This document shows positions 1 through 41,146 of a stretch of DNA of 41,146 bases, one piece after another (within the stretch, counting starts at the first letter, position 1; every line of letters starts with the position of its first letter). The stretch is from Candidatus Magasanikiibacteriota bacterium. Lineage in GTDB: Bacteria; Patescibacteriota; Patescibacteriia; Magasanikbacterales; GWA2-37-8. Location of the stretch: contig CALRGC010000007.1 in NCBI GenBank assembly GCA_943357105.1, forward strand, positions 1 to 41,146, given 5' to 3'. A model generated the notes under the pieces. It did not search any database, was not told the DNA's origin, and worked only from the letters and a program-made list of their open reading frames with translations. The translations under genes and the position numbers were made by a program.

Positions 1-49
1 CGGCGCTACTACCAGCGGCTGAACCTCCAATAATAATAAGATCGATCAT
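1..49 (-). CDS. N-terminus of a thioredoxin-reductase-like flavoprotein (cut by window edge)
   Basis: Sixteen codons are visible, running off the left edge: MIDLIIIGGSAAGSSA. This is the beta-strand plus GGxxAG dinucleotide-binding turn that opens FAD-dependent pyridine nucleotide-disulphide oxidoreductases, most often thioredoxin reductase in this kind of genome. The ATG lies 2 bp beyond the stop of rpe, so it is probably the third gene of an rpiB-rpe operon. The rest of the protein, including the redox CxxC, is outside the window, so the exact family is an inference from the fold signature alone. Confidence 0.6.
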   Translation of the reverse strand, partial: MIDLIIIGGSAAGSSA

Positions 50-51
50 AC

Positions 52-690
52 CTAGATTAGTTGATTTAACTGATTAAAAGCTTCCTTCGGGTCGGCCGCG
101 CCAATGATTGCGCTCCCTACACAGAAATTATGTATTCCCCATTTTTTCACCATCTGAATATTTTCTTTTTTAATCGCCCCGTCTACCGCCAATTGCGGAC
201 GATAGTTTCTTTCCGATAAAATTTTATTTAATTTTTTAATATGTTTTTCTACTTGCGGCACAAACGGCGCGCCTTGTCGACCGGGGTACACGGTCATAAA
301 TAACACCACTTCCAGATCTTTTAAAAAAGGATGAATTTTTTCTACGGCGGTGTCTGGGTTGATGGCTAGTCCAGCGTCAAATCCGTTTTTTTTAATCGTA
401 TCAATAGTTTCGGCAATGTCATCTTGGCATTCAAAGTGAAAAATTACACGAGAAACATTTTTTACTTTTTTCCATTTTTGCAGTTCGGCTATGGGATGCT
501 CTACCATCAGATGTAGTTCCCATTCATTTTTTAAATTCAAACCGTTTATTTTTTCAATTTCTTCAAAAGATTTATTTGGGACAAATTGGCCGTCCATCAC
601 GTCGATTTGGATGATTGGAGAAAAAGATAATTTTTTGGCTTGCTCAGCAAACTCGGCAAAAGTCTTGACCAGGATAGCGGGGATAATCAT
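52..690 (-). CDS. rpe: Ribulose-phosphate 3-epimerase
   Basis: 212 aa, the usual length for Rpe, a cytoplasmic TIM barrel that interconverts ribulose-5-P and xylulose-5-P. Family landmarks are IDVMDGQFVPN (residues 29-39), HLMVE (60-64), the phosphate-loop-like VYPGRQG (134-140), AVDGAI (168-173) and VGSAI near the C-terminus. Asp30, His60 and Asp170 match three of the four metal ligands. The fourth, normally His two residues before the first Asp, is Gln28 here. The gene starts 6 bp after rpiB and ends 2 bp before the flavoprotein gene, so the three look co-transcribed. No SD is visible. Identification is firm; whether the Gln changes metal use is open. Confidence 0.92.
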   Translation of the reverse strand: MIIPAILVKTFAEFAEQAKKLSFSPIIQIDVMDGQFVPNKSFEEIEKINGLNLKNEWELHLMVEHPIAELQKWKKVKNVSRVIFHFECQDDIAETIDTIKKNGFDAGLAINPDTAVEKIHPFLKDLEVVLFMTVYPGRQGAPFVPQVEKHIKKLNKILSERNYRPQLAVDGAIKKENIQMVKKWGIHNFCVGSAIIGAADPKEAFNQLNQLI

Positions 691-696
691 AAAAAT

Positions 697-1134
697 TTAT
701 TTTTCCAGTTTGGAAATTTTTGCATTCCGGCGTACCAAGCGTTCACTGCTTTCAAATTTGGTTTGCAAAAATTTTTTTACAATCGCGTCGGCATGATCAT
801 TGGAAAGCACGCGCCCGGCCAAGCACAGAATGTTGGCGTCATTGTGGCGGCGACCCATTTCGGCCGCTTCGATACTGTAGCCCAAAATAGCTCGAGCGCC
901 TTTGACTTTATTGGCAGTAATACAGACTCCGTGTCCGGTACCGCAAACTAAAATTCCAATATCTTTTTTGGTGATTTTTTTAGCCAAGGGAGCGGCATAA
1001 TCCGGGAAGTCGTCGTCTTTATCAAATTTTTTTGGACCAAGATCTTTTATTTTCTGGCGCAATTGGGTTTTGATATAGGTGGTCAGGTGTTTTTTGAGCT
1101 GAAATCCAGCGTGATCGGAGGCAATATAGAGCAT
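697..1134 (-). CDS. rpiB: Ribose-5-phosphate isomerase B
   Basis: 145 aa, typical for the RpiB/LacAB family that interconverts ribose-5-P and ribulose-5-P. It begins MLYIASDHAGFQLKK, carries the active-site segment LVCGTGHG with the catalytic Cys, then ITANKVKGARA and RRHNDANIL. It supplies the substrate of the adjacent Rpe. First gene of the minus-strand operon; the ATG is about 24 nt from a good -10 box at 1158-1163. No SD. Confident call. Confidence 0.94.
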   Translation of the reverse strand: MLYIASDHAGFQLKKHLTTYIKTQLRQKIKDLGPKKFDKDDDFPDYAAPLAKKITKKDIGILVCGTGHGVCITANKVKGARAILGYSIEAAEMGRRHNDANILCLAGRVLSNDHADAIVKKFLQTKFESSERLVRRNAKISKLEK

Positions 1135-1157
1135 ATGTTTTTATTATTAACTAACTA

Positions 1158-1187
1158 ATTATACCATTTTGTCTTTATATTTGGCAA
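1158..1187 (-). promoter_or_regulatory. Promoter of rpiB-rpe operon
   Basis: On the minus strand TTGCCA (1187-1182), 18-nt spacer, TATAAT (1163-1158), with an extended TGG just before the -10. It faces away from the ileS promoter at 1196-1224; the two are separated by only 8 bp at their -35 ends. Confidence 0.7.
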
Positions 1188-1195
1188 ACTTAAAA

Positions 1196-1224
1196 TTGAC
1201 AAAATACAAATGTCTTGTTAAACT
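1196..1224 (+). promoter_or_regulatory. Promoter of ileS leader
   Basis: TTGACA (1196-1201), 17-nt spacer, TAAACT (1219-1224). Transcription would start near 1231, giving a leader of about 180 nt that contains the whole T-box. Confidence 0.7.
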
Positions 1225-1230
1225 AAATTC

Positions 1231-1408
1231 ATAAAGCATTTTACCCGTCATCAGCGGGGAGCTGAAAGTAGAAATTCGCTAAATTTAGCGAAAAATAGAC
1301 CTTTCCGGGTAGGCCCGTTACTGCCTAAATTAAGCAAAAGCTCAAGATGGTACCGTCCTGATTAATTGGGACTCTTGGCACGAATATTTTCGTGTTTTTT
1401 ATTTTTTA
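1231..1408 (+). promoter_or_regulatory. T-box leader of ileS with downstream intrinsic terminator
   Basis: The decisive element is the antiterminator: CAAGA (1343-1347) pairs with TCTTG (1373-1377), followed by the seven-base bulge TGGTACC (1348-1354, the invariant UGGNACC that binds the tRNA acceptor end), then GTCC (1355-1358) pairing with GGAC (1369-1372). Upstream lie a CCCG/CGGG hairpin (1244-1258) with ATC in its loop (1250-1252, possible Ile specifier), a 9-bp hairpin around 1273-1290, and GGCCCGTTACTGCC (about 1312-1325), resembling the stem II/pseudoknot region. A terminator hairpin CACGAA/TTCGTG (1379-1394) with a long T run precedes the ATG. Uncharged tRNA-Ile should raise ileS expression. 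The specifier assignment is inferred; the antiterminator is directly readable. Confidence 0.88.
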
Positions 1409-1413
1409 TAAAT

Positions 1414-4323
1414 ATGTATAATTCAGAACAAAACGAACAAGAAATTTTGAAATATTGGGATAAGAAACAGGTTTTTGAAAAATCTATTTCACAGCGTCCA
1501 GAAAATAAGCCTTATGTTTTTTATGATGGCCCTCCTTTTGCGACTGGTTTGCCACACTACGGCCATATAGTGGCCTCGCTGATGAAAGATACAGTGCCGC
1601 GCTACTACACAATGCGTGGTTTTCGCGTCGATAGAAAATGGGGTTGGGATTGCCATGGTTTGCCCGTAGAAAATATTATCGAAAAAGAATTAAATCTCAA
1701 TAGCAAAAAAGATATTGAGGCATTTGGCGTGGATAAATTCAATGAAGCTTGTCGGGCCACGGTTTTGAAATATGCCGAGGAATGGAAAAAAACAGTGCGT
1801 CGCATGGGTCGCTGGGTGGATATGGAAAATGATTACAAAACCATGGATCTCTCTTATATGGAGAGTGTATGGTGGGTGTTCAAAGAATTGTATAAGAAAA
1901 ATTTATTGTACAAAGGGCATAAAGCGATGCATGTTTGTACACGTTGTGTGACCCCACTTTCGAATTTTGAAGTGACGCAGGGGTATAAGGATGTGAAGGA
2001 TTTGACGGTGACGGCGAAATTTAAATTAAATACTACTAAAAAATTTGGTGTAGATGGCGATGTGTTTGTGCTCGCTTGGACTACTACGCCTTGGACTTTG
2101 CCGGGGAATGTTTTGTTGGCGGTGAATAAAGAATTGGATTATGTGGTAGCTAAAATTGAAAATGAAAATTTTGTCTTAGCCAAAGATTTGGTGGAGTCGG
2201 TTTTAAAAGATAAAAATTTTAGTGTTGTAAAAGAATTAAAAGGTTTGGATTTGGTGGGCCTTACTTATGAACCGCTCTTTCCATATTTCAAAGATAGTCC
2301 AAATTCTTTCCGCGTCGTAGAAGGGGGTTTTGTCACCACCACCGAAGGTACGGGTATCGTGCATATTGCGCCGGCCTTTGGTGATGAGGATTATCAGATT
2401 GGCAAACGCGAAGGTATTCCTTTGGTCCAGCATGTCACGATGGACGGCAGATTTATTGAAGAAGTGGAAGATTTTGCTGGGCATGAAGTGAAGCCAGCTA
2501 ATGAGCCGACTGCTACTGATGTGGAAATAATTAAATGGCTCGCGGCTAATGGAAAATTATTTTCTAAATTAAAAATCGAACACAGTTATCCGCACTGTTG
2601 GCGTTGTGATACTCCACTTTTGAGTTATGCTACTAATAGCTGGTTTGTAAAAGTGACGGAAATTAAAGAGCAACTATTGAAAAATAATCAGCAAATAAAT
2701 TGGGTGCCGGAGCATATTAAAGACGGCCGTTTTGGTCTGTGGCTCGAAGGCGCGCGCGATTGGGCGGTGTCACGCAATCGTTTTTGGGGTGATCCATTGC
2801 CAGTGTGGGAAAGCGCGGACGGTGATACTATCTGTGTGGGCAGTGTGGCTGAGCTGGAAGAATTGTCCGGTGTGAAAGTGAATGATTTGCATAAACATGT
2901 AATCGATAAAATCGAAATAAAAAAAGATGGCAAAGTTTATCACCGTGTGCCGGAAGTTTTGGATTGTTGGTTTGAGTCTGGTTCGATGCCTTATGGCCAG
3001 ATGCATTATCCGTTTGAAAACAAAGCTAAATTTGAAGCGGGTTTTCCAGCGGAATTTATTGCCGAGGGACAAGATCAGACCCGCGGTTGGTTTTATACTT
3101 TGCATATTTTGGCGACGGCTCTTACCCTGGGGGATAAACCATCTATACCAAAAGAAGCCAGCGTGCCCGCTTTTCGTAATGTGATAGTCAATGGCATTGT
3201 GTTGGCCGAAGATGGTAAAAAGATGAGTAAGCGTCTGAAAAATTATCCGGAGCCGGATATTTTACTCGAAAAATATGGCGCCGACGCGATGCGTTATTAT
3301 TTGATTACTTCGCCGGTAATGGAATCGGAAGCTTTAAATTTTTCCGAAACCGGTGTGCGCGAAATGTACGGCAAAGTGGTGAATACGTTGTGGAATGTAG
3401 TGGAATTTTATCAGATGTATCCGGTCGCTAATGCGGAAAATTTAGTTTCCGATCATGTTTTGGATCAGTGGATAATGGCTAAGCTCAATGAACTGATAAA
3501 AGCCGTTACGGTTGGAATGGAAGAGTACCGTCTAGCTGCGGCGAGTCGTCCGATTGTCGAATTTATTACGGAATTATCGCAGTGGTATGTGCGCCGTAGT
3601 CGCGATCGCTTCAAGGGTGATGATGCGGAAGATAAAGCTAAAGCGTCGGCAACTTTGAAATCAGTTTTGCTAATCTTATCCAAGGTGATGGCGCCGTTCA
3701 CTCCTTTTATCGCGGAAAAAATTTATTTGATTCTAGGTGGTGAATTGGAAAGCGTGCATTTGGAAATATGGCCAACTTATAAAGAAGAGAAATATCACAA
3801 CACCGTGCTGGAACATATGACCAAAGCTCGCCAATTTGTAGAAATGGGTTTGGCTTTGCGCAATGAAAATAAATTAAAAGTGCGTCAGCCACTTCATGAG
3901 CTCAAGATGAATTACGAACATTTTTCCGATCAGCTTCTCGAAATGATCGCCGATGAATTAAATGTGAAAAAGGTGAGCTATGCCGAAGCGGTGGTGGAAG
4001 CTAATTGGGCGGCCAAAGAAGATGGAAAAAATAAGATCTGGCTTAATACTTTTGTTGATGAACAACTAAAAAAAGAAGGCCTTGCCCGTGAGATTATCCG
4101 TACTATAAATCAAATGCGTAAAGAGCAGGGTTTGACCATCAACGATCGGATAATACTAAAATATAGTACTGAGCAGGCTATTTTAGGCCAAGTTTTTGAG
4201 AATTTTAATGTCGAAATCATGGCGGCGGTTTTGGCTAATTCAATAGAAAAAACGGCTAAAATTGAGCCTTTAAGTGAAATTGATGGTCAAAAATGTGGTT
4301 TAGTCATAGAAAAAGCTAATTGA
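1414..4323 (+). CDS. ileS: Isoleucyl-tRNA synthetase (type 2)
   Basis: 969 aa from ATG 1414. An upstream in-frame TTG at 1366 lies inside the antiterminator loop and is rejected. Charges tRNA-Ile. Class I signatures: PHYGH in GPPFATGLPHYGHIVA (the HIGH motif, near residue 50) and GKKMSKR (KMSKS, near residue 600), with a large editing insertion between them and an anticodon-binding region after. The sequence around HIGH and WGWDCHGLPVE is of the eukaryote-like type 2 that is usually insensitive to mupirocin (family knowledge). No SD before the ATG; expression is evidently set by the T-box. Confidence 0.96.
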   Translation: MYNSEQNEQEILKYWDKKQVFEKSISQRPENKPYVFYDGPPFATGLPHYGHIVASLMKDTVPRYYTMRGFRVDRKWGWDCHGLPVENIIEKELNLNSKKDIEAFGVDKFNEACRATVLKYAEEWKKTVRRMGRWVDMENDYKTMDLSYMESVWWVFKELYKKNLLYKGHKAMHVCTRCVTPLSNFEVTQGYKDVKDLTVTAKFKLNTTKKFGVDGDVFVLAWTTTPWTLPGNVLLAVNKELDYVVAKIENENFVLAKDLVESVLKDKNFSVVKELKGLDLVGLTYEPLFPYFKDSPNSFRVVEGGFVTTTEGTGIVHIAPAFGDEDYQIGKREGIPLVQHVTMDGRFIEEVEDFAGHEVKPANEPTATDVEIIKWLAANGKLFSKLKIEHSYPHCWRCDTPLLSYATNSWFVKVTEIKEQLLKNNQQINWVPEHIKDGRFGLWLEGARDWAVSRNRFWGDPLPVWESADGDTICVGSVAELEELSGVKVNDLHKHVIDKIEIKKDGKVYHRVPEVLDCWFESGSMPYGQMHYPFENKAKFEAGFPAEFIAEGQDQTRGWFYTLHILATALTLGDKPSIPKEASVPAFRNVIVNGIVLAEDGKKMSKRLKNYPEPDILLEKYGADAMRYYLITSPVMESEALNFSETGVREMYGKVVNTLWNVVEFYQMYPVANAENLVSDHVLDQWIMAKLNELIKAVTVGMEEYRLAAASRPIVEFITELSQWYVRRSRDRFKGDDAEDKAKASATLKSVLLILSKVMAPFTPFIAEKIYLILGGELESVHLEIWPTYKEEKYHNTVLEHMTKARQFVEMGLALRNENKLKVRQPLHELKMNYEHFSDQLLEMIADELNVKKVSYAEAVVEANWAAKEDGKNKIWLNTFVDEQLKKEGLAREIIRTINQMRKEQGLTINDRIILKYSTEQAILGQVFENFNVEIMAAVLANSIEKTAKIEPLSEIDGQKCGLVIEKAN

Positions 4324-4348
4324 CATTTGACCGGTAATTTGGTATACT
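4320..4348 (+). promoter_or_regulatory. Promoter of the ATP-grasp/SET transcript
   Basis: TTGACA (4320-4325), 17-nt spacer, TATACT (4343-4348). The -35 overlaps the last codon and stop of ileS, so a dedicated promoter begins exactly where ileS ends. Predicted start near 4355. Confidence 0.75.
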
Positions 4349-4371
4349 CTTGGAGTTCAAAAAAAATAAAT

Positions 4372-4446
4372 ATGGACAGTTCTTCCAGTGAAGATCCGTA
4401 CCCAATTACAAATTATTTAATTTATATTAATAACACAAGAATCTAG
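4372..4446 (+). CDS. Possible 24-aa leader peptide
   Basis: ATG 4372 to TAG 4444-4446, beginning MDSSSSEDPYPITN and rich in Ser, Asn, Ile and Tyr. It starts about 16 nt after the predicted transcript start. Its last codons and stop lie inside the terminator hairpin at 4429-4460, so a ribosome finishing the peptide would disrupt the hairpin. That geometry is what makes the ORF worth listing; there is no SD and no known homologue. It may be fortuitous. Confidence 0.35.
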   Translation: MDSSSSEDPYPITNYLIYINNTRI

Positions 4447-4467
4447 TTTTTTGTGTTATTTTTTTAT
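4429..4467 (+). terminator. Intrinsic terminator / attenuator before ATP-grasp gene
   Basis: AATAACACAA (4429-4438) pairs with TTGTGTTATT (4451-4460), ten base pairs, followed by a T tract. It lies between the 4320 promoter and the ATP-grasp start at 4486. It may end ileS transcripts, attenuate the downstream operon, or do both. Confidence 0.75.
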
Positions 4468-4485
4468 TTTATATTAACTTAAAAT

Positions 4486-6882
4486 ATGCCTTTGAAAAAA
4501 ACCAACCCTAAGCAAACTATTTTGTTGGTGCACGCCATGAGTCCGTCTAAAAAATTTGTTTTCCAAAAAATAAAAAAGATGGGTTTGCATTTGGTGTGTT
4601 TGAGTAAAGAAAAAACTGAGTGGGCTTTGCCTTATGTGGATCAATGGATTTTGGCCGATCTACAGAACCACAAAGAATGTATTGAAGCGGTCAAGAAATA
4701 TAACCGTGAACATTCGGATTATTCGGTGCAAGGCGCGGTAACTTTTTGGGATGAGGCGGTATTGCTCACTTCGCATTTGGCCGAATCTTTGAATTTAATC
4801 GGTATTCCTTATGATATCGCCAAGAAAGTAAAGAATAAGTACAATTTTCGTGATTTTTGTTCGGCTAATAGTATTTTGGCGCCAAAACATAAATTATTGC
4901 GTAACAAATATGAAATTCCCGCTTTGGAAAAAGAATTAAAATATCCGCTGGTGGTAAAACCAGTTTATGGCGCGTGTAGCGCCTATGTGGTTAGGGTGAA
5001 TAATCGCGAAGAGTTGATAGAGACCTATGATTATGTAAAAAATAATATTAAATCTTTTTGGTTGGCATCGGAGTGGGAAAATTTTGATTTGTTGGTAGAA
5101 GAATATATTGACGGTGAAGAAGTTGATATGGATATTTTGGTGCAGAATGGCAAGATAAAATTTTATTCCATTTCGGATAATTTTAATAAGAGTCGCAGTC
5201 GTTTTTTTGTCGACAGTGGCCAGGCTATACCTTCTAATTTGCCTAGTAAAGAACAGGATGATCTGATCAATATGGCTGAAGAAACTTTGGAAAAATTAGG
5301 TATTCAAAATGCTTGTATTCACTTTGAAGCCAAATCTTCGCCTAATGGTCCATGTCCGATTGAGGTGAATATGCGCATGGGGGGAGATTATGTCTATTCA
5401 TATCTTAAAAGCGCTTGGCACGTGGATTTGGTGGAGCAATCGGTGAATATCGCGCTGGGAAATTTTATTAAAATAGAAAAACCGGAAAGGCCATATAAAT
5501 ATATTATCGGTTGGGATTTACAGCCAGAATCTTCGGGTATTTTGGTGGAATTGGAAGTTTCTCCCAAATTGAAATCACAAAAATGTTTTGAAGAAATTTA
5601 TTTATTCAAGGAGATCGGTGATGCTATTTTACGTCCGCCGGAAGGTTATGACAGTTTGGGTTGGGTGACGGTATCAGGGGACAATAGTATTGATGCTCAG
5701 GATAATTTGCAGGATGTTTTGAAAATGGTGAATTATAAAGTAGTCAATTTTGATCAGGATTCTGTTTTGGGAAAAACTTCGCGTCAGAGTCGATTATCGG
5801 CCGCTATGGTAAAAAAAGATTTTATTATTCAAGCGGCTAAAATAGAAAAAGTACGTCGGATTTCTTTGAGTGATCAACGCAAATTACATATTGGTATTGT
5901 CGGCAATAAAACTCATTTTAGCGATGAGGCCAGAGAAGCAATGGTGACGGTAAAATATATTGAAGAGGAATTAAATAAGCGCGGCTATTTAACCACCACC
6001 ATTAATTTTAATAATTTAGAGCGGGCGTTGGCGGTTTTAAAAGATAGTGAAGTCAATTTATTATTCAATGTGGCTGAAGGTTTAAATAATAATGAACTGT
6101 TTAAATCGCAAGCCGCCGCTATTTTGGAGTCATTGCAAATTCCTTTTACCGGATCGGATTCTTTGACTATAGCGCTGTGTCAGGACAAAATAAAGACTAA
6201 AAAATTATTGAATTTCCACAATATTCCAATTCCAGCCTGGGATTATGCTTACACCATTAATGATGTTATCAACAAAGATTTGACCTATCCGCTTTTGGTA
6301 AAACCTGGCAATTCCGACAGCTCTTTTGGTATTACCAACAGCTCGGTGGTCACCAATAAAAAAGAGTTGGAGAAACAAGTCAAAAGAATCATTGAAGATT
6401 TAGGTCGGCCGGTTTTGATAGAAGAATATATTGAAGGGGATGAATATGAAATTTCCATTATCGGAAATAGTGGTGAAGATTTGCGAGTGTTACCACTATC
6501 TCGTTCGGTGTTTAAAAAAATGCCCAAAGGTTATTGGCATATTTACACTAGTGAAGCCAAAAGGCAAAAAAATTCCGCTTACAAAAAAATTATTTTACAA
6601 AGTCCGGCTAAAAACGTGAACCCAAAGTTGGAATCTTTGCTTACGGAGATCGCCTTGGATGTTTATCAGATTATGAAATGTCGGGATTACGGACGAGTCG
6701 GTATCCGCGTGGACAAAGATGGCAATCCTTATGTTTTGGAAATTGATACCAATCCACCGCTGAATGAGCAATCGGAATTTGTCAAAGCAGCCAAAATAAC
6801 CGGGATGAAATATGGTGATTTGTTGGAAGAAATTATCAGTTTGGCGATTAAGCGTTATCAGTCAAAAAATAATTTAGTTTAA
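4486..6882 (+). CDS. Tandem ATP-grasp ligase (carboxylase-like plus D-Ala-D-Ala-ligase-like)
   Basis: 798 aa with two complete ATP-grasp modules. The first (about 1-440) has LVVKPVYGACSAY near 155, VEEYIDGEEVDMDI near 203 and IEVNMRMGGDY near 292, as in CarB/biotin-carboxylase-like ligases. The second (about 465-798) starts LHIGIVGNKTH and has NVAEGLNNNE near 528, LLVKPGNSDSSFGI near 602, LIEEYIEGDEYE near 642 and LEIDTNPPLNEQSEF near 750, as in D-alanine-D-alanine ligase. Both retain nucleotide- and Mg-binding acidic/Asn residues and may be active. ATP-grasp enzymes join a carboxylate to an amine or thiol via acyl phosphate, so peptide-bond formation is a reasonable inference, substrate unknown. 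A SET gene follows 5 bp later. Confidence 0.85.
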   Translation: MPLKKTNPKQTILLVHAMSPSKKFVFQKIKKMGLHLVCLSKEKTEWALPYVDQWILADLQNHKECIEAVKKYNREHSDYSVQGAVTFWDEAVLLTSHLAESLNLIGIPYDIAKKVKNKYNFRDFCSANSILAPKHKLLRNKYEIPALEKELKYPLVVKPVYGACSAYVVRVNNREELIETYDYVKNNIKSFWLASEWENFDLLVEEYIDGEEVDMDILVQNGKIKFYSISDNFNKSRSRFFVDSGQAIPSNLPSKEQDDLINMAEETLEKLGIQNACIHFEAKSSPNGPCPIEVNMRMGGDYVYSYLKSAWHVDLVEQSVNIALGNFIKIEKPERPYKYIIGWDLQPESSGILVELEVSPKLKSQKCFEEIYLFKEIGDAILRPPEGYDSLGWVTVSGDNSIDAQDNLQDVLKMVNYKVVNFDQDSVLGKTSRQSRLSAAMVKKDFIIQAAKIEKVRRISLSDQRKLHIGIVGNKTHFSDEAREAMVTVKYIEEELNKRGYLTTTINFNNLERALAVLKDSEVNLLFNVAEGLNNNELFKSQAAAILESLQIPFTGSDSLTIALCQDKIKTKKLLNFHNIPIPAWDYAYTINDVINKDLTYPLLVKPGNSDSSFGITNSSVVTNKKELEKQVKRIIEDLGRPVLIEEYIEGDEYEISIIGNSGEDLRVLPLSRSVFKKMPKGYWHIYTSEAKRQKNSAYKKIILQSPAKNVNPKLESLLTEIALDVYQIMKCRDYGRVGIRVDKDGNPYVLEIDTNPPLNEQSEFVKAAKITGMKYGDLLEEIISLAIKRYQSKNNLV

Positions 6883-6887
6883 TTTTT

Positions 6888-7310
6888 ATGGACAAAGATG
6901 ATCTCTTAAATCAATTAAAAAATTATATATATTGTCGGCTAAAACCGTCCAAATTTGGCGGGGTAGGTGTGTTTGCTATCAGAAAAATACCAGCCGGAGT
7001 AGAACCTTTTTTGGGATCAGCCCAACCAAAGCATATATTTTTTTCGGTTGAACAGCTGGAAGATCTACATCCAAATGTGAAACGACTGGTTCAGGATATA
7101 GTAGTTTATAAAAATGGTGTTTATCATCTTCCAGACAATGGTTTGGCTCAAATCGATATTGCTTATTATGTGAATCATTCCGATTCGCCAAATTTAAAAG
7201 TACGCGAGGATGGGCATACCTTTGAAGCGATCACGGATATTTTAGAAGGGGAAGAATTAACGGCTGATTACTCTACTTATAATGATGAAGAGGATGTTTT
7301 TGACAGGTAA
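6888..7310 (+). CDS. SET-domain methyltransferase
   Basis: 140 aa, essentially one minimal SET domain. Landmarks: SKFGGVGVFAIRKIPAG (21-37), the Asn-His motif YYVNHSDSPN (93-102) that binds S-adenosylmethionine, and GEELTADYSTYN (121-132) matching the usual GEELTYDY. No post-SET cysteine cluster. SET proteins methylate lysine side chains. The 5-bp gap to the tandem ATP-grasp gene implies one transcript and probably a joint role, such as methylation of the ligase, its product, or a shared protein target. No SD; the start is fixed by the preceding stop. Confidence 0.85.
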   Translation: MDKDDLLNQLKNYIYCRLKPSKFGGVGVFAIRKIPAGVEPFLGSAQPKHIFFSVEQLEDLHPNVKRLVQDIVVYKNGVYHLPDNGLAQIDIAYYVNHSDSPNLKVREDGHTFEAITDILEGEELTADYSTYNDEEDVFDR

Positions 7311-7330
7311 ATTCAAAATTTATTTTGAGG

Positions 7331-7359
7331 TTGACGTTAAACGTTTTTTGATTTATTAT
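7331..7359 (+). promoter_or_regulatory. Promoter of NIF3-like gene
   Basis: TTGACG (7331-7336), 17-nt spacer, TATTAT (7354-7359), 30 nt before the ATG at 7390. Confidence 0.55.
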
Positions 7360-7389
7360 TAATAAATAATTTAGCTAATCTAGATTTAT

Positions 7390-8358
7390 ATGAAAGTAAA
7401 AGAAATTTTTGATCTGGGCACTAAAATTGGGGTAGAAGCCGATCCGCGTGGCCCAAAAGGGGTAAAAAAATATTTGGATAGAGTAAAAAAACAGTACGAA
7501 AGTCTAAAGTCGGAAGATCAAAAATTTTTTGATACCGAAAAATTAACCAATCCCTTTCCGGATGGTTTTATTCATGTGGATGATGGAAAAACTCAAGTCA
7601 AAAGGGTGATGGCGGGTATAGATATAAACGGCGAAGAAATTTTATTGGCTGATGCTTTAAATAATCACGGTAAAAAAATTGATTTAGTAATTGCTCATCA
7701 TCCTGAAGGCAAGGGTCTTTCTAATTTACATGAAGTCATGGAGATGTATACCGATGTTTATGTCAATCACGGTGTGCCAGTGCATATCGCGGAAAAATTG
7801 ACTGAAGAAAGAATAAAAGAGATTGGTCGCGGGGTTCATCCAGTCAACCATTTTCAAGCCGTAGATATCGCGCGCCATCTAAATATTAATTTTATTAATA
7901 CTCACACTATTACCGATAATCTGGTAGATAGATTTGTTCGTGATTATTTAACAAAAAAAGCTCCCGAAACTGTTGGTGAAATTATTAAAGCTCTGCTCGA
8001 ATTACCTGAATATCAAATTGCTCAAAAGCAAGGCGCGGGTCCAAGAATTATCGCCGGTTCATCCAATCATCGGGTCGGTAAAATGATGCTCGAAATGACC
8101 GGCGGCACCAATCCTTCACCCAAAGTTTATGAACAATTTTCCCAATTTGGTGTGAGCACAATTGTGGGTATGCACATGCGTGATGATGCGATGAAAAATG
8201 CCAATGAGTTTCATATGAATATTATCACTGCCGGTCACATGTCTTCGGACTCTCTTGGTATGAATTTATTTTTGGATGAGTTGGAGAAGAGGGGTATAGA
8301 AATAGTGCCTTGTGGCGGTCTCATTCGTGTCAGTCGCGTAAAAAAAGGTAAAAAATAA
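7390..8358 (+). CDS. NIF3/DUF34-family metal-binding protein
   Basis: 322 aa. IAHHPEGKG (from about residue 100) corresponds to the metal-binding HHP region of NIF3/YbgI proteins, and the C-terminal ITAGHMSSDSLGMN with EIVPCGGLIRVSR corresponds to the second half of the dinuclear metal site. NIF3-like proteins are widespread and sometimes annotated as GTP cyclohydrolase 1 type 2; their physiological role is unsettled. Monocistronic here, with its own promoter and a clear terminator at 8367. No SD. Confidence 0.8.
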   Translation: MKVKEIFDLGTKIGVEADPRGPKGVKKYLDRVKKQYESLKSEDQKFFDTEKLTNPFPDGFIHVDDGKTQVKRVMAGIDINGEEILLADALNNHGKKIDLVIAHHPEGKGLSNLHEVMEMYTDVYVNHGVPVHIAEKLTEERIKEIGRGVHPVNHFQAVDIARHLNINFINTHTITDNLVDRFVRDYLTKKAPETVGEIIKALLELPEYQIAQKQGAGPRIIAGSSNHRVGKMMLEMTGGTNPSPKVYEQFSQFGVSTIVGMHMRDDAMKNANEFHMNIITAGHMSSDSLGMNLFLDELEKRGIEIVPCGGLIRVSRVKKGKK

Positions 8359-8366
8359 TCAATTAA

Positions 8367-8392
8367 ATCGCCCTTTGCGGGGCGATTTTTTT
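8367..8392 (+). terminator. Intrinsic terminator after NIF3-like gene
   Basis: ATCGCCC (8367-8373) pairs with GGGCGAT (8380-8386), followed by T7. Confidence 0.9.
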
Positions 8393-8421
8393 ATGTTAGA
8401 ATAGTGGGGTAAAAATATATT

Positions 8422-9009
8422 ATGATCGCTCTAATTCAAGGGAAAGTAACAAGCTGTGCGGGACAAGATGTTGTGATTTTGACCAATAGTGGAATTGGCT
8501 ATAGTCTTTTGGTGTCTCCTAATGCCGCTCAGATATGTATGGTAGGTAATGAAGTGAGTTTGGAAACTCACTTGGTAGTAAAAGAAGATGCTTTAGATCT
8601 TTATGGATTTGCTTCTGTATCAGAAAAGAAATTATTTAAAAATTTTGTGTCGGTTTCAGGAGTGGGGCCAAAAACCGCGATGCATCTTTTTTCGCTGGGT
8701 AGTGTGGAAGAGATTGTTTTGGCCGTGGGCAGAGGGGACACGGATTTTCTTACCAAAGTCAGTGGTATTGGTAAAAAGACGGCGGAAAGAATAGTGCTAG
8801 AATTGCGGGAAAAAATGCAGAAACAACAAACAGAATACGGTAAAGTATCTATATCTGAACACGAAAGTGGAAGCGTAAATGACGCGCTTGAAGGTTTGAT
8901 TACTCTGGGGTATACGGTGTTGCAGGCCCGTGAAACACTTAAGAAGATTGAAACGGACGGAAAGACAAGCGAACAATTATTACGTGAAGCTTTGAGGATT
9001 ATTAAATAA
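8422..9009 (+). CDS. ruvA: Holliday junction branch migration protein RuvA
   Basis: 195 aa, standard length. The N-terminal OB-fold domain opens MIALIQGKVTS; two helix-hairpin-helix motifs follow, VSGVGPKTAM (near 80) and VSGIGKKTAERIVLELRE (near 113); a flexible linker leads to the small C-terminal domain (about 148-195) that contacts RuvB. RuvA binds four-way junctions as a tetramer and loads RuvB. ruvB and ruvC are not adjacent. A GTGGGG stretch about 12-17 nt upstream is only a poor SD. Confidence 0.95.
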   Translation: MIALIQGKVTSCAGQDVVILTNSGIGYSLLVSPNAAQICMVGNEVSLETHLVVKEDALDLYGFASVSEKKLFKNFVSVSGVGPKTAMHLFSLGSVEEIVLAVGRGDTDFLTKVSGIGKKTAERIVLELREKMQKQQTEYGKVSISEHESGSVNDALEGLITLGYTVLQARETLKKIETDGKTSEQLLREALRIIK

Positions 9010-9038
9010 AAAAATGGCCGGTATACCGGCCATTTTTT
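9010..9038. terminator. Bidirectional terminator between ruvA and pyrF
   Basis: Perfect palindrome with arms ATGGCCGGTA/TACCGGCCAT (9014-9033), preceded by an A run and followed by a T run, so it can terminate both convergent transcripts. Confidence 0.93.
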
Positions 9039-9043
9039 TATTT

Positions 9044-9862
9044 TTATCTGTACTTATTTATTTCTTCTTTTAATTTCATTGCTTCTTCACGCGCTTTAGC
9101 GGCAAAATTTTCAGTATTATCGGCAAAGATAATAATACGGGAAGAACTAATTATTAGTCCACTTTTTTCTGAGTTTAGTCCGGAGGCCAAAGTTTTTTCC
9201 AGATCTCCACCTTGGGCGCCAATACCTGGAACCAAGAAAAACATACTGTCGGTTTTGGAGCGAATCAATTCCAGTTCTTCCGGATAAGTGGCGCCAACTA
9301 CCAATAAACAATTATTATTTGTATTCCAATCTTTGATAATTTTTTCCGCCACGATTTCAAATAGATTTTTATTATTTATTCTCAAATCTTGAAATTCTCC
9401 AGCGCCAGGATTGGAAGTGCGACAGAGGATAACACTACCTTTATCGGCGCGATCCAAAAATGGCGCTAGTGCTTCTTGACCCAGATACGGATGCAATGTG
9501 ACCATATCGGCACTTAGATAATCAAACGCGAATTTCACATAGCCATTGTTGGTGTTGCCAATATCGGCGCGTTTGGCGTCGAGAATTATCGGGATTTCCG
9601 GATATTTTTGGGTCAAATAATCACAAGTCATCTTGAGTTCCTTGATACCTTTTTCACCCTGGGCTTCATAAAAAGCAGTATTGGGTTTATAAGCACAAAC
9701 CAAATCGGCGGTGGCATTGATTATCAGTTTATTAAATTCAAATTGAGGAAATTCCAAGCTTTTTAAGTGAGTGGGAATTTTGGCTACCTCACTATCTAGT
9801 CCTACACATACCAAAGAATTATTTTTGGCGATAATATTTTTTATTTTTTCCATTATACCCAT
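9044..9862 (-). CDS. pyrF: Orotidine 5'-phosphate decarboxylase
   Basis: 272 aa, the longer form of OMP decarboxylase, the last step to UMP. The catalytic Asp/Lys/Asp cluster is in ILDAKRADIGNTN (near 92-104). VCVGLDSE opens the barrel and LVPGIGAQGGD near the C-terminus binds phosphate. Last gene of pyrBICEF, starting 1 bp after the pyrE stop. Start could be MGIMEK or the Met at position 4. Terminated by the shared hairpin at 9014. Confidence 0.95.
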   Translation of the reverse strand: MGIMEKIKNIIAKNNSLVCVGLDSEVAKIPTHLKSLEFPQFEFNKLIINATADLVCAYKPNTAFYEAQGEKGIKELKMTCDYLTQKYPEIPIILDAKRADIGNTNNGYVKFAFDYLSADMVTLHPYLGQEALAPFLDRADKGSVILCRTSNPGAGEFQDLRINNKNLFEIVAEKIIKDWNTNNNCLLVVGATYPEELELIRSKTDSMFFLVPGIGAQGGDLEKTLASGLNSEKSGLIISSSRIIIFADNTENFAAKAREEAMKLKEEINKYR

Positions 9863-9863
9863 A

Positions 9864-10463
9864 TTACACCTGATTATTTTGAATGAAATTTTTTACCTCT
9901 TGGGCGACCGCGCTATTAATTTTATTTTCTTTTTTCAGGATATCCACCATTTCAGACATGGTGATTACCGAGTGTAAGTTTTTTCCTTTTTCGGAAATAT
10001 GTTTTTTGCCACCTTGTTCACGATCCAGCATTACTACCACGTCGGTAGTTTTGAGACCTTCAATTTCTAGTGGTTCAATAGTTTCAAACACACTACTGCC
10101 ACTAGTCACTAAATCTTCTACCACTAAAACCTGCTGACCGACCGTAAAAGCACCTTCAATGGCTTTTTTAGTGCCATAATCTTTTACTTCTTTGCGGCGC
10201 ATGATCATCGGGATGTTGTGCTCGAGGGAAATTGCCGTAGCGATTGGAAGGGCGGTATATGGTACACCACAGACCAAATCAAATTTTAGATTTTTTACTT
10301 CTTCCCACATCGCTTCACCTACCGCTTTGAGAATTTCCGGATAGGAAACAATTACGCGCAAATCTATATAGATAGGGGACATGATACCACTTTTTAGTTT
10401 GAACTCGCCAAATTTTACAGCTCCAATTTCAAATAGTTTATTTACCAGATGTTCTTTGGTCAT
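9864..10463 (-). CDS. pyrE: Orotate phosphoribosyltransferase
   Basis: 199 aa. Converts orotate plus PRPP to OMP. The PRPP-binding motif reads [13 protein letters not shown], and [16 protein letters not shown] and [13 protein letters not shown] are family segments. It sits between pyrC (3 bp upstream) and pyrF (1 bp downstream), so the last two steps of UMP synthesis are translationally adjacent. Confidence 0.95.
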
Positions 10464-10466
10464 AGA

Positions 10467-11654
10467 TTAAACCTTATATATTTTATTATTTAAAATTGTA
10501 TATTTAGGCCAGCCTTTTAGCTCCCAACGGTCAAACGGACTCCAACGGCATTTGGTTTTTAAATTTTCATTTTTTATGGTTCTGATTTCATTGAGATCTA
10601 CCAAAACCAGATCATTATTTTTTTCTAAGCCAAAAATTTTTAGGGGATTAGTGTGGGTTAATTCCACAATTTTTTCTAAAGTTATTTTGCCTTTATTATG
10701 AGCATCCAGTAAGAGAGGTAAATAGGTTTCAATGCCCGGTACGCCTGAGGGAGAATTTGGGTACGGCAGACTTTTTTCCTGGAGTGTGTGCGGAGCGTGG
10801 TCCGTGCCGACAGTGTCTATGGTGCCATCGTTTATGGCCTCCCAGAGGGCGTTTTGGTCGTTTTTGGAGCGTAAAGGCGGGTTCATCTGGGCTTTGGCGC
10901 CAAGAGTGCCATAGGCCGTTTCATCAAGAAATAGATGATGTGGCGTAACTTCGGCAAACACCTTGATTCCTTCTTTTTTGGCTTGGCGAATTAGGTCAAT
11001 TTCTTGAGCCGTACTGGTATGAAGTATGTATAGAGTCACTCCGGTTTCACGCGCCAAATGGATCGCTTTTTGGGCGGCAATTTGAGCGGCGCGATTGGGG
11101 CGAATTTTGCCGTGATCGCTTATGGTCGCTTCTGGGAAATTATTTTTTTGTGCGTTGATGATGTCGTCATCTTCGGCATGCACGGCCACCACCAAATTTA
11201 ATTCGGCGCATTTTTTAAAAATATTTTTTTGCGCCTCATAATCCGCCACCAAAAGATTGCCGGTACTGGCGCCCATAAAGAGTTTAACACCGATTATTTT
11301 GTTTTTGCATTTCTCTATCTCTGGTAAATTATCTGTGGTGGCACCCAGATAAAAATATCTATGCAATGGTATATTTATTTTTGTCAGTTGTTCGTTTACT
11401 AATTTTATTTTTTCATCCAAAATTACTTCGGTAGTAATAGCCGGTGTATTATTGGGCATATCAAAAACTGTGGTTACGCCACCATTTATAGCGGCCAAGG
11501 CTCCGCTTTCCCAATTTTCTTTATATTCCGCTCCCGGCGTCCGAAAATGAACATGAGGATCAACTAGAGCTGGCAAAGCGATTAAATTTTTGGGATCGGC
11601 ATCAAGGGGCAAATCACATTCAACTTCTAAATTTTGGTAAGTTTTAATTTTCAT
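10467..11654 (-). CDS. pyrC: Dihydroorotase
   Basis: 395 aa amidohydrolase that cyclises carbamoyl aspartate. Metal ligands are visible in DPHVHFRTPG (near 32-41), in VAVHAED (His), in LHTSTA (His) and in VGTDHAPHT (Asp). The DPHVHFR form and length fit the class I (pyrC/AllB-like) group. Its neighbours are pyrI and pyrE. Dihydroorotate dehydrogenase (pyrD) and carbamoyl phosphate synthase are not in this window. Confidence 0.93.
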   Translation of the reverse strand: MKIKTYQNLEVECDLPLDADPKNLIALPALVDPHVHFRTPGAEYKENWESGALAAINGGVTTVFDMPNNTPAITTEVILDEKIKLVNEQLTKINIPLHRYFYLGATTDNLPEIEKCKNKIIGVKLFMGASTGNLLVADYEAQKNIFKKCAELNLVVAVHAEDDDIINAQKNNFPEATISDHGKIRPNRAAQIAAQKAIHLARETGVTLYILHTSTAQEIDLIRQAKKEGIKVFAEVTPHHLFLDETAYGTLGAKAQMNPPLRSKNDQNALWEAINDGTIDTVGTDHAPHTLQEKSLPYPNSPSGVPGIETYLPLLLDAHNKGKITLEKIVELTHTNPLKIFGLEKNNDLVLVDLNEIRTIKNENLKTKCRWSPFDRWELKGWPKYTILNNKIYKV

Positions 11655-11663
11655 GTAAAAATA

Positions 11664-12137
11664 TTAGACGCGGTATTGGATATCATTTTGGGAAAAAGTT
11701 TTTTCACAATAGCGACACTGTAATTTTACCTCAGTATTATTATTTTTGGTATAAAAAATTGTCGACATCAGTTCATTGTTCGTGATACATTTTGGGTTTG
11801 GGCAGATAATCAGTTTTTCTACCATATCTGGTATCGTGACATGAAATTTTTTCGCCAATTCAAAATTCCTGATAATATTGATAGTAGCCGTAGGCGCCAA
11901 GATGGCTACGCGGTTGGCTTCTTCGGGAGTGAGCTCTCGGTCTTCTACTTTAATAATATCTTTTTTGCCCAAAGTTTTGCTGGGGAAATTTTGGCCGGTA
12001 GTGACAATTTTTTCGTTGTTAAATAGTTTTAAAACCTGAATAATTTTTAAAGCTTGACCGGCCGGAATGTGATCAATAACCGTGCCTTTTTTGATAGCAA
12101 AAACTTTGAAGGCGCGAATTTCTTTTTCATTTTTCAT
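11664..12137 (-). CDS. pyrI: Aspartate carbamoyltransferase regulatory subunit
   Basis: 157 aa. The N-terminal allosteric domain (KGTVIDHIPAGQALKIIQVL) binds nucleotides in homologues. The C-terminal zinc domain has CPNPKC and CRYC, giving the four Cys ligands that clasp PyrB. Its presence implies a CTP/ATP-regulated dodecameric ATCase rather than a bare catalytic trimer. 11 bp downstream of pyrB. Confidence 0.94.
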   Translation of the reverse strand: MKNEKEIRAFKVFAIKKGTVIDHIPAGQALKIIQVLKLFNNEKIVTTGQNFPSKTLGKKDIIKVEDRELTPEEANRVAILAPTATINIIRNFELAKKFHVTIPDMVEKLIICPNPKCITNNELMSTIFYTKNNNTEVKLQCRYCEKTFSQNDIQYRV

Positions 12138-12148
12138 AAAATTTTTAA

Positions 12149-13072
12149 TTAATTCATTTTACCTAGCACCATCGCCAGTAAAGCTTGGCGGGCGTATAGA
12201 CCATTTTCGGCTTGTTCAAAATAATAGGCATGTTTGGTTTTATCGACATCGGTATCAATTTCACCCACGCGTGGTAGGGGGTGTAAGACGCGTAAATTTG
12301 GTCGCGCCTTTAACAATTTTTTGCCTTTGAGGATAAAAATATTTTTTATTTTTTCATATTCCATCTGATCGGCAAAACGTTCGCCTTGGATACGAGTCAT
12401 ATATAAAATATCCACTTTATTAACCACTTCTTCTATTTTTTGATGGAAAGAAAATTTAATTTTTCTTTCTTTAAGTTCTTCACAAATATAATTTGGCATC
12501 TGTAAAGAGTCTGGTGCCACAAAATATAGGCGCGCGCCAAAGTGCACCAAAGCTTGGGCTAAAGAGTGAGTGGTGCGCCCGTATTTGAGGTCACCCACTA
12601 AAGCAACGTCTAAACCTTCTAATTTTTTTTGACATTCTTGAATAGTAAATAGGTCAAGTAGGGTTTGGGTAGGATGTTGGTTGGCACCGTCACCACCGTT
12701 TAAGATCGGTTTGTCGGTGGCCTCAGAAGCGCGCCGCGCCGCGCCTTCTATGGGATGGCGCATCGCTATTACATCGGCATATTGCCCAATTATTTTGATC
12801 GAATCAAATAACGTTTCACCTTTTTTGGTGGAAGTCACTCCCGGATCCGCAAAGCCCACCACACTACCACCTAGATGTTGCATCGCGCTCTCAAACGATA
12901 GGCGAGTGCGAGTGGATGGTTCAAAAAAACAACTGGCCATCACTTTATTTTTTAACAATTGTGGCTGTGGTTCTTTTTTTAGTTGTTTGGCGTTTTTTAA
13001 GACTGATAAAATTTCATTTTTACTAAGCTCTTTAATCGAGATAATATCTCGCCCCGTTAGGTTGGTGGCCAT
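12149..13072 (-). CDS. pyrB: Aspartate carbamoyltransferase catalytic subunit
   Basis: 307 aa, standard length. Carbamoyl-phosphate loop [13 protein letters not shown] (near 51-63), the HPIEGAARR loop, [18 protein letters not shown], and the [10 protein letters not shown] aspartate-binding loop near the C-terminus are all present. First committed step of pyrimidine synthesis and first gene of the operon. The ATG follows a leader terminator with no SD, so expression depends on reading through that hairpin. Confidence 0.96.
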
Positions 13073-13086
13073 AGGTTTGAATTATT

Positions 13087-13114
13087 TAAAAAAAGCCACC
13101 CAAGTTCGGGTGGC
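13087..13114 (-). terminator. Leader terminator (attenuator) of the pyr operon
   Basis: On the minus strand GCCACCC (13114-13108) pairs with GGGTGGC (13101-13095) with a 6-nt loop, followed by T7. It sits between the pyr promoter and pyrB, and 6 nt after the stop of a short leader ORF. Ribosomes reaching that stop would cover the hairpin. Confidence 0.85.
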
Positions 13115-13120
13115 CGATTA

Positions 13121-13156
13121 TTAATGAAGATAAATTTTGGTAAAAATGTTGATCAT
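13121..13156 (-). CDS. Putative 11-aa pyr leader peptide
   Basis: Reads MINIFTKIYLH then TAA. It begins about 4 nt after the predicted transcript start and stops 6 nt before the attenuator hairpin. E. coli pyrBI uses a leader peptide ending near such a hairpin to couple translation to UTP-dependent polymerase speed; here the layout is the same but shorter. The function is inferred from position; no sequence similarity is claimed. Confidence 0.5.
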   Translation of the reverse strand: MINIFTKIYLH

Positions 13157-13166
13157 ATTCTTAGCC

Positions 13167-13195
13167 ATGGTATCATTATTTTTTTTGGTTGACAA
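13167..13195 (-). promoter_or_regulatory. Promoter of the pyrBICEF operon
   Basis: TTGTCA (13195-13190), 17-nt spacer, TACCAT (13172-13167), with an extended TGA before the -10. It lies in the gap just after gatB, so pyr has its own start. Confidence 0.7.
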
Positions 13196-13212
13196 TGGCC
13201 AGATGTGCATAA

Positions 13213-14763
13213 TTATTTCAGCTTTTCACGTAGTAATTTTTCAGCCACAGCTGGATCGGCACTGCCTTCGGTGGCCTTCATTACCATCCCTTTGAGGAAT
13301 TGCATTAGCGGCTCTTTGCCGGCCTTGAATTGGGCTACTTGGTTAGGGTTGTTTTTTATGACTTCGTCCACCACCGTACTTAGTTGATCTTCGTCGGCAA
13401 TCTGGCCATAACCTTTTTCTTCCATAATATGAGTAGGATCAATATCGGTGTTGCTGTCGAGCATTTCGGAGAGAACTTTTTGGGCATTGGTGGAGTTGAG
13501 ACGATTGGTAAAAATTAAAGCGATCAATTCGGCAAAATTTTCCGGTTTAATTTTGAGGATTTTAATATCAATCTTTCTTTCGGCCATCGCGCCGGCAAGT
13601 TTGGTCGTCAGATATCCACCCGCTAATTTGGCTAGTTGGGCAGTTGGTGGTGGAGCATTTTTATCCGCTTGCAGATGGGAATCTTTTAAATCATTCACCC
13701 AATTCAATAATTCACTATACACCTCTTCGGTAAAATTAGCCCAGTCTTTGTCGGCGGTAAGAATTTGCGCGTCGGCCCAAGAAAAACCATATTCACTATG
13801 GAAACGCGTGCGACGAGTGGCTGGCAATTCCGGTAAGTTAATGTCAGTGGCAATTTTTAGCGGATGAAAAGGTGGAATATCCGGCTCCGGGAAATAGCGA
13901 TAGTCGGCGGCCGATTCTTTTACGCGCTGTAATACTGTCTGGCCTTTTTCATCGTTCCACCCGCGGGTTTCTGGCCCCCAAGCTTCACCCTTTTTGATCA
14001 TTTCAGTTTGGCGAATAGTTTCATATTCAATCGCTTTTTCTACCGCCCGGAAAGAATTAATATTTTTTACCTCCACCTTATTATTTAGTTGGTAATTACC
14101 AAGCGGTTTTACTACACCATCAACAATTTCAAACTTGCCCTCTTCTTGGATAGAAATATTGGCTTCACAGCGCATATGACCTTTTTCCATATCGGCGTCA
14201 CTGATTTCCAAATAACGCAAAATAGTCTGCAATTCCTGGCAGTAGGTTTTGGCTTCCAGAGCACTCTGGACATCTGGATCGGAAACTATTTCTACTAGTG
14301 GGACACCGGCGCGATTAAAATCCGCCAAAGTCGAACCATCGTTGCCATGAGTGAGTTTGGCCGTATCTTCTTCTAGGTGAATACGAGTGATGCCAATTTT
14401 GGCCGTGTCGCGGTGATTTTTACCGGGCAAAAATTCCAGCTTAACTCCTCCATGTTCGCCAATCGGCAGATCATATTGAGAAATCTGATAAGCTTTTGGC
14501 AGATCCGGATAAAAATAATGTTTACGATCAAATTTAGAAAATTCGTTTATTCTACAGCCCAGAGCTTTGGCAATTTTTACTGTCCATTCAATGGCGGTTT
14601 TATTCGGAAGTGGTAAGGTGCCGGGGTGGGCGAGACAAATTTCGCAGATGTTGGTATTGGGTGTGTCACGATCGGGAGAATTGGGACAAGGGCAAAACAT
14701 TTTGCTCTTGGTTTTGAGCTCCACATGAATTTCTAGACCGATAATGGGGATATATTTTGGCAT
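13213..14763 (-). CDS. gatB: Asp-tRNA(Asn)/Glu-tRNA(Gln) amidotransferase subunit B
   Basis: 516 aa. Opens with IIGLEIHVELKTKSKMF, then the Cys motif CPCPNSP...CEICLAHPG of the zinc site, HYFYPDLPKAYQISQYD, and the C-terminal YqeY-like tail. GatB binds the mischarged tRNA and activates it for amidation. gatA and gatC are not here. Its first 31 bp overlap the end of the upstream membrane-protein gene, suggesting translational coupling. Confidence 0.96.
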   Translation of the reverse strand: MPKYIPIIGLEIHVELKTKSKMFCPCPNSPDRDTPNTNICEICLAHPGTLPLPNKTAIEWTVKIAKALGCRINEFSKFDRKHYFYPDLPKAYQISQYDLPIGEHGGVKLEFLPGKNHRDTAKIGITRIHLEEDTAKLTHGNDGSTLADFNRAGVPLVEIVSDPDVQSALEAKTYCQELQTILRYLEISDADMEKGHMRCEANISIQEEGKFEIVDGVVKPLGNYQLNNKVEVKNINSFRAVEKAIEYETIRQTEMIKKGEAWGPETRGWNDEKGQTVLQRVKESAADYRYFPEPDIPPFHPLKIATDINLPELPATRRTRFHSEYGFSWADAQILTADKDWANFTEEVYSELLNWVNDLKDSHLQADKNAPPPTAQLAKLAGGYLTTKLAGAMAERKIDIKILKIKPENFAELIALIFTNRLNSTNAQKVLSEMLDSNTDIDPTHIMEEKGYGQIADEDQLSTVVDEVIKNNPNQVAQFKAGKEPLMQFLKGMVMKATEGSADPAVAEKLLREKLK

Positions 14764-15485
14764 GTTTGTTTCGCGCTATAATATAAAGTAATATCTTGCC
14801 AGACAAATAGTGGAAAAATAAAGATAGCGACCGTTCCGGCAATAAATTCAAAAGCCAGATCATAGACGATCGGTGACGGGTTAAAAATTATCACAAAAAT
14901 CGCTATCGCCGCTTTGGCCACAAACCCGGAAAGAAATGAAAAAAATATTTTTGGTATACCGATTCTCCAAGCCATTGCCCACCAGCGTCCAACTATTAAA
15001 TTTTTGCTTTCGGACAAGGTGCTTAGGCCTCCCTTATTTTCAAAAATTACTATGTAGTTGCTAAAATAATACCAGACGAAAAATATTACGGCCGGGATAA
15101 ATAATAAAATACCGCCTAGAGTAATCAAAAATATGTTTACTAAAGTTATAAAAAATACCGGTAATAAATATTTTTTTATTGATAAAAATTGTTGTTTAAA
15201 AGGTAGTAGCGGTTGGTTTTGATCTAAATTTTGGGCAACTTTCATAAAGGCGATTGTGCCCCAAAATCCCAATATGGCCAAGATAATTAATAAAATTAAG
15301 ACAATTAAATCCGAGATGCGACTGGATAGGCGAGTGTTGAAGGTCAAAAACACGCCGAAGTAGCCGGCGCCATAACGCAACAAAAGTGCGGCGATGAGAA
15401 TAGACAGATAGGGGAAAGTTCTGCCAAAATTTTTGGAATACTTTTCAAAACTTTGACTAAACAATTCCGTAATAGAGATCAACAT
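14733..15485 (-). CDS. Multi-pass membrane protein of unknown function
   Basis: 250 aa with about five or six hydrophobic segments, e.g. LIVLILLIILAILGFWGTIA, PVFFITLVNIFLITLGGILL, and a C-terminal FIAGTVAIFIFPLFVWQ. No signal peptide or catalytic motif is recognised; the layout resembles small glycerophosphoryl-diester/YciC-like membrane proteins, weakly. It is embedded between tmk (1 bp gap) and gatB (overlap), so it is co-transcribed with the thymidylate genes although no functional link is evident. Confidence 0.7.
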   Translation of the reverse strand: MLISITELFSQSFEKYSKNFGRTFPYLSILIAALLLRYGAGYFGVFLTFNTRLSSRISDLIVLILLIILAILGFWGTIAFMKVAQNLDQNQPLLPFKQQFLSIKKYLLPVFFITLVNIFLITLGGILLFIPAVIFFVWYYFSNYIVIFENKGGLSTLSESKNLIVGRWWAMAWRIGIPKIFFSFLSGFVAKAAIAIFVIIFNPSPIVYDLAFEFIAGTVAIFIFPLFVWQDITLYYSAKQTCQNISPLSV

Positions 15486-15486
15486 A

Positions 15487-16191
15487 CTATTTTAAAATAT
15501 TTTTTAACAGGTCTAGCGCCTGTGCTTTCATTATATCAATTTTTTCCTCCCCCGACAAATAGTGAACCTGAGTGCCTAAATTCAAAAAGAAATTTTTGAA
15601 GTCGTCATTTTGGAATTTAAGTGCAGCTTTTTTCAAAAAATCTTTTTTTTCAAAGATGGCATTATCGATTTTCTCATGTCGAGACATTAGCCGTTTGTAA
15701 GCTATTTGTGGATCAATATCCATCAAAATGAGGTGATCGGGACGATAGTTGGATGCTAGACGGTTGCCTACATAGCCAGCCACCTTTTCTAAGGTGAGAT
15801 GGCTATCTTGGGTGGGTTGGTAGGCCAAAGAGGTGCTTATTCCTCGATCCTGGATAATATATTTTTTATTTTTTAGAGCCGGAATAATTACTTTGGTATA
15901 AAGAATTATTCTATCCAAAGAGTGGGCTTCGGCAATGGCTTCGGCTGGGTAATTATTTTTATTATTTATAAATTCTTCTCGTAAAATTTTTCCTATCCCG
16001 ACATGGGTCGGCTCAGCCGAAAAAATAAAATCACAATTAATAAATTCTGATAGCTCCGGATAGCGATCATTTTCCAAAAAGTATTTTTTTAGATCAAAAA
16101 TTTTATAGCCGGCGGAAATCGAATATTCTTTCCAAGCGTCCACAATAGTACTTTTGCCACTGCCGTCGATGCCGTCGATCATTATAAACAT
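15487..16191 (-). CDS. tmk: Thymidylate kinase-like P-loop kinase
   Basis: 234 aa. P-loop in MIDGIDGSGKSTIV at the N-terminus; a Tmk-style DR motif appears in IIQDRGISTSLAYQ (near 125-138), and DHLILMDIDPQIAYKRLMSR matches the LID-proximal region. dTMP kinase makes dTDP from the product of ThyA encoded two genes upstream. Somewhat long for Tmk and divergent, so a related deoxynucleotide kinase is possible, but the thyA-folA context favours dTMP. Confidence 0.82.
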   Translation of the reverse strand: MFIMIDGIDGSGKSTIVDAWKEYSISAGYKIFDLKKYFLENDRYPELSEFINCDFIFSAEPTHVGIGKILREEFINNKNNYPAEAIAEAHSLDRIILYTKVIIPALKNKKYIIQDRGISTSLAYQPTQDSHLTLEKVAGYVGNRLASNYRPDHLILMDIDPQIAYKRLMSRHEKIDNAIFEKKDFLKKAALKFQNDDFKNFFLNLGTQVHYLSGEEKIDIMKAQALDLLKNILK

Positions 16192-16197
16192 AATGAT

Positions 16198-16674
16198 TTA
16201 GTATTTTTTATAAATTACAAACGAAAAACCAGGGTGGTCTTCGCGACTGTCTTCTCTCCAGATATCCCCATTAATTTCCGGAAAGAAAGTGTCACCATCT
16301 GGCGATTGGTATATATGAGTGATATATAGCATATCGACACGATCAATGGTCTGGCGATAAATACTGGCACCACCGCAAATAAATACATCCTCATCTTTTA
16401 GTTTTTCAAAAGCGTCATCAAGAGAATGGAATACCCGCACTCCTTCTGGGACAAGATAATTTTCATTGTTAGTAATAAGCACATTTTTTCTTCCCGGTAA
16501 CGGTTTGCCCAGGTAGCCAATAATAGAATCAAAAGTCGCCTGGCCCATCACACAAGTTTTTCCTAATGTCATTTTTTTAAAATATTGAAAATCTTCCGGG
16601 ATATTCCAGGGAATTTTATTATTTTTTCCAATACAATTATTTTCCGCTACCGCGGCAATAATAGAAAATGGCAT
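16198..16674 (-). CDS. folA: Dihydrofolate reductase
   Basis: 158 aa, standard size. IIAAVAENNCIGKNNKIPW opens the fold; the active-site acid is Glu in NIPEDFQYFKK; VMGQATFDSI and PLPGRKNVLIT bind NADPH and substrate; VFICGGASIYRQ completes the cofactor site. Regenerates tetrahydrofolate consumed by ThyA; it starts 2 bp after the thyA stop. Confidence 0.95.
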   Translation of the reverse strand: MPFSIIAAVAENNCIGKNNKIPWNIPEDFQYFKKMTLGKTCVMGQATFDSIIGYLGKPLPGRKNVLITNNENYLVPEGVRVFHSLDDAFEKLKDEDVFICGGASIYRQTIDRVDMLYITHIYQSPDGDTFFPEINGDIWREDSREDHPGFSFVIYKKY

Positions 16675-16676
16675 AT

Positions 16677-17549
16677 TTAAACAGCGATAGGTAATTCGAT
16701 GCGCGGAAAACTTTGGTAGCCTTCAATTTTGGTATCTGTATATTGCCAATCAAAAATAGAGGTAAAATTTTCCGTGATAATTTTTGGCAGGGGATAAGTA
16801 TTGGGGTCGCGCGTTAGCTGTTCGCGCGCGCCGTCGAGATGATTGATATAAATATGCACGTCCGCCAAAAAACCCACTAATTTTCCTTCTTCGTAACCGG
16901 TTTCTTTGGCCAATAAATGTAGTAAGGTGGCGTAACTGGCAATATTAAACGGCAAACCAAGCATTGTGTCCACGGAACGCTGATTCCAAAGCAAATTTAA
17001 TTTTTTGTTGATTACAGTCACCTGAAAACCATAATGGCAGGGCGGCAGAGCCATATCTTGTAGTGCCAAAGGATTCCAGGCCATCACGATCATCCGGCGG
17101 TCATTGGGATCGCTTTTTAATTTATCTACTAAGCGTTTGAATTGGTCGACACCTTGGTTGGTATAATCGGAATTAAAACTATAATATGGGGCATTAAAGT
17201 GGCGCCACTGGAAGCCATAAATCGGACCCAAGTCCCTTTCTTCTTTCATCTTTTTTTGAGACGCTTCGTCGTGACCGTACGGGGCTTTTTTGGGGTAGGC
17301 CCATTCATCCCAAATATGGTTGTTTCTTTCTTGGAGCCAGGTTTTGTCGGTGATGCCTTTGATAAAAAATTCCAATTCGGAAGTAATAACCTTGTAGGGC
17401 ATTTTTTTGGTAGTGAGTAGGGGAAAACCCAAGCTCATATCATGTTCAAAAATAGCACCGGCAATGGCGATGGCATCGGTACCGGTGCGATTGCTTTTTT
17501 GGACACCTTCATCCAAAACTTTTTTTACGATGTTGAGGTAATTCTGCAT
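16677..17549 (-). CDS. thyA: Thymidylate synthase ThyA
   Basis: 290 aa. The catalytic Cys is in LPPCHYGFQV, RRMIVMAWNP carries the dUMP phosphate-binding Arg pair, and NQRSVDTMLGLPFNIASYA plus DVHIYINHLDGA are classic ThyA segments. Methylates dUMP using methylene-tetrahydrofolate. Classical ThyA with FolA rather than flavin-dependent ThyX. Confidence 0.96.
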   Translation of the reverse strand: MQNYLNIVKKVLDEGVQKSNRTGTDAIAIAGAIFEHDMSLGFPLLTTKKMPYKVITSELEFFIKGITDKTWLQERNNHIWDEWAYPKKAPYGHDEASQKKMKEERDLGPIYGFQWRHFNAPYYSFNSDYTNQGVDQFKRLVDKLKSDPNDRRMIVMAWNPLALQDMALPPCHYGFQVTVINKKLNLLWNQRSVDTMLGLPFNIASYATLLHLLAKETGYEEGKLVGFLADVHIYINHLDGAREQLTRDPNTYPLPKIITENFTSIFDWQYTDTKIEGYQSFPRIELPIAV

Positions 17550-17558
17550 ATTTTTAAA

Positions 17559-17993
17559 TTATTTTTCTCCGGTGGAACCAAACCCACCTCGTGATGTCAC
17601 ACTCATTGTTTCAGTCTCTTCCCACACTCCTTGATCTACTTTGAGAAATAAACCTTGAGCGACTCGTTCTCCTTTTTCTATTAATACTGGTTGTTCGGTA
17701 AAATTATACATCAATACTTTTATTTCATCGGTTTCACCACAATAATCACTGTCTATCACTCCCACTCCATTGGGCATAGATAAGCCCTTTTTTTGTGGGG
17801 TGCTGGAACGATTGATAATAGCCAAAAAATATCCAGAAGGAGTGCCAATAATTAGACCGGTTGGAATTTTGACAATTTCTTTGGGGGCGATGGTGGTATT
17901 TTCACTAGCATAAAAATCAAAGCCGGCCGAGCCATCGGTGTGGTATTGAGGTAGGGGGAGTGACTTGTCCAGGCGTTTGATTTTTATTTTCAT
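17559..17993 (-). CDS. dut: dUTP diphosphatase
   Basis: 144 aa. The five dUTPase motifs are readable in order: AGFDFYAS, RSSTPQKKG, GVGVIDSDYCGE, RVAQGLFL and the C-terminal arm RGGFGSTG. Produces dUMP for ThyA and keeps uracil out of DNA. 9 bp upstream of thyA. Confidence 0.95.
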   Translation of the reverse strand: MKIKIKRLDKSLPLPQYHTDGSAGFDFYASENTTIAPKEIVKIPTGLIIGTPSGYFLAIINRSSTPQKKGLSMPNGVGVIDSDYCGETDEIKVLMYNFTEQPVLIEKGERVAQGLFLKVDQGVWEETETMSVTSRGGFGSTGEK

Positions 17994-17995
17994 AA

Positions 17996-18547
17996 TTATA
18001 GATATTTGGTGACCACGGAATCTAATTGCGAATAAGTATTTTCTAAAGAACTATTATTATCAATTGTAAAATTGGCAGTCTGTGCAATTTCTAGAATTTT
18101 TTGTTCGGCTTCTTGATGGCCTTCGGCTTGGAATTCTTCCCAAGTTTTAGTGGCATCATCCGGTTTTTCACCGCGAGTGGCTAGACGTTCAAAGCGTTTA
18201 CGTTCTTCGGTTTTGATATAAATAAGGATAAAATTAGAAAGCTCTTTGAGGTGGGTGACATCCGTTGGTCGGCGCACACCCTCGGTAATGATAACTTCAG
18301 CAGTAGAATTTTTGGCATCGGCCGCTATCACCTTGGACATTATATCTTCGCTAAAATTTTGGCGCAGTATCGTAGATAAGATTTGAAAATTTGATCTGGT
18401 TGGTTCGATGTATATTCTTTTTAGAATATCGCCCAGCATGTCGGAAAATCGAAAAGTGACCGCGTTAAACTTTTTTTTGAGATATTCCGTAGCGGTGGTT
18501 TTGCCTGAGGCGTTTTCGCCGACAATGCCGATAATTAATTTGGCCAT
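17996..18547 (-). CDS. P-loop nucleotide kinase-like protein, substrate unknown
   Basis: 183 aa. Walker A is GIVGENASGKTT near the N-terminus, followed by RFSDMLGDILKRI and VIITEGVRRPTDV, a pattern of dephospho-CoA kinase/adenylate-kinase-like AAA_18 proteins. A TRGEKPDD stretch may be the LID. Located between the dCMP deaminase (1 bp gap) and dut (2 bp gap), it is likely to act on a deoxynucleotide, but nothing in the sequence fixes the substrate. Confidence 0.75.
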   Translation of the reverse strand: MAKLIIGIVGENASGKTTATEYLKKKFNAVTFRFSDMLGDILKRIYIEPTRSNFQILSTILRQNFSEDIMSKVIAADAKNSTAEVIITEGVRRPTDVTHLKELSNFILIYIKTEERKRFERLATRGEKPDDATKTWEEFQAEGHQEAEQKILEIAQTANFTIDNNSSLENTYSQLDSVVTKYL

Positions 18548-18548
18548 A

Positions 18549-19040
18549 TTATTGTTTGGAATATTGTTCTATACCTTCATCAAAAAAATTGAGTTCTAAA
18601 CCCACTTGTCTAAACATTTCTTCGCTTTCACTGCCGGCGTGATAGCGTTTTTCACAGATTACTTTTTTGATTCCGGAATTAATAATCATTTTGGCGCAAA
18701 CGGCGCAGGGAGTCATTTTGCAATAAAGGATGGCGCCGTCAATCGCGATACCGGTTTTAGCAGCTTGCACGATGGCATTTTGTTCGGCATGAGCGGTACG
18801 CACACAATGTTGGGTCTGATGGCCATCTTCGTGAGTCATAGTTTTCATCTGATGGCCGATTTCATCGCAGTGAGGTAGACCTTTGGGGGAGCCGACATAG
18901 CCAGTGACCAGGATCTGTTTGTCTTTGGCTATCACACAGCCACTGCGTCCGCGGTCGCAGGTAGCGCGTTTGGCCACAGCGCGACAAACTTCCATGAAAT
19001 ATTCATCCCAAGTGGGTCTAACGTATTTTTCTTCAGTCAT
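18549..19040 (-). CDS. dCMP deaminase (ComEB family)
   Basis: 163 aa. Zinc site HAEQNAIVQ (His plus catalytic Glu) and MTPCAVCAKMI (PCxxC) mark the cytidine/deoxycytidylate deaminase fold; the N-terminal RPTWDEYFMEVCRAVAKRATC and an extra Cys/His set (CDEIGH...HCVRTAHAE) are typical of the ComEB/dCMP type, which carry a second zinc. Makes dUMP for thymidylate synthesis and is the first gene of the operon. Confidence 0.92.
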   Translation of the reverse strand: MTEEKYVRPTWDEYFMEVCRAVAKRATCDRGRSGCVIAKDKQILVTGYVGSPKGLPHCDEIGHQMKTMTHEDGHQTQHCVRTAHAEQNAIVQAAKTGIAIDGAILYCKMTPCAVCAKMIINSGIKKVICEKRYHAGSESEEMFRQVGLELNFFDEGIEQYSKQ

Positions 19041-19064
19041 AAGATTAAGGTAAATAGTAGGGTT

Positions 19065-19093
19065 ATTTTAACAAAAATAACTATTGTTGCCAA
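19065..19093 (-). promoter_or_regulatory. Promoter of the thymidylate operon
   Basis: TTGGCA (19093-19088), 17-nt spacer, TAAAAT (19070-19065), preceded by an extended TGT. The -35 lies inside the terminator hairpin of the upstream gene. Confidence 0.65.
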
Positions 19094-19107
19094 TAGCTAT
19101 TTTTTTT
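19071..19107. terminator. Terminator after the first PEP-mobile gene
   Basis: Arms 19076-19086 and 19091-19101 pair over 11 bp with a TTGC loop (GCAA on the minus strand). T runs flank it on both strands, so it can act either way; the minus-strand gene at 19125 is the one that needs it. Confidence 0.8.
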
Positions 19108-19124
19108 CTTATTTTAGCCAAAAA

Positions 19125-20207
19125 TTAGTTGAAAATTATCTGTCCTTTATCGGCATCCAAAGTGATATTTTGTCCGTTTTTGATTTCGGTGAGCGCGCCT
19201 TTGACACCGACCAAACATGGTTTGCCTAATTCACGCGCGACAATAGCGGCGTGGGATAAAATACTGCCTTGGGCGGTGATAATACCGCCGGCTTTTTTCA
19301 TTAGCGGCACATAATCAATCATAGTCATGGAACAAATGAGAATGTCACCATCTTTGAGATCGTTATTTTTTGGATCCAAAATTATTTTGGCGCAACCAGA
19401 AATTTTTCCAGCGTTAGCGCAGATACCGGATAGAGAAGTATTGATTAGTAAACTACCAGATTTTAAATCTTTCAAAGATTCGTAAATCACTCGGTTGTAA
19501 TCGATAAAATAAATTTTATTATCCGGCCAAACCACAAATTCAAAATATCCTTTTAAATAATCTTGTTCGGTAAATTCAGCCGGTAGCTGTTGTTGAATCA
19601 TTTTTTGTTTTTCTTTGTTTATTTCCAAAGAAGCCACGGCCTGTTTTATCCATTTTATGGCCCGGCTATCTTCTCTGGAAAAAGTCCAATTATTAAAATC
19701 AAAATTAAAATAAATCGGTTCGTTCTCGTGTATGCCTTGAGTCAATTGCCAGTGTAGGCCACTGACAATTTCTCCCAGGATGCCGTGATCATTGATCAAG
19801 AAAGTAGAAGAAAATTGATCGTGGCCGCTATGAGGTACGACCTCTACCTTGTATTTGTCAGCATCGATTTTTTGTTCGTCAAACCACTGTAAATTTTCTT
19901 TTAAAGTTTTGCCACGAACCCGTAGTTTTGGTAAGTCCGACACCAAAGGGATTAATCTTAAGGCGCATAGTTTGTCACTAGACTCTTTAAAAAATTCTTC
20001 AAATTTTGGCACCCTATCTTTTATTTCACGGGCGCTAAATTTGGCGGGGCGATCATATATGAGGCCAATAGTTTGAAATAAAATTTCCAAACGATCGCGT
20101 TTGGAGTTGTCTTCTTGCCGGAATTCTTGAGTTTGTTTAAATCCGGCCTGTTCCAACCATTCGGTCAGAGAGGGCATTTGTTTGTCGATGATTTCAGTAA
20201 TAGCCAT
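19125..20207 (-). CDS. PEP-utilising mobile-domain protein, copy 1
   Basis: 360 aa. The last ~90 residues are a phosphohistidine swivelling domain: GSILSHAAIVARELGKPCLVG, with the candidate phosphoryl His at 319. PEP synthase and pyruvate phosphate dikinase carry this domain between an ATP-grasp kinase and a TIM barrel; here neither is recognisable. The N-terminal 260 residues share LRLIPLVSDLPKLR and FEFVVWPDNKIYFIDYNR with the paralogue at 20266, pointing to a dedicated domain. Function unknown; phosphoryl relay or a domain working in trans with a PEP/pyruvate enzyme are inferences. Confidence 0.75.
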   Translation of the reverse strand: MAITEIIDKQMPSLTEWLEQAGFKQTQEFRQEDNSKRDRLEILFQTIGLIYDRPAKFSAREIKDRVPKFEEFFKESSDKLCALRLIPLVSDLPKLRVRGKTLKENLQWFDEQKIDADKYKVEVVPHSGHDQFSSTFLINDHGILGEIVSGLHWQLTQGIHENEPIYFNFDFNNWTFSREDSRAIKWIKQAVASLEINKEKQKMIQQQLPAEFTEQDYLKGYFEFVVWPDNKIYFIDYNRVIYESLKDLKSGSLLINTSLSGICANAGKISGCAKIILDPKNNDLKDGDILICSMTMIDYVPLMKKAGGIITAQGSILSHAAIVARELGKPCLVGVKGALTEIKNGQNITLDADKGQIIFN

Positions 20208-20238
20208 AATTTTTTAAAAGTATAATATTAATTGTATT

Positions 20239-20267
20239 AAAAAATCGCTTGTTTAGCAAGCGATTTT
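20239..20267 (-). terminator. Terminator after PEP-mobile copy 2
   Basis: AAAATCGCTTG (20241-20251) pairs with CAAGCGATTTT (20257-20267), followed by a T run on the minus strand. It overlaps the stop codon of the gene it terminates. Beyond it, towards 20207, a TATACT-like -10 may serve copy 1. Confidence 0.88.
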
Positions 20268-21354
20268 ATTTTTTTAGTATCAATCCTTTGTTGGCATTCA
20301 TAATGATTTTTTCTCCGTCTTTAATTTTATTGGTAGCATTTTTTACCAAAACAATATAAGGTTTTTTTAATTCACGGCAGATAACAGCGGCATGAGATAA
20401 CAAGGCTCCTTTTTCAGAAATAATTCCAGAAGCTAGTCCTATAATTGGCAAATAATCAATATTAATATTTTTACAAACCAATATATCTCCTTTTTTAAAT
20501 CTATTATTTTTAGTTGGATCCAAAATTATTTTTGCTGTGCCGGTTGCTTTGCCAACGCCAGCACAAACGCCGATTATTTTTCTCTCTTTATTTTTTTCCC
20601 AAGCGTTTCTCTCTCTTTCAACATTAATATGAAAACGATTATAATCAACAAAACGCAAACCGGCTTTTGGCCAAACTGTAAATTCGAAGTATCCACGCAT
20701 GAAATTATTTTTGGTAAATTCCGTGTGAAGTTCTTTCCGTATTATTTTTCTTTTTGTTGGATTTTTTACATGTATTTTATTGATCACTTTTTTAATTATT
20801 TTTTTTATATGTCGATTATTTTTTGAAAATTTCCAATCTTTAAAATTGTAAGAAAAAATAGTGGGCGGCTGAATATGATCACCCTTTACCATTTGCGTAA
20901 TGCCGCTTTTATTCATCTCTCCTAATATTCCATGATGGTCGGCAACAAAAATACCTGACCAAAGCACGTTGTTATTTCTGGGTACGATCTCTACTTTATA
21001 GCTGGTGTGGTCTATTTTTTGTTTTAAATACCATTTGATATTATCCGCCAGGGACCCACCCCTTTTCCTTATTTTTGATAGTTCCGGTGACAGCGGTGTC
21101 AATCTTAAAGTACATAAGTTGTTCTTTTTTTTCTCAAAAAATTTTTTAAAAATGTCGCTTCTTTCCAGAATGTCTTTTGAGTCTAGCGATATTGGCGGAA
21201 GATATGGCAGGCTGATCACCTTTTTAAGAATTTTTAGGCGATCATATTTCGTTCTGTCTTCGTTAATAAAAAGTTCAGAATTTGGTAGTGAAATTCTTTT
21301 GATCCATTCAGTTATGGATGGGTAGGTAATTTTTTTAGCTGTTTTTTTTGACAT
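20266..21354 (-). CDS. PEP-utilising mobile-domain protein, copy 2
   Basis: 362 aa paralogue of the neighbour at 19125, collinear over its whole length: TEWIKRISLP at the N-terminus, LRLTPLSPELSKIRKRGGSL, HHGILGEM, FEFTVWPKAGLRFVDYNR, and the swivelling domain GALLSHAAVICRELKKPYIV with His321. It is richer in Lys and Asn than copy 1 and the two have clearly diverged, so this is an old duplication. It follows the pyruvate-kinase-like gene by 14 bp and is probably co-transcribed with it. Confidence 0.75.
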   Translation of the reverse strand: MSKKTAKKITYPSITEWIKRISLPNSELFINEDRTKYDRLKILKKVISLPYLPPISLDSKDILERSDIFKKFFEKKKNNLCTLRLTPLSPELSKIRKRGGSLADNIKWYLKQKIDHTSYKVEIVPRNNNVLWSGIFVADHHGILGEMNKSGITQMVKGDHIQPPTIFSYNFKDWKFSKNNRHIKKIIKKVINKIHVKNPTKRKIIRKELHTEFTKNNFMRGYFEFTVWPKAGLRFVDYNRFHINVERERNAWEKNKERKIIGVCAGVGKATGTAKIILDPTKNNRFKKGDILVCKNINIDYLPIIGLASGIISEKGALLSHAAVICRELKKPYIVLVKNATNKIKDGEKIIMNANKGLILKK

Positions 21355-21368
21355 AGCTGTCTAATATT

Positions 21369-22400
21369 TTAGCAACTACCATTAATTTTTTTTGTTTTTT
21401 CAACTTCGTTTATGATTTTGCGAGCGGTGTGGATAGCATAGGCAGGTCGATTGCTAGCACCAGTTTCTTTACTGAAAATTATGCCAGCGGCAATATTTTC
21501 GCAAGCGATGTATGTAAGGTCGGCGATATCTGAACGAGTAGGAATAAAATTGTCTATAATACTTGGTAAAATATGCGAACAAAAAAATAGTTTTTTATTA
21601 TGTTTTTTTGCGATTTGGATTATTTTTTTTTGGTATATGCCATATTTTTCAAAGGGCATATTCACACCCAATTCGCCACGATCAATATTAATAATATTGA
21701 ATGATTGGTCTTTACAGAGTGCTTCTATTTCCGCGTCGCTAATCTCCCGCTCTATATTTAAAACCCTTTTTATCTTTGAATTTACACTATCTAATAATCC
21801 ATTTTTTTTAATAGTATTAATAAAATCTTCACTAATATATGGAATCGCTAAAAAACGTATTGGAAAATTTTCTGTATTTTTTATAATTTTTTTATATTCT
21901 TCGATCATTATTGTGTCTGGTAAAAATGTCCCATTGTTAAAGGTTTGCATAGCCTTTATAGCCCCATTGTTTAAGATTTTGATTTTAATAGTATCACGAT
22001 TTATAACTTCTAGTACCTGCATGGATATTTTACCATTGGCCAAACTGATCGTTTGATTAATTTTAACTTGTTCTCCTAAGTATGGTAAATCTACAGGAAT
22101 AAATTCGTGACAATCTGGAGAAAAAGGAGCAGATTGGAATATCAACTCATCGTTTTCTTTTACAGCAAATATTTTAAGATCAAAGTCTCCCAAACTAATT
22201 TTATTTAGTGGTAGTTCGATAAAAATTTTTGTTTTAGAATTAAGCTCATCGATTATATTTTCTGATCTTTGTATTAGTTCTAAATTTTTTTCAATGGTAT
22301 CATAAAAAAAGTTAAACCTTAGTGCATCAGCCCCGGCCAAAATAATTTTTTTTATTTGACCATCGTCAGTTTTTGGTGCAATAGTGGCAATGATTAACAT
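21369..22400 (-). CDS. Degenerate pyruvate-kinase-like protein
   Basis: 343 aa from ATG 22400, reading MLIIATIAPKTDDG. An in-frame start at 22451 would lie beyond the rplA terminator and is rejected. The order of pyruvate-kinase elements is kept: ADALRFNFFYD (for ARLNFSHG), a B-domain with ISLANGKISMQVLEV, DRGELGVNMPFEKYG (for ARGDLGVE), PTRSDIADLTYIA (for PTRAEASDVANA) and IIFSKETGA (for MLSGETAAG). Key residues are altered: the KIE lysine is Asn (LNIE, 214-217), TQML is SHIL, and the KGPEIR region reads PLNKIS. Normal pyruvate kinase activity is therefore doubtful; a regulatory or altered-substrate role is inferred. Confidence 0.78.
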   Translation of the reverse strand: MLIIATIAPKTDDGQIKKIILAGADALRFNFFYDTIEKNLELIQRSENIIDELNSKTKIFIELPLNKISLGDFDLKIFAVKENDELIFQSAPFSPDCHEFIPVDLPYLGEQVKINQTISLANGKISMQVLEVINRDTIKIKILNNGAIKAMQTFNNGTFLPDTIMIEEYKKIIKNTENFPIRFLAIPYISEDFINTIKKNGLLDSVNSKIKRVLNIEREISDAEIEALCKDQSFNIINIDRGELGVNMPFEKYGIYQKKIIQIAKKHNKKLFFCSHILPSIIDNFIPTRSDIADLTYIACENIAAGIIFSKETGASNRPAYAIHTARKIINEVEKTKKINGSC

Positions 22401-22403
22401 ATG

Positions 22404-22434
22404 AAAAAAACACCCCTCAAGACTTGAGGGGTGT
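22404..22434 (-). terminator. Terminator of rplA
   Basis: Near-perfect palindrome, arms CACCCCTCA/TGAGGGGTG within 22411-22433, followed on the minus strand by T7. The next gene's ATG at 22400 comes right after, so that gene relies on readthrough or an unseen start. Confidence 0.9.
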
Positions 22435-22440
22435 ATAATT

Positions 22441-23127
22441 TTAGTTCTCACTAAGTCGTATCGCCGGTCCCATAGTGGAGCAGAGTACGAGGTTTTTGAT
22501 ATAAGTTCCTTTGGAAGAGCTTGGTTTGGCTTTTTTCAGCGCTTCGACGAAAATAGAGATATTTTCTTTGAGCTGAGGTTCAGAGAAGCTCACTTTGCCC
22601 ACCAACTGGTGAATATTGGAAGTGTCGTCATTTTTAAAAGTAATTTTACCTTTTTTCAATTCTTCCACCATTTTTTTGAGGTTAGGTCCGACCGTTTCGG
22701 TCTTTGGATTTGGCATCAAACCTTTTGGACCAAGCACTTTGGCCACGGCGGCCATCTTCGGCATCATATCCGGAGTAGTCACGGCAATTTCAAAATCAAT
22801 TTTGCCGGTATCTTTTAATCTTTTAATATCTTCTTCCATATAGATCACATCGGCACCGGATTCTTTGGCCTCTTTTTCTTTTTCGGAAGAAGCGAACACG
22901 GCTACTTTTTTGGTTTTACCAATACCGTGTGGTAACACCACTGTCGAGCGAATTTGTTGGTCGCCTTTTTTTGGATCAATACCCAAATTAGCGTGGACTT
23001 CCACACTGGCGTCAAATTTTACGCCGGAAGTTTCTTTGATGAGCTTGATAGCTTCATCGAGTGAGTAGACTTTATTTTTGTCTACCTTGGCCGCACTGGC
23101 AGCCATGCGTTTAGTTAATTTTACCAT
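22441..23127 (-). CDS. rplA: 50S ribosomal protein L1
   Basis: 228 aa, standard length. VKFDASVEVHANLGID, VVLPHGIGKTKKVAVFA, KVLGPKGLMPNPKTETV and VGKVSFSEPQLKENI are canonical L1 segments. Forms the L1 stalk of the 50S subunit. rplK, its usual upstream neighbour, is absent; the gene has its own promoter, a structured leader and a terminator, making it a single-gene unit. Confidence 0.97.
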   Translation of the reverse strand: MVKLTKRMAASAAKVDKNKVYSLDEAIKLIKETSGVKFDASVEVHANLGIDPKKGDQQIRSTVVLPHGIGKTKKVAVFASSEKEKEAKESGADVIYMEEDIKRLKDTGKIDFEIAVTTPDMMPKMAAVAKVLGPKGLMPNPKTETVGPNLKKMVEELKKGKITFKNDDTSNIHQLVGKVSFSEPQLKENISIFVEALKKAKPSSSKGTYIKNLVLCSTMGPAIRLSEN

Positions 23128-23135
23128 AATTTTGC

Positions 23136-23193
23136 AATCCCGATTTATTCAGGATTTTAGTGGTACAAACTCTCGAGTGGTCGAGATCCCACC
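23136..23193 (-). promoter_or_regulatory. Structured rplA leader, possible L1 autoregulatory site
   Basis: On the minus strand an outer GTGG/CCAC stem (23192-23189 with 23163-23160) and an inner TCTCGA/TCGAGA stem (23186-23181 with 23176-23171) enclose an asymmetric internal loop. A second hairpin (23156-23149 with 23143-23136) lies just before the ATG. L1 represses its own mRNA in other bacteria by binding a stem with an asymmetric loop; the analogy is inferred from shape only. Confidence 0.45.
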
Positions 23194-23210
23194 GAATTAT
23201 TAATGATTGT

Positions 23211-23239
23211 ACTTTAGCCTAAATTTGGGTTTTTGTCAA
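23211..23239 (-). promoter_or_regulatory. Promoter of rplA
   Basis: TTGACA (23239-23234), 17-nt spacer, TAAAGT (23216-23211). Placed immediately after the stop of the preceding membrane-protein gene. Confidence 0.65.
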
Positions 23240-23241
23240 GA

Positions 23242-23727
23242 TTAGCTAATAGAAAATAGCCTGAGGAAGATTTTTTTGATCAAAATACCGACTTCACGGA
23301 CTCCAGCGACGACTTGGCGATAGTAAGCAATATTGAGTAAAGTAAGAAACACGACAATGATAGCATCGTAGCTTTGGCGTACCCAGTAAGTATCGGCCAA
23401 GCGTACCCACATCCCGAATTCATCAAAAGTCAGGCCCAGGCCAATGCCGTAAACGGCACAAGCGATTTTGAACATTTCGGATTCTACATCGGGACGGCGC
23501 AAGATCATATAAAGTCCATCTAGTGCCAGAATAATCACTCCATAAATAAAATGATGGATGTGTACACCGCGCACGGTGAGGAAAAAATTTGGCAACCAGC
23601 GGCCAAGCACCAGATAGACCATGAGGCGCGATAGAATAAAAGTAATTAGAAAATAAAAAATCACCACACCAATAATTTTTTGATTGGTGGGTGATTCTAT
23701 TTTTATTTCCCAGTCTGCTTGGGTCAT
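23242..23727 (-). CDS. Small integral membrane protein with His/Asp-Glu motifs
   Basis: 161 aa with about four membrane segments (IIGVVIFYFLITFILSRLMV, the HHFIYGVIILALDGLYMIL stretch, ACAVYGIGLGLTFDE, YDAIIVVFLTLLNIAYY). Conserved-looking polar residues GVHIHHF and LTFDEFGMW lie at membrane edges and could bind a metal; this is speculation from composition. The family is not recognised. It starts 1 bp after topA and is surely co-transcribed with it. Confidence 0.7.
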   Translation of the reverse strand: MTQADWEIKIESPTNQKIIGVVIFYFLITFILSRLMVYLVLGRWLPNFFLTVRGVHIHHFIYGVIILALDGLYMILRRPDVESEMFKIACAVYGIGLGLTFDEFGMWVRLADTYWVRQSYDAIIVVFLTLLNIAYYRQVVAGVREVGILIKKIFLRLFSIS

Positions 23728-23728
23728 A

Positions 23729-25783
23729 TTATTTACACTCTTTGTTGGAGCATTTTACTTCGCCTTTGAAAGTTTGGGTCATGAGGGATCCGCATTTTTC
23801 ACATTTGTCGCCAGTTGGTTTGTCCCAGAGTGCGAAGTCACAGTTTGGATAGCGATTGCAACCATAAAACATTTTGCCGCGTTTGCTTTTGCGTCCGGCA
23901 AGATCACCTTGATTACATTTAGGACATTTAACGCCGGTGAGGTTAGCAATATTTTTGGTAGTTTTACAATCCGGATATCCCGAGCAGGCCATAAATTTTC
24001 CAAAGCGGCCAACTTTGATTACCATTGGTTTGCCGCATTTTTCACAGACTTCTTCGGTGGTTTCGTCCGGTATTTTTACTTTTTCGGCGATCTCAGTTTC
24101 TTTTACTTTGAGATTTTCTTTGAACGGAAAATAAAATTCCCCGATAACCGGTTGCCACTGTTTTTCACCGCGCGCGATTTCATCGAAATTCTCTTCCATT
24201 TTGGCGGTGAATTCCATATCCACAATATTGGGGAAATGTTGTACCAAAAGATCGTTGACCGTAAAAGCGATATCGCGTGGTTTGAGACGCTTCTTTTCAT
24301 CACGCTCCACATAGCCGCGATCTTCAATAGTGGCAATAGTCGGCGCGTAAGTTGAAGGGCGGCCGATACCATATTCTTCAAGCGCCTTTACCAAAGCGGC
24401 GTCATTATAGCGCGCTGGTGGCTCAGTAAAATGCTGTTCCGGTTTTAATTCCTGACAATCTACTTTTTGGCCATTTTCCAAATTTGGTAAAGAGTTATCT
24501 TTGTTTTTATCCGGATATAATTTGAGGTAACCATCAAAGACAACAAATTGTCCGGTGGCGCGGAAAGTATATTTATTTTGAGAAACTATATTGGCACCGG
24601 TGGAAGAAATTTCCGCGGCGGTCATCTGGGTAGCCATGGCGCGATTCCAAATCAATTCATAAAGTTTGAACTGATTTTTATCCAAAAATGGCTTGACTAC
24701 ATCTGGTGTTCGAGCCGCTTCAGTCGGGCGAATGGCTTCGTGGGCTTCCTGCGCATTTTTACTTTTATTGGTGTAGGTGCGTGGTTTGTCTACCAGATAT
24801 TTTTCGCCATAGTCGGCTTTGATTACCGCGTGAGCGTCGGTCAAAAATTTCTGCGCCAAATTTACCGAATCGGTACGCATATAGGTAATAAGACCAACTG
24901 AGCCTTCGGAGCCAATTTCCATACCTTCATACAATTGTTGCGCCAAGCGCATAGTTTGTTTGGCGGAAAAGCCTAGGCGATTGTTCGCTTCCTGCTGAAT
25001 GGTGGAAGTAGTAAAGGGAGGTGAAGGATTGCGGTGAGTGGTCTTTTTTTCAACTTCGTTTACTATATAGGAAGCCCCTTTGAGATCCGCCATTATTTTA
25101 TCCGCCATTTCCTGATTGGTGATATCCAATTTTTCCAGTTTCTTTTCCGGAGTGGCCGATAATTTAGCGTTAAAATTTATTTTTTGCGTATTGGCAAAAA
25201 TACCTTCGACGGTCCAATATTCTTCCGGTTTAAAAGCCATGATTTCGCGTTCGCGCTCCACAGTGAGGCGCATGGCCACACTCTGGACGCGGCCAGCGGA
25301 CAATCCTTTGGCTACTTTGCGCCAGAGGAATGGGGAGAGCTCGTAGCCTACTAATCTATCTAGTACACGACGAGCTTGCTGAGCGTCTACCATTTTGAGA
25401 TCTAGCGGACGAGGGTTTTTTAGCGCTTCTTCGATGGCACTTTTGGTAATTTCATGAAAAACAATACGCTTGGCTTTGGCTGGATCAACCCCTAAAATTT
25501 GGGCCAAATGCCAAGAAATCGCTTCTCCTTCACGGTCTTCATCGGTAGCGAATAGGATTTCATCGGTGCCTTTGGCATCGGCTTTGAGTTCTTTGGCCAC
25601 TTTGCTTTTGTCGCGGCTCACGATGTAATGAGGCTCAAAATTATTGGCGGTATCTACCCCCATTTTGCTTTTGGGCAGATCACGAACATGGCCAAAAGAG
25701 GATTTGACCACGAATTTTTTTCCTAAAAATTTAGAGATGGTTTTGGCCTTGGCGGGAGATTCGACGATGACAAGTTTGGACAT
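23729..25783 (-). CDS. topA: DNA topoisomerase I
   Basis: 684 aa. TOPRIM opens LVIVESPAKAKTISKFLG; the acidic triad region is FATDEDREGEAISWHL; the active-site Tyr is in GLITYMRTDSVN. The C-terminus has three zinc ribbons: CEKCGKP...CSGYPDC, CPKCNQG...CNRYPNC and CEKCGSL...CSNKEC. Relaxes negative supercoils. Its promoter is back-to-back with that of the gene at 25867, sharing the -35 region. No SD before the ATG. Confidence 0.97.
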   Translation of the reverse strand: MSKLVIVESPAKAKTISKFLGKKFVVKSSFGHVRDLPKSKMGVDTANNFEPHYIVSRDKSKVAKELKADAKGTDEILFATDEDREGEAISWHLAQILGVDPAKAKRIVFHEITKSAIEEALKNPRPLDLKMVDAQQARRVLDRLVGYELSPFLWRKVAKGLSAGRVQSVAMRLTVEREREIMAFKPEEYWTVEGIFANTQKINFNAKLSATPEKKLEKLDITNQEMADKIMADLKGASYIVNEVEKKTTHRNPSPPFTTSTIQQEANNRLGFSAKQTMRLAQQLYEGMEIGSEGSVGLITYMRTDSVNLAQKFLTDAHAVIKADYGEKYLVDKPRTYTNKSKNAQEAHEAIRPTEAARTPDVVKPFLDKNQFKLYELIWNRAMATQMTAAEISSTGANIVSQNKYTFRATGQFVVFDGYLKLYPDKNKDNSLPNLENGQKVDCQELKPEQHFTEPPARYNDAALVKALEEYGIGRPSTYAPTIATIEDRGYVERDEKKRLKPRDIAFTVNDLLVQHFPNIVDMEFTAKMEENFDEIARGEKQWQPVIGEFYFPFKENLKVKETEIAEKVKIPDETTEEVCEKCGKPMVIKVGRFGKFMACSGYPDCKTTKNIANLTGVKCPKCNQGDLAGRKSKRGKMFYGCNRYPNCDFALWDKPTGDKCEKCGSLMTQTFKGEVKCSNKECK

Positions 25784-25803
25784 AAGGAAAAATTATTTTC
25801 TAA

Positions 25804-25846
25804 ACAATAATGCATTTTGACAGAAATGTCAATTTAGTGGTAGAAT
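25804..25846. promoter_or_regulatory. Overlapping divergent promoters of topA and the 25867 gene
   Basis: The dyad TTGACAGAAATGTCAA (25817-25832) supplies a perfect -35 on each strand. Rightward: TTGACA 25817-25822, 18-nt spacer, TAGAAT 25841-25846 with extended TGG. Leftward: TTGACA 25832-25827, 17-nt spacer, TATTGT 25809-25804. Two polymerases could not bind together, so the two transcripts are probably mutually exclusive. The dyad could also be an operator. Confidence 0.65.
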
Positions 25847-25866
25847 TTTGGTATAAATATTATTAT

Positions 25867-26634
25867 ATGAACGAGCTTAGTTGTAAGATTTGTGGACGCA
25901 AACATTTAACCGGTGCTTGTGAGGCAGACGATAATCTTTCGGAACCGGTAAGGATTATGAATTTAAAAGATTTGTTGTCTCAAGGAGGAGAAGATGGAGA
26001 TGACAAAAATGCGGGTTTCTTTAATGTTCCTAATGATCCCAACGCGCAACCATTGGACGATGAAGATCAAACACCAGTAGTACAAATGGTCCGTAGAAAT
26101 ACCGTTACTGAATTAGATCAAAAAGAAGTTCAAAGAAGACTTAGAAATAGCGATATGCAAGCTGCTCAAAATAGAGAGAGAAGAGCAGAAGAAGAAAACG
26201 AAGCGAAAGAAATAGAGGAAATTTTTAGAGCGGTAGAAGAGGGTGATGAAGATTTTATCGTCGGTTTGTTAAAAAGGAATGTTTTGAATAAAGTTTTCAA
26301 TAATCTTCAAGAATTTGAAGCCGATGTCAGAGAGTTTATTACTAAAGGAGTAGAATTTACTACCTATATAGAGATAGCAGATTTAGGTAAACCCACTGAA
26401 TATAAGTCTGTTTTAGAAATAGTTTTAAGGCCTAGAATTGGAAATGAGTCCCCATTTGTGGACATTAAAATTGGTAACAAAATTGGTTTGGGAAAAAATA
26501 GAGATAGAAAAATGAGTGAGGTGATCAGTCTTGAGGTACAACCACAACCTGAACCTAAAATAAAGGAGGAATTTAAAAAGACCGGTATTGTAAAAATGGT
26601 AAGCAGTTGGTTTGGTGGAAAAGATAAAAAATAA
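25867..26634 (+). CDS. Zinc-knuckle, charged protein of unknown function
   Basis: 255 aa from ATG 25867. An upstream in-frame ATG at 25810 lies within the promoter and is rejected. The N-terminus has CKICGRKHLTGAC (residues 6-18), a CCHC cluster near a zinc knuckle. A long Glu/Asp/Arg-rich stretch (about 90-150, likely helical) follows, then a compact C-terminal part with EVISLEVQP and a basic end. No family recognised. The start is about 14 nt after the predicted transcript start. The zinc knuckle suggests nucleic-acid contact, an inference only. Confidence 0.65.
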   Translation: MNELSCKICGRKHLTGACEADDNLSEPVRIMNLKDLLSQGGEDGDDKNAGFFNVPNDPNAQPLDDEDQTPVVQMVRRNTVTELDQKEVQRRLRNSDMQAAQNRERRAEEENEAKEIEEIFRAVEEGDEDFIVGLLKRNVLNKVFNNLQEFEADVREFITKGVEFTTYIEIADLGKPTEYKSVLEIVLRPRIGNESPFVDIKIGNKIGLGKNRDRKMSEVISLEVQPQPEPKIKEEFKKTGIVKMVSSWFGGKDKK

Positions 26635-26643
26635 TTTTTTTAC

Positions 26644-26676
26644 AAATAGTCCAGATTAAATTTGGGCTATTTTTTT
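26644..26676 (+). terminator. Terminator after the zinc-knuckle gene
   Basis: AAATAGTCC (26644-26652) pairs with GGGCTATTT (26664-26672), one G-T wobble, then T7. It overlaps the stop of convergent dprA. Confidence 0.82.
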
Positions 26677-27749
26677 ATATAATTCATTCCACCAGTATTT
26701 TTTATTTGTCCTTTTATTTCCATTATTGCCAAAGTGGCGCCCATTGTAGCGCTGTCGATTTTGGTTTCCAGAATTATTTGGTTGATATTTTTTGGTTCTT
26801 TGGTTAGGTAGTTTAAAATTTTTCCTTCCGGAGTATTTATATCTATTTTTTCTTTTTTCACCGGAATAATTTGTTTTATTTCTTGTAGATTAAGTGCTTC
26901 CAAAATATCATTTGGTTCAGTGACCATTTTGGCGCCGAATTTTATTAGATTATTTGGTCCGGCACCAGTGGGTGAAGTAATGGCGTGCGGTACACACAAC
27001 ACTTCGCGATTGTAATCCAGTGCACAACGGGCGGTGATAAGCGCGCCGGATTTTAGTGGGGCTTCAATTATCAGGCTACCCAAAGACAGTCCGGCAATAA
27101 TGCGATTGCGCGCGGGAAAAGAATATTGCGTAGGTAAAAAGTCGACGGGATATTCTGAAATCACGGCACCGCCAGCGGCAATAATTTTTTCCGCCAGTGG
27201 TTTGTGTGCTGAGGGAAAGATATGAGTTTTGTTAATTCCTGATCCCAGTACTGCTATAGTAATCCCACCGGCTTCAAGCGTCGCGGTATGAGCAGTACCG
27301 TCAATTCCCAAAGCCAGACCACTGACAATTATTACTCCTTGAGCGGACAGAGGTGCCACCAGATCTTCGCAAACCAATTTGCCATAAGTAGTGAAGCGGC
27401 GGGTGCCGACGACCGCTAAAGTCGGTCGCTCAGCTGTTGGCAATGTGCCGCGCACAAATAAAGTATGTGGCGGATCATTGATCTGTGATAGTAGGGGAGG
27501 AAAATTTGGTTCGCCCAGCGATACGGTATAGATATTTTCTTTTTGTAAACGCTCTAAAATTTTTTCAATTGGATTTTTGTCACGCCAGGTCAAAAATTCT
27601 ATCGCGATATTTTCTTCCAGTCCGGCTTTTACTATTTCATCGAGCTCGGCATAGTATAAATTTTTTAAATCTAAAAAATACGCTTGCAGTCGAGCGTAGC
27701 GGGCAGAGGTTATTTTTGGGAAGTGCGCCAACCAAGCGTGATAATTCAC
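26667..27749 (-). CDS. dprA: DNA processing protein DprA
   Basis: 360 aa, starting with GTG at 27749. The Rossmann-like core is clear: LAVVGTRRFTTYGK, IIVSGLALGIDGTAH, VLGSGINKTHIFP, YSFPARNRIIAGLS, EAPLKSGALITAR. An N-terminal SAM/HhH-like region and a C-terminal winged helix (GKILNYLTKEPKNINQII) flank it. DprA loads RecA on incoming single strands in natural transformation. Last gene of lcp-der-pth-dprA, 9 bp after pth. Confidence 0.94.
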   Translation of the reverse strand: MNYHAWLAHFPKITSARYARLQAYFLDLKNLYYAELDEIVKAGLEENIAIEFLTWRDKNPIEKILERLQKENIYTVSLGEPNFPPLLSQINDPPHTLFVRGTLPTAERPTLAVVGTRRFTTYGKLVCEDLVAPLSAQGVIIVSGLALGIDGTAHTATLEAGGITIAVLGSGINKTHIFPSAHKPLAEKIIAAGGAVISEYPVDFLPTQYSFPARNRIIAGLSLGSLIIEAPLKSGALITARCALDYNREVLCVPHAITSPTGAGPNNLIKFGAKMVTEPNDILEALNLQEIKQIIPVKKEKIDINTPEGKILNYLTKEPKNINQIILETKIDSATMGATLAIMEIKGQIKNTGGMNYIKK

Positions 27750-27758
27750 AATTTAAAA

Positions 27759-28298
27759 TTACGCCACCAAGGAGAGTCTTTTTATTTCTTTGATAGTGCT
27801 ATCCAGTCCGGTTTGTAATATTTTAAATTCCTCCTTAGTGAATTTATTTAAAACAAAGTTGCTAATAATTTGAATTTTTTCTTCGCCAATGGGGCCAACA
27901 CCGATGCGGATGCGAGTAAAATCTTTGGTGCCCAGATGTTCAATCAGAGATTTAATGCCATTGTGTCCGGCGGCACCACGATCGGTCTGGACGCGAATTT
28001 CACCCACGGGAATATCTTTATCGTCGTGAATCACAATAATGTCTTTGTTGGTGAGTTTGTAGAATTTCATCAGCTCCATCGCGGCCAAGCCGGAATCATT
28101 CATAAAAGTTTGGGGTTTGGCCAAGAGTATTTTAGCGCGATCGATTTTGAAATCAAAAATTTCACTATGGGCTTTTGGTAATTTTTTTCCAATTAAATTT
28201 TCTTCTTTAATTAATTTATCCAAAGCCAACCAACCGGCATTGTGTCGGGTCATCTCATATTCTCGACCAGGGTTGCCTAGGGCGATAATTAATTTCAT
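27759..28298 (-). CDS. pth: Peptidyl-tRNA hydrolase
   Basis: 179 aa. LGNPGREYEMTRHNAGW holds the catalytic His, and KPQTFMNDSG, IVIHDDKDIPVGEIRV and GAAGHNGIKSLIEHLGT are family segments. Releases tRNA from drop-off peptidyl-tRNA. Between der (16 bp) and dprA (9 bp). No SD. Confidence 0.96.
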   Translation of the reverse strand: MKLIIALGNPGREYEMTRHNAGWLALDKLIKEENLIGKKLPKAHSEIFDFKIDRAKILLAKPQTFMNDSGLAAMELMKFYKLTNKDIIVIHDDKDIPVGEIRVQTDRGAAGHNGIKSLIEHLGTKDFTRIRIGVGPIGEEKIQIISNFVLNKFTKEEFKILQTGLDSTIKEIKRLSLVA

Positions 28299-28314
28299 AA
28301 TTACTAAATCGGAT

Positions 28315-29688
28315 TTAGGTTCTCTTAGTTTTGGTCAGTTTGATAATAATCGGCGCGGCGAAAAAACTAAACTGTTCGCGCAAACGATTTTCCAAAAAGT
28401 GCACATAAGAAATATTGAGCGAAGTTTTGTATTTGATAAATAGTTCAAAAATCGGCGGGCCGGCATTGATCTGATGAAAGCCTTTTATTTGCGGATGGCG
28501 CACACCTTTGCCGCGCGAAGGCAGATGTTTTTTGACCATGCCTTTGATAAATTCTTGGAGCGTGTCTTCATCGATCACCGTTTGGCGTTCGGCATAGGCG
28601 CGCGTAATCAAAGGAAAAATTTGGTCCACGCCGTAGTTGGTGGCGGAACTGACAAACACAATTGGCGCGTAAGCAATATGGGGGAATTGTTTGAGGATTT
28701 GTTCTTTGACTGAATTGCGGAAAGAGTCGGTGTTTTCGTCACTAAGATCCCACTTGTTCACGACAATAATCACGCTCTTGGTGCTTTCACGCAACAATCC
28801 GCCAAGCTGTTGATCCTGATCGGTGATAGGGGAAGTAGTGTCGAGTAAAAATAAAACAATGTCGGCGCGTTTCATCGCTTCGATACTTTTGCCAATACCT
28901 TGGCGCTCCAGATGTCCGCCCACTTTGGCTTTGCGGCGAATACCGGCGGTATCCACAAACAAAATATGCTGGCCGTCCACTTCCACCAAAGTGTCATGCG
29001 GTTCGCGAGTGGTGTGGGGCATATCGCTGACAATTACTCGGTCTTCGCCAATTAATTTATTAAATAACGAAGATTTGCCGACGTTTGGTTTGCCAATTAA
29101 AGCCACTTTAATCGGATTTATTTCCGGCACCGCTTTTGGTTTTTTGGGATTTTTTTTCAAATGTTTAAAAATTTCTTCCATCAATTCACCAAGGCCTGAA
29201 CCATTTTGAGCGGATATGGCCATCGGCGCGCCAAAACCAAGTTTGAGCCAAGCCTGTTCGTATTTGAGGGACTGATCAATTGGATTGTCGGCTTTATTGG
29301 CCACAAAAATTATCGGACAATTTTTTTTCTTTTGCAATAATAATTTAGCCAACTCTTTTTCTTGTGGCAATAAACCATCGCGAATATCGGTGACAAACAC
29401 TATCACGTTGGCTTCTTTGAGCGCGGCTTCGGTCTGTTTGATGATATCTTTTTCCAACAGTACTTCGTCGGAAAAAGTCAGACCACCGGTATCCACGACG
29501 CGAATTTTTTTGCCGCGCCAGATAGCTTGTCCGGAATTGCGGGTACGCGTGGTGCCGGGAATATCCGAAACCAAAGCGTGAGTGCTTTCGGTGAGACGAT
29601 TAAACAATGTAGATTTGCCTACATTTACCCGGCCTACGAGCGCGACTGTCGGCAGATTCCAATCAACAATTTTTGCAGGTGTAGACAT
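28315..29688 (-). CDS. der: Ribosome-assembly GTPase Der
   Basis: 457 aa with two tandem GTPase domains: G1 motifs GRVNVGKSTLF and GKPNVGKSSLF, G3 motifs DTGG and DTAG, G4 motifs NKAD and NKWD, then a KH-like C-terminus ending in HPQIKGFHQI and FFAAPIIIKL. Required for 50S maturation in other bacteria. 3 bp downstream of the LCP gene. Confidence 0.97.
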   Translation of the reverse strand: MSTPAKIVDWNLPTVALVGRVNVGKSTLFNRLTESTHALVSDIPGTTRTRNSGQAIWRGKKIRVVDTGGLTFSDEVLLEKDIIKQTEAALKEANVIVFVTDIRDGLLPQEKELAKLLLQKKKNCPIIFVANKADNPIDQSLKYEQAWLKLGFGAPMAISAQNGSGLGELMEEIFKHLKKNPKKPKAVPEINPIKVALIGKPNVGKSSLFNKLIGEDRVIVSDMPHTTREPHDTLVEVDGQHILFVDTAGIRRKAKVGGHLERQGIGKSIEAMKRADIVLFLLDTTSPITDQDQQLGGLLRESTKSVIIVVNKWDLSDENTDSFRNSVKEQILKQFPHIAYAPIVFVSSATNYGVDQIFPLITRAYAERQTVIDEDTLQEFIKGMVKKHLPSRGKGVRHPQIKGFHQINAGPPIFELFIKYKTSLNISYVHFLENRLREQFSFFAAPIIIKLTKTKRT

Positions 29689-29691
29689 ATT

Positions 29692-31176
29692 TTAGTATTT
29701 TATATCAGTTCCTAATATTAACAGTATATCGGCTTCCGGATTAAAATTCAAATTGGCGGTAGAAGAAGCACTGCTAGAAATATTCGTAGTGCTCGACGCC
29801 AACAGCCACTGTGGTACGCCAATTTTTAGCTGACCTGGCGCCACCGTTTGTACCGCTTTGATAACATCCTGAGAAACTTTTGAATTAATTATATATATGG
29901 AAGTAATATCGATGGGACGGCGCGGACTATTACCGGAAGACAAAGTAGACAGGCCGGCATTTTCCAAATCGTGCTGGTATTTGGCCGCTAGTCCGGCGCG
30001 CCAGGTGCCGTTGAGCACCTGCACTTTGCCGGTGGGGAAAATAGTTTTGTTTTGTTCAGTCAAGTTTTCGGTTGGTTTGGCCAGATTTTCTTCAAAGACA
30101 TTTTTTATCGCCAAATTTATTTGATCAAAATTGCCAGTGGTAGGACCAAGCATAAACGCGCCACTTTCAGCGATGTATGATTTCAAAAAGCCATTGGTGC
30201 CATTATCAATCACCAAAGTCTTTAAATTTTTATCGGCCGATTTGGCCAAATTCGCCAGATACATCAGTTGGCCAAAATTTAAATTCGTGGAAATGTGATT
30301 GGATAAAGAAGTGAGAATATTTTGCACATGTACCGGATTGGTATAGGTGCCAAAAGATAAAAGTTTTTCTTTGAGCGCGGATAAAATTATCTGTTGACGA
30401 CGACTGCGCGAAAAATCCGAACCCTCGCCATTGTTGCCATGGCGACTGCGCGCGAAATCCAGTGCCGTGGCGCCATCCATCGCTTGCAGACCGGCATTAA
30501 AACTAATCGTACGGTAAGAATAATTTTCACCCGGGAATTCCGAATCGGAAAAAGTGCGTGGAACATTGACAGTAACACCGCCGACCTCGTCCACAATTTC
30601 TTGGAAGGCTTTGAAATCTACGCGTGCGTAGTAGGGAATATCCAAACCAAAATTTTTGGCGAAAATTTGGCGCGCGTATTCACCACCGGCGCCGGGAGCT
30701 TGGGCTTCGCCAAAAGCATCGGCCGCGTTAATTTTGCGAATGCCGTGTTCTTCCAAATTGACTCCCAAATCACGCGGTATGGAAATCAGTGCTATCTCTT
30801 TGGTGCTTGGTTTGATACTCAAAATAATATTGGTGTCGGATAAATATGGTCCATCGTGTCCCGGGCCGCCGATACCAAGTAATAAAATATTGATTCGATC
30901 ATCGTGCTGACCATCCAAAATATTATCCGAGTGCAAAATAAAATTTTTCACCGTTTCCAGTACGCCGACATTTTTTGGTTGCAGAGTCTTCAGGTCGTAG
31001 TTGGCGGCATCATTGGGCCAGGCGGAAAGGGTGAGGGTGCGCTCGACCTGACAGCCAACCACAAATAAAGTGACAATAATTAAAAATAGCCAAAACAATT
31101 TTTTCTTTTTTGGCTTTGGCTCTAACGGCGGCAACTCTTGGGGCTGCAATAAATTTATTGGTTCTTTTTCAATCAT
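29692..31176 (-). CDS. LytR-CpsA-Psr (LCP) family cell-wall ligase
   Basis: 494 aa from ATG 31176; a start eight codons earlier would lie in the promoter. Type II membrane protein: cytoplasmic Pro/Lys-rich head, one membrane helix (LFWLFLIIVTLFVVGC), then the LCP domain with ISIPRDLGVNLEEHG, KINAADAFGEA and DFARSRHGNNGEGSDF carrying the Arg/Asp residues that bind polyprenyl pyrophosphate. The C-terminal ~110 residues (VQVLNGTWRAGLAAKY) are a LytR_C domain. LCP enzymes attach glycopolymers to peptidoglycan. First gene of the operon; near-leaderless. Confidence 0.92.
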   Translation of the reverse strand: MIEKEPINLLQPQELPPLEPKPKKKKLFWLFLIIVTLFVVGCQVERTLTLSAWPNDAANYDLKTLQPKNVGVLETVKNFILHSDNILDGQHDDRINILLLGIGGPGHDGPYLSDTNIILSIKPSTKEIALISIPRDLGVNLEEHGIRKINAADAFGEAQAPGAGGEYARQIFAKNFGLDIPYYARVDFKAFQEIVDEVGGVTVNVPRTFSDSEFPGENYSYRTISFNAGLQAMDGATALDFARSRHGNNGEGSDFSRSRRQQIILSALKEKLLSFGTYTNPVHVQNILTSLSNHISTNLNFGQLMYLANLAKSADKNLKTLVIDNGTNGFLKSYIAESGAFMLGPTTGNFDQINLAIKNVFEENLAKPTENLTEQNKTIFPTGKVQVLNGTWRAGLAAKYQHDLENAGLSTLSSGNSPRRPIDITSIYIINSKVSQDVIKAVQTVAPGQLKIGVPQWLLASSTTNISSSASSTANLNFNPEADILLILGTDIKY

Positions 31177-31188
31177 AGAAGTAAAAAA

Positions 31189-31217
31189 ATTATAGCACAA
31201 AAAAACGCGTTTGGCAA
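31189..31217 (-). promoter_or_regulatory. Promoter of lcp-der-pth-dprA
   Basis: TTGCCA (31217-31212), 17-nt spacer, TATAAT (31194-31189) with extended TGC. Predicted start near 31182, only about 6 nt before the ATG. Confidence 0.8.
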
Positions 31218-31227
31218 CCGCCCAGAC

Positions 31228-31256
31228 TTGATTTTTTTTTGAATCCGTGATAATAT
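31228..31256 (+). promoter_or_regulatory. Promoter of tRNA-Val
   Basis: TTGATT (31228-31233), 17-nt spacer, TAATAT (31251-31256) with extended TGA, about 24 nt before the mature tRNA. Confidence 0.6.
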
Positions 31257-31279
31257 AAAAACGTCCTTTGTGATCTCCA

Positions 31280-31353
31280 GGATGATTAGCTCAGCTGGTT
31301 AGAGCGTTGCATTCACATTGCAGAGGCCACTGGTTCAAATCCAGTATCATCCA
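31280..31353 (+). tRNA. tRNA-Val (anticodon CAC)
   Basis: Acceptor GGATGAT/ATCATCC, D-stem GCTC/GAGC, anticodon stem TTGCA/TGCAG with loop TTCACAT, T-stem ACTGG/CCAGT with TTCAAAT loop, discriminator A. CCA is not encoded. Reads GTG. Confidence 0.96.
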
Positions 31354-31372
31354 CTGGAAAAATTTTTTAAAT

Positions 31373-31876
31373 ATGCCGCAAAATATTTTGAATTCCGATG
31401 TCAATATCGGAAACGTCCAATACGAATGGAGCGTGAAAGAATACGAACGGCACGAACGAGGAAAAAATTGGTACGTAGTGATGGGACTTCTCGGCGCCGC
31501 GATGGTGGCTTATGGAGTAGTGTCGGGCAATTATTTGTTCGCGCTCATTACTGTCCTTTTTGGTATCATTTTATTTATGCAGGATATGGTGGAGGCGATG
31601 GAAGTGTATGTAGCGCTCACCAATACCGGCGTAGTAATTGGTAAAAAATATTATCGCTATAGTGAATTGACCAGTTTTTGGATTATTTACAATCCGCCCT
31701 TTACCAAAAATTTATATTTTAGTCAGAATAGTCTATTGCATCATCGTATTCAGGTGCCGCTCTATGATTTTGACCCTCGTCCGATTCGAGATTATCTCAA
31801 TCAATTTTTGGAAGAGGATTTGGATCAAGAAGAAGAACCGTTGAGCGAACGCATGGGACGCCTGATGAAAATGTAA
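31373..31876 (+). CDS. Two-helix membrane protein, DUF-like
   Basis: 167 aa from ATG 31373; extending upstream would run into the tRNA. Two adjacent membrane helices (VVMGLLGAAMVAYGVVSG and LFALITVLFGIILFMQD) follow a charged N-terminus with YEWSVKEYERHERGKNWY. A soluble PH-like half comes next (VYVALTNTGVVIGKKYYRYSE, SFWIIYNPP) and an acidic tail. The architecture is common in Patescibacteria; function unknown. Lies between two tRNAs with no separate promoter seen. Confidence 0.75.
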   Translation: MPQNILNSDVNIGNVQYEWSVKEYERHERGKNWYVVMGLLGAAMVAYGVVSGNYLFALITVLFGIILFMQDMVEAMEVYVALTNTGVVIGKKYYRYSELTSFWIIYNPPFTKNLYFSQNSLLHHRIQVPLYDFDPRPIRDYLNQFLEEDLDQEEEPLSERMGRLMKM

Positions 31877-31891
31877 GATAAACGCAGATAA

Positions 31892-31963
31892 GCACCCATC
31901 GTTCAATGGATAGGACACTGGCCTGCGAAGCCGGAAATTTAGGTTCGACTCCTAATGGGTGCA
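31892..31963 (+). tRNA. tRNA-Arg (anticodon GCG)
   Basis: Acceptor GCACCCA/TGGGTGC, D-stem GTTC/GGAC, anticodon stem CTGGC/GCCGG with loop CTGCGAA, T-stem TTAGG/CCTAA with loop TTCGACT, discriminator A, no CCA. The anticodon GCG is unusual: bacteria normally read CGU/CGC with ACG deaminated to ICG. The island begins just after this gene. Confidence 0.94.
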
Positions 31964-32000
31964 CAACCGGGGAGCCTGTTGAACCAACAGGTTTCAAAAT

Positions 32001-32031
32001 AAAACTGCGCTATGTTGCGCGGTTTTTGTTT
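32001..32031 (+). terminator. Terminator after tRNA-Arg
   Basis: AAAACTGCGC (32001-32010) pairs with GCGCGGTTTT (32017-32026), followed by T-rich sequence. A smaller CCTGTTG/CAACAGG hairpin precedes it at about 31976-31992. Confidence 0.85.
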
Positions 32032-32040
32032 TCGCAAAAA

Positions 32041-33495
32041 TCAGTTCGGCGTTCCTTTTTGCCTGAGAGTGGTTAGGAGTCGAACCCGTTGTAACCGTTG
32101 GTACCATTGGGTTTTTATGAGCATCTTCTGGTTTGTTAGGTCGACCGAAGCGACGAGTCCGCTCAATATCCTTCTGCGCTCTATGCAATCTGCTGTCAAA
32201 TTCCAGTCTTTCAGGTCGTCGAGTAGGCGAACCATTCCAACGATTTCTGGATCTGCGTCGCCTTCGTGCTCGCTGGTCGCCAATATGAAGAGTACCAATC
32301 GTTGTGACTCACGCAATTGGCGATGTTCGTGTGTAAAATCATCATCAGTGATAAGCCCTTGGCTGAGTCGGCGTGCCAATTCACGCTTGTCTTCGTCGAG
32401 GCCACGAAGTCGTTGTCGCAATGCGCGCACGTCGGCAATCTGTCGCTCATCGCGATTTCGTTTTGATCGTTTCAACTCTGCCGACAATGACGGCAAGAGC
32501 CTTTCCGGCAACTTCAATGCAAGCAAATCCCGTTCCACAAACTCTTCTGGCACAGCTGCCCGAATACAAAACCTGCAGAACTGCCGGTGACAACGGTAGT
32601 ACCGGAAAACCTTCTTGGATTTTTTCACATGCCGTTCACCTACAAGCGTTGCGCAACATCGTGGACACCGAATCAATCCAGCCAGCAAGAATTCATGATG
32701 CTGTCTCGGCGTCCCTCGTCTTCCTTTTTGCTGGAAAACTTCCTGACATCTTTCAAATAATTCCCGAGAGACCAACTGTGGATGCCGGCCAGGATATTCG
32801 CCAGACGCAGTTTTCATGATGCCGGTGTAGAAGACATTTTTCAAGATTCCGCAGAGTTTCGTTCCTGCCAGTCGCTTGCCATTTCGGCCGACGAGTCCGC
32901 GTTCAAAAAGTTCGTCCGCTAATTTGGTCGACGTCACTGTTCCACTTGCCCAACGCTCAAAGGCAAACCGAAGATGCTCCGACCGTGCCGGGTCCAATCG
33001 TATCTTACCGTCATCATTTAGATATCCAATCGCAACGCAACCGCTCCAAAGCCCTTTGCGTCGTCTTTCCTCCAGTCCTTTCTTCACCTCGAAAGAAAGA
33101 TTTGCGCTGTAGAATTCAGCTTGTGCTGCCATAATATGTTCCATAAACTCGCCCATAGGGTTATCTTCGAATCGTTCCACGACGGACACAATGTTCACGC
33201 CGCACGTTCGAAGCTGGCCCTTGATAGTGAGATATTGATAAGTATTTCTTGAAAGTCTATCTGCCTTGTGAACGATCAAGTGATTGACTTCTCCGTTTCG
33301 CGCCAGGCGTAATGCTGCTGACAGTCCAGGTCTTTTCGTCAGCGACCAACCCGACGCTACATCCTGGAACTCGCCAGCGATTTTCCAACCGCGTTCAGTG
33401 GCATACGTTCTGAGCGAACGCAACTGCGCTGGAATGGACAGCTCCTTCTCGGCTTGTTGCCCGGTGGAGACCCGGGCGTATATGACCACAGACAT
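32041..33495 (-). CDS. Large serine recombinase (site-specific integrase)
   Basis: 484 aa from ATG 33495. The resolvase domain opens MSVVIYARVSTGQQ with catalytic Ser10, and HKADRLSRNTY carries the Arg cluster. A recombinase domain (CVAIGYLNDDGKIRLD onward), a zinc ribbon (CPRCCATLVG...CHRQFCRFC) and a coiled-coil-rich C-terminus follow, as in phage and ICE integrases. Base composition is visibly more GC-rich than the host genes. Its 3' end points at tRNA-Arg and includes an inverted 14-bp copy of the tRNA T-arm. It likely moves the island, but element ends are not defined. Confidence 0.93.
   Translation of the reverse strand: MSVVIYARVSTGQQAEKELSIPAQLRSLRTYATERGWKIAGEFQDVASGWSLTKRPGLSAALRLARNGEVNHLIVHKADRLSRNTYQYLTIKGQLRTCGVNIVSVVERFEDNPMGEFMEHIMAAQAEFYSANLSFEVKKGLEERRRKGLWSGCVAIGYLNDDGKIRLDPARSEHLRFAFERWASGTVTSTKLADELFERGLVGRNGKRLAGTKLCGILKNVFYTGIMKTASGEYPGRHPQLVSRELFERCQEVFQQKGRRGTPRQHHEFLLAGLIRCPRCCATLVGERHVKKSKKVFRYYRCHRQFCRFCIRAAVPEEFVERDLLALKLPERLLPSLSAELKRSKRNRDERQIADVRALRQRLRGLDEDKRELARRLSQGLITDDDFTHEHRQLRESQRLVLFILATSEHEGDADPEIVGMVRLLDDLKDWNLTADCIERRRILSGLVASVDLTNQKMLIKTQWYQRLQRVRLLTTLRQKGTPN
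32073..32086 (-). repeat. Inverted copy of tRNA-Arg T-arm within the recombinase 3' end
   Basis: On the minus strand GGTTCGACTCCTAA is identical to 31942-31955 of tRNA-Arg on the plus strand. In the recombinase it is read as coding sequence (VRLLT). A candidate attachment-site relic, though a true integration would normally leave direct, not inverted, copies. Confidence 0.6.
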
Positions 33496-33631
33496 AGTGA
33501 TAATGGTTATGAGTAAATACCTTCCATTGTCACATTGATAATCTATTATCTCAAAAATATCGAATTGGTGTAACGTTGCCAAATTGGACTTTTGTGGCCT
33601 GTCTTTATTCGTGTGTGAATCATCTCCATCT

Positions 33632-33649
33632 TGTTTCCCCGGGGAAACA
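33632..33649. promoter_or_regulatory. 18-bp perfect palindrome between recombinase and HNH genes
   Basis: TGTTTCCCCGGGGAAACA, arms of 9 bp. It lies 10 bp before the -35 of the HNH gene and about 140 bp upstream of the recombinase start. It could be an operator for the divergent pair or the attachment-site core of the recombinase; it lacks a T run, so it is not a terminator. Confidence 0.45.
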
Positions 33650-33658
33650 GGGATGCCA

Positions 33659-33687
33659 TTGAATCATGTTTGCCATTCATGTATAGT
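33659..33687 (+). promoter_or_regulatory. Promoter of HNH gene
   Basis: TTGAAT (33659-33664), 17-nt spacer, TATAGT (33682-33687). The ATG at 33696 sits at about the predicted transcript start. Confidence 0.5.
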
Positions 33688-33695
33688 TAGCTGAT

Positions 33696-34481
33696 ATGAT
33701 ACCTAACAAGAATAAATTCGGCCTTGCCAGAAATATTCCGGAGTCCGTAAAGCGAGAAGTCAGACAGCGTAGCGGCTTTGGTTGTGTACTGTGTGGTTTG
33801 TGGCTCTACACATATGAGCATATCGAGCCTGAATTTCATGCTGCGACGACACATGATCCAAATTGTATCTGCCTGTTGTGCCCGAATCATCATTCTAGAG
33901 TAACAAAGGGACTCATAAGCAAGGCGGCGATAATGGATGCGTACCGGCGACCAAGAGCGATTGAATTAGGCTATGGACATGATAGAGAGTTTTGGCCATT
34001 ACAGAGACCGATTGAAGTGGCGTTGGGTCAGTTGAAATTCATTGACCCTACGGTAATGATTTCAACAGAACATGACGAGGTCTTGTTGGCCGTCAGCAAT
34101 AGTGAAATTGGAACTCTCCAGTTGTCTGGGAAATTCTATGATTCAAATGGGCGTCTCTGTTTGGAGATTGTTAACAATGAGTGGAGAGCAATGGTCAGCA
34201 ACTGGGATGTGAGCTTGGTTGGCAACCTATTGAAAATAGTGGATTCGGATGGCAATCTCGTACTTAGTGTCCGACCAGTTTCCAAGAACAAGATTGTTTT
34301 CGATTATTTGCACATGTATCATCATGGGTTTTCCATCAACACTCGTCACGGCGAGTCAATTTCAATACTCTCACCAAATGGTGGGGGTATAAGTGAAATG
34401 AACGAAGTGGTGACTGGCGGTCCAATTGTTGTCTCCGACTCTGGCGGGATGATAGTGCGGGGCGGTGTAAGAATTTCATGA
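33696..34481 (+). CDS. HNH endonuclease with beta-rich C-terminal domain
   Basis: 261 aa. The HNH zinc fold uses CVLC (30-33) and CLLC (59-62) with EHIEPE (41-46) and CPNHHSRVTKG (62-72) as the metal-binding/catalytic part. Residues ~95-261 are a beta-rich tail with short alternating strands (GTLQLSGKFYDSNGRLCLEI, NNEWRAMVSNWDVSLVG). HNH nucleases occur as homing endonucleases, restriction enzymes and defence effectors; the tail could be a sensor or target-binding part. Next to a serine recombinase. Near-leaderless, no SD. Confidence 0.85.
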   Translation: MIPNKNKFGLARNIPESVKREVRQRSGFGCVLCGLWLYTYEHIEPEFHAATTHDPNCICLLCPNHHSRVTKGLISKAAIMDAYRRPRAIELGYGHDREFWPLQRPIEVALGQLKFIDPTVMISTEHDEVLLAVSNSEIGTLQLSGKFYDSNGRLCLEIVNNEWRAMVSNWDVSLVGNLLKIVDSDGNLVLSVRPVSKNKIVFDYLHMYHHGFSINTRHGESISILSPNGGGISEMNEVVTGGPIVVSDSGGMIVRGGVRIS

Positions 34482-34570
34482 TGCGATAATCAGGTATCAA
34501 CTTGAGAAGTACGGAGTTTCTCTCCAACATTTGCATGGCTAATCAAAGTTCTGATAATCTCCTGAGCGCT

Positions 34571-34608
34571 GCACATAGAAGACGCTTTTTATAAAAAGGC
34601 GTTTTTTT
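34571..34608 (+). terminator. Terminator after HNH gene, junction A
   Basis: ACGCTTTTT (34582-34590) pairs with AAAAAGGCGT (34593-34602), then T7. The preceding GCACATAGAAG and the GGCGT-T-rich right arm resemble the terminator after the Fic gene (38741-38777), so it belongs to the repeated cassette junction. Confidence 0.85.
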
Positions 34609-34611
34609 ATA

Positions 34612-34638
34612 TCAACTAAGAGTTGAAATGGAGTTTGC
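34612..34638 (+). repeat. R1 repeat, copy 1 (upstream of helicase)
   Basis: TCAACTAA, four variable bases, then TGAAATGGAGTTTGC. The same 27-bp unit recurs at 37649-37675 upstream of fic, with differences only in the four-base gap. It is preceded by a matching GGCGT plus T tract. It contains ATGGAGTTTGC, which could start a tiny ORF, but transcription of the helicase starts after it. Confidence 0.8.
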
Positions 34639-34647
34639 CATGGTTTG

Positions 34648-34676
34648 TAGACAAACAAATCAAAAGCGGATATAAT
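34648..34676 (+). promoter_or_regulatory. Promoter of helicase gene
   Basis: TAGACA (34648-34653), 17-nt spacer, TATAAT (34671-34676). Predicted start near 34683, about 21 nt before the ATG. Confidence 0.75.
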
Positions 34677-34703
34677 TATTCCATACTAAAATAATGATTC
34701 ATT

Positions 34704-36962
34704 ATGCCATTTGGAGAAGGATATCGACCAAAACCACCGGAGGAATTATCTCTACAATTAGAATCAGCCCAGGATGCGGTCGGTCAAGACGCTGAACATT
34801 CTTTGGTTCCTGAGTCGCAAGATAAAGAAAAAATAATGCAGATGTCCGAAGCGGAATTGAAACAAAAGTTCTCTCGCCGTTATGAAATGTATTTACAATT
34901 ATTGCGTGACCAAAAAAGACAAGAGAAAACCGGAGAAAGTAATTTGTCTACAGAAGATATTGAAGAAATGAAAAAATGGTTAGGCATTTTAAATTCTCTG
35001 GACTTATATATTAAAAAACACCACAAAGGAGAAGAAGTTACATTACGCGGTAAGCAAATAGACGTTTTTGATAGCATGAGAAATTTTCTAGAAGAAGGTG
35101 GTATTGAAGGCTATGTAAAATTACCAACTGGTGTTGGTAAAACCGTTTTGTTCACCGAGCTGATAGAAGCCATGGATGTAAAAACACTGATTGTGGTACC
35201 AACTAAAATTTTGGTTGACCAAACTGGACAAAAAATAGAGCAGTTTGCTCCCGACTTAGATTTTGGTAAAGTTTATACATATGCCAAAGAGCACGGTAGA
35301 CAAGTCACAATCATTACCTACAGCTCATTAGTTTCTCAAGTAGGTGATGGTCAAATAAAGCCCGAGGATTTTGACTGTCTAATTTTAGACGAAGCTCATG
35401 AATCTCTTAGTAAAACAAGACAAGAAATCGTAAAAAAGTTTGAAGGAGCAATTAAGCTTGGTTTCACTGCTACACCAGATTATTCACAGAAGAAAAAGTT
35501 GTCTAATTTACTTGAAACAGAAATTCACTCAATGAAAATTCGCGAAGCAGTAGAATCTGGAATGTTGTGCGGCGTATCTTCAATAATTGTGAAAACTCAG
35601 GTGGATATGTCTAGTGTTCCAGTAGATAAAAAAGGTGAATATGAAGAAAAGGAATTAGAAAAGGCCGTAAATGTGGCTGGTCGCAATAAAGCCGCCGTTG
35701 AACTATATAATAGGGCCTATGCTGGTGAATTGGCGGTAGCTTATTGTGTAGGTATTGATCACGCTATGGCAGTGGCTGAAGCATTTAAAAAAGAGGGGAT
35801 AGAAGCTGAATATATAACTGGTAAAACTCCTAAAAAAGATCAAGAAAAAATATTAGAGAGATTCCACAATGGTGAAATTAAGGTGTTATGTAATGCGGAT
35901 TTACTCATTGCCGGTTTTGATGAGCCAAGAGCCGGTGTATGTTTGAATTTGCGTCCTACTATGTCTCATATAGATGCGGAACAGCGCGGTGGCCGCGTGC
36001 TTCGTCTAGATGAAGATAAGCCAAATAAGCACGCTATAGTGGTTGATTTTTTGGATCAAAATTATTCCGAAGACAAACCCCCTGTATTATTTGCTGATGT
36101 TGCCGAAGGTGCTCTTTTTCTTCCTCCGGGAGTTGATGTGTCTGAAGGGGGCGAGAGAGGAAGTGAGCCGCCAATTACAGAATATATAGACATTGAAGGA
36201 GTTGAAGTTATATATGATTCTGAAGAGGTGATGAGAATTGTTGGGAAGATAAGAGAGAGCAAAGAAAGATCAGAAAAATTTTTGACATTTCAAGAATTAA
36301 AAGAAGCTGTTAAAAAAGCTGGTATTAGCACTGTTGAGGATTACAAAGATAATTATAAATTTTATAAAGATGATGGATGGCCTAGCAATCCAAATAGTTA
36401 TTACGGAGAAGAATGGATTAGTTGGCCAGATCTTTTTGGGAAAGAAAGTGTTTCATTTTTGTCTTATGAAAAATTAAAAGAAGCTGTTAAAAAAGCTGGT
36501 GTAAAAACAAAAAGAGGATATGTAGAAGAGAGTAAAAAACACATTGATTGGCCTTCTAACCCCGCAACTATAAGTATCTATAGTGGGTTATGGGAAAGTT
36601 GGGAGAAATTTTGTGATACAGAAAATTTATCACTCTTTGCTTTAAAAGAAGCTGTGAAAGTTGCAAAAATTAAGAATAGTACTCATTATTTTGAAGTATA
36701 TAAAAAATATAAAGGTTGGCCTTCTAGTCCAGAACAAGTTTATGAAGATTGGCCCGGTTGGGGAAAATTTATTGAACAAGATAAAAAAATAATTTTAAAT
36801 TTTTCAGATTTAAAAGAAGAAGTTTTTACTGCGAAAGTAATTGGTAGAAGAGAGTATAGAAAAGAATATAAAAACCACGCTGGTTGGCCAGCTGTTCCAG
36901 AGGTTTATTTTAAAGATGTATGGAGAGGATGGGATGATTTTCTAGGAAAGAATAGAAAATAG
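34704..36962 (+). CDS. SF2 DEAH helicase with four C-terminal integrase-repeat-like units
   Basis: 752 aa. A charged N-terminal region (~1-110) precedes a two-lobe SF2 core of the type I/III restriction and UvrB-like group: Q-like RGKQIDVFDSM, motif I PTGVGKT (141-147), motif II DEAH (229-232), motif III TATP (255-258), motif VI QRGGRVLR (427-434). From ~529 to the end are four units of about 50 residues, at ~529-579, 587-638, 644-690 and 700-748, each with LKEAVKKAG at the start, a WPSNP-like middle and W-x2-W-x2-F(LG) at the end. They resemble phage-integrase repeat units (INT_rpt). The fusion suggests a DNA-sensing helicase, possibly defence. Bounded by R1 and R2 repeats. Confidence 0.88.
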   Translation: MPFGEGYRPKPPEELSLQLESAQDAVGQDAEHSLVPESQDKEKIMQMSEAELKQKFSRRYEMYLQLLRDQKRQEKTGESNLSTEDIEEMKKWLGILNSLDLYIKKHHKGEEVTLRGKQIDVFDSMRNFLEEGGIEGYVKLPTGVGKTVLFTELIEAMDVKTLIVVPTKILVDQTGQKIEQFAPDLDFGKVYTYAKEHGRQVTIITYSSLVSQVGDGQIKPEDFDCLILDEAHESLSKTRQEIVKKFEGAIKLGFTATPDYSQKKKLSNLLETEIHSMKIREAVESGMLCGVSSIIVKTQVDMSSVPVDKKGEYEEKELEKAVNVAGRNKAAVELYNRAYAGELAVAYCVGIDHAMAVAEAFKKEGIEAEYITGKTPKKDQEKILERFHNGEIKVLCNADLLIAGFDEPRAGVCLNLRPTMSHIDAEQRGGRVLRLDEDKPNKHAIVVDFLDQNYSEDKPPVLFADVAEGALFLPPGVDVSEGGERGSEPPITEYIDIEGVEVIYDSEEVMRIVGKIRESKERSEKFLTFQELKEAVKKAGISTVEDYKDNYKFYKDDGWPSNPNSYYGEEWISWPDLFGKESVSFLSYEKLKEAVKKAGVKTKRGYVEESKKHIDWPSNPATISIYSGLWESWEKFCDTENLSLFALKEAVKVAKIKNSTHYFEVYKKYKGWPSSPEQVYEDWPGWGKFIEQDKKIILNFSDLKEEVFTAKVIGRREYRKEYKNHAGWPAVPEVYFKDVWRGWDDFLGKNRK

Positions 36963-36980
36963 TTTTTATTTCAAGTGTTA

Positions 36981-37006
36981 TCAAACACAGTTTGCCACCT
37001 TACCCG
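36981..37006 (+). repeat. R2 repeat, copy 1 (downstream of helicase)
   Basis: 26 bp beginning TCAAACACAGTTTG and ending TTACCCG, identical to 38707-38732 after fic. It contains the small dyad CAAAC-ACA-GTTTG and the AGTTTGC core also found in R1. The similarity extends a little further on both sides (TTATTTCAA before, TTCTG after). Confidence 0.88.
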
Positions 37007-37032
37007 ATATTCTGTACAATCTGCACAAAAAG

Positions 37033-37064
37033 AAATACACCAAATTAATTGGTGTATTTTTATA
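37033..37064. terminator. Terminator between helicase and the 37160 gene
   Basis: AATACACCAA (37034-37043) pairs with TTGGTGTATT (37049-37058), with a T run to the right and an A run to the left, so it serves both convergent genes. Confidence 0.88.
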
Positions 37065-37159
37065 TCCTGAACTGGTCTCGTATTTTGTATTTATTGAATA
37101 CACCATACGAGATGCGACCAGTCCAGAGAACCGACCGCCCCCGTCCTTACGGCATTCAA

Positions 37160-37555
37160 TCACAGGTGTGGTACCTTTTTCCACTTCCTCAGACACTTGC
37201 CGTCGAGATCAATGTCTTCGAACATGCCGCGAGGAGGTCCCCAGCAGACAGCGCCTTCCTGGAAAACAAACTCGTACCTACCAGGCTTGATTCCAGCAGG
37301 CATCTCTCCCCGAAGTTCCAACTCGATGGTCAGGTCGAAGTGGTCTGGACCGAGTTTGGCGCTGTGAAGAATGGCTTCGAGCCTGTAGGGTGACATGCGG
37401 GTCACCCAGTCGGTTCCATTTTTCACAGATTTGTCATTCCCGGGCTGCATATGAATACAGCCCTTATTGGCCAATTTCTTGAAGAAGTTCTTGGCCGTAG
37501 TGCGCGTAGCAGGACCGCTGATCACCATGATGTTGTACAGTTCGTGCGCCTTCAT
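37160..37555 (-). CDS. Unidentified GC-rich small protein
   Basis: 131 aa from ATG 37555, the start with a proper SD (GAGGAG, 9 nt away). An ATG 33 nt earlier is only 3 nt from the -10 box and cannot be translated from this promoter. The N-terminus (HELYNIMVISGPATRTTAKNFFKKLA) could be a winged helix; the rest (HFDLTIELELRGEMPAGI, YEFVFQEGAV) looks beta-rich. No family recognised. Much more GC-rich than its neighbours; it appears inserted into a repeated cassette junction (see findings). Confidence 0.6.
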   Translation of the reverse strand: MKAHELYNIMVISGPATRTTAKNFFKKLANKGCIHMQPGNDKSVKNGTDWVTRMSPYRLEAILHSAKLGPDHFDLTIELELRGEMPAGIKPGRYEFVFQEGAVCWGPPRGMFEDIDLDGKCLRKWKKVPHL

Positions 37556-37564
37556 TGATGTTTT

Positions 37565-37619
37565 CTCCTCGGTTTTTATAACCGCCATGATATTATAGTT
37601 AATAAATTTAATTTGTCAA
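37565..37619 (-). promoter_or_regulatory. Promoter, 5' hairpin and SD of the 37160 gene
   Basis: TTGACA (37619-37614), 16-nt spacer, TATAAT (37597-37592), then hairpin CGGTT/AACCG (37584-37570) and SD GAGGAG (37570-37565). The host genes of this window lack this hairpin-plus-SD arrangement. Confidence 0.8.
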
Positions 37620-37633
37620 TTATAAGGTGTTAG

Positions 37634-37675
37634 GGCGTCTTTTTTATCTCAACTAACAGGTGAAATGGAGTTTGC
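37634..37675 (+). repeat. R1 repeat, copy 2, with terminator remnant (upstream of fic)
   Basis: GGCGTC plus T tract (37634-37646) then TCAACTAA-N4-TGAAATGGAGTTTGC (37649-37675), matching 34598-34638. The sequence just before (AAGGTGTTAG) looks like a degraded left part of the junction terminator. Confidence 0.8.
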
Positions 37676-37696
37676 TATATTTATGGGGGGTGTTTA

Positions 37697-37749
37697 TAAC
37701 TTTATAAAGTTAATCTAAATTTGACAAACTTTATAAAGTTTGGTATTAT
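37697..37749 (+). promoter_or_regulatory. fic promoter with two palindromic operators
   Basis: TAACTTTATAAAGTTA (37697-37712) and CAAACTTTATAAAGTTTG (37725-37742) are perfect palindromes sharing AACTTTATAAAGTT, with centres 29 bp apart. TTGACA (37721-37726) and TATTAT (37744-37749) flank the second one, which fills the 17-nt spacer, so a bound repressor would block polymerase. The N-terminal HTH of the Fic protein is the obvious candidate. Confidence 0.8.
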
Positions 37750-37758
37750 GGTTATATT

Positions 37759-38691
37759 ATGAATATAAGGCAAAAATTAGAAATTATTCAAAAAATGTCC
37801 GGTCTTACCCAGACTAAATTGGCTGACAAACTCGGCGTGTCTTTTGTGGCTTTTAATAACTGGTGGAATGAAAAGTCGGTACCGAGAGCAAAAATGCGGA
37901 CTGCTATTGATGAATTATTTTTGGAAATGACCGGGCAAAAAATAATTCCTGCCAATCAACTGATTGCCAAAAAAGAATTTTTAAATAAAAAATCTTCAGA
38001 ACATAAAAATATTCTAAAGGAAATTTTGGCCAATCCAGATATCCGCGACCAATTTATTTTGAAATTGACCTATCATAGTAATAGTATCGAGGGGAGTACG
38101 CTTACCGAGCCTGATACCGCGGCTGTTATTTTTGACAACGTGGCTTTGCCCAACAAAAGTCTGGCCGAACAAATGGAAGCAAAAAATCATCAGACTGCCT
38201 TGAATTTTCTATTTAATCATATCGCTAAAAAAGAAAAAATTGATGAAGATTTTATATTAAAATTACATAGCATTTTAATGAATGGTATTCAATCGGACGC
38301 TGGTTTATATCGCCGCCACGGTGTAAGAATTATTGGAGTTAATTTGGCTACAGCCAATTATTTGAGTGTTCCGAAGTTAGTTTCTGAGATTATATCGCAG
38401 GCGGAGAAAATTACCCATGATATAATTTCTTTGTCCGCTGATATCCATAGACGATTTGAACAAGTCCATCCTTTTTCTGATGGCAACGGTCGGGTCGGGC
38501 GTTTGCTGATGACAGCGATGTTATTGAAAGAAAATTTAGCACCGGCGATTATTCAGCAACAACAGAAGAGATTGTACTATGCTTATTTATATAAAGCCCA
38601 AACTAAAAAAGACAACAGTCAACTAGAAAATTTTTTGTGTGACGCGGTGATGGATGGATTTGATATTTTGGAGCGGAAAGATGTGAGATGA
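37759..38691 (+). CDS. Fic-domain protein with N-terminal XRE-type HTH
   Basis: 310 aa. Residues 1-60 are a Cro/CI-like HTH (GLTQTKLADKLGVSFVAFNNWW). The Fic core has the full catalytic motif HPFSDGNGRVGR (237-248) and the inhibitory helix SNSIEG (107-112) in front of it, so it is a class II, self-inhibited AMP-transferase. Targets of such proteins vary; many act as toxins or regulators. The HTH plus twin operators imply autorepression. The ATG lies about 3 nt from the predicted transcript start, so the mRNA is leaderless. Bounded by R1 and R2 repeats. Confidence 0.92.
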   Translation: MNIRQKLEIIQKMSGLTQTKLADKLGVSFVAFNNWWNEKSVPRAKMRTAIDELFLEMTGQKIIPANQLIAKKEFLNKKSSEHKNILKEILANPDIRDQFILKLTYHSNSIEGSTLTEPDTAAVIFDNVALPNKSLAEQMEAKNHQTALNFLFNHIAKKEKIDEDFILKLHSILMNGIQSDAGLYRRHGVRIIGVNLATANYLSVPKLVSEIISQAEKITHDIISLSADIHRRFEQVHPFSDGNGRVGRLLMTAMLLKENLAPAIIQQQQKRLYYAYLYKAQTKKDNSQLENFLCDAVMDGFDILERKDVR

Positions 38692-38706
38692 TTTTATTTC
38701 AAATTC

Positions 38707-38732
38707 TCAAACACAGTTTGCCACCTTACCCG
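38707..38732 (+). repeat. R2 repeat, copy 2 (downstream of fic)
   Basis: Identical over 26 bp to 36981-37006, placed 15 bp after the fic stop as copy 1 is placed 18 bp after the helicase stop. Confidence 0.88.
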
Positions 38733-38750
38733 TTTTTCTGCACTATGTAG

Positions 38751-38777
38751 GACACCTTCATCAAAAGGCGTCTTTTA
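38751..38777 (+). terminator. Terminator after fic, junction D
   Basis: GACACCTT (38751-38758) pairs with AAGGCGTC (38765-38772), one A-C mismatch, then a T tract. The right arm and T tract match junctions A and C. Confidence 0.75.
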
Positions 38778-38783
38778 TTATTT

Positions 38784-39113
38784 TTATTTTGCAGAATAAA
38801 TTCCAGCCCTTACTTGTTTTACCACTGACCCTTGATACAAACGGATCGCCGGTCTGTTTTCTTTTTTATAATTATAAAAAGTTCCAATTACTTTTTTACA
38901 GGCAGAACATTTAAAGTCTCCGGTTTTTTTGGTTTTAATTTTTGGAGCGAAAATTCTGTCCAGATACATTCGTTTGAGTTCTCCCGGCCCATCTTTTTGG
39001 TATAACACCAAATGCGCGCTGCAACTGTCGCAAAGAATATTCAGGAAACGCGCATAGCCACCGCGGTTTTTTCTGTATCGGTCATTTTTTAATTTAAAAT
39101 ATTGTTTTGGCAT
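38784..39113 (-). CDS. Small zinc-ribbon protein
   Basis: 109 aa, basic. Two CxxC pairs, CDSC (28-31) and CSAC (near 73-76), form a zinc ribbon separated by a Lys-rich stretch. N-terminus FKLKNDRYRKNRGGYARFLN. Ordinary host-like composition. Nothing in context identifies the role; single gene with its own promoter, nucleic-acid binding being the default inference. Confidence 0.7.
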   Translation of the reverse strand: MPKQYFKLKNDRYRKNRGGYARFLNILCDSCSAHLVLYQKDGPGELKRMYLDRIFAPKIKTKKTGDFKCSACKKVIGTFYNYKKENRPAIRLYQGSVVKQVRAGIYSAK

Positions 39114-39139
39114 ATTTATCTTAGAATTTAGGTAGTCAT

Positions 39140-39168
39140 ATTTTATCAGTAATGATTTTTATTGTCTA
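39140..39168 (-). promoter_or_regulatory. Promoter of zinc-ribbon gene
   Basis: TAGACA (39168-39163), 17-nt spacer, TAAAAT (39145-39140) with extended TGA; about 20 nt to the ATG. Confidence 0.6.
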
Positions 39169-39179
39169 ACTTGCATTTA

Positions 39180-39240
39180 TTGCATTTTTAAAAATTTATG
39201 TTAGTATGTTTGCAAACCAGCAATCCACTAGCTGGTAGGA
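39180..39240 (+). promoter_or_regulatory. Promoter, 5' hairpin and SD of cytidine deaminase gene
   Basis: TTGCAT (39180-39185), 16-nt spacer, TAGTAT (39202-39207) with extended TGT. Then hairpin ACCAGC/GCTGGT (39215-39236) and SD AGGA (39237-39240) 7 nt before the ATG at 39248. Confidence 0.65.
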
Positions 39241-39247
39241 AATGAAC

Positions 39248-39757
39248 ATGTTGGAACTTCAGATTTCCGGTCGTGTTCGGGTTTGTTCCTGGAAAGAGAT
39301 GGTCGAGTCCGATCGTGTACTTTTGGCTCAGGCCATTCGCGTGCGCGAGCACGCTAGTGTGCCGGTGTCTGGTTTCATGGTCGGTGCGGCTCTTCGTCCT
39401 GTCGGAACGGATAGAATTTTCCGTGGTTGTAACGTCGAGGATCGCGCCCAGACCAGCACGATTCACGCCGAAGCGGCCGCCCTGGCGGCGATGGTTTCTA
39501 ATCTTGGTTCGCAGGCGCTCTGCGACACCCTCGCCATCGCGCTTGGACCCAGCAGCAAAAGGATCACCAGCCCGCCAGAGCAGAGTCTGCAACAGATCAC
39601 GCGGCTCTCGGAAATTCGGTATACCCCGTGTGGTCACTGCCGCGGTCTGATCAGCCAATACGGTGGGGGTGAAATCCGTTTCGTGTGTCTGCAAGACAAC
39701 GGACAGATCGCCATCGGTACCATGGCCGACTTCTTTCCGTGTGGTTTCGAGCTGTAA
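39248..39757 (+). CDS. cdd: Cytidine deaminase
   Basis: 169 aa from ATG 39248, chosen because AGGA is 7 nt away; ATG 39242 would be only 1 nt from it. SGFMVGAALRP, GCNVEDRAQTSTIHAEAAAL (zinc His and catalytic Glu) and YTPCGHCRGLIS (PCxxC) are the Cdd signature. Converts cytidine/deoxycytidine to uridine forms in salvage. Clearly GC-rich compared with the host genes, so probably acquired. It complements, rather than repeats, the host dCMP deaminase at 18549. Confidence 0.93.
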   Translation: MLELQISGRVRVCSWKEMVESDRVLLAQAIRVREHASVPVSGFMVGAALRPVGTDRIFRGCNVEDRAQTSTIHAEAAALAAMVSNLGSQALCDTLAIALGPSSKRITSPPEQSLQQITRLSEIRYTPCGHCRGLISQYGGGEIRFVCLQDNGQIAIGTMADFFPCGFEL

Positions 39758-39758
39758 A

Positions 39759-39845
39759 CTACACCAAACCTCATCTTCCGAAATATGGTGGGGTAGAACG
39801 GCCTTAGACCGTTCCATCCGCAAGGATGTCTTGGCCGCCAGGCCA
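39759..39845 (+). ncRNA. Row of stable hairpins after cdd, possible structured RNA
   Basis: CTAC/GTAG outer stem (39759-39762 with 39793-39796), GAACGG/CCGTTC (39796-39801 with 39809-39814), ATCC-GCAA-GGAT with a GNRA loop (39816-39827), TGGCC/GGCCA (39832-39845). No ORF covers it on the plus strand. May be a long structured 3' UTR protecting cdd mRNA, or a separate RNA; no known family recognised. Confidence 0.4.
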
Positions 39846-39875
39846 GGTGGGGAGGGAAAATGGTCTGACACTTCG

Positions 39876-39937
39876 ACCGCCCGCACTCACTTAAGATTAG
39901 AAAATGTTTTCTGATTTTAAGTGACGGGCGGTTTTTG
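39876..39937 (+). terminator. Long terminator hairpin after cdd
   Basis: ACCGCCCG (39876-39883) pairs with CGGGCGGT (39925-39932), CACTTAA (39888-39894) with TTAAGTG (39917-39923), and an A/T inner stem continues; a T run follows. Confidence 0.9.
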
Positions 39938-39961
39938 TATTGACAAAATATGTACTAGCTC

Positions 39962-40044
39962 TTGACATTTTGCTATTATTATGATAGGTTCATCTGTCCG
40001 GTAAAGGGCCAATTTCGGCCTTGCCTACCGGCAAAAGGGGAAAG
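39962..40044 (+). promoter_or_regulatory. Promoter, 5' hairpin and SD of the 40045 gene
   Basis: TTGACA (39962-39967), 17-nt spacer, TAGGTT (39985-39990) with extended TGA. Hairpin CCGGTA/TACCGG (39998-40003 with 40026-40031) with inner GGCC/GGCC, then SD AGGGG (40036-40040) 4 nt before the ATG. Confidence 0.6.
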
Positions 40045-40449
40045 ATGAATAAATCATGGCATGATTTATTTTGCTGGTTCTGTGCGGCGCTTTGCATCGC
40101 CGGCTACTTCGCTGAGTCTTGGTGGCTGGTGCTGGCTGGCATGGCGTTGGCTTTTGCATTGCTTCTCTCCGAGAAGGGGGAAGTGTTGCACTGGATTGTC
40201 GCCAGGAATCAGCGGCGTCAGGTGATGTTTCAGTCGCAAAAGGTCGATCTCAAGCCGAGCGAAACTCCGGCTTTCCTTCGAAGGGAAGGTGGTCGAGAGA
40301 AATTCGCGGAAGCTTTTCGCGCTGGTCGTCAAATTTTTTCGAAGGGCCGGCAGGGCTCGCCCGTCGAAGGAAAGCAAGGCGAAGAGTGCGTCACCGTCGC
40401 CGTCGGCGTTGCCCACCGCGCCCAGGAGGTGCAACATTCGCATCACTGA
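40045..40449 (+). CDS. GC-rich small membrane protein
   Basis: 134 aa from ATG 40045 after a clear SD. A hairpin-like pair of membrane helices (LFCWFCAALCIAGYFA and WWLVLAGMALAFALLL) is followed by a basic, hydrophilic tail rich in Arg, Lys and Gly. No family recognised. Composition is GC-rich like cdd. A shifted frame is possible in the C-terminal third, where the sequence becomes low-complexity. Confidence 0.5.
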   Translation: MNKSWHDLFCWFCAALCIAGYFAESWWLVLAGMALAFALLLSEKGEVLHWIVARNQRRQVMFQSQKVDLKPSETPAFLRREGGREKFAEAFRAGRQIFSKGRQGSPVEGKQGEECVTVAVGVAHRAQEVQHSHH

Positions 40450-40550
40450 TAGGAGTTCATTTCCCAAACCCGTGCGCCACTTTTTCTGTAGAGGGGATAG
40501 AAGAACGCGCACAACACTTTGATTATAAATTTTGTAGTCAGAGACAAATA

Positions 40551-40582
40551 AAAAATTCCAATCTAGAGTTGGAATTTTTTAT
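40551..40582 (+). terminator. Terminator after the 40045 gene
   Basis: AAAAATTCCAA (40551-40561) pairs with TTGGAATTTTT (40569-40579), then T. Between the 40045 stop and this hairpin (40450-40550) nothing else is recognised. Confidence 0.88.
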
Positions 40583-40611
40583 TTGACTATTTTTTACTCT
40601 TTATATAAAAT
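40583..40611 (+). promoter_or_regulatory. Promoter of the 40620 gene
   Basis: TTGACT (40583-40588), 17-nt spacer, TAAAAT (40606-40611). The ATG at 40620 is about 2 nt from the predicted transcript start. Confidence 0.7.
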
Positions 40612-40619
40612 GAAAATAT

Positions 40620-41123
40620 ATGAAACAAAATCAACTGGACAGAATAATCAGATTGGTCAAACGCACCGGCGATAGATTTGTGATCCTGGACCGCGCTACC
40701 GACGAAGCGATGGTTGTAATGAATTTGAATGAATATGAAGACCTGCTCAACACTACCGCTGAGGTAGAAAATCTTGCCGAGGAAGAAATGCTTAGCCGTC
40801 TCAATCACGACATCAACCGTTGGCAGGAGCAGAATGAGAAAAAGACCACTTTGCCCCAGATTCAATATGAAGAGACAGAAGTAGAGGCAGAAGATGAGGA
40901 AGCCGAAAAATTGCCAGAATTAGACAATTTGGCTAACTTTAGCCAAGAAGATGAAGATTTAGAGGATTCTGAGCTAGAAGAAATAGATGAATGTCTGCCG
41001 GAAATTGAGCCGGTGCCTGAACTCACCCCGGCAGTAGTCCCAATTACCAATTTTGCCGAGGAAGATTTGTCCGATTTGCCCGAAGGTGAAGAGGAAAAAT
41101 TCTACCTCGAACCCATTGAATAA
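40620..41123 (+). CDS. Acidic protein with Phd/YefM-like N-terminus
   Basis: 167 aa. Residues ~8-45 (LVKRTGDRFVILDRATDEAMVVMNLNEYEDLL) look like the N-terminal fold of Phd/YefM-type proteins; the rest is very acidic (EVEAEDEEAEKLPELD, EDEDLEDSELEEIDEC) and probably disordered. No partner toxin is visible next to it in the window. AT-rich host style and leaderless layout mark the return from the island to host sequence. Confidence 0.65.
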   Translation: MKQNQLDRIIRLVKRTGDRFVILDRATDEAMVVMNLNEYEDLLNTTAEVENLAEEEMLSRLNHDINRWQEQNEKKTTLPQIQYEETEVEAEDEEAEKLPELDNLANFSQEDEDLEDSELEEIDECLPEIEPVPELTPAVVPITNFAEEDLSDLPEGEEEKFYLEPIE

Positions 41124-41134
41124 AAAAGGTGTTC

Positions 41135-41146
41135 ATGTCAAATATT
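41135..41146 (+). CDS. Possible start of the next gene (cut by window edge)
   Basis: ATG TCA AAT ATT, 11 bp after the previous stop. Only four codons are visible; family unknown. Confidence 0.3.

Follow-up and report, generated by a model that had tools for sequence, protein, structure and literature searches.

The locus described here raises the question of what an SF2 helicase does with a C-terminal array of repeats of the phage-integrase type. We analyzed the whole stretch of 41,146 nucleotides that carries it (the window), which is one whole contig (CALRGC010000007.1) of a 925 kb, 98.8% complete genome of a Candidatus Magasanikiibacteriota bacterium.

An intact SF2 motor

The helicase gene and its parts are listed in Table 1. 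The all-helical N-terminal region was seen in the AlphaFold secondary structure and, by alignment, is common to this Patescibacteria helicase family. Pfam placed ResIII at residues 112-259 (6e-28) and Helicase_C at residues 337-435 (4e-14). The two RecA-like domains carry all core motifs of an SF2 helicase in intact form: Walker A LPTGVGKT (140-147), DEAH (229-232), TATP at 255 (TAT 255-257), and the motif VI QRGGRVLR (427-434). The full-length AlphaFold model (pLDDT 73) had RadD, XPB, and SauUSI as its best PDB matches in Foldseek, with RadD (8h5y, E 1e-17) at the top. The protein is not a RadD equivalog, as it scored 96 bits against NF053632, whose cut-off is 720. With Pfam, no nuclease family was found in residues 1-110 or in the tail, so the protein does not classify as a restriction enzyme. 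The nearest PADLOC profiles of the core were PbeA and type IV restriction enzymes, and these matches are to generic SF2 domains.

Table 1. Features of the helicase gene and its surroundings (positions in the window)
Feature	Position	Strand	Remark
tRNA-Arg	31892-31964		just left of island (31968-39860)
Serine recombinase (Resolvase, Recombinase, Zn_ribbon_recom)	32041..33582	-	adjoins tRNA-Arg
Left flanking repeat of helicase gene	34603..34641	+	90% identical to 37640-37678 before Fic gene
SF2 DEAH helicase, four INT_rpt-like units in tandem at the C terminus	34704..36962	+	752 aa, ATG start
N-terminal all-helical region, residues 1-110	34704..35033	+	alignments; AlphaFold secondary structure
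SF2 RecA-like core, residues 112-435	35037..36008	+	Pfam, Foldseek, motifs
INT_rpt-like unit 1, residues 526-581	36279..36446	+	
INT_rpt-like unit 2, residues 585-640	36456..36623	+	
INT_rpt-like unit 3, residues 641-693	36624..36782	+	
INT_rpt-like unit 4, residues 697-750	36792..36953	+	best Pfam match of the four
Right flanking repeat of helicase gene	36978..37020	+	88% identical to 38704-38746 after Fic gene
Fic/DOC protein, co-bordered neighbour	37759..38691	+	best PADLOC PDC-S04 9e-45, SoFic 6e-28

Four INT_rpt-like units form the tail

A linker separates the helicase core from an array of four units of ~54 residues, whose mean mutual identity is 40%. A profile built from 22 units of other proteins gave the tail 184 bits, or 42-58 bits per unit, compared to a maximum of 17 bits among 2000 shuffled tails. 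Since the 22 units had been collected with the window protein as the starting point, this score is not independent, and the independent tests are those with Pfam INT_rpt and with tblastn to VPA1269. PF14882 (Integrase repeat unit, INT_rpt) matched three stretches of the tail at E 5e-4 and 20.6 bits, short of its curated cut-off of 26.5 bits, which relatives of the units on other proteins exceeded (L285, 63 bits; L009, 37 bits; L294, 35.5 bits). With the tail alone as the tblastn query, VPA1269 family proteins on Pseudomonas plasmids were matched at 6e-19 over 98% of its length, and the tail thus consists of tandem ~54-residue units homologous to the VPA1269 arrays. HNH_repeat (PF18780) had no Pfam match in the tail. 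On sequence grounds we assign the tail to the INT_rpt-like units, with a score that is strictly below the cut-off. The original prediction had counted four repeat units behind the core and named the phage-integrase repeat family, and both statements held; the profile search agreed with it in family and fell short in score.

Constant and variable parts of a unit

When units 3 and 4 were modeled as a pair (AlphaFold, pLDDT 85, pTM 0.49), each unit was predicted to fold as two helices of ~10 residues followed by two short helices. The tail was poorly modeled in the full-length prediction and, together with the pTM of the unit pair, this leaves the geometry of the array uncertain. A search of BFVD with the unit-pair model (Foldseek) recovered SF2 helicases of Bodo saltans virus (E 1.9e-3, prob 1.00), Klosneuvirus, and Catovirus, but comparison of the unit with the PDB, by sequence and by fold, gave no meaningful match. 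DNA binding by the units would thus be without structural precedent. At a net charge of +1, the tail of the window protein is electrostatically neutral (other arrays range from -4 to +21). The neutral charge and the missing precedent are the chief reasons for caution about any mechanism.

One Tyr (column 22) is invariant in the units of 13 proteins, and the unit also has a conserved L/W-P-S-x-P motif and a conserved W..W..FL(G) motif. Between units of one array, columns 19, 20, 23, 35, 37-39, 41, and 48 vary most. Variable positions stand beside the invariant Tyr and after P-S-x-P, and those that differ between units could simply be surface-exposed. Two arrays with 72-74% within-array identity were recently amplified (L257 and L258), and their differences favor the columns that vary elsewhere (Fisher p 4.6e-5, from pairs that are not independent). 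Diversifying selection on the variable positions was considered and rejected, since pN/pS was <1 in these two youngest arrays; there is thus no sign of positive selection despite the same columns varying.

The helicase gene lies in a strain-specific island

Sister genomes of the same genus align with the window up to the tRNA-Arg gene. One of them (G385) realigns from 39861 with nothing between, so the region 31968-39860 is a strain-specific island; where sister contigs continue beyond the equivalent tRNA-Arg locus, they have nothing that matches it. The claim of a mobile island therefore stands. From the tRNA-Arg gene, the order is serine recombinase, a 261-aa protein, the helicase, a 142-aa minus-strand ORF, the Fic protein, and small ORFs. 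The recombinase is the probable mobility gene of the island. Its 3′ end contains a 14-bp perfect inverted copy of part of the tRNA-Arg gene (31942-31955 and 32073-32086), a possible attachment-site remnant. The 261-aa protein (33696-34481) has an HNH-like Cys/His pattern (CVLC...H...CLLCPNHH) and no match in Pfam or PADLOC. Near the right edge, a cytidine deaminase-like ORF (39242-39757; dCMP_cyt_deam_1, 4e-14) has a GC content of 57%, far above its surroundings. The island does not have the gene set of the gamma-mobile-trio elements (gmtX, the gmtY recombinase, and gmtZ side by side), whose primary description is cited in PMC12715929, as it has a serine recombinase and not GmtY.

One pair of repeats, left and right, encloses both the helicase gene and the Fic gene in the same order, and the two look like gene cassettes. 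The left repeat (~39 bp) contains TCAACTAAsAGkTGA, the right one is ~43 bp long (AAACACAGTTTGCCACCTTACCCG), and AGTTTGC is present in both. GC content is 36% in the helicase and Fic genes and 45-52% in those of the recombinase, the 261-aa protein, and the 142-aa ORF. The behavior of the helicase gene is that of an accessory gene that is mobile and dispensable.

The cassette borders had been put forward as a possible target of the repeats. We searched for further copies of the right repeat in the genome itself, in 24 other genomes of the family, in 380 other genomes of the class, and in IMG/VR, and found none. This genome has two copies of the border patterns, and the ~400 related ones have none. 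Flanking repeats that are found nowhere else are ruled out as a target conserved across the helicase family, and recognition of the borders is not supported; helicases with the same tail also stand amid housekeeping genes, as described below.

Related helicases exchange their tails

A scan of GTDB contigs with a single sequence returned no relatives, and an alignment-based search was needed. The unit profile matched 7 of the 380 genomes of the phylum. Six members of the window's Patescibacteria helicase core family have INT tails of 2-6 units: the window protein (4 units), G586/L257 (3), G429/L258 (2), G048/L005 (6), G066/L007 (5), and L094 (6, diverged). In two of them, L007 and L257, an in-frame stop interrupts the core or the region ahead of it, so that the gene may be dispensable or the metagenome-assembled sequence faulty. 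A separate SF2 clade is INT-tailed as well (L017, 5 units; L285, 6 units), and in its sister helicases (L018 and L019) HNH_repeat arrays occupy that place (127 and 165 bits). In the tree, this HNH_repeat-bearing clade is distinct from the core clade of the window. The INT label requires about four changes on the tree, of which at least three are forced by well-supported branches; the count is approximate, the split gene L007 having been miscounted as "other." The INT units are thus recurrently paired with SF2 motors.

Other members of the window's core family have unrelated tails, among them a ~75-residue repeat in L095, and further members have no tail or a nonrepetitive one. L008/L042, with a more distant core, have yet another tail repeat. 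Tails are therefore exchanged between family members while the core is held constant. At L095 (JAQUAW010000016.1, 1-10601), four paralogous SF2 helicases form a tandem set, whose first member is truncated at the locus end; their cores are 62-80% identical and their ~75-residue repeat tails 28-49%. With cores kept and tails diverged, this set is the best indication that the protein changes fast in its tail, as a part that resembles a specificity determinant would. The L095 set adjoins a DNA polymerase III alpha-like gene.

INT-tailed relatives were found amid housekeeping genes: rpsP-khpA-trmD in L094, rnc in L038, and a primase/sigma region in L039. The L094 helicase is a single-gene insertion between khpA-like and trmD-like genes, downstream of rpsP (genes recognized by eye). 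No defense cluster was seen beside these three, and most INT-tailed chromosomal relatives have neither an adjoining recombinase nor adjoining defense genes. 

Two further proteins have unusual architectures. At 529-3627 on the minus strand of L019 (G036), one ORF of 1033 aa looks like a full sigma-70 factor (r1.2, r2, r3, r4) in fusion with an SF2 helicase and four HNH_repeat units. At 2673-8187 of L036 (G239, from the window's family), a 1328-aa protein has four N-terminal ~85-residue HTH-like repeats, an SNF2 helicase, and a methyltransferase, and the gene right behind it encodes a protein that carries three INT units.

INT units on plasmid, phage, and viral proteins

INT units span Patescibacteria, Gammaproteobacteria, Deinococcus, and large viruses. 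In NZ_CP084414, the VPA1269 gene matched by the tail sits between gmtY and a second VPA1269 gene, with gmtX next, and the gmtX-gmtY-gmtZ trio is present in Pseudomonas H1. A Deinococcus plasmid has a small stand-alone INT array near a Hin recombinase. On Shewanella plasmids that are conjugative or mobilizable (L091, L093), small stand-alone INT-unit proteins lie a few genes from a Tus-like replication terminus-binding gene.

A viral scan with the window tail as the query gave no match, and the viral proteins were retrieved with phage-type and giant-virus-type units as queries. In the 485 kb phage LR745208, INT units follow an N-terminal half that looks HNH-like, and in viral L294-296 and L306 they are combined with a C terminus resembling a Vsr-type nuclease; both likenesses were seen by eye, with Pfam silent. 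Two viral proteins (L299/L300) carry 8-9 INT units, an SF2 domain, and Methyltransf_8 in one chain. The IMG/VR proteins L301/L302 consist of Mrr_cat_2, ResIII, Helicase_C, and four INT units. The C-terminal motor domain and all four units of L301 align with the window protein (BLASTP, 4e-22), and over residues 16-616 L301 fits a profile of type IIG restriction enzyme-methyltransferases (4.5e-89). Type IIG enzymes continue after the motor region into methyltransferase and target-recognition parts; the INT array of L301 stands where they carry these parts. The view that the units are usually attached to recombinases was hence too narrow, as they are also found on or beside nuclease-like, SF2, and methyltransferase proteins.

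A candidate sequence-directed motor and its alternatives

Taken together, these data suggest that the helicase is probably a sequence-directed DNA translocase or helicase with an exchangeable C-terminal recognition array. A RadD/XPB/SauUSI-like SF2 motor (residues ~112-450) would be joined to the four-unit INT_rpt array as an exchangeable recognition module; the array would bind a specific DNA sequence, and the motor would then translocate or remodel the DNA, or whatever is bound there. The role of the units in DNA recognition is suggested by their company elsewhere, namely, GmtZ/VPA1269 beside the recombinase GmtY, and HNH-like, Vsr-like, Mrr-SF2, and SF2-methyltransferase proteins. From these partner domains, we consider it likely that the arrays bind DNA in a sequence-dependent manner, and there is a reasonable case that such binding directs the motor to a site. 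DNA recognition by repeats, as originally predicted, is in this sense reasonable; DNA as the ligand, the site specificity, the ATP-driven outcome, and the biological role are what we infer. A wider reading, to which we give tentative weight at most, is that SF2 translocases of Patescibacteria and large viruses might form a programmable-like class of motors, in which the arrays (INT_rpt, HNH_repeat, and other) would be modular sequence readers. Such readers would be gained, re-amplified, and exchanged on a retained motor, and their specificity would depend on the positions next to the Tyr and behind P-S-x-P.

Recognition of invading DNA, the other target proposed at the outset, would make the protein an anti-invader defense system, in which the array would recognize sequences from phages, plasmids, or rival elements, which the motor would clear or block; the protein would then act as a nuclease-free restriction motor. 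The location in an island, the SoFic/PDC-S04-like Fic protein as co-bordered neighbor, the nearest PADLOC profiles of the core, and the sporadic presence of the units in the phylum are consistent with this role, and the tandem L095 paralogues with diverged tails resemble diversified recognition. However, the PADLOC matches are to generic SF2 domains, the protein has no nuclease domain, and relatives with the same tail lie among housekeeping genes. We therefore regard defense as possible but rather unlikely, and the original proposal as not supported by the neighborhoods of most relatives.

It is unlikely that the protein is instead a mobility or maintenance helper, whose array would bind end or attachment sequences of its own element and whose motor would aid recombination, replication, or homing. 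INT_rpt arrays do occur beside recombinases (GmtY, Hin-family) and, on conjugative plasmids, near Tus-like genes; a serine recombinase and the shared flanking repeats adjoin the window gene, and the L094 copy is a single-gene insertion. Most chromosomal relatives have no recombinase alongside, though, and the flanking repeats of the window lack counterparts elsewhere.

If the units were a protein-protein or self-assembly module, the enzyme could be an ordinary RadD/XPB-type repair helicase, a reading in keeping with the neutral charge of the tail, with RadD as the closest solved fold, and with the housekeeping neighbors of the relatives. We consider it quite improbable, as the partners of the units elsewhere are DNA enzymes (a recombinase partner, nuclease-like proteins, a methyltransferase), at the corresponding position a sister SF2 clade carries a repeat that is annotated as homing-endonuclease-associated, and the sporadic distribution speaks against a core repair role. 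Finally, a chance tryptophan- and proline-rich tail without a real repeat family would accord with the score below the Pfam cut-off, but is refuted by the shuffle control (184 bits against at most 17), the VPA1269 match at 6e-19, and the Tyr that is invariant in every aligned unit of the 13 proteins, and has next to no likelihood.

Comparison with known systems

The VPA1269/GmtZ arrays of the gamma-mobile-trio have the same unit in tandem arrays on mobile DNA; in contrast to the helicase, the VPA1269 protein examined showed no SF2 motor, and the window is without a GmtX-GmtY-GmtZ operon. RadD (YejH), XPB, and SauUSI share the closest fold and the motif set with the window motor, but RadD and XPB have no INT array, and SauUSI (7clg) is a restriction endonuclease, whereas the window protein has no nuclease. 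The Patescibacteria helicases with HNH_repeat (PF18780) likewise join a related SF2 motor to C-terminal tandem repeats of ~54 residues at the same place, although the repeat family and the SF2 clade are different ones. Single-chain restriction enzymes of type I/IIG-like organization resemble the window protein by way of the viral L301 (Mrr nuclease, SF2, and C-terminal INT array); the window protein is unlike them in having no nuclease, methyltransferase, or known target-recognition domain.

A literature search for INT_rpt, for integrase repeat with helicase, and for VPA1269 found no paper, and INT_rpt is a named domain for which the literature searched held no functional description. Both the repeat and the motor of the window protein are of known kinds; their combination recurs, comes with exchangeable tails, and is apparently undescribed. 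The recurrent pairing of INT_rpt with motors, nuclease-like proteins, methyltransferases, and recombinase partners makes it a strong candidate for a DNA-recognition repeat that can be reused in different proteins. Should the units of an array read DNA one by one, these helicases would be a natural case of a motor that is aimed, and arrays with few differences between units would be the direct material from which to derive the code.

A diversified cluster of arrays was also observed on a viral contig (L298, 2542-9485), where a run of INT-array genes occupies ~7 kb and at least one of them is preceded by DUF723/treble-clef repeats.
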